Origin: a virus
DNA length: 39,013 bases
IMG/VR virus record: IMGVR_UViG_3300028430_000244
Span: 1-39,013 of that record
Strand: one strand, 5' to 3'
Every line of letters begins with the position of its first letter. Position 1 is the stretch's first letter. The notes under the pieces were generated by a model. It saw nothing but the letters and a program-made list of their open reading frames with translations. It made no database searches and was not told the origin of the DNA. A program made the position numbers and the translations under genes. Of this stretch, positions 1 through 39,013 are shown piece after piece.

Positions 1-452
1 CCGGCTCCGTCTCGGTTTCTGGCACGGCGGCGGTCAGCTTCACCCAGCCCGCCCTTGTCGCGGGCACGGCGGCCATTGGCGACGTCGGCGTCCAGTATCG
101 CGCCAATGCGACCGGCGCGGCGACGCTGACAAATATCAACTGCCCGGCAACCCCTGCGGCGCAGCAGCTCAAGTCTGGCGCGGGCCGTCTGGTGGGGATG
201 GTGGTGACGAATACCAACGCCTCGGCGCGGTGGGTCAAGCTGTTTAACGCCCTCTCCGCCTCTGTCACGCCCGGGACGACCTCAGCGCTGACTGAGTTCG
301 CCATCGGGCCGAATGCGACTGTGGAGTGGACTGCGGAGGGCGGGGCGGCGTTTTCAACCGGCATTACCGTCATGGTGACGGGCGGGCAGGGCCTGACGAA
401 TAACACCGCCGTCACGGCTGGCGATGTGACCGGCTTCGCGCTGTTCGCCTAA
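1..452 (+). CDS. Phage virion-associated protein, 5' truncated by the window edge
   Basis: The frame is open from base 3 to the stop at 450-452 with no stop in between, so the gene begins outside the window; a GTG at 192 is only an internal candidate. About 149 residues are visible. They are rich in Thr, Ala, Gly and Val and predict beta structure, with a segment LVGMVVTNTNASARWVKLFN followed by a hydrophobic beta-rich end. Small proteins of this make-up commonly sit just downstream of the major capsid gene and decorate heads or tails. I recognise no named domain. Virion role is inferred from position at the head of a structural operon. Confidence 0.7.
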   Translation, partial: GSVSVSGTAAVSFTQPALVAGTAAIGDVGVQYRANATGAATLTNINCPATPAAQQLKSGAGRLVGMVVTNTNASARWVKLFNALSASVTPGTTSALTEFAIGPNATVEWTAEGGAAFSTGITVMVTGGQGLTNNTAVTAGDVTGFALFA

Positions 453-502
453 AGGGCTGCACCAGGGGGTCGTCCTTCCTTAGCAAAGAAAGGGGGTAGG
501 AA

Positions 503-1117
503 ATGACGCTACTTACCATTCTTTCTCAGCAGGGCGGGGCCACCGGGGTCACTGTTCAGGTAGCCGCCACCGAGGCGCAAGACGTCGCGGCGCTAAGCGT
601 AACCGTCACCAACCCGATCAGCATTTCGCTGGCTGCCACCGAGGCGCAAGACGTCGCGGCGCTTAGTGTATCGGTGCGCAACACCGTATCGCTGGCTGCT
701 ACCGAGGCGCAGGACGTCGCGGCGATTGACGTAAGCGTCAGTGGCGCGACCGTCACCGTCGCCCTAGACGCCACCGAGGCGCAGGACGTCGCTGCGATAG
801 GCGTGACCGTTAGCAGCACGACTGTAACTGTCGCGCTGGCTGCTACCGAGGCGCAGGACGTCGCTGCGGTCAACGTGTTGGTGCGCAACGTCGTCGCGCT
901 GGCCGCCGCAGAAGCGCAAGACATCGCCGCGATCAGCGCGGTGGTGCGCAACGTCGTCACGCTGGCCGCCACCGAGGCGCAGGACATCACGGCTATCTTC
1001 ATTGATTCGGGGCCGGGACCCTCTGAGCAATTTACGGTGAGCGGCCCCTATGTTACAGATACCTTCACCACAACCACCCTGTCGTACCCCTACGACATCA
1101 AGAGGCGCACGGCCTGA
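503..1117 (+). CDS. Repeat protein with seven ATEAQD(V/I)AA units, probable virion protein
   Basis: This 204-residue protein is built almost wholly of seven tandem units of 21-24 residues, each opening with AATEAQDVAA or a close variant and followed by an alternating Val/Ser/Thr beta stretch. A short non-repeat tail starts near residue 172 (GPGPSEQF). The start ATG at 503 has a strong Shine-Dalgarno (GGGGTAGGAA). Unit starts lie at 563, 632, 695, 767, 839, 902 and 965. Beta-repeat proteins like this occur among phage head or tail decoration proteins. No catalytic motif is visible. A long antisense frame runs through it because of the repeats and is not a gene. Function unknown; virion role inferred from position. 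Confidence 0.75.
   Translation: MTLLTILSQQGGATGVTVQVAATEAQDVAALSVTVTNPISISLAATEAQDVAALSVSVRNTVSLAATEAQDVAAIDVSVSGATVTVALDATEAQDVAAIGVTVSSTTVTVALAATEAQDVAAVNVLVRNVVALAAAEAQDIAAISAVVRNVVTLAATEAQDITAIFIDSGPGPSEQFTVSGPYVTDTFTTTTLSYPYDIKRRTA
563..1000 (+). repeat. Seven coding tandem repeats of 63, 69 or 72 bp
   Basis: Each unit starts with a near-identical block (GCCACCGAGGCGCARGACRT) and then diverges. Spacings between unit starts are 69, 63, 72, 72, 63 and 63 bp, all multiples of three, so unit gain or loss keeps the frame. Third-position differences between units show the array is not brand new. Confidence 0.85.
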
Positions 1118-1118
1118 C

Positions 1119-1442
1119 ATGTACGACCTGTCACTCAGAGAGCAGACAGAGCGGGCTAGAGCCGCCATTCAGGAAGCCTTGGGCCTGTTCAATGGAGCGC
1201 AAGTTGCGCCGCCCGGACAGCCTCCCCGCCCGCCTGTTCCCTCCGCAGGTGCGCTCCCGTCTCCCGCCGCTCCTTCGGGACCGGGAGCCGCGGGGCCGCC
1301 GGGTCAGGCCCAAGGCACCCCGTTCGCCGGCGCTGCGTCGAACCCCGCCCTGCGCCAGCAGCAGGGCGCCATGGGCTCTCTGGAAGCCGCCATGCGCCAA
1401 CCCCTCGTCCGCTCCGGCGGCCCGCTCATGCCGGATTTCTGA
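1119..1442 (+). CDS. Proline/alanine-rich phage protein of unknown function
   Basis: I chose ATG 1119, which begins one base after the TGA of the repeat protein, rather than an earlier in-frame ATG at 1050 inside that gene. The 107-residue product starts with a short charged amphipathic helix (MYDLSLREQTERARAAIQEA). A long Pro/Gly/Ala-rich linker covers residues about 28-75, and a short C-terminal segment ends PLMPDF. The stop TGA at 1440-1442 touches the next start. No domain is recognised. The layout suggests a small virion or assembly accessory protein, which is inference. Confidence 0.6.
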   Translation: MYDLSLREQTERARAAIQEALGLFNGAQVAPPGQPPRPPVPSAGALPSPAAPSGPGAAGPPGQAQGTPFAGAASNPALRQQQGAMGSLEAAMRQPLVRSGGPLMPDF

Positions 1443-1444
1443 TG

Positions 1445-1750
1445 ATGAAGGGCTACACGGACACCACGAAGACGGTCTACATGTCGGAGGGCGGCAAGGC
1501 CAAGTCCCCGGCGTGGACCCGCAAAGCAGGACAGGACCCAGACGGTGGGCTTAATGCCAAGGGCCGCGCCTCCTACAACCGCGCCAATCCCGACAAGCCG
1601 GGCCTGAAGCGCCCCCAGCCCGAGGGCGGCCCGCGCCGCGACAGCTTCTGCGCCCGGATGAAGGGCATGAAGGCGAAGCTGACCAGCGCCGAAACCGCTC
1701 GTGACCCCAACAGCCGCATCAACAAATCCCTGCGCGCTTGGAACTGCTAA
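1445..1750 (+). CDS. Small basic phage protein, DUF6321-like
   Basis: The 101-residue product matches my memory of the phage family DUF6321: the segment AWTRKAGQDPDGGLNAKGR, then SYNRANPD, a Pro/Arg stretch with SFCARMKGM, and the end SRINKSLRAWNC. Function is unknown, but members usually lie in virion gene blocks. ATG occurs twice in tandem (1442 and 1445). I prefer 1445 because the resulting MKGYTDTTKTVY aligns without gaps to the start of the next gene (MKGYKNSTKTVY). The first ATG overlaps the previous stop. The protein is Lys/Arg-rich and may bind nucleic acid; that is inference. Confidence 0.7.
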   Translation: MKGYTDTTKTVYMSEGGKAKSPAWTRKAGQDPDGGLNAKGRASYNRANPDKPGLKRPQPEGGPRRDSFCARMKGMKAKLTSAETARDPNSRINKSLRAWNC

Positions 1751-1765
1751 CCGAGGACTCGACCC

Positions 1766-2017
1766 ATGAAGGGCTACAAGAACAGCACCAAGACGGTCTA
1801 CGAGACCGAGGAATCCGCCAACTACGCCAAGGGCGGCATGGCCAAGGTCGGCAAGGTCATGGGCGAGTTCAAGCGCGGCACGCTGCACAGCGGCTCGAAG
1901 AAGGGGCCGGAAGTCACCAACCGCAAGCAGGCTATCGCCATCGGCCTGAGCGAGGCCCGCAAGGCTGGCGCCAAGGTGCCGGCTAAAATGCGCAACGGGG
2001 GCAAGGTCGGTTGCTAG
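1766..2017 (+). CDS. Small basic phage protein, DUF6496-like
   Basis: The 83-residue Lys/Gly-rich product carries the motif KVMGEFKRGTLHSGSKKGP followed by VTNRKQAIAIGLSEARKAG, which I recognise as the DUF6496 family of small phage and bacterial proteins of unknown function. Its first twelve residues share the MKGYx3TKTVY pattern with the unrelated upstream gene. A GAGG lies about 10 bases before the start. Its TAG at 2015-2017 lies inside a promoter-like region that precedes the adaptor gene. Confidence 0.75.
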   Translation: MKGYKNSTKTVYETEESANYAKGGMAKVGKVMGEFKRGTLHSGSKKGPEVTNRKQAIAIGLSEARKAGAKVPAKMRNGGKVGC

Positions 2018-2039
2018 ACCGGCCCTAGTCCTATACAAT
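2011..2039 (+). promoter_or_regulatory. Candidate sigma70-type promoter ahead of the 2097 gene
   Basis: TTGCTA at 2011-2016 and TACAAT at 2034-2039 are separated by 17 bases, inside the 79-base gap before the ATG at 2097. The -10 region sits in ATACAATCTCGCC (2033-2045); a close relative, ATACACTCGCC, lies at 9568-9578 in the leader of the other adaptor gene. No typical Shine-Dalgarno precedes 2097. Assignment rests on sequence resemblance only. Confidence 0.4.
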
Positions 2040-2096
2040 CTCGCCAGACAGGTCTGCTGTGACTAGCGGACTGCTGACCCCAACAGCGGACCTGCC

Positions 2097-3083
2097 ATGG
2101 CCTACTCCGGCACAATCTCGCAGACGGTGTTCGATACCCGACGGGTGATCGACAACGCCTTCCGGCGCGCGAAGATGCTGCCTGAGACCGTGTCCGGCGA
2201 GCAGATCGACATTGCTCGCGACCAGCTTTACCTGCTGACCTCCAGCCTCGCCAATCGCGGCGTGCCGCTGTGGTGCGTTGAGAAGATCATCGTGCCGCTC
2301 TACGAGGGTGTGGCGGACGTCACCTTGCCGGTCGGCACTGTCGACATCCTCAACGTCAACCTGCGCGTCTTGCAGGAAGTGACCGGCGCCAACACCGTCA
2401 CCTCGACCACCTACAGCACATCGTTCGGCACCGACACGCCCGTCACCACTGTCGGGGTGCTGTGGGCCGCAGCCGCCGTGCCGATCATCTTCGAGCGGTC
2501 TACCGACGGCGTGGGGTGGATCACCGTCCAGTCCGAGACGCCGTCCGCCTCCGCCGGCGAGTGGACGTGGTTCGACGTCTCGCAGATCATCTCCGCGCCC
2601 TACTTCCGGGTGCGCGCCACGAGCGGCACGCTGTCCTACAGCCAGGTCTACTTCGGCAACAACCCGACGGAAATCCCGTTCGGCAGGCTGAACAAGGACG
2701 ACTACACCAACCTGCCCAACAAGGCGTTCAAGTCGCTCCGCCCCCTGCAATACTGGTTCGACCGGCAGGTCCCCGCGCCGGTCATGCACCTGTGGCCAGT
2801 GCCCGCCGCCGGCTCCACCGTCTACCAGATCGTCGCATGGCGCCACCGGCACATCATGGACGTCGGCACGATGACGCAGGACGTTGAGGTCCCGCAGCGG
2901 TGGCTCGACGCCGTAATCTCCATGCTCGCCGCCAAGCTGGCGTCGGAGATCCCCGAAGTGCCCGCCGACATGATCCCGCTGCTCGACGCCAAGGCCACGC
3001 AGGCTGAACTTGAGGCGTGGGGCGAGGAGCGCGACAACTCGCCCATCCGCTGGGCGCCCAACATCAGCGCCTATACGAGGTAA
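2097..3083 (+). CDS. Phage virion protein, probable adaptor/connector type
   Basis: This 328-residue protein opens with a helical segment (residues about 10-50, TRRVIDNAFRRAKMLPETVS and LYLLTSSLANRG) and a WCVEK motif. Next comes a beta-rich insertion (about 100-200) resembling a small carbohydrate-binding or discoidin-like sandwich. The end holds the pattern LWPVPAAGSTVYQIVAWRHR with LDAVISMLAAKLASEIPEVP. The last part resembles podophage head-tail adaptor proteins, where an LWP motif precedes a helical bundle. It opens a new transcription block after a promoter-like site. A ring or adaptor role is inference; I am sure only that it is a conserved structural-type protein. Confidence 0.65.
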   Translation: MAYSGTISQTVFDTRRVIDNAFRRAKMLPETVSGEQIDIARDQLYLLTSSLANRGVPLWCVEKIIVPLYEGVADVTLPVGTVDILNVNLRVLQEVTGANTVTSTTYSTSFGTDTPVTTVGVLWAAAAVPIIFERSTDGVGWITVQSETPSASAGEWTWFDVSQIISAPYFRVRATSGTLSYSQVYFGNNPTEIPFGRLNKDDYTNLPNKAFKSLRPLQYWFDRQVPAPVMHLWPVPAAGSTVYQIVAWRHRHIMDVGTMTQDVEVPQRWLDAVISMLAAKLASEIPEVPADMIPLLDAKATQAELEAWGEERDNSPIRWAPNISAYTR

Positions 3084-3088
3084 GCCCG

Positions 3089-3391
3089 ATGCCGCTTTAC
3101 CTCGACACCCGTGGCCGCTCGACACTTGGCATTGCGCTGTGCGCGCGGTGCAGTCGCAAGTTCTCGCTTGACGACCTGCAATCCGACCCGAACTTCCCGG
3201 GCCTGATGGTCTGCAAGGACGACCTCGACGAGTTCGACCCCTACCGGCTTCCGGCTCGCCAGACCGAGGACATCACGCTGCGCTTCGTGCGGCCCGACGA
3301 GAGCATCGCCACGGACCCCGCAGGCGTGATTCTGGAGAACGGCGACTACTTCCTCGTCACCGAGGACTTTGAGGAGTTCCTGCTGCCGTGA
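3089..3391 (+). CDS. Small phage protein with a Cys-rich knuckle
   Basis: The ATG at 3089 starts five bases after the previous stop and is preferred over a frame-extending start at 3017 inside that gene. The 100-residue product has CARCSRKF (residues about 15-22) and a later MVCKDDLDEFDPYRLP. This gives three cysteines that could bind one metal or form a zinc knuckle, followed by an acidic C-terminal half. Proteins with the (L/M)VCxDDLDExDPYR signature recur next to virion genes in podophages. Function unknown. Confidence 0.65.
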   Translation: MPLYLDTRGRSTLGIALCARCSRKFSLDDLQSDPNFPGLMVCKDDLDEFDPYRLPARQTEDITLRFVRPDESIATDPAGVILENGDYFLVTEDFEEFLLP

Positions 3392-4545
3392 GCGTTCCCA
3401 GCAACCTCGTTCCGACGCGCATCTCCCAACTGACCGAGTATTTCGGGGCGGACGCGAACGGCTACCTGCCCTACATCGTGGGCGGCGTCACCTACAAGGT
3501 GAAGTTCTCCACACTGAACATCGCCGGCGCAGCGGTCTCGTCGTTCAGCGGCGGCACGACCGGCCTGACGCCGTCGACGCCGACCAACGGGGCTGTCGTC
3601 CTTGGCGGCACTCTGGCTCTTGCTAACGGCGGCACGGGCGCCACGACCGCTGCGGCGGCGCGCACGAACCTCGGCCTCGGGACCGCGGCGACCACCAACT
3701 CCACGGCTTACGCCACGGCGGCGCAAGGCACGAAGGCCGACACCGCCGTGCAGACGGTCTCGTCGGCGGACGGGTCGGTCGTGGTCACAGGCACGACGGC
3801 TATCGACCTCGCCGTGGCGGCGTCGACCAACATGATCGTGCAGGTCCGCAACAACACCGGCAGCACGTTGACGAAGGGCACGGCGGTCTACATCAACGGC
3901 GCCATCGGCCAGGTTCCCACGGTCGCGCGGGCGCAGGCGAACAGCGACGCGACGTCGGCGCAGACCCTCGGCGTCATGTCGGCGGATCTGCCGAACAACA
4001 CCAATGGCAACGTGACGGTCATCGGTCGGGTCACGGGCCTTGACACCTCGGCTTTCACCGACGGCCAGCAGTTGTATCTCAGCGGCACGACCGCCGGCGC
4101 GCTGACGGCGACCAAGCCGTTCGCCCCGACGCACCTCGTCTATATCGCCGTGGTCGAGCACGCCCACCCGACGCTCGGTGAGTTGTTCGTCAAGGTGCAG
4201 AACGGCTACGAGTTGGACGAGTTGCATGACGTGGCCGCGCAGTCGCCGTCCAACGGCCAGACCCTCGTGTTCAACAGCACCAACAGCCTGTGGGAGAAGA
4301 ACACCGTCTCCTTATCGGCAGGCGTCAACGGCAATTTGCCCACCGCGAACGGCGGGACAGGCCAGACGACCTACACCAACGGGCAACTGCTGATCGGCAA
4401 CAACATCGGCAACACGCTGACGAAGGCCACGCTCACGGCGGGGACCGGCATCAGCATCACCAACGGCACTGGCTCCATCACCATCGCGGCGACCGCAACC
4501 GGCCCCTCGCTGGCGCAGGTCATCGCACTGGCCGCCGCTCTATAA
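3388..4545 (+). CDS. Tail fibre-like protein
   Basis: A GTG start at 3388 overlaps the upstream TGA (GTGA), with GAGGAG 11 bases upstream. The 385-residue protein contains the tail-fibre signature LANGGTGATTAAAARTNLGL near residue 75 and a second partial copy, ANGGTGQTTYTNGQLLIGN, near residue 312. Between them lies a long Thr/Ser/Val beta-rich stretch. The end is a short Ala/Leu-rich helix. GGTGATT-type repeats are common in tail-fibre and baseplate-wedge proteins of many phages. It probably contributes to a fibre or to fibre attachment; receptor range cannot be read from sequence. Confidence 0.75.
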   Translation: MSVPSNLVPTRISQLTEYFGADANGYLPYIVGGVTYKVKFSTLNIAGAAVSSFSGGTTGLTPSTPTNGAVVLGGTLALANGGTGATTAAAARTNLGLGTAATTNSTAYATAAQGTKADTAVQTVSSADGSVVVTGTTAIDLAVAASTNMIVQVRNNTGSTLTKGTAVYINGAIGQVPTVARAQANSDATSAQTLGVMSADLPNNTNGNVTVIGRVTGLDTSAFTDGQQLYLSGTTAGALTATKPFAPTHLVYIAVVEHAHPTLGELFVKVQNGYELDELHDVAAQSPSNGQTLVFNSTNSLWEKNTVSLSAGVNGNLPTANGGTGQTTYTNGQLLIGNNIGNTLTKATLTAGTGISITNGTGSITIAATATGPSLAQVIALAAAL

Positions 4546-4557
4546 GGACTGAACCCC

Positions 4558-5226
4558 ATGCCCGTAACTCCAAGTTCAATCGTCACGCCGCAGCGCCCTT
4601 GGTCGGCCACCGCCGTCGCCACCACGGCGAACAGCACCTACACGGACTCGCCGACCAACAGCGTGCTGCTGACCCGTCAGGACCTGCTGCCACCCAACCC
4701 GTTCACGGTCTCGAACGGCTCGGCTGTGGTGACGGTTTCACACCCCGATCACGGCCTGTTCACTGGGATACAGATTACGTTCAGCGGGGCGACTGCGGTC
4801 GGCGGCATCACGGTGTCGGGCGCCTACACCGTGACGGTGACGGGCGTGGACGCCTACACCATCACTCACGGCTCCAACGCCACATCGAACGCGACGGGCG
4901 GCGGCACGGCGGTGCTGGGGCAACTGGCCCGGACCGCGGTCAACGGGGTGCGGCTCACGAGCCTCACGGCGCTGGCCCGCGCCACGGTCACGGCGACTGA
5001 ACTGCAACTGTATATCTCCAACGACGGCGGCACGACCAAGCGGCTCATCCACTCGAAGCTGATGGCGGCTTACACGGTGGTGGGAACCGCCGGCCAGCCG
5101 GTGGTTGACTTCGGCTACTCGGACAGCAACCCGCTGTTCCTGAGCGCTTCCGACACGCTGTATGTGGCGATTGGTGTGACGCTGGCTAACGGCATTGTGT
5201 TCCGCGCGGCGGGCACCGGCTACTAA
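4558..5226 (+). CDS. Beta-rich tail or virion protein
   Basis: The 222-residue protein begins 12 bases after the upstream fibre gene. It has a segment typical of phage tail-tip and fibre proteins, HPDHGLFTGIQITFSGA (residues about 61-77), followed by a repeating SGAYTVTVTGVDAYTITH pattern. The C-terminal half predicts beta structure and ends in FRAAGTGY. No catalytic residues are visible. A trimeric fibre or tail-decoration role is likely given its neighbours, but this is inference. Confidence 0.65.
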   Translation: MPVTPSSIVTPQRPWSATAVATTANSTYTDSPTNSVLLTRQDLLPPNPFTVSNGSAVVTVSHPDHGLFTGIQITFSGATAVGGITVSGAYTVTVTGVDAYTITHGSNATSNATGGGTAVLGQLARTAVNGVRLTSLTALARATVTATELQLYISNDGGTTKRLIHSKLMAAYTVVGTAGQPVVDFGYSDSNPLFLSASDTLYVAIGVTLANGIVFRAAGTGY

Positions 5227-5227
5227 C

Positions 5228-6100
5228 ATGCCCGTCAACACCCTTGGTCCTGTTGGTCTGACAGCCCAGTCCATGAGCATGGCTGCTGGGACCCAGAGCC
5301 TGTTCGAGGGCGGCATGAGGATGCAGGCTCAGGGGATGGACGGGCGTAAGAAGTCGCGAGGGCTTGCCGGTCGGTATTTGCTTATCGGCGGTGGCGGGGG
5401 CGCCGGAAGCTCGTTTGACGGCGGCGGGGGCGGCGGCGCAGGTGAGTTCCGCGAAGGAAACACAACCCTTCCGTCAGGCGCTCTGATTGTAGTGGTGGGG
5501 CTCGGCGGTGTCGGCTCCGGCTCGCCGACGAACGGGGGTATCTCGTCTGTCGCGGAGCTATCTTCTCGCGGCGGCGGCGCGGGAGGCGTATCCACCGGGG
5601 TCGCCGCTGAAGCTATTGGAAAAACTGGTGGATCAGGAGGCGGGGGCTCGTCGCCTCAACCAACGGGGACCGGCGCTGGTGGACTTGGAACCGGCGAGAA
5701 CACAAACCCCGGTGGAGCAGGCGAGGGCGTTTTTGGCGTATACCGCGCAGGCGGCGGCGGTGGTGGCGCTGGAGGCGCTGGGACAAACGGAAACTCAAGC
5801 AATGCAGGCTCGGGCGGACCGGGCAAGGCGTCAACCATCACTGGCGCGTCAGTCTTGTATGCCGCAGGCGGTGCCGGGCAAGATGATTTTGTTGGTCCAG
5901 GCTCTAACGGCGCGGGCTGGGGTCCGAATAACGGCAGCGGGGGTAGTGACGGCGGGAACGGCCAAGGTGGCGTCTTCATCTGGTCCTACGCCAGCCCCAC
6001 GCAACTCTGCACCGGCGGCACCGTCACCAACTACCTCGACGGCTCGACCCGGTGGTGGGTTCACACATTCACGTCCAACGGCACACTGGTGGTCCCATGA
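5228..6100 (+). CDS. Glycine-rich tail fibre-type protein
   Basis: ATG 5228 directly follows the previous stop. The 290-residue product has a short N-terminal region (residues 1-45) and a very Gly-rich body starting RYLLIGGGGGAGSSF. The body includes polyglycine runs spaced by Asn, Ser and Thr, and the end WWVHTFTSNGTLVVP closely matches the closing strand of glycine-rich phage tail domains. Such domains form polyglycine sandwiches in adhesins of T-even-like phages and also occur in many environmental phages. Host recognition is the likely role. The stop overlaps the next start (ATGA). Confidence 0.75.
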   Translation: MPVNTLGPVGLTAQSMSMAAGTQSLFEGGMRMQAQGMDGRKKSRGLAGRYLLIGGGGGAGSSFDGGGGGGAGEFREGNTTLPSGALIVVVGLGGVGSGSPTNGGISSVAELSSRGGGAGGVSTGVAAEAIGKTGGSGGGGSSPQPTGTGAGGLGTGENTNPGGAGEGVFGVYRAGGGGGGAGGAGTNGNSSNAGSGGPGKASTITGASVLYAAGGAGQDDFVGPGSNGAGWGPNNGSGGSDGGNGQGGVFIWSYASPTQLCTGGTVTNYLDGSTRWWVHTFTSNGTLVVP

Positions 6101-6528
6101 CCCTCTACCAACGCAAGACCCTCCCCGACACCAACATGGGCGACCCCGCCCCGCTCCCCGCCGAACTGGTGGGCCTTGCGGACGTGAGCCTTGCCGACCT
6201 GTCCGCCGCCGTGCCCGACGCGGCTGTGGAACTCGGCTACGAGGGGCAGGGCTTCTTCCCCTACACGCCCCCGCCTCCCCCGCCGCCGCCTGTTGACGAG
6301 TTGCACAAGGTCGACTTCCTGCGGCTGTTCACCCCCGCCGAGCGCAGGAACATCTTGGAGGAGGCGAAGACCAACACCTACCTCCTTGACTACCAGAACC
6401 TGCTCAACGCCGCGGACAAGCCGCGACTGTCCGACCCCGACACGCAGGCGGGCATCATGCTGCTGGAACTCGGCGGACTGATCGGACCCGGACGCGCCGC
6501 GCAGATCCTTGCTGGAGAAAGCCCGTGA
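6097..6528 (+). CDS. Small phage protein downstream of a fibre gene, possible fibre-assembly protein
   Basis: ATG 6097 overlaps the fibre stop, so translation is probably coupled. The 143-residue product has an N-terminal acidic region and a run of eight prolines near residue 65. The C-terminal helical region (residues 75-140) contains FLRLFTPAERRNILEEAKT and a Gly/Leu-rich motif, ELGGLIGPGRAAQILAGE. This last block resembles small proteins encoded after phage tail fibres, which may be chaperones or minor tail components. Function not established. Confidence 0.6.
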   Translation: MTLYQRKTLPDTNMGDPAPLPAELVGLADVSLADLSAAVPDAAVELGYEGQGFFPYTPPPPPPPPVDELHKVDFLRLFTPAERRNILEEAKTNTYLLDYQNLLNAADKPRLSDPDTQAGIMLLELGGLIGPGRAAQILAGESP

Positions 6529-6863
6529 TCAAAGAACTTCCCACAGAAAGCGCGACGATCCCCGGCAAGCCGATCCTGTCGTATTTCCGCCGGCTGTTCG
6601 TCTCCGTCGACCAACTGCTGAACGTCATCTTTGGCGGCGACGAGGATGAAACGATCAGCAGCCGCATTGCCAAGGACCGGCGTCGTGGCCGCAAGTTCGC
6701 CTGCGTTCTGTGCCGAATCCTCGACTGGCTCGACCCGAACCACTGCGAGAAAGCGATTGAGCGCGATGAGGGGAAGCGCCCGGGCCAGTACGACCCACCT
6801 CCCGGCCTTGAGCAGCGCTATCAGAAGCGCTGGGTCTACCCGCCCCGGCATGACTGGAGTTAA
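6525..6863 (+). CDS. Conserved small phage protein, unknown function
   Basis: GTG at 6525 overlaps the upstream stop (GTGA). The 112-residue product has a conserved core seen in many phages near lysis genes: LFVSVDQLLNVIFGGDEDET, then ISSRIAKDR, then LCRILDWLDPNHCEKAIERD. It is predicted helical, with weakly hydrophobic stretches but no clear membrane segment. I do not know its function. Position directly ahead of the lysis cassette suggests a lysis or late accessory role. Confidence 0.6.
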   Translation: MIKELPTESATIPGKPILSYFRRLFVSVDQLLNVIFGGDEDETISSRIAKDRRRGRKFACVLCRILDWLDPNHCEKAIERDEGKRPGQYDPPPGLEQRYQKRWVYPPRHDWS

Positions 6864-6868
6864 CCGCT

Positions 6869-7102
6869 ATGGAATGGGACGCCATCCTGCAAACCCTTGC
6901 GGCTCTGGTCATGGCGCTAGGGGGTTGGTTCATGCGTGAGTTGTGGGGCGCCGTGAAGGAGTTGCGAGTGGACCTCGCCACCCTGCGCGCCGACCTGCCC
7001 AAGGAGTATGTGTCCAAGGACGACTTCCGTCAGGACATCGGGCGGATCCACGAACTGCTGGACAAAATCTACGACAAGTTGGATACGAAGGCACCCCTGT
7101 AA
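6869..7102 (+). CDS. Single-TM protein with cytoplasmic helix, possible XhlA-like holin component
   Basis: The 77-residue protein has one N-terminal hydrophobic segment (residues about 5-22, ILQTLAALVMALGGWFMREL). A charged amphipathic helix follows, with the conserved pattern LRADLPKEYVSKDDFRQDI and IHELLDKIYDKLD. This resembles small phage membrane proteins of the XhlA type that work with holins, although the topology here is membrane-first. It begins the lysis region. Holin-related function is inference; a tail-associated role is possible. Confidence 0.6.
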   Translation: MEWDAILQTLAALVMALGGWFMRELWGAVKELRVDLATLRADLPKEYVSKDDFRQDIGRIHELLDKIYDKLDTKAPL

Positions 7103-7121
7103 CAGCCGCAAGGAGCGTTGC

Positions 7122-8069
7122 GTGCCGATCTCAGACGAACAGTTCATCGCCGCATGGCGGGAGAGCCTTTGCTCGCCCGCCGCCACCGCCCGCACACTCA
7201 ACATTGACGTCCGCGCGGTTTATCGCCGACGCCAGCGGATGGTGGACCGCGGAATCGTGCTTGAGACGCACCCGGCCAACATTTCGGGGGCAATGCAATC
7301 GACTTACACGCAGGCTTGGTCCTACCCCCGTGAACTGACCGTCACTGTGCAGAACGGCCATGCCATCGTCTTCTCGGATGCCCACTTCTGGCCCGGCGGT
7401 CGCACGGTCGCCAACGAGGCGCTGCTCAGGCTCATCAAGCGGCTCAAGCCCGCCTTGCTCGTGGCGAACGGCGACATCTTCGACGGCGCGCGGATCAGTC
7501 GGCACGACCCACATGGCTGGGGCCAGCCCCCTTCGGTCAAGGAAGAACGCGACGCTTGCGTTGAGCGGATGCACGAAATCTCCGACGCCGCCCCGCGCCA
7601 AGCCGAACGCAAGTGGACCATCGGCAACCACGACATGCGCTTCGACCGCGCTCTGGCCATCAACGCGCCACAGTATGACGGCGTTCTGGAGCGGCTGTCC
7701 GACATCTTCCCCGAGTGGGACATGGCGTGGTCCATGCGCGTCAACAACACGGTCATGATCAAGCATCGTCAGGCCAACGGCATCCACGCGGCATACAACA
7801 ACACCCTCAAGGGCGGCCTGTCGATGGTGACGGGCCACCTGCACCGCCTCGCCGTGACGCCTTGGGCCGACTACAATGGTCGGCGCTGGGGCGTCGACAC
7901 CGGCACACTGGCCGACCCGCTCGGCCCGCAGTTCGAGTATCTGGAGAACAACGCCACGCCGTGGACCTCCGGCTTCGCCGTGCTGACGTTCAAGGACGGC
8001 AAGCTGCTTCCGCCCGAGTTGTGCGAGGTGCTGGACGGCGTGGCCTACTTCAGGGGAGAAGCGGTGTGA
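7122..8069 (+). CDS. Calcineurin-like metallophosphoesterase with N-terminal HTH-like segment
   Basis: The GTG start at 7122 is chosen for its AAGGAG six bases upstream; an in-frame ATG at 7008 lies inside the previous gene. The 315-residue product carries the full metallophosphoesterase set: FSDAH (D86, H88), NGDIFD (D118, D121), GNHD (N169-D171) and TGHLH (H239, H241). Residues 1-50 look like a helix-turn-helix (SPAATARTLNIDVRAVYRRR). Such enzymes hydrolyse phosphodiesters with two metal ions; substrates in phages are mostly unknown. Finding it inside the lysis cassette, between two small membrane proteins, is unusual. The stop overlaps the next start. Confidence 0.85.
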   Translation: MPISDEQFIAAWRESLCSPAATARTLNIDVRAVYRRRQRMVDRGIVLETHPANISGAMQSTYTQAWSYPRELTVTVQNGHAIVFSDAHFWPGGRTVANEALLRLIKRLKPALLVANGDIFDGARISRHDPHGWGQPPSVKEERDACVERMHEISDAAPRQAERKWTIGNHDMRFDRALAINAPQYDGVLERLSDIFPEWDMAWSMRVNNTVMIKHRQANGIHAAYNNTLKGGLSMVTGHLHRLAVTPWADYNGRRWGVDTGTLADPLGPQFEYLENNATPWTSGFAVLTFKDGKLLPPELCEVLDGVAYFRGEAV

Positions 8070-8320
8070 TCAAAGAGGTCCAGTGGTTCTGGCGCCGGCT
8101 GTTCACCTTCCTGTTCACGGGGGTCAACAGCCTTGCTGTCGCCACCATCGTCTTTCGGCTGGACGACCCGAGCGCCATGAAGTGGATCGGCTTGGGCCTC
8201 ATCTTTGCGAACATCATGCTCGCCTTCGTCTACATGGCGGGCGCCACGCTCGTCGACCTGACCCGCCTCAAGTCCGAAGCCATCAAGACGGCGGAAGAGG
8301 TCAAGGAGATCATCACATGA
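8066..8320 (+). CDS. Two-TM small membrane protein, candidate holin
   Basis: GTG at 8066 overlaps the previous TGA. The 84-residue product has two hydrophobic segments, about residues 8-29 (RRLFTFLFTGVNSLAVATIV) and 35-60 (WIGLGLIFANIMLAFVYMAG), and a short charged C-terminal tail. Two TM segments, small size and position immediately before spanins and endolysin fit a class II holin that permeabilises the inner membrane. No experimental homologue is recognised, so holin is an inference from topology and context. Confidence 0.6.
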   Translation: MIKEVQWFWRRLFTFLFTGVNSLAVATIVFRLDDPSAMKWIGLGLIFANIMLAFVYMAGATLVDLTRLKSEAIKTAEEVKEIIT

Positions 8321-8685
8321 TGCGACTCAACCGCTACCTCATCGCCTTCGGCATCACCTTCGTGGTCTTCTGCCTCATCGTGGCGGGCTTCTACAAGGTG
8401 ATGTTCGACCTCCAGCGCAAGCGCAACCAGGTCGCCGCTGCTGAGATCGCCGCCACCAAACAGGCGCTTGAAGCCGCCAACGTCTACACCGAGAAAACCG
8501 TCATCATTCGGGAGAAGGGCAATGCAGCCACCCAGCAGATCTACAAAGCGCCGAACGCGGACAGCCCTGTGCCTGACGGCGTGTTGTCTGCTTGGCGCGA
8601 CGGCATTAGCCGGTTGCGCGACGACAGCGCCAAGCCAGCCGATCCCGCAGGCGTTCAAGGAGCCGTGCAAGGGGCCGGAGGATAA
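8317..8685 (+). CDS. Rz: Inner-membrane spanin (Rz-like)
   Basis: ATG 8317 overlaps the upstream stop by ATGA. The 122-residue protein has one N-terminal TM segment (residues about 6-28, LIAFGITFVVFCLIVAGFYK) and then a periplasmic helix rich in Lys, Gln and Ala (about 30-75). This is the usual i-spanin plan. Its distal part is overlapped in a second frame by a lipoprotein gene. The pair would bridge the periplasm and fuse inner and outer membranes at the end of lysis, which implies a Gram-negative host. Confidence 0.8.
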   Translation: MMRLNRYLIAFGITFVVFCLIVAGFYKVMFDLQRKRNQVAAAEIAATKQALEAANVYTEKTVIIREKGNAATQQIYKAPNADSPVPDGVLSAWRDGISRLRDDSAKPADPAGVQGAVQGAGG

Positions 8686-8821
8686 CGTCAAGACCATCGC
8701 GGACCTCGCCGCATTCTCCGTGCAGCAGGAGGTCGCGCTACAGGACTGCGAGGCCAAGCGGGTGGGCCTCGTCTCCCTGATCGACAAGCCCGCTGGCAAG
8801 CCTTGGTGGAGGTTCTGGTGA
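8522..8821 (+). CDS. Rz1: Outer-membrane spanin lipoprotein (Rz1-like), embedded in Rz
   Basis: The frame begins inside the i-spanin gene and ends 136 bases beyond it. ATG 8522 has a good upstream GGAGAAGG and gives a textbook lipoprotein signal: basic n-region, hydrophobic core and lipobox L29-A30-G31-C32. An earlier in-frame start at 8468 would bury the signal and is less likely. The 99-residue product has a short periplasmic domain with a helix and ends in an aromatic WWRFW. Mature length of about 68 residues suits an o-spanin. Its TGA overlaps the endolysin GTG. Confidence 0.85.
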   Translation: MQPPSRSTKRRTRTALCLTACCLLGATALAGCATTAPSQPIPQAFKEPCKGPEDNVKTIADLAAFSVQQEVALQDCEAKRVGLVSLIDKPAGKPWWRFW

Positions 8822-9315
8822 CTGGACCGCTCTGGTATCGCGTAGCTGAGAAGCAGATCGGCGTGAGGGAAATCCCGGGCGCCAAGTCCAACCCGACGAT
8901 CTTGACGTGGGCCAAGGCCCTCGGCTCGCGGCTCGGCATCACCTACACGAACGACGACACCCCGTGGTGCGGCGTGTTCACCGGCTACTGCGTCCAAGCC
9001 GCAGGCTTCAAGCCCCCGCCCATCGCCGTGCGCGCCAAGGCGTGGGCGACGTGGGGAGAGCCGCTCGTCACCCCGACGCTCGGCTGCGTCCTCGTGTTTG
9101 AGCGACCCGGCGGCGGGCATGTCGGCTTCTATGCCGGCGAGACGACCACCGCTTACCGTGTGCTGGGCGGCAACCAGTCCAACAGCGTCAACTATGCGTG
9201 GATCGCCAAGGACCGCTGCATCGCCATGCGCTGGCCGGACAACAGCGCCCCTATCGTGCCGGTGCGCGTCATGGGCTTCAATGACCCAAAGCGGGTTTCG
9301 ACCAACGAGGCTTGA
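8818..9315 (+). CDS. Endolysin, NlpC/P60-CHAP-like (TIGR02594 type)
   Basis: GTG 8818 overlaps the o-spanin stop and has GGTGGAGG five bases upstream. The 165-residue product has the TIGR02594-type layout: REIPGAKSNPTIL near the N-terminus, the catalytic PWCGVF (C51), GGGHVGFY (H101) and GGNQSNSVN (N119). A Cys-His-polar triad of this kind cleaves peptide bonds in peptidoglycan. There is no signal peptide, so release would depend on a holin. It closes the lysis cassette; its stop lies within the -35 element of the next promoter. Confidence 0.85.
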   Translation: MTGPLWYRVAEKQIGVREIPGAKSNPTILTWAKALGSRLGITYTNDDTPWCGVFTGYCVQAAGFKPPPIAVRAKAWATWGEPLVTPTLGCVLVFERPGGGHVGFYAGETTTAYRVLGGNQSNSVNYAWIAKDRCIAMRWPDNSAPIVPVRVMGFNDPKRVSTNEA

Positions 9316-9339
9316 CGCCCCGCGCTGATAGGCTATGCT
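9312..9339 (+). promoter_or_regulatory. Sigma70-type promoter for a short intergenic transcript
   Basis: TTGACG at 9312-9317 and TATGCT at 9334-9339 are 16 bases apart. Seen as the Caulobacter housekeeping pattern (TTGACGS, about 13 bases, GCTAN), the site is TTGACGC then GCTAT. The first twelve bases, TTGACGCCCCGC, are identical to those of the minus-strand promoter at 36107. The element overlaps the endolysin stop codon. The predicted start near 9346 lies only about 115 bases before a strong terminator. Confidence 0.55.
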
Positions 9340-9345
9340 CCTATT

Positions 9346-9462
9346 GCTTCATGGCCTACCCTCCCTGAAACCCGCACGGTTTCTGGGCCTACCGCCACCG
9401 ACACGCAGAAGGTCGGGGCGTTACAACTCAGGGGCCGGGGGAAACCTCGGCCCTTGCTTTTT
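9346..9462 (+). ncRNA. Predicted structured small RNA, about 115 nt
   Basis: Three hairpins follow each other. Hairpin 1 (9363-9387) has ten-base arms CCCTGAAACC and GGTTTCTGGG, with one T-T mismatch and loop CGCAC. Hairpin 2 (9393-9420) pairs CGCC with GGCG and CCGAC with GTCGG around one bulged A. Hairpin 3 (9432-9453) is the terminator. A promoter lies just upstream. No convincing ORF with a ribosome-binding site is present. I do not recognise a known RNA family. It could be a trans-acting RNA or an RNA bound by a virion or host protein. The boundaries are inferred. Confidence 0.5.
9432..9462 (+). terminator. Rho-independent terminator after the lysis cassette
   Basis: Nine-base arms GGGCCGGGG (9432-9440) and CCTCGGCCC (9445-9453) close a GAAA tetraloop with one G-T pair, followed by TTGCTTTTT (9454-9462). 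It would end both read-through from the lysis genes and the short transcript started at about 9346. Confidence 0.8.
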
Positions 9463-9640
9463 GCGCTATCCAGCTTACCCACACACTCAGGTGTTCGACC
9501 ATGCGTCACCTAGGTGGCCCATAACCGTATGACCTTCCCCCGCGCTTTCCTTCTCCGGACTGCCGTGATACACTCGCCGAACTGACGGTCGAGGCCCAAA
9601 AAAGGGCTGCGGCGTCCATCAGCCCCCGACACGGTGCTCC
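9463..9640 (+). promoter_or_regulatory. Leader of the second virion block, with weak promoter-like and palindromic motifs
   Basis: No gene is visible in these 178 bases. They hold a perfect ten-base palindrome CACCTAGGTG (9507-9516), a -10-like TACACT (9569-9574) within ATACACTCGCC, and no good -35 at 17 bases. The ATACA...CTCGCC block recurs at 2033-2045 ahead of the other adaptor-like gene. No clear Shine-Dalgarno precedes the ATG at 9641. A promoter is expected here because a terminator lies just upstream, but its exact place is uncertain. Confidence 0.3.
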
Positions 9641-10285
9641 ATGGCGACGACGACCACCTTCACGACCCTCAAGGAAGATGTGCAGCGGTATCTTGAGCGT
9701 GGCTCCACGCTCGGGAACGACCCTGTCATCATCGAGCAGCTTCCGCGCCTGATCAATCTGGCCGAGCGGCGCATCGCCCGTGAACTCAAGGTGCAGGGCT
9801 TCATCAGCGTCGTCACCGGCCAGTTCACGGCGGGCCAGTCGGTGTATGCCAAGCCGGATCGCTGGCGGGACACGGTGTCGGTCAACATCGGAGTAGGCTC
9901 GACCCGCAAGCAGGTGTTCGCCCGGTCCTACGAGTACTCGCGCCAGTACTGGCCCGACGAGAGCCTGACCGCCGAGCCGGATTTCTACAGCGACTACGAC
10001 AGCAGCCATTGGCTGATCGCCCCGACGCCCGACGCCACGTACCCGTTTGAGATCCTTTATTACGAGTTGCCGCCCCTGCTCGACGACGTGGTGCAGAGCA
10101 ACTGGCTCACCGAGTATGCGCCTCAACTGCTGCTCTACGGCACGCTGCTGGAGGCGACCCCCTTCCTCAAGAACGACGAGCGCATACAGGTCTGGCAGAG
10201 CATGTACGACCGTGCCGCCGCCATGCTCAACGGCGAAGACCTAGCCAAGGTCCTTGACCGCAACTCCACCCGCAAGGAGGCGTAG
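9641..10285 (+). CDS. Head-tail adaptor protein, SU10-adaptor type
   Basis: The 214-residue protein matches the SU10-type phage adaptor family: an N-terminal FTTLKEDVQRYLERG, then LPRLINLAERRIARELKV, a beta-rich middle, the signature WLIAPTPDATYPFEILYYEL (residues about 126-145) and WLTEYAPQLLLYGTLLEATP near the C-terminus. In podoviruses this ring sits between portal and tail nozzle. It starts the second structural block after the terminator. Length is typical of the family (about 200 residues). Confidence 0.85.
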   Translation: MATTTTFTTLKEDVQRYLERGSTLGNDPVIIEQLPRLINLAERRIARELKVQGFISVVTGQFTAGQSVYAKPDRWRDTVSVNIGVGSTRKQVFARSYEYSRQYWPDESLTAEPDFYSDYDSSHWLIAPTPDATYPFEILYYELPPLLDDVVQSNWLTEYAPQLLLYGTLLEATPFLKNDERIQVWQSMYDRAAAMLNGEDLAKVLDRNSTRKEA

Positions 10286-12556
10286 GTGTCCTACACGCAA
10301 GTCTTCGGGGGCACGACCCTCTACCCCTCCGACGTCTCGTATCTGGCCCTGTCGCTGACCGCGGACACCACGCTGGAGTGGCCGCTGGAGTCCAGCACCC
10401 TCGCGCCGGTAGCCGCCTCGATCATCGACGTCACGCCGACCGGCGCGTTCGCCATCACCATGCCCGACGCCACGCTCACGGCTCCGGGGCAGACGGTGCT
10501 GTTCAACAACCTCGGGCCGTCAGTCGTCACGGTGCTCAAGAGCGGGGGCGGCGTGCTGTGCTCCCTTGGCGCGGGCGAGCAGTGGCAGGTCTACCTGTCC
10601 AGCAACACCACCGCCGCAGGCGACTGGAGGGTCTTCCGCTACGGTGCAGCCACCGCTTCGGCGCAGGCCGCCTCGCTGGCGGGCTACGGGCTGGTCGCTG
10701 TCGGGAACACGCTGGCTCAGGCGCAGCAGGTCACGCTGTTCAACAGTTCCTACTCGCCGGGCGCCGCCGACCGCAGCAAGGCGCTCGTGTGGACCGGCAG
10801 TTCGGGGACACTTAACTTGCCCGTGGCATCCGCAGTCGGGAACGACTATTTCCTGAGCGTCCGTAACAGTGGGACCGGCGCGCTTCTGGTCGACGGCGCC
10901 GGCAGCGACCTGGTTAACGGCGCGGCGTCCTTGTCCATGCAGCCCGGCGACAGTGCGGTCTTCATCACGGACGGCGCCAACTGGTACACCGTGGGGCTCG
11001 GGCAGGACCCGGTGTTCGCGTTTGACTACACGTCCGTGTCCGTGTCGGGGTCTACCTACACCCTGTCAGGAACGGAACTCAACCGGGTCGCGTATCGCTT
11101 CGTCGGCACGCTCTCCTCGGACATTGTCGTGCGGGTCCCGAACACGGTGCAACAGTACTGGGTGTGGAACGACACCACGGGCGGCTCTTTCACACTCAGC
11201 GTCGCAACGCTGACGCAGTCCGCGCCACTGGTGGTGCCCCGGGGCTCGCGGGGGATATACTACTCGGACGGCTCGAACATGGTGAAGGCCGACACGGCGT
11301 CGATCTCACTGCCGATTAACCTGAGCGATGGCGGCACCGGCGCGAGCACGGCTGCGGGCGCGCGGATAAACCTTGGCGGGTCGTCTGTCGGCATCGCGGT
11401 GTTCACCGCGGCGACTTCGCAAGCAGCCCAAGCGGCTATCGGCATCCCGGTCCCGCCGCCGTTCTCGCTGGGCACGGGCGTCTGGAACGGCGTGACGCCA
11501 ACCCAACTTGACCTCACGATCCCGGTCGGCGTGGCGTACTCTCAGTCAGCCGGCCAGCAGATAATCTTCAAGGTGCCCACGTCCAGCCCGTCGGGGGCCA
11601 TAACCCTCAAGGTCGGGTCGAACGCTGCGGTGTCGCTGGTCAACGTCGACGGGTCGGCGATGAACCTGCAAGACCTCATGCCCGCCGCCTCCTACTTGGC
11701 GATTTTCGACGGCACCCGGTTCCAACTCCAGACACCCACCAACTCGGTCCTTAGCGGATACGCGCAGGCCACCAACGGCGCCATCTCCGGCTACATCGTG
11801 TCCAACGATGTGACGAACCCGAACACGACGTTGAACATTTCCGTCGGCAACTGCCGGGACAGCACCAACAGCCGGAACATCCCGCGCACCGCGGGCATCA
11901 TCAAGAACCTGTTTGCTGTATGGGCGGCTGGCACGAACCAAGGCGGGCGCGACGTCGCCACAGCCCCCGCAGCCAACGAGACCTGGCACGTACACGCCAT
12001 TCTCAACGGGACCAGCGGGGTGACGGACGTCCTGCTGTCGAAGTCGGCGACCGCACCGACACTCCCTTCGGGCTACACCCACTTCCGGCGTGTCATGTCA
12101 GTGGTTCTCGACTCGTCCGCCAACATCAGGGGCTTCGTGCAGTCTGGCAGCTACGTCCAGTTGAAGGTCCGCAACGCCGAGTTCGCGAACACCTCAAACG
12201 GCGTCGCCGCCGGTACCCTGCGCAACATGCAGGTGCCTCTCGGCCTGAAGTTGCTCCTCGATGTCTACTACCAGAGCACAACGAGCGGGGGCAGCACAAC
12301 CGACCCCGTTTTTAGCGGCTGCTACGACCCCGATGTCGGTGTGCCGAACGGCACTCTGGCCACAAACAACAACGCTAGGTGGGCGCAACTCCGCATACAG
12401 TGGGGCGGGTCGAACCTTGACCTGCGGTACCAGACGACTATGATTCAGGTCTACACGAACACCAACGCGCAGATTTTCACCGCGTCCAACGACACCGGCG
12501 ACACCATCGCGGGCGGCGTGGTCGGCTGGCTTGACCCGAGGGACAATTTCTTCTGA
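10286..12556 (+). CDS. Large tail fibre protein
   Basis: GTG 10286 follows the adaptor stop directly, with AAGGAGG six bases upstream. The 756-residue product is Ser/Thr/Gly/Val-rich with long beta runs. It includes a tail-fibre signature, LSDGGTGASTAAGARINLGG (residues about 348-367), that matches the one in the 3388-4545 gene. Repeated segments of the form LPVASAVGNDYFLSVRNSGTG suggest beta-solenoid or sandwich domains. The C-terminal quarter (from about residue 500, SGYIVSNDVTNPNTTLNISV) looks like a separate receptor-binding module. No cleavage motif is seen. Adsorption is the likely role. Confidence 0.8.
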   Translation: MSYTQVFGGTTLYPSDVSYLALSLTADTTLEWPLESSTLAPVAASIIDVTPTGAFAITMPDATLTAPGQTVLFNNLGPSVVTVLKSGGGVLCSLGAGEQWQVYLSSNTTAAGDWRVFRYGAATASAQAASLAGYGLVAVGNTLAQAQQVTLFNSSYSPGAADRSKALVWTGSSGTLNLPVASAVGNDYFLSVRNSGTGALLVDGAGSDLVNGAASLSMQPGDSAVFITDGANWYTVGLGQDPVFAFDYTSVSVSGSTYTLSGTELNRVAYRFVGTLSSDIVVRVPNTVQQYWVWNDTTGGSFTLSVATLTQSAPLVVPRGSRGIYYSDGSNMVKADTASISLPINLSDGGTGASTAAGARINLGGSSVGIAVFTAATSQAAQAAIGIPVPPPFSLGTGVWNGVTPTQLDLTIPVGVAYSQSAGQQIIFKVPTSSPSGAITLKVGSNAAVSLVNVDGSAMNLQDLMPAASYLAIFDGTRFQLQTPTNSVLSGYAQATNGAISGYIVSNDVTNPNTTLNISVGNCRDSTNSRNIPRTAGIIKNLFAVWAAGTNQGGRDVATAPAANETWHVHAILNGTSGVTDVLLSKSATAPTLPSGYTHFRRVMSVVLDSSANIRGFVQSGSYVQLKVRNAEFANTSNGVAAGTLRNMQVPLGLKLLLDVYYQSTTSGGSTTDPVFSGCYDPDVGVPNGTLATNNNARWAQLRIQWGGSNLDLRYQTTMIQVYTNTNAQIFTASNDTGDTIAGGVVGWLDPRDNFF

Positions 12557-13227
12557 TGTCTTGGCAAGTCCGCAAACCCTTCACCCTCGTCACCTACGGC
12601 ACGTCGCTGACTACGGGTCGGCTTTCAGCGCAATGGGTTGAGCGGCTGCAACAGGCGCTCTACGGCGTGCCCGAAGCCATCGGGCCGGTGATCGTCTACA
12701 ACATGGGCCGGGGCTCCCAAACATCGGCTTGGGGCGCTGCGAACGCAAATCTGGCGGCGGACATGCGGCCCACGCATATTCTGACCGAAGGGTTCGCTAT
12801 CAACGATAGCGCCCTCGTCGGCGGCGTCCCGCAAGTCAGCCAGATCGACCACCTGCTGAACATGGCCAGTATGCGGGCTACGTGGAAGGCGGCGAACCCG
12901 TCGGTTGACATCACTTGGCAGACGATGAGCAGCGTCAGTTCCGACGTAGCTACCGGGCGCCCCAACTTGGCGAACTACTACGCCGACGAGATGACCTACG
13001 CCGCCGCGCAGGGCGACACCACCCTTGACAACTACTTGGGTCCCGGCGGCGCGCACCCCGGGCCGTCCGGTGGGTGGCCGAAGCCGCTTTCCCCAGCATT
13101 AACATACGATGGCGACGGGCTGCATCCGCTCTGGTCTGGCGCCGACGACACGTACCTGTTCCCGAACGTGCGCTGGTGGGCGCGCGTCAAGATGGCGGCC
13201 TACTGGGGTCTGCCTGCTCCTGTCTAA
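12556..13227 (+). CDS. SGNH/GDSL-type hydrolase in the tail fibre operon
   Basis: ATG 12556 overlaps the fibre stop (TGATG). The 223-residue product has the four SGNH blocks in order: YGTSLTTG (S17 nucleophile), NMGRGSQTS (G51-G53), EGFAINDSA (N83) and GDGLHP (D187, H190). These enzymes remove acyl groups from lipids or polysaccharides. Right after a long fibre gene, the likely job is deacetylating a host surface glycan during adsorption, as known for tail-associated esterases. There is no signal peptide. The fold call is strong; the substrate is inferred. Confidence 0.85.
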   Translation: MSWQVRKPFTLVTYGTSLTTGRLSAQWVERLQQALYGVPEAIGPVIVYNMGRGSQTSAWGAANANLAADMRPTHILTEGFAINDSALVGGVPQVSQIDHLLNMASMRATWKAANPSVDITWQTMSSVSSDVATGRPNLANYYADEMTYAAAQGDTTLDNYLGPGGAHPGPSGGWPKPLSPALTYDGDGLHPLWSGADDTYLFPNVRWWARVKMAAYWGLPAPV

Positions 13228-13249
13228 CCGAGTTTCACCGTAAGCTGAA

Positions 13250-13408
13250 ATGACTAAGCGCACTGAAACTTCCGTCCCGAAGCCCTACCCGAGTTGGGTG
13301 TGGGACCCTGTCACCAAGGACTGGGAGGCGCCCGTCCCGTTGCCGGAAGCCTACCGCGCATACGTGTGGGACGAAGAGACGCTGTCCTGGCTCGAAGCAG
13401 GGGGCTGA
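13250..13408 (+). CDS. 52-residue PYPSW-motif phage protein
   Basis: This small gene fills the gap between the hydrolase and the nozzle-like gene. The product has KPYPSWVWDPVTKDWEAPVP and a second aromatic block, AYVWDEETLSWLEAGG. I recognise the PYPSW...W(N/D)EETxSW pattern from short phage proteins, often at the ends of cyanophage virion proteins. The Trp-rich double motif suggests a small folded cap or linker. The start ATG at 13250 lacks a strong Shine-Dalgarno. Function unknown. Confidence 0.7.
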   Translation: MTKRTETSVPKPYPSWVWDPVTKDWEAPVPLPEAYRAYVWDEETLSWLEAGG

Positions 13409-13411
13409 TCC

Positions 13412-14944
13412 GTGGCTGAGAGCATCATCCGCATCCAGTCGCAGCCCGGCATCAAGCGCGACGGCACCATGCTGGAGGGCGACGCTTACGTCGACGGGCA
13501 GTGGGTGCGGTTCCAGCGCGGCCTGCCGCGGAAGATCGGCGGCTACCGCTCCATCAACAAGTACCTGTCCGAGGTCAGTCGGGCGCTGAACGCCTACACC
13601 CAGAACGACCTGACCTACGTCCACTCGGGCTCGGCCAACAAGATCGAGCGGTTCTTCATCGACTCGTCGAACAACACCTCGGTCATCACCGACCGCACCC
13701 CGACGTCGGGCTTCACGACCAACCCCGCCAACGTCTGGCAGTTCGACATCGACAGCGATAGCAGCCAGAACCTGATCGTGGCGCAAGTGGCGCCGAACGG
13801 GGTGAACATCGCCAACAGCACCGGCGGCCAGTTGTTCTCCGGCCCGATCCTCGGCACCACCGCCCTGACGTCAATCACCTTGCCAGCCGGTGGCAACTGC
13901 ACCGGCGGCGTCGTGGCGCTGCACCCCTACACCTTCATCTACGGGACCAACGGCTACGTGGCTTGGTCTGTGGCGGGCGACCCGACCGACTTCACCGGCT
14001 CCGGGTCCGGCAGCGCAAACGTCACGGCGCAGAAGATCGTGAAGGCCATGCCGCTTCGTGGCGGCCCCGGCAACTCGCCGTCGGGCCTGTTCTGGTCGCT
14101 GGACGCCCTCGTGCGGGGCTCCTTCGTGGGTGGCGCCGAGGTCTTCCAGTTCGACACCATCAGCACCGAGTCCTCGATCCTGTCGCCCAACGGCGTCATC
14201 GAGTACGACGGGGTGTTCTTCTGGCCGGGGGTTGACAGGTTCCTCATGTTCAACGGCGTGGTGCGCGAAGTGCCGAACGCCATGAACCTCAACTGGTTCT
14301 TCGACGGCCTGAACGAGACCCAAGCCCAAAAGGTGTTCGCCGTGAAGGTGCCCCGCTACGGGGAAATCTGGTGGTGCTACCCGCGCGGCGAGGCCACGGA
14401 GTGCAGCCACGCCATCATCTACAACGTGCGCGAAAACTCGTGGTACGACTGCGAGTTGCCGAACGGCGGCAGGTCCGCCGGCGCGACGCCCTCGGTGTTC
14501 CGCAAGCCGCTGATGACCGGCGTGCAGCTTCTCAACAGCGGCTACAAGTTGTGGGTCCACGAGACCGGCGTCGACGAGGTGGACGGCACGTCAGTCCAGC
14601 CGATCTACTCGTTCTTCGAGACGGCGGAAATCTCCCTGCCCATCTCCAGCGAGGGCAAGATCAACAAGCAACTGCACGTCGCCCACATCGAGCCCGACTT
14701 CGTGCAGTCCGGCGAGATGGTGGTCTCGATCCACGGGCGCTTCAACGCCCGCTCGCCGGAAATCGAGGGGCCGTTCATGCCGTTCCCGGCGGCGGCGACA
14801 GGCCAGACGGATCAGGTCGTCAACCTCAAGACGCAGCGCCGACAACTGCGGTTCCGCTTCGCGTCGAATGTGATCGGCGGCGACTACCAGATGGGTTTGG
14901 TCCTCGCGCACGTCGAGCCCGGAGACGGGACGATGATCGGATGA
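13412..14944 (+). CDS. Tail nozzle / DNA-stabilisation-like protein
   Basis: GTG 13412 lies four bases after the previous stop, with GGGGGC upstream. The 510-residue protein starts GIKRDGTMLEGDAYVDGQWV then FQRGLPRKIGGYRSI, a pattern typical of podophage tail hub or nozzle proteins. It continues as a run of beta-blade segments such as LHPYTFIYGTNGYVAWS, VIEYDGVFFWPGVDRFLMFN and GEIWWCYPRGEATECSHAII. This suggests a beta-propeller like P22 gp10 or T7 gp12. Its place in the same block as the SU10-type adaptor supports a nozzle role. I judge the class likely but not proven. Confidence 0.65.
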   Translation: MAESIIRIQSQPGIKRDGTMLEGDAYVDGQWVRFQRGLPRKIGGYRSINKYLSEVSRALNAYTQNDLTYVHSGSANKIERFFIDSSNNTSVITDRTPTSGFTTNPANVWQFDIDSDSSQNLIVAQVAPNGVNIANSTGGQLFSGPILGTTALTSITLPAGGNCTGGVVALHPYTFIYGTNGYVAWSVAGDPTDFTGSGSGSANVTAQKIVKAMPLRGGPGNSPSGLFWSLDALVRGSFVGGAEVFQFDTISTESSILSPNGVIEYDGVFFWPGVDRFLMFNGVVREVPNAMNLNWFFDGLNETQAQKVFAVKVPRYGEIWWCYPRGEATECSHAIIYNVRENSWYDCELPNGGRSAGATPSVFRKPLMTGVQLLNSGYKLWVHETGVDEVDGTSVQPIYSFFETAEISLPISSEGKINKQLHVAHIEPDFVQSGEMVVSIHGRFNARSPEIEGPFMPFPAAATGQTDQVVNLKTQRRQLRFRFASNVIGGDYQMGLVLAHVEPGDGTMIG

Positions 14945-15171
14945 TCAACCCGCGAAACATGACGCTGACAGACTGGGCGGATAGTGTTATCCTCTCGACG
15001 AGTGATGCGTGGTCCTTCGGCAAGCTGGAGGACGAGTCGCGTTGGCAAGACTGGGCCATCGGCTTCGTGCGAGCATCACAGTTCACACAGCAGGTCGTCC
15101 CGGACCCCTATCAGTTTGCGGACTGGCGCGACTGGGCCGAGCGCGCTTATCCCATGCTTGAGGTGAACTGA
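14941..15171 (+). CDS. Small conserved phage protein (DWAD...DPYQFxDWRDWA motif)
   Basis: ATG 14941 overlaps the upstream stop (ATGA). The 76-residue product has the aromatic pattern MTLTDWADSVIL, RWQDWAIGFVRASQF and VPDPYQFADWRDWAERA. Homologues with this Trp-rich pattern recur between tail and internal-virion genes in podophages. No function is known to me. Predicted all-helical and cytosolic. Confidence 0.65.
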   Translation: MINPRNMTLTDWADSVILSTSDAWSFGKLEDESRWQDWAIGFVRASQFTQQVVPDPYQFADWRDWAERAYPMLEVN

Positions 15172-15173
15172 CG

Positions 15174-16850
15174 ATGGCAGAAGATTTCGCCGTTAAGGCG
15201 CCCGAGGCCGCGCAAAGCAGCGCTCTCCTGAGCAACGCGCAACTCATGCCTGCCGACCTGAAGAAGGGCTACGGCACACCCTACTACGCAGCTTACACCA
15301 ATGACGGCGACATGGCCGGCGCGGTCATGGTGGCCGAGGGGCAGAAGGTCCGCCTCGTCGACAAGTTGACCGGCGACGTTGTGTACGAGGGTGTCGGCCC
15401 GGCGGCGGCGCAGGTCGCCACGGCCACGGCGAACGCGATCTCCAAGGACAAGGGGCGGGGGGCTGCGTGGGCCATCCAGAAGCCGACCGAAGAGGGCGGC
15501 TGGGTGTCCATGGCCGAGGAGCGTTATGACCCCAAGAAGCAGGGCTTCTGGGGAAAGCTGGCGGACTTCGCGTTGCCTGTCCTCGGGGCTATTCTGGCGC
15601 CCATGACCGGCGGCCTGTCGCTGGGTCTCACGGGCGCACTCGGCACGGCGGCGGCGACTGGCCTCGGTGCAGCGGGCGGCTCTCTGCTCGGCTCCGCGAC
15701 GAACCGTCGCGACTTCGACGACGCGCTGAAGCGGGCTGCGGTGACGGGCTTGACGGCGGGGGCGCTGTCCGGTGTGACCCCGGTTATCGGCAAGGCGATC
15801 ACGAAGATCCCCGGCCCTGTCGGCAACGCGATCAACACCGGCTACAGCACTGTCATGAACCCGCTGAACGCCGGGGTCAACGCTGTGCGCGGTGCGGCGG
15901 GCACAGCGGGCAACGTCATTCAAGGTGGCCTGAACGCAGCAGGTGAACTGATCGTCACCCCGACGGTGACGAGCGCCATCACGGGCGGTGGCCTCGGGGC
16001 GCTTACCGGGACGGCAGGCGCCAATGCGCTTACCGGCAGCTCGGGGGCCGACACCGTCGGCAACACTGTCGAGGGCGTGGACGTCACGGCCAGCAACACC
16101 GACGCCACGACCGGCGGTGTCGTCGGCACCATCGGCTCCAACGTCGTGCTGAACGACGCCACTATCCCGAAAAACGTCGAGGGGCTTGATACGTCAGGCC
16201 CCGACTACCGTGACCAGAACAGCCTGTTGGAATGGGTCAAGGCCAACCCGCTTGACGCCGCTAGGCTCGGGCTGACACTGGCCGGAGGTATCGGCGGTGT
16301 CGCATCCGGTGGTGGCTCCGGCGGCTCTGGCTCTCTGCCTCCCGGCTTCGCGGCTGCGGGCACACCGGGCTCGCTGTCCGACGCTTTCCGCGCCAAGCTG
16401 CCGGCGCCCTCCGGGCCGTTCGCCAACCTGTCGGCTCGCAACGTCGCCATGACGCCCGATCAGTGGAAGACCTACGGCACGCGCTCCGAGGAGTCGTTCT
16501 ACAACAACGTGCCGCAGCGCCCGTCGGGCATCCTCGACACTCCACGCCGCGCGCCGCCGACACCTGTGCCGTCCGCCGAGCCTAAGCGGTTCGCCAAGGG
16601 CGGCTTCGCTGTGCGCGGCATCGGCTCTGGCCGCGACGACAAGATCCCCGCGCGACTGAGCGACGGCGAGTACGTCATTGACGCAGAGACCGTGGCCCTC
16701 CTCGGCGACGGCTCGTCGGACGCCGGAGCAAAGCGCCTCGACGCTTTCCGCGCCAACATCCGCAAGCACAAGGGCAAGAAACTCGTGCGGGGCGAGTTCA
16801 GCGTGAACGCCAAGAAGCCCGAAGCCTACCTCAAAGGGGGACGTGTCTGA
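15174..16850 (+). CDS. Internal virion / ejection protein with Gly/Ala membrane-like segments
   Basis: The 558-residue product has an N-terminal soluble region (1-115) and a Gly/Ala-rich stretch of about 120-330 with weakly hydrophobic GxxxG-like helices (GGLSLGLTGALGTAAATG). A Thr/Asn-rich region and a Gly/Ser/Pro linker follow. The conserved C-terminal domain (from about residue 475) reads FAKGGFAVRGIGSGRDDKIP, then ARLSDGEYVIDAETVALLG. That domain recurs at the ends of internal, tape-measure or ejection proteins. The helices could insert in membrane during DNA ejection. Role inferred from domain and context. Confidence 0.65.
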   Translation: MAEDFAVKAPEAAQSSALLSNAQLMPADLKKGYGTPYYAAYTNDGDMAGAVMVAEGQKVRLVDKLTGDVVYEGVGPAAAQVATATANAISKDKGRGAAWAIQKPTEEGGWVSMAEERYDPKKQGFWGKLADFALPVLGAILAPMTGGLSLGLTGALGTAAATGLGAAGGSLLGSATNRRDFDDALKRAAVTGLTAGALSGVTPVIGKAITKIPGPVGNAINTGYSTVMNPLNAGVNAVRGAAGTAGNVIQGGLNAAGELIVTPTVTSAITGGGLGALTGTAGANALTGSSGADTVGNTVEGVDVTASNTDATTGGVVGTIGSNVVLNDATIPKNVEGLDTSGPDYRDQNSLLEWVKANPLDAARLGLTLAGGIGGVASGGGSGGSGSLPPGFAAAGTPGSLSDAFRAKLPAPSGPFANLSARNVAMTPDQWKTYGTRSEESFYNNVPQRPSGILDTPRRAPPTPVPSAEPKRFAKGGFAVRGIGSGRDDKIPARLSDGEYVIDAETVALLGDGSSDAGAKRLDAFRANIRKHKGKKLVRGEFSVNAKKPEAYLKGGRV

Positions 16851-16851
16851 C

Positions 16852-17883
16852 ATGGCCGACGATACTGGACTGACCAGCTTCCTCAACAGCGGCAACGTGA
16901 ACATCGCGCCGAACGCCAGCACGACTGAGACCGTGCTGCCTGAGTGGTACACGAACTACGGGATGCAGCTTCTCTCTAACCAGAGCGCGCTGATGAACGC
17001 CCCGTACCAGACCTACCAGGGTCCGCGCGTCGCAGGGTTCACGCCCGACCAGCAGGCTGGGTTCGGGGCGACCAAGGATGCAGCGTTCTCCTACCAGCCC
17101 GGTCTGAACGCGGCTCAGGGCGCCACGCAGAACCTGCTCACGCAGCCCGGCGGCTTGCAGACCGCACAGCCCTTCCTGAACCGCGCCGGCCAGACGTCGG
17201 CGTCTCAGGTGCAGCAGTACATGAACCCCTACCAAGACGCGGTGGTCAACCGCATCGGGGAACTCGGCGCGCGCACCCTGCGTGAGCAAATCCTGCCGGA
17301 GATCAGCGACCGCTTCATCAAGTCGGGGCAGTTCGGCGGGTCGCGTCAGGCCGAGATGATCGGTCGGGGTATCCGCGACACGATGGAAGGCATCACGGCT
17401 AGGCAGGCCGAGGCCCTGTCGTCCGGCTACCAAGGCGCCCTCGGCGCGGCGCAGACCGACCTGTCGCGCCTCGGCAACCTCGCCGGGACCGCCGGGACCC
17501 TCGGCCAAGGGGACATCGCCTCCCAGCGCGCCACCGCCGCGCAGATGGCGGACATGGCCGCTCGCCAGCAGAGCCTCGGGCTCACCGGCGCTGGAGCCCT
17601 GTCGGCTATCGGCGACAGGCAGCAGGCGCTTGACCAAGCCAACCTCGACGTCGCGTATCAGGACTTCCTCAAGCAGCAGGGCTACCCGCAGTCGCAGATC
17701 GACAACGCGGTCGCCACGATGAAGGGTGTGCAGGGCGCCGTGCCGCAGGGCACGTTGGAGTTCGGTTACGGGCCTACCGGCACACCGGCGCCGGGCGAGG
17801 AGTCTGATCTCGGCAAGTTCGCTACGGGGGCGGGCACGGCGCTCACCCTCGCCAAAGCCTACAAAGAGATTTTCGGAGGCTAA
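16852..17883 (+). CDS. Internal virion protein, Gln/Ala-rich helical
   Basis: ATG 16852 is chosen; a GTG at 16843 lies too close (two bases) to the AAAGGGGG element. The 343-residue protein is Gln/Ala/Gly-rich and mostly helical. It contains FTPDQQAGFGATKDAAFSYQ, VQQYMNPYQDAVVNRIGELG, and GQFGGSRQAEMIGRGIRDTM. The MNPYQ..V block and its setting between other ejection proteins are typical of podophage minor internal proteins. No enzyme motif is seen. Confidence 0.65.
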   Translation: MADDTGLTSFLNSGNVNIAPNASTTETVLPEWYTNYGMQLLSNQSALMNAPYQTYQGPRVAGFTPDQQAGFGATKDAAFSYQPGLNAAQGATQNLLTQPGGLQTAQPFLNRAGQTSASQVQQYMNPYQDAVVNRIGELGARTLREQILPEISDRFIKSGQFGGSRQAEMIGRGIRDTMEGITARQAEALSSGYQGALGAAQTDLSRLGNLAGTAGTLGQGDIASQRATAAQMADMAARQQSLGLTGAGALSAIGDRQQALDQANLDVAYQDFLKQQGYPQSQIDNAVATMKGVQGAVPQGTLEFGYGPTGTPAPGEESDLGKFATGAGTALTLAKAYKEIFGG

Positions 17884-17885
17884 GG

Positions 17886-19172
17886 ATGGAAGACGAAGAC
17901 CTCGGCGCGCTGTCCTCTGTGCGCGATGCGGAAGACGCCGCCGCCCCCGCGCTGACCGGGAACCCGCAGGCGCTCGCCGTGCTCAACTCTTTGCGCGAGG
18001 AGCAGCGCAAGCGGTGGGACGAGTATGCCCAAAGCATCCGCGCCGCGCGTAGCGCCCAGATGCAACAGACCGGACCGTCCGCCACGGACAGGCTGGCAAG
18101 CGCCTTGCTGGCGGCGGGTCGCCCTAACCGCGGCGGCTCGAACTGGGAGTCGTTGCGCCAAGGGCTGGAGAACTGGAACCAGAGCGGCGAGGCCGCCCGC
18201 CAAGCACAAATGCAGCAGAAGCAACTCGCCGCTGCCGAGGAAGCCGAACTCGCCAAGATGGCGTTCGAGCAGGGCTCGTCGCTGGAGAACCTGGCGGCGA
18301 AGTATGCGCTGGCGCCGCAAAAGCCCACGCGGCTCGTTGCCAACCCCGTCACTGGCGCCATGCAAGACCCTTACACCGGCGCTATCGTTGCCCCCGGAGC
18401 GCCCGCCGCAGAAGCCGGCGTCGTGGAGATGCGGGACCCCACGACTGGACGCCCCGCGCCTTACCTCAAGGCTCCCGGTCCGCAGGGCCGTCCAACCTAC
18501 GAGCCGCTCAAGACGGCGCCGCTTACCCCGGAGGAGGAGGCTGACCGGGCGGCGGGAATTGAGATCAAGAAGCGCGACGCGGTCCTGCGGTCGGACGCCA
18601 CCAAGTTGCTGCCCGACGCTATCTCCGCGGCGAACCGCGACCTGACCAACATCGACAACCTGCTCAAGCACCCGGGCCTGTCTGCCGTCGTGGGTGTGCC
18701 CAACCCGTTCAAGGGCGGCTTCGGTGTGTTTGAAGCCCCCGGATCCCCTGCGGCAGACGCCGCCTCGCGCATTGCGCAGTTGAAATCGGGCGCCTTCCTC
18801 ACCGGCTACCAGTCCCTGAAGGGTGGCGGCGCTATCACGGAAATTGAAGGCAAGAAGGCTGAAGACGCTATCGTTCGCGCTCAAAAGGCACAGAGCGAAG
18901 GTGAGTTCCGTGCGGCCATGTTGGAGTACCGAAACGCCATCATCGCCGGTGTTGAGAAACTGAAGCGCGCTGCCGGCGGCCAGTTCATGCCGGGGTCCTC
19001 CTCTGCTCCGGTAGCCTCGTCGGTGGCCCCATCCGCCGCATCTGCACAGGGTGGCGCGAAGCCGCTTCCCGCGAACCTGCTTGAGCAGTATCGTAGGGTT
19101 CCGGCGACCAACCGTGCCACCGCCAAGGAGCGGCTGCGCGCCGCAGGATACGACATTTCAGGGCTGAACTGA
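17886..19172 (+). CDS. Internal virion / ejection protein
   Basis: The 428-residue product has an N-terminal helical region with coiled-coil tendency (residues 30-135). A Pro-rich linker follows (170-220), and then a conserved C-terminal domain (about 245-360) with HPGLSAVVGVPNPFKGGFGV and IAQLKSGAFLTGYQSLKGGG ITEIEGKKAEDAI. I know this last domain from ejection or DNA-transfer proteins of many podophages and prophages. The end is Ser/Ala-rich with a short helix. The stop overlaps the next start (TGATG), so it is probably made in step with the giant protein downstream. Confidence 0.7.
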   Translation: MEDEDLGALSSVRDAEDAAAPALTGNPQALAVLNSLREEQRKRWDEYAQSIRAARSAQMQQTGPSATDRLASALLAAGRPNRGGSNWESLRQGLENWNQSGEAARQAQMQQKQLAAAEEAELAKMAFEQGSSLENLAAKYALAPQKPTRLVANPVTGAMQDPYTGAIVAPGAPAAEAGVVEMRDPTTGRPAPYLKAPGPQGRPTYEPLKTAPLTPEEEADRAAGIEIKKRDAVLRSDATKLLPDAISAANRDLTNIDNLLKHPGLSAVVGVPNPFKGGFGVFEAPGSPAADAASRIAQLKSGAFLTGYQSLKGGGAITEIEGKKAEDAIVRAQKAQSEGEFRAAMLEYRNAIIAGVEKLKRAAGGQFMPGSSSAPVASSVAPSAASAQGGAKPLPANLLEQYRRVPATNRATAKERLRAAGYDISGLN

Positions 19173-22100
19173 TGGCTGACGTCGACCTGAGCGACCTGAT
19201 GCAAGCGCCGGAAGAGAAGCCCGGCGAGGTGAGCCCGAGTGGCGGAGCGGTTCCGGTTGACTTGGAGGATCTCGTCGTCGAGGGCCGCCCGCTGCGTTGG
19301 CGCGATGTGCCCGGCCAAGCCATCCAGAACATCCCTGAGAGCGCCTTCGAGTTCGGCAAGAGCGCCGTGCAGGCCATACTCAACCCGGTGGAGACCGGGC
19401 AGGCCCTCGGCAACATCGTCGCTGGCGGCCTGTCCTACCTGCCCGGCACAAGAGACGCGCCGCAAGAGTCGTGGGAGGCCCGCGCCGCCCTGCGCAACCG
19501 CGAGATCGCGTCGGCGAACCTTGGGCGTGAGAAGCGCGGGTTGCCGCCGCTTCCGCCCGTCACGGCGGCAGACCTCCGTGCCGCGCAGCAGGCTCGCACG
19601 GCGGAAAGCCGTGAGGATTTCCAAGCCGCCAAGGACTACTTCGTCAACCGCTACGGGTCACTTGACGCACTGAAATACACCCTTGCCCGCGACCCTGTCG
19701 GTGCGGCTGCTGACATCGCTGGCGTCACAACCCTCGGTGCGGGAGCCGCCGCCAAAGTTCCCGCACTCGCTAAGACCGCCGGGACCGTGCAGCGCGTGGC
19801 CGAGGCTATCGACCCGGTCAACGCGGCTCTCCGAACCGCCGGAGCCACCGGCAAACTCGCCTACAAGGGGGCCACCAGCGCGCTGGGCTTCCCGTCCGAC
19901 CTTGGCGGCGACACTGTGCGCGGCATCATCTCGGAGTCCGCTGCTGGTCGCGGCAACCTCGTGCGCGACGCCATGCGGGGGGAGACGACACCCGCCGAAG
20001 TTGTGGCGAAGGCGGAAGGCGCGCTTGGCCAAGTTTACCCCAGCGCCCCGGAACTTCTGGGCGTTGAGCAGCAGGACACCCTCGGCGCCCTGCGTGGTGT
20101 GACCGAGAACGCCGCCCTGCCACCCGGGACCGTGGAAGGTGTCAAGACCGCCGCCGAGCAGGCGCTTGAGAGCCGCAGAGCGCGCATCGCCGCCGGTCAG
20201 TCCAACATCGTGCAAGGAGCCGAAGAGGCCGCTGACGCCCAGCGCCGGGCCGCGCTGGAGGAAGCCGCCCGTCTTCGTGAGACGTATCTCGGGGCCAAGG
20301 AGGCGGAAGGCCAAGTCAACGTGGCCGACGACGTCCGCGCCGCCCGCGAACTGGCGGAGCAGCGGCAGGCCGCGCTTCAGGACGCACTGGAAGCCGAGCA
20401 ACTCGTGAGGCTGGGCGAGTCGCCCCTACTCGACCCAGTCAACGCCGCGCGCGAGACCGCCGACCTGCGTAAAGCGGAACTTGACAGCGCCGTTGCCGAA
20501 CAGCGGGCGGTGAAGAACGGGACGCCCGAAGAAATCCGCGCCGCGCGTCAGCGGGTGCAGGACAGCCGCGCCGCGTTTGAGCAAGCCAAGGCGGAGGCCG
20601 ACGCGCTGGCGGAGAGCCAGCCGACCCGCATCAGGGCGGCGACGGAAGGTGTGCTGCCTGAGACCCGGGCGGGCGCCGGCGAGGCTTACACCGCGCTCAA
20701 GGAGGCGCGCGACACCGAGAAGCAGGTCCACGACCGACTGTTCAAGCAGGCCGACGCTTCCGGGGATCTGGACCTGCCCGGCCCGGCGGCCAGCGAGTTC
20801 ATGCGGCAACTGCGCGAGACGGAAAGCCAGTTCCGTGGCGCGGCCACCCGGGACACCCTGACGCCGTCGACGTCGGACAAGATCAACAAACTCGGCCTGG
20901 AACTCACTGACGACGGCAAGCTGACCCTGCGCAAGCTGGAGACCTACCGCCGTCTGCTGGGCGATGTCACCAACAAGACCACCAACGACACCGACGCCGC
21001 AGCGGCCCGAGCCCTCGTCCGCAAGATGGACGAGTTGATGGCGGACGCCGATACCGCCGGCGCCTTCGTGGGCGACGGCGACCCGTCGATATGGCGAGCC
21101 GCCCGCGACGCCCGGCGCCAGTGGGGCGAGCGGTGGCAGGACAACGTCTTCGAGAAAGTGCTTGAAGGCGAGTCGCCGGAAGGCATCACGGTGTCCCTGT
21201 TCGGAAGCCAGAGCGGAGCGCCGGTGCGCGGCCCGAACCGCGCCGCCGAACTGTCCGCGGTCAAGGAGCGGCTCGGCGCTGACAGCCCTGAGTGGCAGTC
21301 TATCCAGCAGGACGCCCTCGACCGCCTGTTCAGCAAGGACGTGGGCAAGCCCACCTTCGGCACAGCGTTCGACAAGTGGGCGCGCGAGAACCCGGAGATT
21401 GCCGACATCCTGGTCCCCGCCGAGGGGCGCGAGGCGCTGACCGCGGCGCGTGGCGCCATCGAGAATACCGTGTCGGAGACGAAGGCCGCAGAGGCCGCCG
21501 CGCAAACCGCCAAGGGGACCCTGACGGAGGCCGAGCAGTCCGCGCGCCAGACCCGGGCGGAACTCAGCCGAGCAGCGGAAGCCCGCAAGGTTGAGGCCAA
21601 CGCGGCGCTGGCCAAGGCCCGCGAAGACGTCAAGGCGGCGGAGCAGCAGGTCCGCAACGCTGTCACGAAGGGCAAGATACAGGCCCGCGCCGAGGCGGAG
21701 AGCGCGCTGCGCGCCGCCAAGGAGACTGAGGCGAAGGCCAAGGACGCCGCTGCCGCCGCCACCCGCGAGGCGCGCGACGCCTACGCTGCGGCCCGCGCTA
21801 CGGCCACCGAGACGGGCGCCAAGACCCGGGCCGAGGTGCGCGCCACCAAGGCGGAGACAGGCACGCGCGCTCGTGCCGCCGAGGCGCGCGCCGAAGCAGC
21901 GTTCGGTCGAAAGATCGAGCCGGTCATGCGGGGGCGCAACTTCTTCTCCGAGGACGAGATTGACTTCGCCAACGCTGTGAGCCGCTGGACGCCCTCGCAG
22001 CAGAACAACGCCAAGGTCGGTGTGCGTCAGGCTCTGCGCGATGCGCTCAAGACCCCGGAGACCTCGGCGCGTCTGCTCAAGAACCTGGCGACCAACGTCA

Positions 22101-23278
22101 AGGCGCAGACCAACCTGCGGGCGCTGTTCGGCCCCGCCGAGGCGGATGATCTGGTCGGCGCCGCCCGCGCCGCCTCCGACCTGCGGCAGTTTGAGTCGCA
22201 GATCACCGGAGCGCCCGGAGAGACCGCCGAGACAGCCTACAAGCGGCTGATGCGCACCCTCGGGCGTCGGGCGGACGACGTGCGGAACACCGCGCTGCTC
22301 GATGAGTTGAACGCTGCGTCCGGTGGCGAACTGAAACCCATGCTCTACGGCATGGAGGCGCAGCCGTGGCTCAACCCGAACCGTCTGGTGACGGGCGCCG
22401 GGTTGGTCGGCGCTGGGGCGACCGCAGCCGGCGCCGCCGTCGCAGGCACGAGTTTCGCACCTGCACTGGGCCTTGCGGCCCTTAGCCCGCGCCTCGTCGG
22501 AGAGACGGCCCGTGCGGTCGGCAGCGCCTTCCGCCCGGCGGTCGTGGGTGCGGAGATGTTCCGCGCCAGCCCGCTGGCTGGTCCCGTCGGGGAACTCAAC
22601 CGTATCCCGTTCAAGACCAACGTCGCCTCGCAGATCGGCACCATGGCGTTGCCGCCCGAAGAGAAGGAGCGGCTTCTTGAGCGGTACCGGGAGCCCATCT
22701 ACCAGCCGCCGGTCCCGTCACCCGAGGACGCCGGCAGGTTGCACCCCGACCTGCAAGCCGTCGTTGACGCTCCTGTATCGGCCCAGCCGGACGTCGGCGG
22801 GCAACCCGCCCCGCTTCCCATGTCCGTCGAGGGCGAGCGCATCTCGCCGCAGGTGCCTCCCGAAGTCGTGCAGGTGTCGTCGGCACTTACGCCCACTCAA
22901 CTCAAGGCACTGGCCATCGTGCTGGAGGCCAGCCCGAACCGCGACGAGATGCGGGCGGTCGGCCATGTGTTGAACAACCGCGCTCGCAACCCGTCCCGAT
23001 ACGGCGAGTCCTTGATTGAGATGCTGATGGGCGGCGAGTTCGACGGCTTCAAGACGACGCGCGAAAAGATCGACGAGATGCTCGCCTCTGAGCGTTTCCG
23101 CGAGGCCGAGCAGTTGATGGCCGACATCGACGCGGGCAAGGACCCTGACCCGACGGACGGTGCCACGCACTTCCTAGCGCCCCGGCTCATGCAGCAGAAA
23201 GGCTACACGACGCCGGAGTGGGCGAAGCGCGCGGGCAAGCCTATCGGCGAGACCGTATTCTATTCAGATGTGGACTGA
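19172..23278 (+). CDS. Giant internal virion protein with C-terminal SleB-like cell-wall hydrolase
   Basis: This 1368-residue protein is the largest in the window. Residues about 1-180 form an N-terminal domain. Residues about 300-980 are Ala/Glu/Arg/Lys-rich coiled coil with many heptad-like runs, and a Gly/Ala hydrophobic patch lies near 1070-1110. The last 130 residues match Hydrolase_2 (SleB type): LKALAIVLEASPN with its Glu, VGHVLNNRARNPSRYGE, and DGATHFLAPRLMQQKG. A peptidoglycan-cleaving end on an ejected protein would open the wall for DNA entry, as T7 gp16 does with a different enzyme. It ends the plus-strand block; the last 38 bases overlap an antisense gene. Confidence 0.8.
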   Translation: MADVDLSDLMQAPEEKPGEVSPSGGAVPVDLEDLVVEGRPLRWRDVPGQAIQNIPESAFEFGKSAVQAILNPVETGQALGNIVAGGLSYLPGTRDAPQESWEARAALRNREIASANLGREKRGLPPLPPVTAADLRAAQQARTAESREDFQAAKDYFVNRYGSLDALKYTLARDPVGAAADIAGVTTLGAGAAAKVPALAKTAGTVQRVAEAIDPVNAALRTAGATGKLAYKGATSALGFPSDLGGDTVRGIISESAAGRGNLVRDAMRGETTPAEVVAKAEGALGQVYPSAPELLGVEQQDTLGALRGVTENAALPPGTVEGVKTAAEQALESRRARIAAGQSNIVQGAEEAADAQRRAALEEAARLRETYLGAKEAEGQVNVADDVRAARELAEQRQAALQDALEAEQLVRLGESPLLDPVNAARETADLRKAELDSAVAEQRAVKNGTPEEIRAARQRVQDSRAAFEQAKAEADALAESQPTRIRAATEGVLPETRAGAGEAYTALKEARDTEKQVHDRLFKQADASGDLDLPGPAASEFMRQLRETESQFRGAATRDTLTPSTSDKINKLGLELTDDGKLTLRKLETYRRLLGDVTNKTTNDTDAAAARALVRKMDELMADADTAGAFVGDGDPSIWRAARDARRQWGERWQDNVFEKVLEGESPEGITVSLFGSQSGAPVRGPNRAAELSAVKERLGADSPEWQSIQQDALDRLFSKDVGKPTFGTAFDKWARENPEIADILVPAEGREALTAARGAIENTVSETKAAEAAAQTAKGTLTEAEQSARQTRAELSRAAEARKVEANAALAKAREDVKAAEQQVRNAVTKGKIQARAEAESALRAAKETEAKAKDAAAAATREARDAYAAARATATETGAKTRAEVRATKAETGTRARAAEARAEAAFGRKIEPVMRGRNFFSEDEIDFANAVSRWTPSQQNNAKVGVRQALRDALKTPETSARLLKNLATNVKAQTNLRALFGPAEADDLVGAARAASDLRQFESQITGAPGETAETAYKRLMRTLGRRADDVRNTALLDELNAASGGELKPMLYGMEAQPWLNPNRLVTGAGLVGAGATAAGAAVAGTSFAPALGLAALSPRLVGETARAVGSAFRPAVVGAEMFRASPLAGPVGELNRIPFKTNVASQIGTMALPPEEKERLLERYREPIYQPPVPSPEDAGRLHPDLQAVVDAPVSAQPDVGGQPAPLPMSVEGERISPQVPPEVVQVSSALTPTQLKALAIVLEASPNRDEMRAVGHVLNNRARNPSRYGESLIEMLMGGEFDGFKTTREKIDEMLASERFREAEQLMADIDAGKDPDPTDGATHFLAPRLMQQKGYTTPEWAKRAGKPIGETVFYSDVD

Positions 23279-23384
23279 GTAGCCAGACACCCACGGCGAA
23301 TAGCGCCGCACCGGCGACGAACATCCACGGCGCGAACCAGAGCCCGAGAAGGGCCATCGGCGCCAAAGCCACCTTGTCGTTCAT
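23241..23384 (-). CDS. 47-residue small membrane protein at the end of the leftward operon
   Basis: This ORF is too short for usual cut-offs but well supported. ATG 23384 overlaps the helicase stop (ATGA) and has GGAGGAG six bases upstream. The product is MNDKVALAPMALLGLWF then APWMFVAGAALFAVGVWLL, ending in a basic tail HLNRIRSRR. The roughly 30-residue hydrophobic stretch allows one long or two short membrane helices, with a positive-inside C-terminus. Its last 38 bases run antisense to the giant ejection gene. Function unknown; an early membrane-acting protein is possible. Confidence 0.65.
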   Translation of the reverse strand: MNDKVALAPMALLGLWFAPWMFVAGAALFAVGVWLLSPHLNRIRSRR

Positions 23385-24745
23385 GTCTCGCTCCTCCGCT
23401 TCATAGCCTCAAGCAGAACGTCCTGCACGCTGCGCTTGTTGACGAGTCGGTCCAGCACCATCGCGTCCACCGTCCCTCGGGCGAGGATGTAGTGGATAAA
23501 GACAGGCCGGTCGTAGCCCGACTGCTTCTGGCGCTGCGGGCCGATCCGCTCGATAATCTGGTCGTGCTCCTCAAGGTTCCAGTTCAGGCCGAAGAACGCG
23601 AGGATGTTGCCGCCGTCCTGTAGGTTCAGGCCGTGGCCCGCCGACGCCGGATGCGCGACCAGCACCGGGATGCGCCCAGCGTTCCAGTCCACAATCGTCT
23701 TGGGATTGTCGTCCAGCGGCTTGGCCCCGGGAACCGCGGCGAGGATCCGCGCCAGATCGCTCTTGAAGTTGTAGGCGACCAGCACGGGCATCCCGTTGGC
23801 CTCCTCCACCACGCTCTTGAGCGCGTCGATCTTCTCGTCATGCACGACGGCCCACGAGCCGTCCTCCTTGTAGACCGCGCCATTCGACAACTGGAGGCAC
23901 TTGCTGGTGCGCACCGCAGCGTTCACGGCCTCCACGCCCTCCCCCTCGATGAGCGCCCACATGTCGCGCTCCATCTCCTCGTAGGTCTTGCGCGCGTCCT
24001 TCGGCAACTCGACCTCGATCACGTTGCGGATCGGCTCGTCGACGTCCAGCCCCTTGACCGTCAGGCACACGTCCTTGAGCCGGTCCTCGATCTCCGCTTG
24101 AGCGAACTCGCGAGGCTGGAGGCTGTAGCCGTCCCAGCCCTTGGTGAACCAGCGCGCCTCGAACGCCGAGAACGTGCGACCCAGCCGCTCGCCGCGGTCA
24201 ACGAACCAGACCTGGCCCCACAGGTCCTTGAGCCCGTTCGGCGCCGGCGTGCCCGTCAGGCCGATGAACCGGCGCGACTTGGTGTGCGCCACCTTGGCCA
24301 GCGCCCGCGCCCGGGAGCCGCCCTGCCGGGTGCGGTAGGACTTCAGGCGAGTCAGTTCGTCGCTGATGATCGTCTTGAACGGCCAGCCCTCGCCGTAGTG
24401 CGCGACGAGCCAAGGCACGTTGTCGTAGTTGGTGGCGTAGATGTCAGCAGGAAGGCGCAGGGCGGCCTCTCGCTGCTTGGCGGTGCCCAACACCGGCACG
24501 ACCCTTAGCGCCTGTGTGTGAGCCCATTTGGCGGCTTCCTGTGGCCATGTGCTGCTCACCACCCGCTTGGGTGCCAACACCAGTGCGGGGAACACCTCCT
24601 CGACCGTATCCAGCGCGCTCAGGGCCGTCAGCACCGTGACCGTCTTGCCCCCGCCCATCGGCATCCACAGGACGCTGCGGCGCAGGTTGTAGAGGTGGTC
24701 GAGGGCCTCGCGCTGGTAGTCGTGCGGCGTGAAGGTGCGGGTCAC
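23381..24745 (-). CDS. SNF2/DEAD-like DNA helicase
   Basis: GTG 24745 overlaps the upstream TGA (GTGA) and is preferred over a longer start at 24880 inside the neighbour. The 454-residue product begins FTPHDYQREAL (Q motif). It has Walker A PMGGGKT (residues 29-35), an ISDELTRLKS box in place of DEAH, motif III GLTGTPAPNGLKDLWGQ, and motif VI QIIERIGPQRQKQSG. These are SF2 helicase motifs of the phage SNF2-like type that recurs in replication modules. It probably unwinds or remodels DNA during replication or recombination. Confidence 0.85.
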   Translation of the reverse strand: MTRTFTPHDYQREALDHLYNLRRSVLWMPMGGGKTVTVLTALSALDTVEEVFPALVLAPKRVVSSTWPQEAAKWAHTQALRVVPVLGTAKQREAALRLPADIYATNYDNVPWLVAHYGEGWPFKTIISDELTRLKSYRTRQGGSRARALAKVAHTKSRRFIGLTGTPAPNGLKDLWGQVWFVDRGERLGRTFSAFEARWFTKGWDGYSLQPREFAQAEIEDRLKDVCLTVKGLDVDEPIRNVIEVELPKDARKTYEEMERDMWALIEGEGVEAVNAAVRTSKCLQLSNGAVYKEDGSWAVVHDEKIDALKSVVEEANGMPVLVAYNFKSDLARILAAVPGAKPLDDNPKTIVDWNAGRIPVLVAHPASAGHGLNLQDGGNILAFFGLNWNLEEHDQIIERIGPQRQKQSGYDRPVFIHYILARGTVDAMVLDRLVNKRSVQDVLLEAMKRRSET

Positions 24746-25023
24746 ACCAAGTCGCCGCCGAACAGCTTTTCGGCGTCCACCCGGAAGCCGAACCCCCGGC
24801 GGTTGAGGACCGAGCCTTGCGGCACTTTCTGCCGGATGCGATGGATCACGACCGACAGGTGGGTGTGCGACTTGCGCCATACGGACAGCGGCTCAACGTC
24901 AAGGCCGATGGCCGTGGCCAGTTGCGCGTTGCTGACGTAACCCTCGTGCTCAAGCATGTAGGCCAGCGCCAGCGCCTCTTGGTGCCCGAGGCCGAACATA
25001 TCGGCCAGTTGCGAGATGGTCAT
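24742..25023 (-). CDS. Winged-helix DNA-binding protein, OmpR/CtrA C-domain-like
   Basis: The 93-residue product has a helical N-terminal half (LADMFGLGHQEALALAYMLE, VSNAQLATAIGL). A pattern typical of response-regulator output domains follows: SVVIHRIRQKVPQGSVLNRR then GFGFRVD, i.e. a recognition helix and the final wing. There is no receiver domain. It lies directly downstream of gcrA with an ATGA overlap, so the two regulators are probably made together. Transcription control of phage or host genes is likely; targets unknown. The call as winged helix is fairly sure, the resemblance to CtrA is only general. Confidence 0.6.
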   Translation of the reverse strand: MTISQLADMFGLGHQEALALAYMLEHEGYVSNAQLATAIGLDVEPLSVWRKSHTHLSVVIHRIRQKVPQGSVLNRRGFGFRVDAEKLFGGDLV

Positions 25024-25496
25024 GTGATGTGCCTTCCGTCGGTCTTGAGGCGAGGGGGTTTGGGCGAGGCGGACGGCTCCGTGTTTTTATACATGATGAG
25101 CCGGTGCTTCGGGCAGTAGGAGCGGTGCCCCTCGGTGTCGGCGCAGCAGGAGTAGGTCACGTCGCCATCGACGATAGGGAAGGCGCACTCACCGAACTTG
25201 CGCTCGGTCCACGGACGCATAAGCGGCTCACCCACAACACGCACCTCCTTCACAGGGAACTTGATGATGTTGACGCGCTTCTCGTCGTGCGCCTTGCGCT
25301 CGTTGGGCCGGCGCACAATGCGCGGCGGCTCGGCCTTGACGGGAGCGGCTGGCTTCCCGTGTTTTGCACCCATGCGGTGCATCTTGCCGATCACGGCTTT
25401 GCGCGTGACGCCGAGGATCTTGCCGATATCCACGGCGCTCTTGCCCTCGGTCCAGAGGCGGGCGGCGAGGGCGGTGTTCTCATCCGACCAGCCCAT
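25020..25496 (-). CDS. gcrA: GcrA-family cell cycle regulator
   Basis: The 158-residue protein begins with the GcrA signature WSDENTALAARLWTEGKSAV DIGKILGVTRKAVIGKMHRMGAK. A basic linker follows, then the C-terminal sigma-contacting part with GECAFPIVDGDVTYSCCADT and SYCPKHRLIMY. In Caulobacter, GcrA binds sigma70 and activates promoters carrying methylated GANTC sites. A phage copy could redirect host polymerase to phage promoters or steer the cell cycle. Cys/His residues at the end match the family. The stop overlaps the next gene's ATG. Family assignment is strong; role in infection is inferred. Confidence 0.9.
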   Translation of the reverse strand: MGWSDENTALAARLWTEGKSAVDIGKILGVTRKAVIGKMHRMGAKHGKPAAPVKAEPPRIVRRPNERKAHDEKRVNIIKFPVKEVRVVGEPLMRPWTERKFGECAFPIVDGDVTYSCCADTEGHRSYCPKHRLIMYKNTEPSASPKPPRLKTDGRHIT

Positions 25497-25766
25497 CTAT
25501 GCTTTGATCCCCACGACGGCGAGGTCGTAGCCTGCGTCGCTGTGGCCCCGGCGCCAACCGAGTGCGCCGCGGCACCCCTTGGCCGTGGCCATGTGAATCA
25601 GCGTGGTAGTCATGTGCTTGACCTCGGAGAACGTCGGTTCCGTTTGCAGCCGGACGGCGAACATGTCGTAAAACGGGCCGCTCAACTCCACGAGGTGAAG
25701 TTCTTGGTGGAACAGGCGGTTGAGGAACGCTTCGTCCTCGGACCGGATATCGAAAGGCGGTGTCAT
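25497..25766 (-). CDS. Hypothetical small phage protein
   Basis: The 89-residue product starts at ATG 25766, overlapping the upstream stop, and ends one base before the gcrA start. It has a mostly helical N-terminal half (SEDEAFLNRLFHQELHLVEL) and a C-terminal part with HMATAKGCRGALGWRRGHSD. I recognise no family. Tight packing between a nuclease and gcrA shows it is part of the same transcript. Confidence 0.6.
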   Translation of the reverse strand: MTPPFDIRSEDEAFLNRLFHQELHLVELSGPFYDMFAVRLQTEPTFSEVKHMTTTLIHMATAKGCRGALGWRRGHSDAGYDLAVVGIKA

Positions 25767-26104
25767 GTTGTCTCCTTTGGCCCACCGTGGGCCGCGCTCT
25801 CTGTATCCCCGCTTGTTAGCTGTCCGTCAAGCGCCAATTCTATGAAGGCGTCCACCTCCTCGCGGGAGGCGACCACCCACACGCGGAAGCCGTCGGCGCG
25901 CAGCCGGTCGCCCTCGACGACCTGGAGCGGGTGCAACCGGCCACCTGCCCGCTTGACCTCCACGAAGTGCAGGTTCGGCCCCGGCCACCAGACCATGCGG
26001 TCAGGGGCGCCGCGCCTGCCGATCCATTGCAGCTTGCGGTGCCGCCCACCCGTCGCCTTGACGCGGGCGATCAGGTAGGCTTCCACCTTGCCTTCGGGGG
26101 TCAC
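25763..26104 (-). CDS. VRR-NUC domain nuclease
   Basis: GTG 26104 overlaps the upstream TGA (GTGA). The 113-residue product spans a complete VRR-NUC domain: EGKVEAYLIARVKATGG, GRRGAPDRMVWWPGPN (catalytic Asp), LHFVEVKRAGGRLHPLQ (E-V-K), and the closing FRVWVVASREEVDAFI. Stand-alone VRR-NUC proteins are PD-(D/E)XK endonucleases common in phage replication modules, where they may resolve branched DNA. Length is typical for the phage type. Confidence 0.85.
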   Translation of the reverse strand: MTPEGKVEAYLIARVKATGGRHRKLQWIGRRGAPDRMVWWPGPNLHFVEVKRAGGRLHPLQVVEGDRLRADGFRVWVVASREEVDAFIELALDGQLTSGDTESAAHGGPKETT

Positions 26105-26412
26105 AGGCCCACAGACTGATAGCCCAGAGGGTCATCGTCTCGCTCACGGATGTACGCGGTGTCGCCCAGCCTGAAGATGAGGTAGGTCACGATAGGTATG
26201 CTTATCTCGCCGTCACGCAGCGAGATGGTCGTGTACGTCTCCGGCACGCCCACGGAATAACGAAACGGGACGATGCTGGCGGTCTCCGTCTCAAAGTCTT
26301 GCTCCCACTTGGCGTCGTGCTCCGCCCCGGCGTCCACCACGTCGGCCCACTTCACTTTCAGCCCGCGGAGGGCCACATCCCGCCACGGCATGTCCAGAAA
26401 CCACTCTTCCAT
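26101..26412 (-). CDS. Hypothetical phage protein
   Basis: The 103-residue acidic product starts at ATG 26412. Its Shine-Dalgarno (AAGGGAG) is part of the 49-bp repeat that copies the polymerase 3' end. It predicts beta structure in the second half (TTISLRDGEISIPIVTYLIF). The sequence ends QSVGL, and the stop overlaps the next GTG. No family recognised. It was probably the gene that followed the polymerase before the modification cassette arrived. Confidence 0.6.
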   Translation of the reverse strand: MEEWFLDMPWRDVALRGLKVKWADVVDAGAEHDAKWEQDFETETASIVPFRYSVGVPETYTTISLRDGEISIPIVTYLIFRLGDTAYIRERDDDPLGYQSVGL

Positions 26413-26415
26413 GTC

Positions 26416-26505
26416 TCAATCTCCCTTCTGATAGCGATACGTCTCAAACCCCGCTGCGGCGAGGGGCAGGCGGTCGGTCTGCGGCGGCTTGGTGCAGGGG
26501 GTCAT
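26416..26505 (-). CDS. 29-codon ORF ending like the DNA polymerase
   Basis: ATG 26505 overlaps the queE stop (ATGA). The product is MTPCTKPPQTDR followed by LPLAAAGFETYRYQKGD. The last 17 residues are identical to polymerase residues 638-654. It is either a translated scar of the event that placed the cassette or a tiny leader that couples queE to the next gene. Synonymous changes from the polymerase copy (TTT for TTC, GGA for GGG, GAT for GAC) show some age or a different source. Confidence 0.45.
   Translation of the reverse strand: MTPCTKPPQTDRLPLAAAGFETYRYQKGD
26423..26471 (+). repeat. 49-bp direct repeat, copy 1 (left of the cassette)
   Basis: This copy differs from 28118-28166 at one base (A at 26446, G at 28141). 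It codes for the duplicated polymerase C-terminus on the minus strand. Similarity stops sharply at the 26472 side. Confidence 0.9.
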
Positions 26506-27134
26506 CGGATACCGAGTGTCTTGTGAGTCTGGACGCTCAACCGCCAGCGGGGGTGCGCCAGACAGTAGGCAATCGCTGCTTGCGTGTTCTCGGCCAACCG
26601 AGGGCCGTCCATAGGCTGGAGCAGAAGCCGGTCAAAACCCCACTGCTCGAACACAGCAGGGTCAAGGCCAAGCTGCGGAAAGACCAACTTGAGTTCCTGT
26701 CCCGACCTCTGGACCACCGGGACCGCCCCCTTGGGGCTCACGCAGATCCAGTCGACGCCGGCTGGGCACGGCAAGGAGCCGTTGGTCTCCAGGGCGATGC
26801 TGAAACCCCTCGCGTGCAGGGCGTCGACCAGGGCCGGGTCCAGCTGAAGCAAGGGTTCGCCCCCGGTCAGCACCACCAGCCGGTCATCAGGTCCGCCGCG
26901 CCAGGCCCCCTGGATGGCGTCGGCCAGGGCCTCGGCGGAGGCGAACCGCCCGCCGCCCGGGCCGTCCATTCCCACGAAGTCCGTGTCGCAGAAGTTGCAG
27001 GCCGCCGTCGCCCGGTCCTCCTCGCGGCCAGACCAGAGGTTGCAGCCCGCGAAGCGACAGAAGACCGCCGCCCTTCCGGCCTGGCCTCCCTCGCCCTGAA
27101 GGGTCAGGAATATCTCCTTGACTGCGTAACTCAT
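26502..27134 (-). CDS. queE: 7-carboxy-7-deazaguanine synthase
   Basis: ATG 27134 gives 210 residues and overlaps the upstream stop. The radical-SAM cluster has the QueE spacing C31-x14-C46-x2-C49, within CNLWSGREEDRATAACNFCD, preceded by TLQGEGGQAGR. LTGGEPLLQLD and IALETNGSLPC follow as in characterised enzymes. QueE turns 6-carboxytetrahydropterin into 7-carboxy-7-deazaguanine. It is nearly collinear with the enterobacterial enzyme, and with the two genes upstream forms a deazaguanine pathway. Very high confidence. Confidence 0.95.
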   Translation of the reverse strand: MSYAVKEIFLTLQGEGGQAGRAAVFCRFAGCNLWSGREEDRATAACNFCDTDFVGMDGPGGGRFASAEALADAIQGAWRGGPDDRLVVLTGGEPLLQLDPALVDALHARGFSIALETNGSLPCPAGVDWICVSPKGAVPVVQRSGQELKLVFPQLGLDPAVFEQWGFDRLLLQPMDGPRLAENTQAAIAYCLAHPRWRLSVQTHKTLGIR

Positions 27135-27805
27135 ACAAACCCCTCGCCTTTGTCGATCCATTTCGGCGGGCACTGCATGGCGTCCCACCTACGCACCATA
27201 GCTGCCGGGCCTACCCGATGCTTGCTGTGGTTACGGGCCACGTCCGTGCTGTCAACGCTGGCGAATGGATACTCCCACTTCACACATTGAAGACCCCGGA
27301 GCATGTGAATCCAAGGCACTCGACGGTGCCGGCGGGAAACTTCGGCGAAGACCTGATCCATGCGCATCCGCCAACTCGGCGAGCCCACGGTGGCAAAGTC
27401 CGCCGACGACCCTATGCAGACCTTCGGCCACTCGTCCAGCAGCCGCAGCATACGGGAGACGGGCTCGTGCATGTGCCACACGGGCGCCCCGCGGTCGCCA
27501 TGCGGCCACTGAGAAAGCAGGGCGTCCTGCACCTTCTCACCGCCTTCAATGTCGTCAGGGATGACAGCCCATGTGGTGGGGTAGTCCAACCACTTGTCCG
27601 TCCAGGCGTAGTACTTGTCCCAGTCCGTCTTCTTTCCCGTCCGCCACTTTGAAAACGCGCCGTTGTCAAGCATGACGCTCTGGCCGAATTGGTGCGCGCG
27701 AGCACAGTCCGTCGGGTGAGCGTGCGAGATGCAATAGTGCCGGCCCGTGACCTGCATGAACGCAGTGATCGGGGAGATCGGCGTGCCGTGGTAATGAATC
27801 GTCAT
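27131..27805 (-). CDS. DpdA-like DNA 7-deazaguanine transglycosylase (putative)
   Basis: ATG 27805 overlaps the queD stop. The 224-residue protein shows TIM-barrel-type motifs: VMLDNGAFSKW (D47), AVIPDDIEGG (D84, D85), CIGSSADF, HMLRGLQCV, and SVDSTDVARN. Small proteins with LDNGAF and a PDD motif beside queD/queE are the phage versions of DpdA, tRNA-guanine transglycosylase relatives that swap guanine in DNA for a 7-deazaguanine. It is shorter than bacterial TGT (about 375) and lacks its CxCxxC zinc site. Family call rests on motifs plus gene context; the exact base inserted is unknown. Confidence 0.75.
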   Translation of the reverse strand: MTIHYHGTPISPITAFMQVTGRHYCISHAHPTDCARAHQFGQSVMLDNGAFSKWRTGKKTDWDKYYAWTDKWLDYPTTWAVIPDDIEGGEKVQDALLSQWPHGDRGAPVWHMHEPVSRMLRLLDEWPKVCIGSSADFATVGSPSWRMRMDQVFAEVSRRHRRVPWIHMLRGLQCVKWEYPFASVDSTDVARNHSKHRVGPAAMVRRWDAMQCPPKWIDKGEGFV

Positions 27806-28107
27806 GCCGCAATCCACTCGGCGAAGATGCCTTCTTGCTCACGGGATACAACCACGCGGCAGGCGCCAAGATCAGCACCGAACCGCGAGGCCAGACGCTC
27901 TCCCCACGCCAATTCTTCAGGCAGGAGTGTGTGGTCCCATTGCTTCAGGTAGTCCCGCACCCGCGCGGCCAGCGCCACGGCGTCTGGCGGGGACACCTCG
28001 TCGGCGGCGAACCACACTGTCACGGACCAAGTGTGCCCGTGGAGGGCACCCTCCTTGCTGTAGTGCGCGCTGGAAATGCAGCCCCGCACACCAGTGAAAA
28101 CGGCCAT
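27802..28107 (-). CDS. queD: QueD-like 6-carboxytetrahydropterin synthase, active-site Cys replaced
   Basis: The 101-residue product has the zinc-binding set H15, H23 and H25 (SAHY and LHGHTWSV), the QWDHTLLP loop, and VVVSREQEGIFAEW near the end. It would make 6-carboxytetrahydropterin for QueE. Where QueD has CxxxHGH, this protein has E19-x3-HGH; the only nearby Cys is C10. ATG 28107 lies three bases after the polymerase TAG, with AAGGGGGAC upstream. It is the first gene of the cassette. Membership in the QueD/PTPS family is sure; the exact reaction is less so. Confidence 0.85.
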   Translation of the reverse strand: MAVFTGVRGCISSAHYSKEGALHGHTWSVTVWFAADEVSPPDAVALAARVRDYLKQWDHTLLPEELAWGERLASRFGADLGACRVVVSREQEGIFAEWIAA

Positions 28108-28110
28108 CTC

Positions 28111-30075
28111 CTAGTCCCCCTTCTGATAGCGATACGTCTCGAACCCCGCTGCGGCGAGGGGCAGGCCGACCGACCACTGTGTGCCCTGCGACATGAGCGC
28201 GGCCAGGCCCTCCGCGCTGAACGCCGGATCGTCGGGCGTCTCGCAGATGATCTCGTCGTGGACGTGCAGGACCGGGTTGTAGCCCGCCGCCTCCGCCGCG
28301 AGCAGGCCGGCGGCGAGGACGTCGCGGGCGGTGGCCTGTGTCAGGTTCTCGACCATCTTGCCGCCGTATGTGTCCAGCCGCTCCCAGCGTCGGGTGTATT
28401 GGTTGGTGCCCATGTAGGACAGGCGCCCGTCCTCGTCGACTTGCGGCGACGGGTAGCAGAGGTAGCGGCCCGATGGCAGGCGGGCGCGGAGCCAGCCCCC
28501 GGAGCGCCGGAAGGCGATGCTGCTGGCCCGGTAGACCTCGCCCGGGTTGCTGATGGCGTTGCGGGCGGCGCGCTCGCAGTCGTACCAGAACTTGACCGTC
28601 GCCTTGTGCTTCGCGCGCCAAGCCTTGACGATCTCAAGCACCTTGGGCTCGGGCAGGCGGACACCGTAAATAGCGCCCATAGCAGCGAACGCACCTATAC
28701 TGCCCTGAAAACCGCAAGCAAGCTCAGGAACTTTCCCGTTTACTTGCCGCTCGTCGTCGGTTACTTGCTCCGGCGTCTTTCCTAGAATACCAGCCGCCGT
28801 GCTTTTGTATATGTCGGGGCCTTTTCTTGTGGCTTTACCTTTGTGGTCGTAGCCTATTACTGTGTCGAACGCCCGGAAGGCGTCCATCTTCCACTGCTCG
28901 CCCGCCAGCCACGCCAGCACCCGCCCCTCGATGTTGGACAGGTCGGCCACGACCAGCTTGCAACCCGGCGCCGCGACGATAGACCCGCGCACCGCGCTGG
29001 CGCACAACTCCATGACGTCGTCGTAGAACACCGTCTCGACGCCCACCTTCATGGCCTCGATGCCGGTGTCGATCTGCGGCTGCTTCAAGGTCGGTCGCGG
29101 TAGGTTCTGCGGCTGGAAGAGCCTGCCGCCCCACCGCGCCGTGCGAGACGCCCCGGCGTATTGCATGGTGCCCCGCAGCCGCCTGTCGGACGAGGTGCCG
29201 TTCACCAGCACCCGATACTTGGCCGGGCTGGTCGCCGCCGCTTGCAGGCGCACCTCCAGCAACTCGCGCACGTCATCCGGCACATCGGTCTTGAGAAGGG
29301 CGCCCAGCGTGCCCTTGCGCAGGTCGTCAATCTCAAGGCCCATCGTGTCGCGCAGGTAGTTGATCAGAGCGTCCCGCTGCGTGGCGCTGGGCACGGCGCC
29401 GTTCGTCATCAGCGCCGACTCCGTGGCCAGTCGCTGGCCGGCCTCCTTGGCGGCGCGCAGGGCGGCGTGGGCCAGGTCCATGTCGATCTGGATGCCGCGG
29501 TCGTTGATGGCTTGGTCCAGCCGCCACACGGCCTTCTCAGCGTCGGTCCAGTTGACCTTGGGCTGGCGAGCGTAGACCTCGCGCATGGCGACGATGTCCA
29601 TGCGGGCGTAGTCCTTGAACGCCTCCCACTCCGCCGGGTGCGTCTCCTTCGTGGCCCGGCGCAGCTTGCGCCTCTTGGCCTGCGGCTTGCAGAACAGTTG
29701 GATCAGCTTCTTGCCCGCCTTGTCCTTGGCCTTGTCCAGCGGGACGCCGAGGACCTCGCACTGCTTGTCAAGGGCGCCCGGCAGGCTGTGCAGCAGGCCC
29801 ACGGCGAGGGTGTCGTAGATGCGGTCAACGGGAACGCGCACCTGACTGAACGACAGGACCGTGCGGTCGAAATGGCTGTTGTGAATGACGATCTGATCGG
29901 CGGCGTCGATGAGCGACTGCATCATGCCGGGGGTCGGGAACTCAACGACCTGGACCTCGTCGTCGTCCCGTGCGTAGGCCAGCAGCAGGATCTCCGCGTT
30001 CTCCGCATAGGCCCATGTGCCATGCGTGATCGGCGTCTCGCTGTAGGTCTCAAGGTCAAGGAAGATGGTGCGCAT
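28111..30075 (-). CDS. Family A DNA polymerase with 3'-5' exonuclease
   Basis: The 654-residue product has an N-terminal DnaQ-like exonuclease: FLDLETY (D7, E9), IHNSHFD and YARMDIVAM. The polymerase domain follows: motif A VVADLSNIEGR (D378), motif B RQVNGKVPELACGFQGS (R443, K448) and motif C VLHVHDEII (H606, D607, E608). It lacks a 5' nuclease. Motif B is the phage subtype with CGFQG instead of YG. It replicates the phage genome with the primase-helicase. Its 3' end is duplicated at 26423-26471. The Shine-Dalgarno before ATG 30075 is poor, and a strong hairpin lies just upstream. Confidence 0.95.
   Translation of the reverse strand: MRTIFLDLETYSETPITHGTWAYAENAEILLLAYARDDDEVQVVEFPTPGMMQSLIDAADQIVIHNSHFDRTVLSFSQVRVPVDRIYDTLAVGLLHSLPGALDKQCEVLGVPLDKAKDKAGKKLIQLFCKPQAKRRKLRRATKETHPAEWEAFKDYARMDIVAMREVYARQPKVNWTDAEKAVWRLDQAINDRGIQIDMDLAHAALRAAKEAGQRLATESALMTNGAVPSATQRDALINYLRDTMGLEIDDLRKGTLGALLKTDVPDDVRELLEVRLQAAATSPAKYRVLVNGTSSDRRLRGTMQYAGASRTARWGGRLFQPQNLPRPTLKQPQIDTGIEAMKVGVETVFYDDVMELCASAVRGSIVAAPGCKLVVADLSNIEGRVLAWLAGEQWKMDAFRAFDTVIGYDHKGKATRKGPDIYKSTAAGILGKTPEQVTDDERQVNGKVPELACGFQGSIGAFAAMGAIYGVRLPEPKVLEIVKAWRAKHKATVKFWYDCERAARNAISNPGEVYRASSIAFRRSGGWLRARLPSGRYLCYPSPQVDEDGRLSYMGTNQYTRRWERLDTYGGKMVENLTQATARDVLAAGLLAAEAAGYNPVLHVHDEIICETPDDPAFSAEGLAALMSQGTQWSVGLPLAAAGFETYRYQKGD
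28118..28166 (+). repeat. 49-bp direct repeat, copy 2 (polymerase 3' end)
   Basis: The second member of the pair flanking queD-dpdA-queE. It covers polymerase codons for residues about 638-653 and matches 26423-26471 at 48 of 49 positions in the same orientation. Confidence 0.9.
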
Positions 30076-30085
30076 GGCAAGGAGT

Positions 30086-30124
30086 GAGGGGCAGGACGGC
30101 AGGAGAAGGACCGCCCTGCCCCTC
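30086..30124 (-). other. Strong intergenic hairpin between gapR and the polymerase gene
   Basis: GAGGGGCAGG (30086-30095) and CCTGCCCCTC (30115-30124) form ten perfect pairs. Three more pairs follow after one A-C mismatch, closing an 11-base loop. There is no T-run on either strand, so a simple terminator is unlikely. It fills most of the 57-base gap ahead of the polymerase ATG (30075) and could set transcript processing or translation. Role inferred. Confidence 0.55.
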
Positions 30125-30132
30125 TGGCTTCG

Positions 30133-30399
30133 CTAGATCAGATCAGCGCAGCCAAGCGCGTTGGCGTAGAGTTCGAGGATCGCTCGCTCCTCCAGCACCT
30201 TGTCGCGGTCCTTCTTGCGAAGGGCCACCAGTTTGCGAAGGGCCTTGGTGTCGAACCCATTACCCTTTGCCTCGGCGTACACCTCCTTGATGTCCGCCGC
30301 GACCTCGCTCTTGTCCTCCTCCAGACGCTCGATGCGCTCGATGATGGACCGCAGTTGGTCGGGCGCCGTGGGGGTGTTGTGGCCGATCTCGGAAGGCAT
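30133..30399 (-). CDS. gapR: GapR-family (DUF2312) nucleoid-associated protein
   Basis: The 88-residue product matches GapR nearly end to end: [20 protein letters not shown], then [20 protein letters not shown] and [11 protein letters not shown]. In Caulobacter, GapR binds overtwisted DNA ahead of polymerases and stimulates topoisomerases. Length equals the host family. Placed between the ssDNA-binding protein and DNA polymerase, it probably supports phage replication. ATG 30399 overlaps the previous stop (TGATG). Family assignment is strong. Confidence 0.92.
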
Positions 30400-30950
30400 C
30401 AGACGAAGTCCTCCTCGTCGTCCGCGCCGAACTCGTCAGCCGAAGCCGCCGACGACCCGCCGAAGCCCTCGCCGTCCGCGTAGAACTTCACGCCGCGAAG
30501 CACGGCGTTGATGCGCCGGCCCCACTTGTTGTCCTGCGCATAGATGTCGACGCTGGCGTGGACGTAGCAGCCGCCATAGATCACGCGGTCGGCCTCCGTG
30601 ACCGGCTGGCCCTGACGGTCCAGCGCGGTCGGGCGCAGCTTCTCGGAGCGGGTGGACAGGAAGAAGTTGCCGTCGAAGCCGTCGAAGGCGTCGCCATCCT
30701 TGTTCTTGTACGGCCCCTCGACCCACGCCGACTTCTTGTCGGCAGCGAGTTGCTTGGCGATGGCGGCGCCCTTCGGCCCCCACTTCTCCGTGGCCACCGC
30801 AGCGATGGCGTCACGGATGGCCGCCACGTTGGGGGAGGACGGGTCGATGATCAGCTTGGCGCCGTAGGCGGGGGTGTTCTCGCCGAAGGCTTGGGGTTGG
30901 AAGATGGCCGGGAAGGCCAGTCGCACGTTACGCAGTTGCAGAATGGTCAT
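30399..30950 (-). CDS. DUF2815-type phage ssDNA-binding protein
   Basis: The 183-residue protein starts [18 protein letters not shown], has an OB-like core ([39 protein letters not shown]) and ends in an acidic tail [12 protein letters not shown]. That layout fits DUF2815 proteins, which act as single-strand DNA-binding proteins in phage replication modules. The acidic tail probably recruits partners. It sits between the RecB-like nuclease and GapR. Confidence 0.85.
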
Positions 30951-30975
30951 GTCTCAGGTCTCTCGTTTCAGGTTG

Positions 30976-32169
30976 CTAGTCGAAGTCCGCCGCCGTGGCC
31001 CCGAGGGACAACGCCGGTTTCTTATCCGTGGCCGGGGCCACCGATGGCTTGCCCGGGGACCGCGTGACCAGAGCGTTGATGCGCTGGAGGCGGGCTGGGC
31101 TGTGCTTGAGCAACTTCTCCGCAGTCGTCGGAGAAATCAAGTCATATTCGTAAATCTCGCTGTTCTTGAAGCGCCAGGACTTCAGCAGCTTGGTGACGTC
31201 GTCCGGGTTGGACCACTTGCGGTTGCCCATCCGGCCCTCGACCAGCTTGTAGCCGGGCACGTCAGCGCCGGCGAACAGGCGCCGCTCGATCTCGCCACGC
31301 ACGGCCTTGCACCAGTCCTCGATCAGCCCGACCTTCGCCATGGCGCCGGCGAGCCACTCGGGATCCACGTTGGCCAGCGTGCCGACGAACGCCTCGTCCA
31401 CGTCGTCGAAGTCTTCCGCCGTCGCGCCGGTGATGGTGTCCAGAACCTCGTCCTTGAGCGCCGGGCACACGAAGCGGGCATCGCAGAACCGGCACTGCTT
31501 CTCGCCGGGGTTGTAGGTCTGGTCGCCCGACAGGATGCCCTGCACGACCGCCTTGGTGCTGTCAGCGAACGCCATGAGGTCGTCATGCGACAGGCTCCAC
31601 CGGCTGACCGGGTTGTCGTTCTGCGCCCGGGGCTGGTAGATGATCAGGTCGAACTGCTCGAAGGGTCCGAGGAAGTCGAAACTGTGCATCGCGCCGAGGG
31701 CGTAGAGCATGAGTTGCTCGTTGGCCTCGGCGTTCACCAGCACGCCGGCGCCGTACTTGTAGTCGATCAGGGTCAATCTGCCCTCGGCCACGACGATGGC
31801 GTCCGCCGTGCCGAAGGCGTCGGGCGCACCGATGAACGGCGAGAACTCCACGCGCTGGTCGGCGAAGGCCCTGCCGTCCTCACCCATGGCGTCAAGGACC
31901 AGGTCGCGGAAAGCAAGGCCCCCGTGGATCATGGCGTCGGTGACGGGCCAGTCGGTGTCGCCAACCCGCACGGTGGTTCCGCGCAGTTCGGCGAACGCCT
32001 CGTTGCCGCCCCAGTCCTCCAGCACGATGCGGTTCGCCACGTCGTGAGCGGCGGTGCCCTCGTCGGCGTAGACTGAGGTGCGCGGCGGGACAGTCTCGCA
32101 CAGGGCGAGGGACCCGGGGCAACGCAGCCAGCGGTGAGCGGCGGAGGGGGAGAAGCGGGCGTGCTGCAT
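30976..32169 (-). CDS. RecB-like phage exonuclease (DUF2800)
   Basis: ATG 32169 (MQHARFSPSAAHRWLRCPGS) is the family start; a longer frame from 32475 lies over other genes. The 397-residue product has the DUF2800 pattern: RWLRCPGS, EGTAAHDVA, GTADAIVV and LIDYKYGAG (PD-(D/E)XK core), and CRFCDARFVCPAL. The four cysteines (one near the start, three near residue 250) probably hold an iron-sulfur cluster, as in AddB/RecB nucleases. It probably works with the ssDNA-binding protein in recombination. The start overlaps the upstream stop (TGATG). Confidence 0.85.
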   Translation of the reverse strand: MQHARFSPSAAHRWLRCPGSLALCETVPPRTSVYADEGTAAHDVANRIVLEDWGGNEAFAELRGTTVRVGDTDWPVTDAMIHGGLAFRDLVLDAMGEDGRAFADQRVEFSPFIGAPDAFGTADAIVVAEGRLTLIDYKYGAGVLVNAEANEQLMLYALGAMHSFDFLGPFEQFDLIIYQPRAQNDNPVSRWSLSHDDLMAFADSTKAVVQGILSGDQTYNPGEKQCRFCDARFVCPALKDEVLDTITGATAEDFDDVDEAFVGTLANVDPEWLAGAMAKVGLIEDWCKAVRGEIERRLFAGADVPGYKLVEGRMGNRKWSNPDDVTKLLKSWRFKNSEIYEYDLISPTTAEKLLKHSPARLQRINALVTRSPGKPSVAPATDKKPALSLGATAADFD

Positions 32170-32360
32170 CACTCGTAGCCCTTCTTCGCCATCTCGTAGC
32201 CGCGCATCAGGTCGCTGAAGATGCGACCCACTGTGTCGGTGTCGTCCAACTCGCCGGAGCGAATCGGGCGGGCCATCAGGTTGGCGTGCGACTTGGACAG
32301 CCGCGACAGGGCGCGCTCCCGGGCCTCTACGCGCATCTTGTACTCGGTGTCGGGGGTCAC
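32169..32360 (-). CDS. Small hypothetical phage protein
   Basis: GTG 32360 overlaps the TGA of the DnaA-like gene, with GGAGG eight bases upstream. The 63-residue product is charged and helical (MRVEARERALSRLSKSHANL, IFSDLMRGYEMAKKGYE). No family is recognised. It lies between the DnaA-like and nuclease genes with overlaps on both sides. Confidence 0.6.
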   Translation of the reverse strand: MTPDTEYKMRVEARERALSRLSKSHANLMARPIRSGELDDTDTVGRIFSDLMRGYEMAKKGYE

Positions 32361-32995
32361 TGGTCAGCCTCCTGCATCCGGTCCTCGTGCGCCGTGACGG
32401 CGTGCATGATGGTGGTGTGGTCAAGGCCGCCCATCCACTCCGCGATCTGCGGGTAGGAGAAGCGCGGCTTGCCACGCTCGTCCTTCGCCTGCCTCATGCG
32501 CCAGGCCACCTCCTGCCGGGCGTGGGCGATGTGCTTGATCCGGCTGGTACCCATGATGTCCACGATGGACACGCCACGAGTGACCGACACGTCGCGCATG
32601 ACCTGTTGCAGGTATGCCTTGCCGGTGAGCGGCAGGTCCTTGGGGTTCAGGACCGACTGGCGCCCGCGCTCGTAGGCGGCGATCAGGGACTCGTAGTTCC
32701 GGCTTCCGAAACCAAGGTCCAAGTCGTCAAGGCCGAGTTGCCTGAGCCTCTCGTACGTGGCGTTGAAACGGGCGACTGTCTGTTTGAAGTCGGAATCGTT
32801 CGGGGCAGGTGGTTCAGGTGGAGGCATCGCACCCCGCATAGCGGCGACTATATTGGGCCACATGTCCTCGGGTGCGCCGCGAGCGGTGGTCAGGCCGAAG
32901 GTGGACAGCACGGCCTCGGCAGCGTAACGCCCCCTGCTATTGGCCAGCAACCGCACCGCGTCAACCACCTCGTCGTAGGTGACTGGCGTGGGCAT
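32357..32995 (-). CDS. Phage protein with DnaA domain IV (DnaA-box binding fold)
   Basis: The 212-residue product is two parts. Residues 3-56 (VVDAVRLLANSRGRYAAEAV, STFGLTTARGAPEDMWPNIV) copy the C-terminal domain of the preceding gene. Residues about 126-207 match Bac_DnaA_C: VSIVDIMGTSRIKHIAHARQ, then FSYPQIAEWMGGLDHTTIMH with the DHTT signature (192-195). It lacks the DnaA AAA+ domain. It could bind DnaA boxes on phage or host DNA without ATP, as an initiator, a repressor or a titrating factor. ATG 32995 overlaps the upstream stop. Domain call strong, role open. Confidence 0.85.
   Translation of the reverse strand: MPTPVTYDEVVDAVRLLANSRGRYAAEAVLSTFGLTTARGAPEDMWPNIVAAMRGAMPPPEPPAPNDSDFKQTVARFNATYERLRQLGLDDLDLGFGSRNYESLIAAYERGRQSVLNPKDLPLTGKAYLQQVMRDVSVTRGVSIVDIMGTSRIKHIAHARQEVAWRMRQAKDERGKPRFSYPQIAEWMGGLDHTTIMHAVTAHEDRMQEADQ
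32888..32916 (+). repeat. 29-bp exact repeat, copy in the DnaA-like gene
   Basis: Identical to 33061-33089. It encodes AVLSTFGLT in both proteins and is the best-preserved part of a duplicated domain of about 50 codons. Confidence 0.85.
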
Positions 32996-33624
32996 CACAT
33001 CGCACTCCGCACGGCGGCGATGATCTGCGGCCACATCTCGGCGGGCGTGCCGCGGGCGGAGGTCAGGCCGAAGGTGGACAGCACGGCCTTGACGGCGTCT
33101 GGCCCCTTCTCCTTGGCCAGGGCCAGCACCTCACGGGACATGTCCTCGTAGGTGATGGGCTCAGAGGCAGTCGTCGCAGAACCAGATTCGGGCTCGTTCA
33201 GATCAGCAAGCAGAGCATCAACACTCTCAAAGCGAGTAAGTTCGCCCCGTTCTGCGGCAGATACAGCGGCTCGCGTCGTGACGGTGCTCTCGAAGACCGG
33301 CTCGGGGGTGGGCTCGTCGACGCTCACCTGAACGGCGGGCAGACGCACCACTGCCCCGCCGCCGCTGACGTCAGCCGTAAGGACGGGCGCGAGTTGGCCG
33401 CCGCCCGCCCCTCCGCGCGGCGAGGGATCAGCAGGGAGCAGAACGCCCGATACCGTAGCCGGCACAAGACCCGCCGGCGCCGTGGCCTTGGTGCGGGTCG
33501 CACGGGGCTTGGGGGCCTCGGCGGGGGTCCGCAAATCCAAATACTGGCCTTCGCCGATGATCTGGCGGGCTTGGGATACGATCTCGGCCCAGTCAGCGCC
33601 TTCAAGCGTGATGATGATAGACAT
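32995..33624 (-). CDS. Phage protein of unknown function with duplicated C-terminal domain
   Basis: The 209-residue product starts at ATG 33624, with GAGGAGAAC upstream. It has a short N-terminal beta-alpha segment (SIIITLEGADWAEIVSQARQ), a long Pro/Ala/Thr linker (40-145), and a C-terminal helical domain (VLALAKEKGPDAVKAVLSTF, then GTPAEMWPQIIAAVRSAM). The C-terminal domain is repeated at the start of the next gene. Domains of this shape close many phage replication-associated proteins. No function known. Confidence 0.65.
   Translation of the reverse strand: MSIIITLEGADWAEIVSQARQIIGEGQYLDLRTPAEAPKPRATRTKATAPAGLVPATVSGVLLPADPSPRGGAGGGQLAPVLTADVSGGGAVVRLPAVQVSVDEPTPEPVFESTVTTRAAVSAAERGELTRFESVDALLADLNEPESGSATTASEPITYEDMSREVLALAKEKGPDAVKAVLSTFGLTSARGTPAEMWPQIIAAVRSAM
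33061..33089 (+). repeat. 29-bp exact repeat, copy in the upstream gene
   Basis: Partner of 32888-32916 in direct orientation, 173 bases away. Together they mark a tandem duplication across the gene boundary. Confidence 0.85.
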
Positions 33625-33627
33625 GGT

Positions 33628-33777
33628 TCAGTTCTCCTCTGGGTGTTTGTGATAGTAGTCGTTGAGCAACCCCTCAAAGCGGTCGACCAACTCCTGCACG
33701 AGCGGGTGGTCGAACGCCTCGCGCACGCGCTCGATGAGCGCCTCGTCCTCAAGCCCTGCGGCCTGCAATCTCGTCAT
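33628..33777 (-). CDS. 49-residue helical phage protein
   Basis: This small gene lies in the gap between the primase-helicase and the 33624 gene. ATG 33777 has AAGGAGAA six bases upstream. The product (MTRLQAAGLEDEALIERVRE, then LVDRFEGLLNDYYHKHPEEN) is acidic and predicted all-helical. Its TGA sits three bases before the next ATG, and its last codons carry the Shine-Dalgarno of that gene. Function unknown. Confidence 0.65.
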   Translation of the reverse strand: MTRLQAAGLEDEALIERVREAFDHPLVQELVDRFEGLLNDYYHKHPEEN

Positions 33778-33813
33778 GTCGATTCTCCTTGGGCCAACCG
33801 GCCCGGTAACAGT

Positions 33814-33842
33814 TATCTAGGACTTAACAAGCAGGTTGTCAC
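33814..33842 (-). promoter_or_regulatory. Possible internal promoter after the primase-helicase
   Basis: On the minus strand GTGACA (33842-33837) and TAGATA (33819-33814) are 17 bases apart, in the 61-base gap before the gene starting at 33777. The -10 match is weak. A GATTC (GANTC class, the CcrM methylation site used by GcrA) lies at 33781-33785 in the leader. Confidence 0.25.
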
Positions 33843-35848
33843 GCACAAAATTGCACGACGCCATGCTCCAGCATCAGCGGGGCGTCCTCGCCCTTCTGCA
33901 AGCTGCGAACTGCGCGCATCACGCTCTGCCGCCGGATGTCGCGGGCGCCCTCCTCCGGGGCCGGCACCGTGCCCACCACGTAGTCCAGCAGCCTGTCCAG
34001 CGACATGCTGGTGACGCTGGGCTCCAGCAGGCCGATGGCGTCCATCACCACCTGCTCCCACGCCCCAAACCGCCGCTTGGCCGTCGGCTTCTGAGCCACC
34101 GGCACCGTAGCGTCCCGCACCACAAGGCTGCTCATCTCCTCGCCGTCGCGGTCAAGGCCGACCACCACAGGCTCCAGGGTGAACCCCCACGACAGGTCGT
34201 CGCGCCCGTCCTTCTGCTTGCTGACCCGCATCACGCGCACCTGCCCCTCGTCAGGCCGCATGACCTCGAACTCAACGTCCGCAGCAGCGCGGATCCCGCT
34301 CCATCCCCGGGCGCCCCGCGCCGCGTCCTTGCCGCTGTGATGGACCAGCAGCACCATGGCGCCGGTCGCATCGCGGATAGCGCGGGCGTGGCGCAGGGCC
34401 AGGCCCATGTCCTCGCCGCTGTTCTCGTTCGCGCCGGGCGTGACCTGCGCGAAGGTGTCGACCACCACCAGATCGGTCGGACCCGCAGCGGCCATGGCCT
34501 CGACCACGGCGGTGATGTCCTCCTCGATCAAGAAGTTCGGCACGGCGTTCATAATGCCCAGCGGCACGCCGTCGAGGCTCAGGCCCCGGTCGATGGCATA
34601 CGCCTTGACGCGGCCCGCCACGCCTCCACCACCTTCAGCGGCGACGTAGAGCACGGCGCCCTGCTTGACAGGCCGCTCGCGCCAGTCCGCCCCGCGCGCC
34701 ACGGCCAGCGCCATGTCCAGCACGGCGAACGACTTGCCGCTGCCGCTGGCGCCGTAGAGCACACCGAGGTCGGCGCGGGGCAGGACGCCCTTGATGATCC
34801 ACTCCGGCGGCTCGCGCATCATGTAGTCGCTGGCGGCGACGAACGGAAAGCGGCCCGGGTAGCCCGGCGGCGTGGCGTAAGAGGCGGACGGCTCGGCGAC
34901 CTGCACCTTCTCCGCCAGCTTCTCCAGCCGCTCGGACGGGTTCTGCGCCTCGCGCGCCTCGCGGGCCATCTTGATGACCGACGCCATGGTGACCTGACGG
35001 CCCGTGGCCTGCCGGCGGGTGAACGAGTCCCACTGCGCCTGTAGCTGGTCGCTGCCGGGGTATTGCTCGCCGTCGCTGGACCACTCGTCCCACAGGTCGA
35101 ACCCGTCGCCCTCGGTCTCGTGGTGCAGGGCCATGCCCACGCGGATCCAGTCGTCGCGGCCCATGCTGGCGTCGAGGTCGGCCAGCAGCGCCTTGATCTC
35201 GTCTTCGCTCAGGCCAAGGGCTGGCTCGTGACCGGTCATGAAGTCGTCGGGGTCGCTGGGGCTTGAGGATTGCGGGCCGAACCGCGCCTCGCAGAAGGCC
35301 CGCAGCTTGGCGCTGACGGGCGCCACCACGTCGCCGGTGTCGAACAGGTCCACGGTATAGAGCGGGTTGCCCGTGACGGTGACGAAGCCGGAAGCGGTGA
35401 AGGTCTCGACGCCGTAGCGGTCGGCGATGGCGCGGCTCTTGCGGTCGCCCAGCGCCCCGGCCACGAAGGCCCGCACACCCTTGCCGCTCGGGCTGTATTC
35501 CGCGTAGGTGTCGCAGACCAGCGCCTCCAGTTCGGCGGGCAGGTGGCCGTGGGTGTCGACGCAGGCGTCGAAGTCCAGAGCAGTGACGCCCCAGTCGGCG
35601 AGCATGGCCAGACCCACGCCGTCCATGCCGCGGGCCTTGGCGCGCTCCAGTGCGCGCTCCAGAGGCACGAGGGAGGCGCGGTCGCGGGCGTCACCCTGCC
35701 GGCCATAGCGCCTGCCGCCGTTGGCGTAGTAAGGCACCTTGATGGCCTTGCCGGAGCCCTCTATGCGCTCATACCGCCAGCACAGCCAGCCGGGCAGGTC
35801 GCGCAGCAGCGAGGGGACGGCGAGGCCCGGAGTCGGGCCAACCATCAC
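33839..35848 (-). CDS. Bifunctional primase-helicase (AEP-like primase plus RepA-like AAA helicase)
   Basis: The 669-residue protein starts at GTG 35848 (GTGA overlap) or ATG 35845. The N-terminal part resembles archaeo-eukaryotic-type primases: TALDFDACVD (D92, D94) and YAEYSPSGKGVRAFV, with a PriCT-like DDWIRVGMALHHETEG. The C-terminal part is a RecA-fold helicase: Walker A GASGSGKS (366-373), Walker B LVVVDTF (460-466) and MVLLVHHSGKDAARGARG. Such fusions prime and unwind at phage forks. It sits next to a Cro-like regulator, the first gene after a promoter. Confidence 0.85.
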   Translation of the reverse strand: MMVGPTPGLAVPSLLRDLPGWLCWRYERIEGSGKAIKVPYYANGGRRYGRQGDARDRASLVPLERALERAKARGMDGVGLAMLADWGVTALDFDACVDTHGHLPAELEALVCDTYAEYSPSGKGVRAFVAGALGDRKSRAIADRYGVETFTASGFVTVTGNPLYTVDLFDTGDVVAPVSAKLRAFCEARFGPQSSSPSDPDDFMTGHEPALGLSEDEIKALLADLDASMGRDDWIRVGMALHHETEGDGFDLWDEWSSDGEQYPGSDQLQAQWDSFTRRQATGRQVTMASVIKMAREAREAQNPSERLEKLAEKVQVAEPSASYATPPGYPGRFPFVAASDYMMREPPEWIIKGVLPRADLGVLYGASGSGKSFAVLDMALAVARGADWRERPVKQGAVLYVAAEGGGGVAGRVKAYAIDRGLSLDGVPLGIMNAVPNFLIEEDITAVVEAMAAAGPTDLVVVDTFAQVTPGANENSGEDMGLALRHARAIRDATGAMVLLVHHSGKDAARGARGWSGIRAAADVEFEVMRPDEGQVRVMRVSKQKDGRDDLSWGFTLEPVVVGLDRDGEEMSSLVVRDATVPVAQKPTAKRRFGAWEQVVMDAIGLLEPSVTSMSLDRLLDYVVGTVPAPEEGARDIRRQSVMRAVRSLQKGEDAPLMLEHGVVQFCA

Positions 35849-36057
35849 TCACCCGTCAGGGCAGCGACCATCTTGCGGACGGCGGGGGACACGAGGGCCA
35901 GGCCCGGCACGCCGGAGATTTCCGCGATCTGCATGGCGCGCTTCGGCGGGGCATAGCCCTGCGAGGCCCACAGGCAGACGGCTTGGTGGGTCACGGCGAG
36001 GCGGCGAGCCAGAGCGGCCTTGCCGCCCACGGCCTCAATAGCGGTGTCGATGTTCAT
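35845..36057 (-). CDS. Cro/YdaS-like HTH regulator
   Basis: ATG 36057 has AAGGAGA five bases upstream and is preferred over a longer frame from 36111. The 70-residue product has the YdaS/Cro pattern IDTAIEAVGGKAALARRLAV then THQAVCLWASQGYAPPKRAM. It is the first gene after a promoter holding a 12-base imperfect palindrome, so it probably represses its own operon, including the primase-helicase. No partner CI gene is visible. Confidence 0.8.
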   Translation of the reverse strand: MNIDTAIEAVGGKAALARRLAVTHQAVCLWASQGYAPPKRAMQIAEISGVPGLALVSPAVRKMVAALTGE

Positions 36058-36077
36058 CGTAGTCTCCTTGAGCGGCG

Positions 36078-36107
36078 AAGGTAAACGCTTGCGTTGCGGG
36101 GCGTCAA
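36078..36107 (-). promoter_or_regulatory. Early/replication promoter with overlapping operator-like palindrome
   Basis: On the minus strand TTGACG (36107-36102) and TACCTT (36083-36078) are 18 bases apart. The inverted repeat AACGC-TT-GCGTT (36084-36095) abuts the -10, where a Cro-like repressor would block polymerase. The first twelve bases equal those of the promoter at 9312. The -35 overlaps the stop of the upstream gene. Confidence 0.55.
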
Positions 36108-36430
36108 GCACCCTTGCACGGCCACTTCCCGGTGACGGCTAGGTCCACGGCGAGGAACGCATCATCGCCGCCCCGCTTGGGGTTGGCTCGGGCGTAGGCC
36201 ACGAACGTGCGCCTGAGTTCATCGGCGGTCGGGTTGGTGGCGGGGCAGTAGTGCGTCCACACGCCGTTCAGCGCGCGGCGCCAGGTGTTGCCCCGGACAG
36301 CGGCGCGCACATAGCCGAGACAGAAGGACCGCTCGGCGGGCATGGGCGACTCGCAGATCGGCAGAAGCCAGGCAGCAGTGTCGGGTTGAGGCGCCGCGCT
36401 GATAGCGGCGGCGAGGGCGAGGGCGATCAT
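36104..36430 (-). CDS. Secreted Rap1a/Tai-like small Cys protein
   Basis: ATG 36430 overlaps the upstream stop. The 108-residue product begins with a short hydrophobic signal-like segment (MIALALAAAISAAP). It shows the Rap1a/Tai immunity-family layout: CES...FCLGYVRAAVRG, HYCPATNPTADELRRTFVAY, and a closing KWPCK. Four cysteines suggest two disulphides in the periplasm. In Serratia such proteins neutralise T6SS effectors. In a phage it could guard the infected cell's envelope or exclude other phages; that is inference. Confidence 0.65.
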   Translation of the reverse strand: MIALALAAAISAAPQPDTAAWLLPICESPMPAERSFCLGYVRAAVRGNTWRRALNGVWTHYCPATNPTADELRRTFVAYARANPKRGGDDAFLAVDLAVTGKWPCKGA

Positions 36431-36702
36431 CGTGCGGCACTCCTTGCGAGTTTTGCAGCCTTACGGGCCGCGTGGCGGTTGCGGTATTTGGGCGACGGGG
36501 TGGCGCCGCTGGCGGTAACTATGAACTGGCGAGGCGGACCCGACCCAACGATCTCGACAGGGTCTCCTTCTTTGTAGCCCAGCGCCTGCAAGGGTGGGTA
36601 GAAGGTGGCTCCGTCGGTCGTGTAGCCGTCGACGAGGTCGGACCACTCCTTGCGGGCATAGGCCAGGTCGTTCAGGGTTCTGGTGTAGGGGCGGCTGGTC
36701 AT
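36427..36702 (-). CDS. Small basic hypothetical phage protein
   Basis: ATG 36702 (MTSRPYTRTLNDLAYARKEW) overlaps the upstream stop. The 91-residue product has a short beta-rich core (YKEGDPVEIVGSGPPRQFIV) and a basic C-terminus (RNRHAARKAAKLARSAAR). Nucleic acid binding is possible. No family recognised. Confidence 0.6.
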   Translation of the reverse strand: MTSRPYTRTLNDLAYARKEWSDLVDGYTTDGATFYPPLQALGYKEGDPVEIVGSGPPRQFIVTASGATPSPKYRNRHAARKAAKLARSAAR

Positions 36703-37115
36703 CGTGCGGCCTCCTTCCCAGCCTTGTAGGCGGCGAGGGCTTCGGTGGCGCGTTCCCGATAATCTGCGTAGAGAAAAAACCCGTCCACCAGTCTTGTGAC
36801 ATACTCGACCAGCACCTTCGCCCGCTCGGCCTCGACTTCTCTCCCGGCCTTGTAGGCGGCGAGGGGGTATTGTAAGTCTTCTCCGGCATCCAGCTCCCCC
36901 TTTCGCGCAGCGTGAGCCCAATCATACAGCGCCATGCGCTCATACCGTGCCGCCGCGATCTCTCGCACCGCCAGCAGGTCAGGATCAACCGGCGGCGGGG
37001 TCCAGCCTTCGCGGACCACCTCGATGATGTAGTGCTCGACGGGTGGCCGAGGCCATCCGCGCTCGGTGCCGCGGCGGTTGGCCTCGGCCAAAATCTGATC
37101 GTTCGTCGCGGTCAT
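36699..37115 (-). CDS. Hypothetical helical phage protein with AAYKAG repeats
   Basis: The 138-residue product has two copies of an AAYKAGxE motif (near residues 86 and 128) in Ala/Glu/Arg-rich helices. ATG 37115 and its stop both overlap neighbours. Its end, KEAAR, doubles as the Shine-Dalgarno region for the next gene. Unknown function. Confidence 0.6.
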   Translation of the reverse strand: MTATNDQILAEANRRGTERGWPRPPVEHYIIEVVREGWTPPPVDPDLLAVREIAAARYERMALYDWAHAARKGELDAGEDLQYPLAAYKAGREVEAERAKVLVEYVTRLVDGFFLYADYRERATEALAAYKAGKEAAR

Positions 37116-37687
37116 CGTGCCGCCTCCTCTGCTTCTTCAATCGTTTTCCACGCCATACGGGACAGACTGGCGGCTGGCTTGCTCCCGATGATCGTCGGGG
37201 TCATCGCCTCCAGAATGGCCCGCTTCTCCGGGATGTAGACCCGGGCGAATCTCCGGTCGTGGCGGGCGATGGACCTCGTATTGTCGATCAGGTCCGCGAG
37301 CTTTACCGTGACCGCCGCGAGTGGAGCCCGGGACCACTTCTCGACACTCGCCGCTTGGCGCTCGGCGCGGTTCCCGGTCGCAGTGTCGGTAAGCCACTCC
37401 ACAAGCTCGGCGACTCTCGGCCCGAAGTTCGCGGCGACCTCCGAGACCGTAACCGGTGTATCCTCGACAACGTCGTGCAGGATGGCAGCGATAATTTGCG
37501 TGTGCGCCCCGCCAGCCCTCCCCACCATGTCGGCGACCGTGAGCGGGTGGCAGATGTAGGGCTCCCCCGTGTATTTCCGGACCTGCCCGGCGTGCGCCGC
37601 CCACGCGAACTCGACGGCTCCCGAGAGCCACCCGATATGGTCTGGGCCTCTCGGGGAGTTCTCAAGAATGTGCTTGGGTATCGGCAT
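37112..37687 (-). CDS. HD-domain phosphohydrolase, SpoT/Mesh1-like
   Basis: ATG 37687 has AAGGAGG six bases upstream; a longer frame to 37981 lies over the neighbour. The 191-residue product has the Mesh1/SpoT hydrolase motifs in order and spacing: YICHPLTVAD (H47), ILHDVVEDT (H71, D72, E75, D76) and VKLADLIDN (D132, N136). No synthetase or TGS domain is present. Such enzymes remove the 3'-pyrophosphate of (p)ppGpp, or act on related nucleotides or NADPH. A phage copy among early genes could lower stringent alarmone or defence nucleotides. Fold call strong, substrate inferred. Confidence 0.85.
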   Translation of the reverse strand: MPIPKHILENSPRGPDHIGWLSGAVEFAWAAHAGQVRKYTGEPYICHPLTVADMVGRAGGAHTQIIAAILHDVVEDTPVTVSEVAANFGPRVAELVEWLTDTATGNRAERQAASVEKWSRAPLAAVTVKLADLIDNTRSIARHDRRFARVYIPEKRAILEAMTPTIIGSKPAASLSRMAWKTIEEAEEAAR

Positions 37688-38015
37688 GTGCCGCCTCCTT
37701 GCGGTCGTGTTGCTGCTTGCTCTGGATCCGCCCGGCGTCGTCGGCGCCGGCCCAGCAGTAGTCATAGTAGGGCGTGAACGGCTTGCACTCCTGCGCCTCG
37801 GCTTCCCAGCAGGGGCCGCACCAGGCGTCCTCGTGGGCGTCGGTCGCCACAAGGTCGCCGTCCTCCCACCAGTCGTCGCAGCGCGGGCAGCGCGTAGCGT
37901 CGAGCACCTTGAGTTGGGTGTCGAAGGCGTCGGGGTTCTCGCCGGCGTCCTCGCGCCAGTCGGGGCCGAACGCCTCGACAAGCGGGATGTGGATATTGTC
38001 GGGTGTCAGCCTCAC
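37662..38015 (-). CDS. Small zinc-ribbon-like phage protein
   Basis: GTG 38015 overlaps the upstream TGA. The 117-residue product has CPRCDDWWEDGD (two Cys) and DAWCGPCWEAEAQEC (three more), consistent with one zinc ribbon. A charged tail follows. The 3' end overlaps the HD gene start by 26 bases. No partner or function known. Confidence 0.6.
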   Translation of the reverse strand: MRLTPDNIHIPLVEAFGPDWREDAGENPDAFDTQLKVLDATRCPRCDDWWEDGDLVATDAHEDAWCGPCWEAEAQECKPFTPYYDYCWAGADDAGRIQSKQQHDRKEAAHADTQAHS

Positions 38016-38212
38016 TGGTCAGCCTCCTTGAGCAGCTTGCGGGCGCGCACATAGGCCGCGCGGACTTCAACCGGCTTGTGAAGGTCATCTGCGTAGTCGT
38101 GCCAACCAAGGCAGTCTCGCAAAGCCTCCTCCAGCGCCTTGATCCTGAGACGTTGCTTCTTAATAAGGGCGTTCCGTCGATCTAGCGCACGGTCGAAAAC
38201 ATCATCACTCAC
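38012..38212 (-). CDS. Small helical early protein ending LLKEADQ
   Basis: GTG 38212 overlaps the upstream stop. The 66-residue product is charged and helical, with coiled-coil tendency (LIKKQRLRIKALEEALRDCL). It ends KLLKEADQ, a tail shared with several neighbours. Its last codons contain AAGGAGG, the ribosome-binding site of the next gene. Unknown function. Confidence 0.6.
   Translation of the reverse strand: MSDDVFDRALDRRNALIKKQRLRIKALEEALRDCLGWHDYADDLHKPVEVRAAYVRARKLLKEADQ
38013..38035 (+). repeat. 23-bp gene-junction repeat, copy A
   Basis: Identical to 38377-38399. Shorter forms lie at 38210-38224 and 32358-32373. On the minus strand it encodes LLKEADQ, the stop, the Shine-Dalgarno and the overlapping GTG of the next gene. 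Confidence 0.85.
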
Positions 38213-38379
38213 TGGTCAGCCTCCCCGGCAAGAAACCCGGCGAGAAAGCCAGCGCGACGGATGAGGTGGGTGACGCGCTCCGGTTCCTTCCACCGCACCC
38301 CGCTTAACTCAGGGCGATTGAAAATCTCGGACAGCACCGCCATCAACTCCAGCGCCTTGATGCGTTCATCTTCACTCAC
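38209..38379 (-). CDS. 56-residue early protein
   Basis: This small gene starts at GTG 38379, overlapping the upstream stop, and ends overlapping the next GTG. The product is MSEDERIKALELMAVLSEIF followed by a basic middle and FLAGFLAGEADQ. It shares the ERIKALE helix with its neighbour (residues about 30-36 there) and the EADQ end. Unknown function; clearly part of the coupled gene string. Confidence 0.6.
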   Translation of the reverse strand: MSEDERIKALELMAVLSEIFNRPELSGVRWKEPERVTHLIRRAGFLAGFLAGEADQ

Positions 38380-38600
38380 TGGTCAGCCTCCTTGAGCAGA
38401 GCGCGGGCTTCGTCCAGCGCCTCGTCCCAAGCGCGTGCGGATACTTCAGGGTCGTCGCAATCAAACATCGCGATCAGGTTCTGCGTAACCTCCTCCAGAG
38501 CCTTGATCCTCTCTGCAGATGCGGCCTGACCGGCGCGGTAGCCTTGGGCGTGTGCCTCCCGCTCGCGGATGAACCACACGGCCTCGTCGGGTTCAGTCAT
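38376..38600 (-). CDS. 74-residue early protein ending LLKEADQ
   Basis: ATG 38600 overlaps the upstream stop, with AAGGAGG eight bases upstream; the longer frame from 38648 is a shadow of the neighbour. The helical, acidic product (VWFIREREAHAQGYRAGQAA, ERIKALEEVTQNLIAMFDCD) ends ARALLKEADQ. Unknown function. Confidence 0.6.
   Translation of the reverse strand: MTEPDEAVWFIREREAHAQGYRAGQAASAERIKALEEVTQNLIAMFDCDDPEVSARAWDEALDEARALLKEADQ
38377..38399 (+). repeat. 23-bp gene-junction repeat, copy B
   Basis: Exact partner of 38013-38035, in the same orientation and at the same position relative to the gene boundary. Confidence 0.85.
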
Positions 38601-39013
38601 TGTGCATCCTCCTTGAGCAGGGCCTCGGCTTCGGCTTTCGTGGCGCACTCCGTCATCTCAAACAGAAATCCGTCGTCGCGGGCCTCGCGCTCGGCTTCGG
38701 TGAGGATGCGGACAGCGGCGTAGATGGGCGCGCATTCGCGCATCGTGTCTATGCGCCAAACCCCCTTGCCGTTCGGGAAGTGATCGTCAGGGCCAAACTC
38801 GTCCAGGATCGCCTCAACGGCGTCCTGCACGGAGTCGAAGGGCGATCCTTCGTCGTCGGCGTAGAACCAACGGGGCTTGTTCGCCTTCGCCAGCGCCTCC
38901 TCCAGCGCATCATGACTGGCCAGAAGCAGGGCGAGGTCGGCGCACTTTATCAGGGAGCCGACGCTCTCCACCGCCAGACTGGCATCAAGTTGTTTCTTGA
39001 GCCGCTCTTTGGC
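38597..39013 (-). CDS. Early phage protein, 5' end beyond the window
   Basis: The frame is open to the right edge. A GTG at 38971 is the first possible start inside the window, but it has no Shine-Dalgarno, and 14 further codons without a stop lie upstream, so the gene probably begins outside. The visible 138 residues hold a helical region (ALLLASHDALEEALAKANKP), WFYADDEGSPFDSVQDAVEA, and an end EALLKEDAQ that matches its neighbours. Unknown function. Confidence 0.65.
   Translation of the reverse strand, partial: AKERLKKQLDASLAVESVGSLIKCADLALLLASHDALEEALAKANKPRWFYADDEGSPFDSVQDAVEAILDEFGPDDHFPNGKGVWRIDTMRECAPIYAAVRILTEAEREARDDGFLFEMTECATKAEAEALLKEDAQ

Follow-up and report, generated by a model that had tools for sequence, protein, structure and literature searches.

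The published motifs of the PTPS superfamily read CxxxHGH for QueD and ExxHGH for PTPS-III in the consulted part of PMC5041015. In phage groups that carry DpdA together with preQ0 genes, FolE, QueD, QueE and QueC usually occur together, according to the consulted part of PMC6884629, and the synthesis of dADG in phages is termed poorly explained in the corresponding part of PMC8306585.

Here we describe a PTPS-fold protein that departs from these systems, encoded by the window, by which we mean the entire IMG/VR record that was analysed (39,013 bp, linear). E. coli QueD (4ntk) and the QueD of phage 9g share with the window protein the T-fold, the zinc His triad, the Asp-His pair, an equivalent of E70 and a gene near QueE. 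Unlike QueD (PTPS-I), the window protein lacks the catalytic Cys and has an Arg at or beside the anchor Glu, and the QueC and FolE of such systems are missing from the window record. With PTPS-III the window family shares the fold and, in many members, an acidic residue near the HGH, but the register of the Glu is off by one and the acid is not conserved in the family.

Results

The window protein is a member of the PTPS superfamily with a T-fold, as its PF01242 match over the cut-off (26.4 bits versus 22.4) and its fold match both indicate. An AF2 model built from alignment A5 reached a pLDDT of 96.7 and a pTM of 0.87, and its top structural matches in Foldseek and VIA-align were PTPS/QueD structures, with VIA-align Z scores of 14.0 to the PTPS 2dj6 (99 residues, 1.9 A) and 13.4 to E. 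coli QueD 4ntk. In two sets of records with relatives (52 altogether, one in both sets), the Pfam PTPS cut-off was passed in 12/22 and 15/31. A broken gene is excluded by the high pLDDT, the invariant residues and the overlapping, coupled genes (Table 1).

The genes for DNA polymerase, PTPS, DpdA and QueE share one strand of the window, and the QueE is a true Cx14CxxC QueE that scores above the equivalog cut-off. No QueC, FolE, second PTPS or preQ0 transporter was found in the window record. An earlier note had suggested that the phage may depend on a host QueD; with neither FolE nor a second PTPS in the record, reliance on the host is supported for at least GTP cyclohydrolase. Elsewhere in the window, positions 25020-25496 encode a GcrA-like regulator of the cell cycle (PF07750, 56.9 bits), a hint that the host is an alphaproteobacterium.

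Table 1. Features of the window and of related loci (L numbers denote loci other than the window).
Feature	Position	Strand	Basis or remark
Cys-less PTPS-fold protein, 101 aa, ATG start	27802..28107	-	ORF, PF01242, AF2 model, PDB matches
H15, first zinc-ligand position, 44/44	28063..28065	-	alignment
E19 codon, at the QueD catalytic Cys position	28051..28053	-	sequence, alignments
H23-G24-H25, remaining two zinc-ligand positions, 44/44	28033..28041	-	alignment
D58-H59, QueD catalytic Asp-His position, 44/44	27931..27936	-	alignment
E70, 44/44, also in canonical QueD	27898..27900	-	alignment
R89, 44/44, at or beside the canonical anchor Glu	27841..27843	-	alignment; hhalign gap placement contrary
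E92, acid at R+3 (E 42, D 1 of 44)	27832..27834	-	alignment
ATGA overlap, PTPS stop / DpdA start	27802..27805	-	sequence
DpdA-like DNA transglycosylase	27131..27805	-	phrog_887 E 2e-50; ATG at 27805 by ATGA overlap (ORF list: GTG 27817)
ATGA overlap, DpdA stop / QueE start	27131..27134	-	sequence
QueE	26502..27134	-	TIGR04508 347.9 bits, cut-off 240; start by ATGA overlap (ORF list: GTG 27188)
QueC, full	L077:7259-7909		TIGR00364 200.2 bits, over cut-off
phrog_15826 proteins	L029:5384-5995; L031:6270-6914; L063:3786-4391; L066:2193-2798; also L070		
Small ORF beside PTPS/DpdA	L001:13019-13273; L063:4391-4627; L077:6278-6520		
'QueD' with F-R/HGY	L096:49211-49705 (phiST); L098:3339-3800 (immuto 2-6A); L097:5529-6020 (phi38:2)		

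The segment K18-E19-G20-A21-L22-H23-G24-H25 of the window protein pairs gap-free with K-C-G-K-L-H-G-H of the canonical phage QueD L040, which places E19 at the position of the catalytic Cys, as the earlier note had read it. That Cys, the three His, the Asp-His and two Glu are invariant in our set of nine canonical QueDs (9/9), consisting of L040, L039, L002 and the QueDs of phages 9g, Dp-1, Sonali, BSP7, VpKK5 and Knocker. The Cys nearest to E19 is indeed C10, and C83 is the only other one. The place of the PTPS-III Glu, one residue closer to the HGH, is occupied by G20, and S17 stands at the Cys place of the PTPS-II motif CxxxxxHGH, so that the window protein has neither motif. It scored 25.1 bits against the TIGR03367 equivalog cut-off of 89.25, which is harsh for phages given that it also exceeds the score of the 9g QueD (63.1), whose function has been tested. 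The canonical phage QueDs examined are 11-76 aa longer than the window protein. The opposite departure was seen in the 'QueD' of the Cellulophaga/Flavobacterium phages phiST, immuto 2-6A and phi38:2, in which the Cys is kept and F-R and HGY stand at two of the zinc-His places.

Relatives were gathered from IMG/VR scans, made with the DpdA neighbour and with alignments A1 and A2, and from a phage collection, yielding 80 ORFs that match the A2 profile. These correspond to 47 distinct domains, from which three canonical ones (L040/L089, L002 and L039) were set aside, leaving 44 distinct members: the window protein, one isolate and 42 IMG/VR sequences, many of whose records are fragments. Since the A1 and A2 search patterns begin at G20 or sit at the DH motif, residue 19 was not selected for. 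Across the 44 members, position 19 is D in 19, E in 8, T in 6, G in 3, C in 2, A in 2, and S, I, Q or H in one each; the 26 representatives obtained by clustering at 60% identity have D in 7, E in 6, T in 5, G in 2, A in 2, and C, I, Q or H in one each. Because a residue other than Cys recurs at the QueD Cys position in 42/44 distinct relatives, E19 is neither chance nor a single mutation. The earlier note's view that the protein is unlikely to be an ordinary QueD is supported. In 15/44 members position 19 holds neither Cys nor an acid.

The same note had proposed that C10 might serve instead, which the family does not support: no member other than the window protein has a Cys in column 10 (1/44), and the domain contains no Cys at all in 10/44 members. 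A shifted conserved Cys, which that note had raised as the counter-case to its reading, was searched for among phage homologues and not found. While the Cys position varies, H15, H23, G24, H25, D58, H59, E70 and R89 are invariant (44/44), so that every relative keeps the zinc His triad and the Asp-His of QueD; E92 is present in 42/44, with an acid at R+3 in 43/44. Judged from sequence conservation, this combination of a variable Cys position with invariant zinc, Asp-His, E70 and R89 positions looks like that of an enzyme that is active but catalyses a different reaction.

The titles and abstract starts listed in our literature searches contained no description of a Cys-less PTPS family, and the consulted parts of PMC12783734, PMC12707154 and PMC11806900 say nothing about it. 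Among the named phages of the phage collection, only Caulobacter phage DMCA carries a Cys-less PTPS, which is annotated as 6-carboxytetrahydropterin synthase; the further matches in that collection were the canonical QueD L002 and two ssRNA phage records at E 0.3. Scanning viral contigs and 84,980 genomes with a single protein gave nothing useful, and a plasmid search with the window protein gave no match. The genome scan with A1 returned no relative, and as its pattern demanded E, D or G at position 19, this result leaves room for bacterial homes.

In PTPS structures, the Glu of V-x-V-x-E is the pterin-ring anchor, and the anchor column holds Glu in 9/9 canonical QueDs. MAFFT places R89 in this same column and HMMER sets the Arg of the R-bearing relative L099 opposite the Glu of solved QueDs, whereas hhalign pairs the canonical Glu with residue 90 and leaves R89 facing a gap. 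In the window model, strand 84-89 ends with R89, and in a model of the canonical L040 (pLDDT 85) strand 94-100 ends just ahead of E101; the two models roughly agree with R89 at the place of the anchor Glu. It is likely that the Arg replaces the anchor Glu. If it does, a further acid (E92 or E90) would be required for binding any 2-amino-4-oxo ring, a point that counts against the preferred explanation given in the Discussion.

In 42/44 members, a TGT-like transglycosylase gene lies within 2.5 kb on the same strand, and these genes fall into three families: DpdA of phrog_887 in 37 (in L031 weakly, along with phrog_15826), phrog_15826 alone in 4, and DpdA2 (PF23859, phrog_1279) in 1. The two members without such a gene nearby are L084 and L041, the latter located where its contig ends and having QueE upstream. 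Most loci were fetched via the PTPS gene, so the share carrying PTPS is given by construction, whereas the share carrying a transglycosylase is not. This near-universal pairing with a DNA transglycosylase and the invariant Arg at or beside the pterin anchor had both been missed in the earlier note.

Seen from the side of DpdA, PTPS and QueE were present in 5/10 loci fetched via DpdA, three of the five being near copies; the DpdA relatives L009-L017 have no PTPS partner, and 1/104 phage records with a DpdA relative (DMCA) carries a Cys-less PTPS. In a DpdA tree, quickly made and with many weak forks and one long outlier, PTPS-bearing rows appeared in several deep groups, with L086 inside the VUT/none group. 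The phrog_15826 proteins stand in the DpdA place beside the Cys-less PTPS, and hhalign matches a large part of them to DpdA (E 7.9e-5, probability 61); on this alignment, they are likely to be a further family of DNA transglycosylases. Three loci have a small, similar-looking ORF (79-84 aa) beside PTPS/DpdA, of which the L063 copy is phrog_9572.

QueE is found in 14/44 records and absent from 30/44, and 13 of the 14 QueE-bearing records lack QueC. QueC was found in 0/22 records of the first set and 2/31 of the second, namely L077 and its copy L078, the sole lineage among the 44 with QueE-PTPS-DpdA-QueC in one operon. FolE was found in 0/22 and 0/31, and a second PTPS in 0/52; a second canonical QueD in the phage is excluded, each record having one PTPS at most. 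The preQ0 transporter VUT occurs in 0/44 records with PTPS versus 3/5 DpdA-relative records without PTPS. In the VUT-bearing DpdA cassettes of phages Pam5 and RHph_N3_2, whose DpdA is ~60% identical to that of the window, VUT sits beside DpdA where the window has PTPS.

Finally, we found R-bearing PTPS genes in bacterial dpd-type clusters. The records examined, picked by eye rather than surveyed, were five plasmid records out of 76 and one from the phage collection. The latter, MT835580 (L099; filed as an unverified phage), encodes a QueE (65% to the window QueE), a PTPS that has S in place of the Cys and V-H-R in its tail, and QueC. An upstream ORF of this locus (MT835580.1 28524-45189) resembles Skermanella DpdB by eye, and despite its filing as phage the locus may be a bacterial dpd island. 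Its nearest plasmid relative is on a plasmid of Skermanella rosea (L100), in a dpd island arranged dpdB-dpdA-dpdB-queE-PTPS-queC, again with S and R; Microvirga (L101) has QueE-PTPS-QueC, with S at the Cys place and R. Like the window protein, these three lack the Cys, have a V-x-[VI]-x-R tail and adjoin QueE; they differ from it in a length of ~120 aa and in the presence of QueC, and in Skermanella also of bacterial DpdA/DpdB. Sinorhizobium americanum has dpdA-dpdB-queE-queD-queC with a canonical queD (C and E), Palleronia a queC-PTPS-queE-queF operon whose PTPS has C and E, and Paroceanicella an R-bearing PTPS with no que gene within the 6 kb read.

Discussion

Our preferred explanation, to which we give a probability of roughly 0.4, is that the window protein would belong to a distinct 'Arg-type' zinc-binding subfamily of the PTPS fold in phage 7-deazaguanine DNA modification, and would be neither an ordinary QueD nor a PTPS-III. 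That it belongs to the 7-deazaguanine DNA modification pathway is highly probable, while a role in base tailoring of some kind is a tentative proposal, held at somewhat under even odds. In the proposed mechanism, the PTPS would act, with no catalyst at the Cys position, on the QueE-pathway deazaguanine base that DpdA inserts into DNA. The first choice would be a decarboxylation that turns 7-carboxy-7-deazaguanine (CDG) into 7-deazaguanine, in which the Arg would hold the CDG carboxylate and zinc/Asp-His would provide acid-base chemistry; the second would be action on preQ0, at its nitrile.

Base tailoring is suggested by the lack of a conserved catalyst at the Cys position, by QueE without QueC in 13/14 records and by the tie of the PTPS to DpdA rather than to QueE, and the presence of QueE without QueC suggests that the pathway branches at CDG and not at preQ0. 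The preferred explanation also draws on the set of invariant residues, on the transglycosylase gene near the PTPS in 42/44 members, on the lack of FolE in 52 records and of VUT in the 44 PTPS-bearing ones, and on the window QueE scoring above its cut-off. Against tailoring, the like-ordered Sinorhizobium dpd island holds a canonical QueD in the PTPS slot. We regard CDG decarboxylation itself as quite unlikely because QueC-bearing phage and bacterial clusters exist: QueC lies in the same operon in L077 (copy L078), and where an R-bearing PTPS stands between QueE and QueC (L099, L100 and L101) a CDG decarboxylase would compete with QueC. In favour of it, Cui et al. (2023) reportedly described dDG in the DNA of phages and DpdL, which is predicted to be a CDG decarboxylase. 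DpdL would share its expected place with the window PTPS, standing between QueE and DpdA where a phage has no QueC, and it may be the Cys-less PTPS family itself. It is possible, if doubtful, that the subfamily without the base-catalyst Cys and with the invariant Arg at the anchor is a dedicated 7-deazaguanine tailoring enzyme partnering three TGT-like families.

The gene orders that weigh against tailoring are those expected if the protein instead stands in for QueD, supplying CPH4 (or an equivalent carboxypterin) to QueE by a Cys-independent mechanism in a rebuilt pterin pocket. In L099, in Microvirga and, together with dpdA/dpdB, in Skermanella, QueE and QueC flank an R-bearing PTPS, at the position filled by the C/E QueD in Sinorhizobium; L077 has the order QueE-PTPS-DpdA-QueC, and no second PTPS exists in any of the 52 records. 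However, it would be a QueD without the Cys in nearly all members, with neither Cys nor acid at position 19 in about a third and with an entirely Cys-free domain in some, and where QueE is missing (30/44) CPH4 supply alone would have to pay. The low TIGR03367 score also counts against it, weakly, as the tested 9g QueD falls short too. Overall, we consider a QueD stand-in rather unlikely.

The adjacency to a transglycosylase in 42/44, the ATGA coupling to DpdA and the dispensability of QueE would also suit a partner role without catalysis, in which the protein would be a T-fold subunit binding DpdA or delivering the base to it. Such a role is improbable, as the invariant zinc triad, Asp-His and E70 argue for catalysis, the DpdA relatives L009-L017 do without such a partner, and the PTPS pairs with three different transglycosylase families. 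A PTPS-III-like enzyme that relies on E19 or C10, as the earlier note had entertained, and makes 6-hydroxymethyl-dihydropterin draws on the acidity of E19 and on D/E at this position in 27/44 members but is highly improbable, since ExxHGH is one residue off (G20), position 19 is Glu in just 8/44, with T, G, A, S, C, I, Q or H there in 17/44, and C10 is found in the window protein alone.

The Arg-type reading that we prefer bears on how these phages are annotated, as a QueD annotation of their genes would predict a preQ0 pathway. Because Caulobacter phage DMCA is cultured on a laboratory strain, C. vibrioides CB15, mass spectrometry of its virion DNA offers a direct test. If the tailoring reading is true, a phage DNA base, 7-deazaguanine or a new one, would be made by a pterin-synthase fold. 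If another reaction is the true one, the DNA modification of these phages would be mispredicted, and COG0720 would gain a new enzyme activity.
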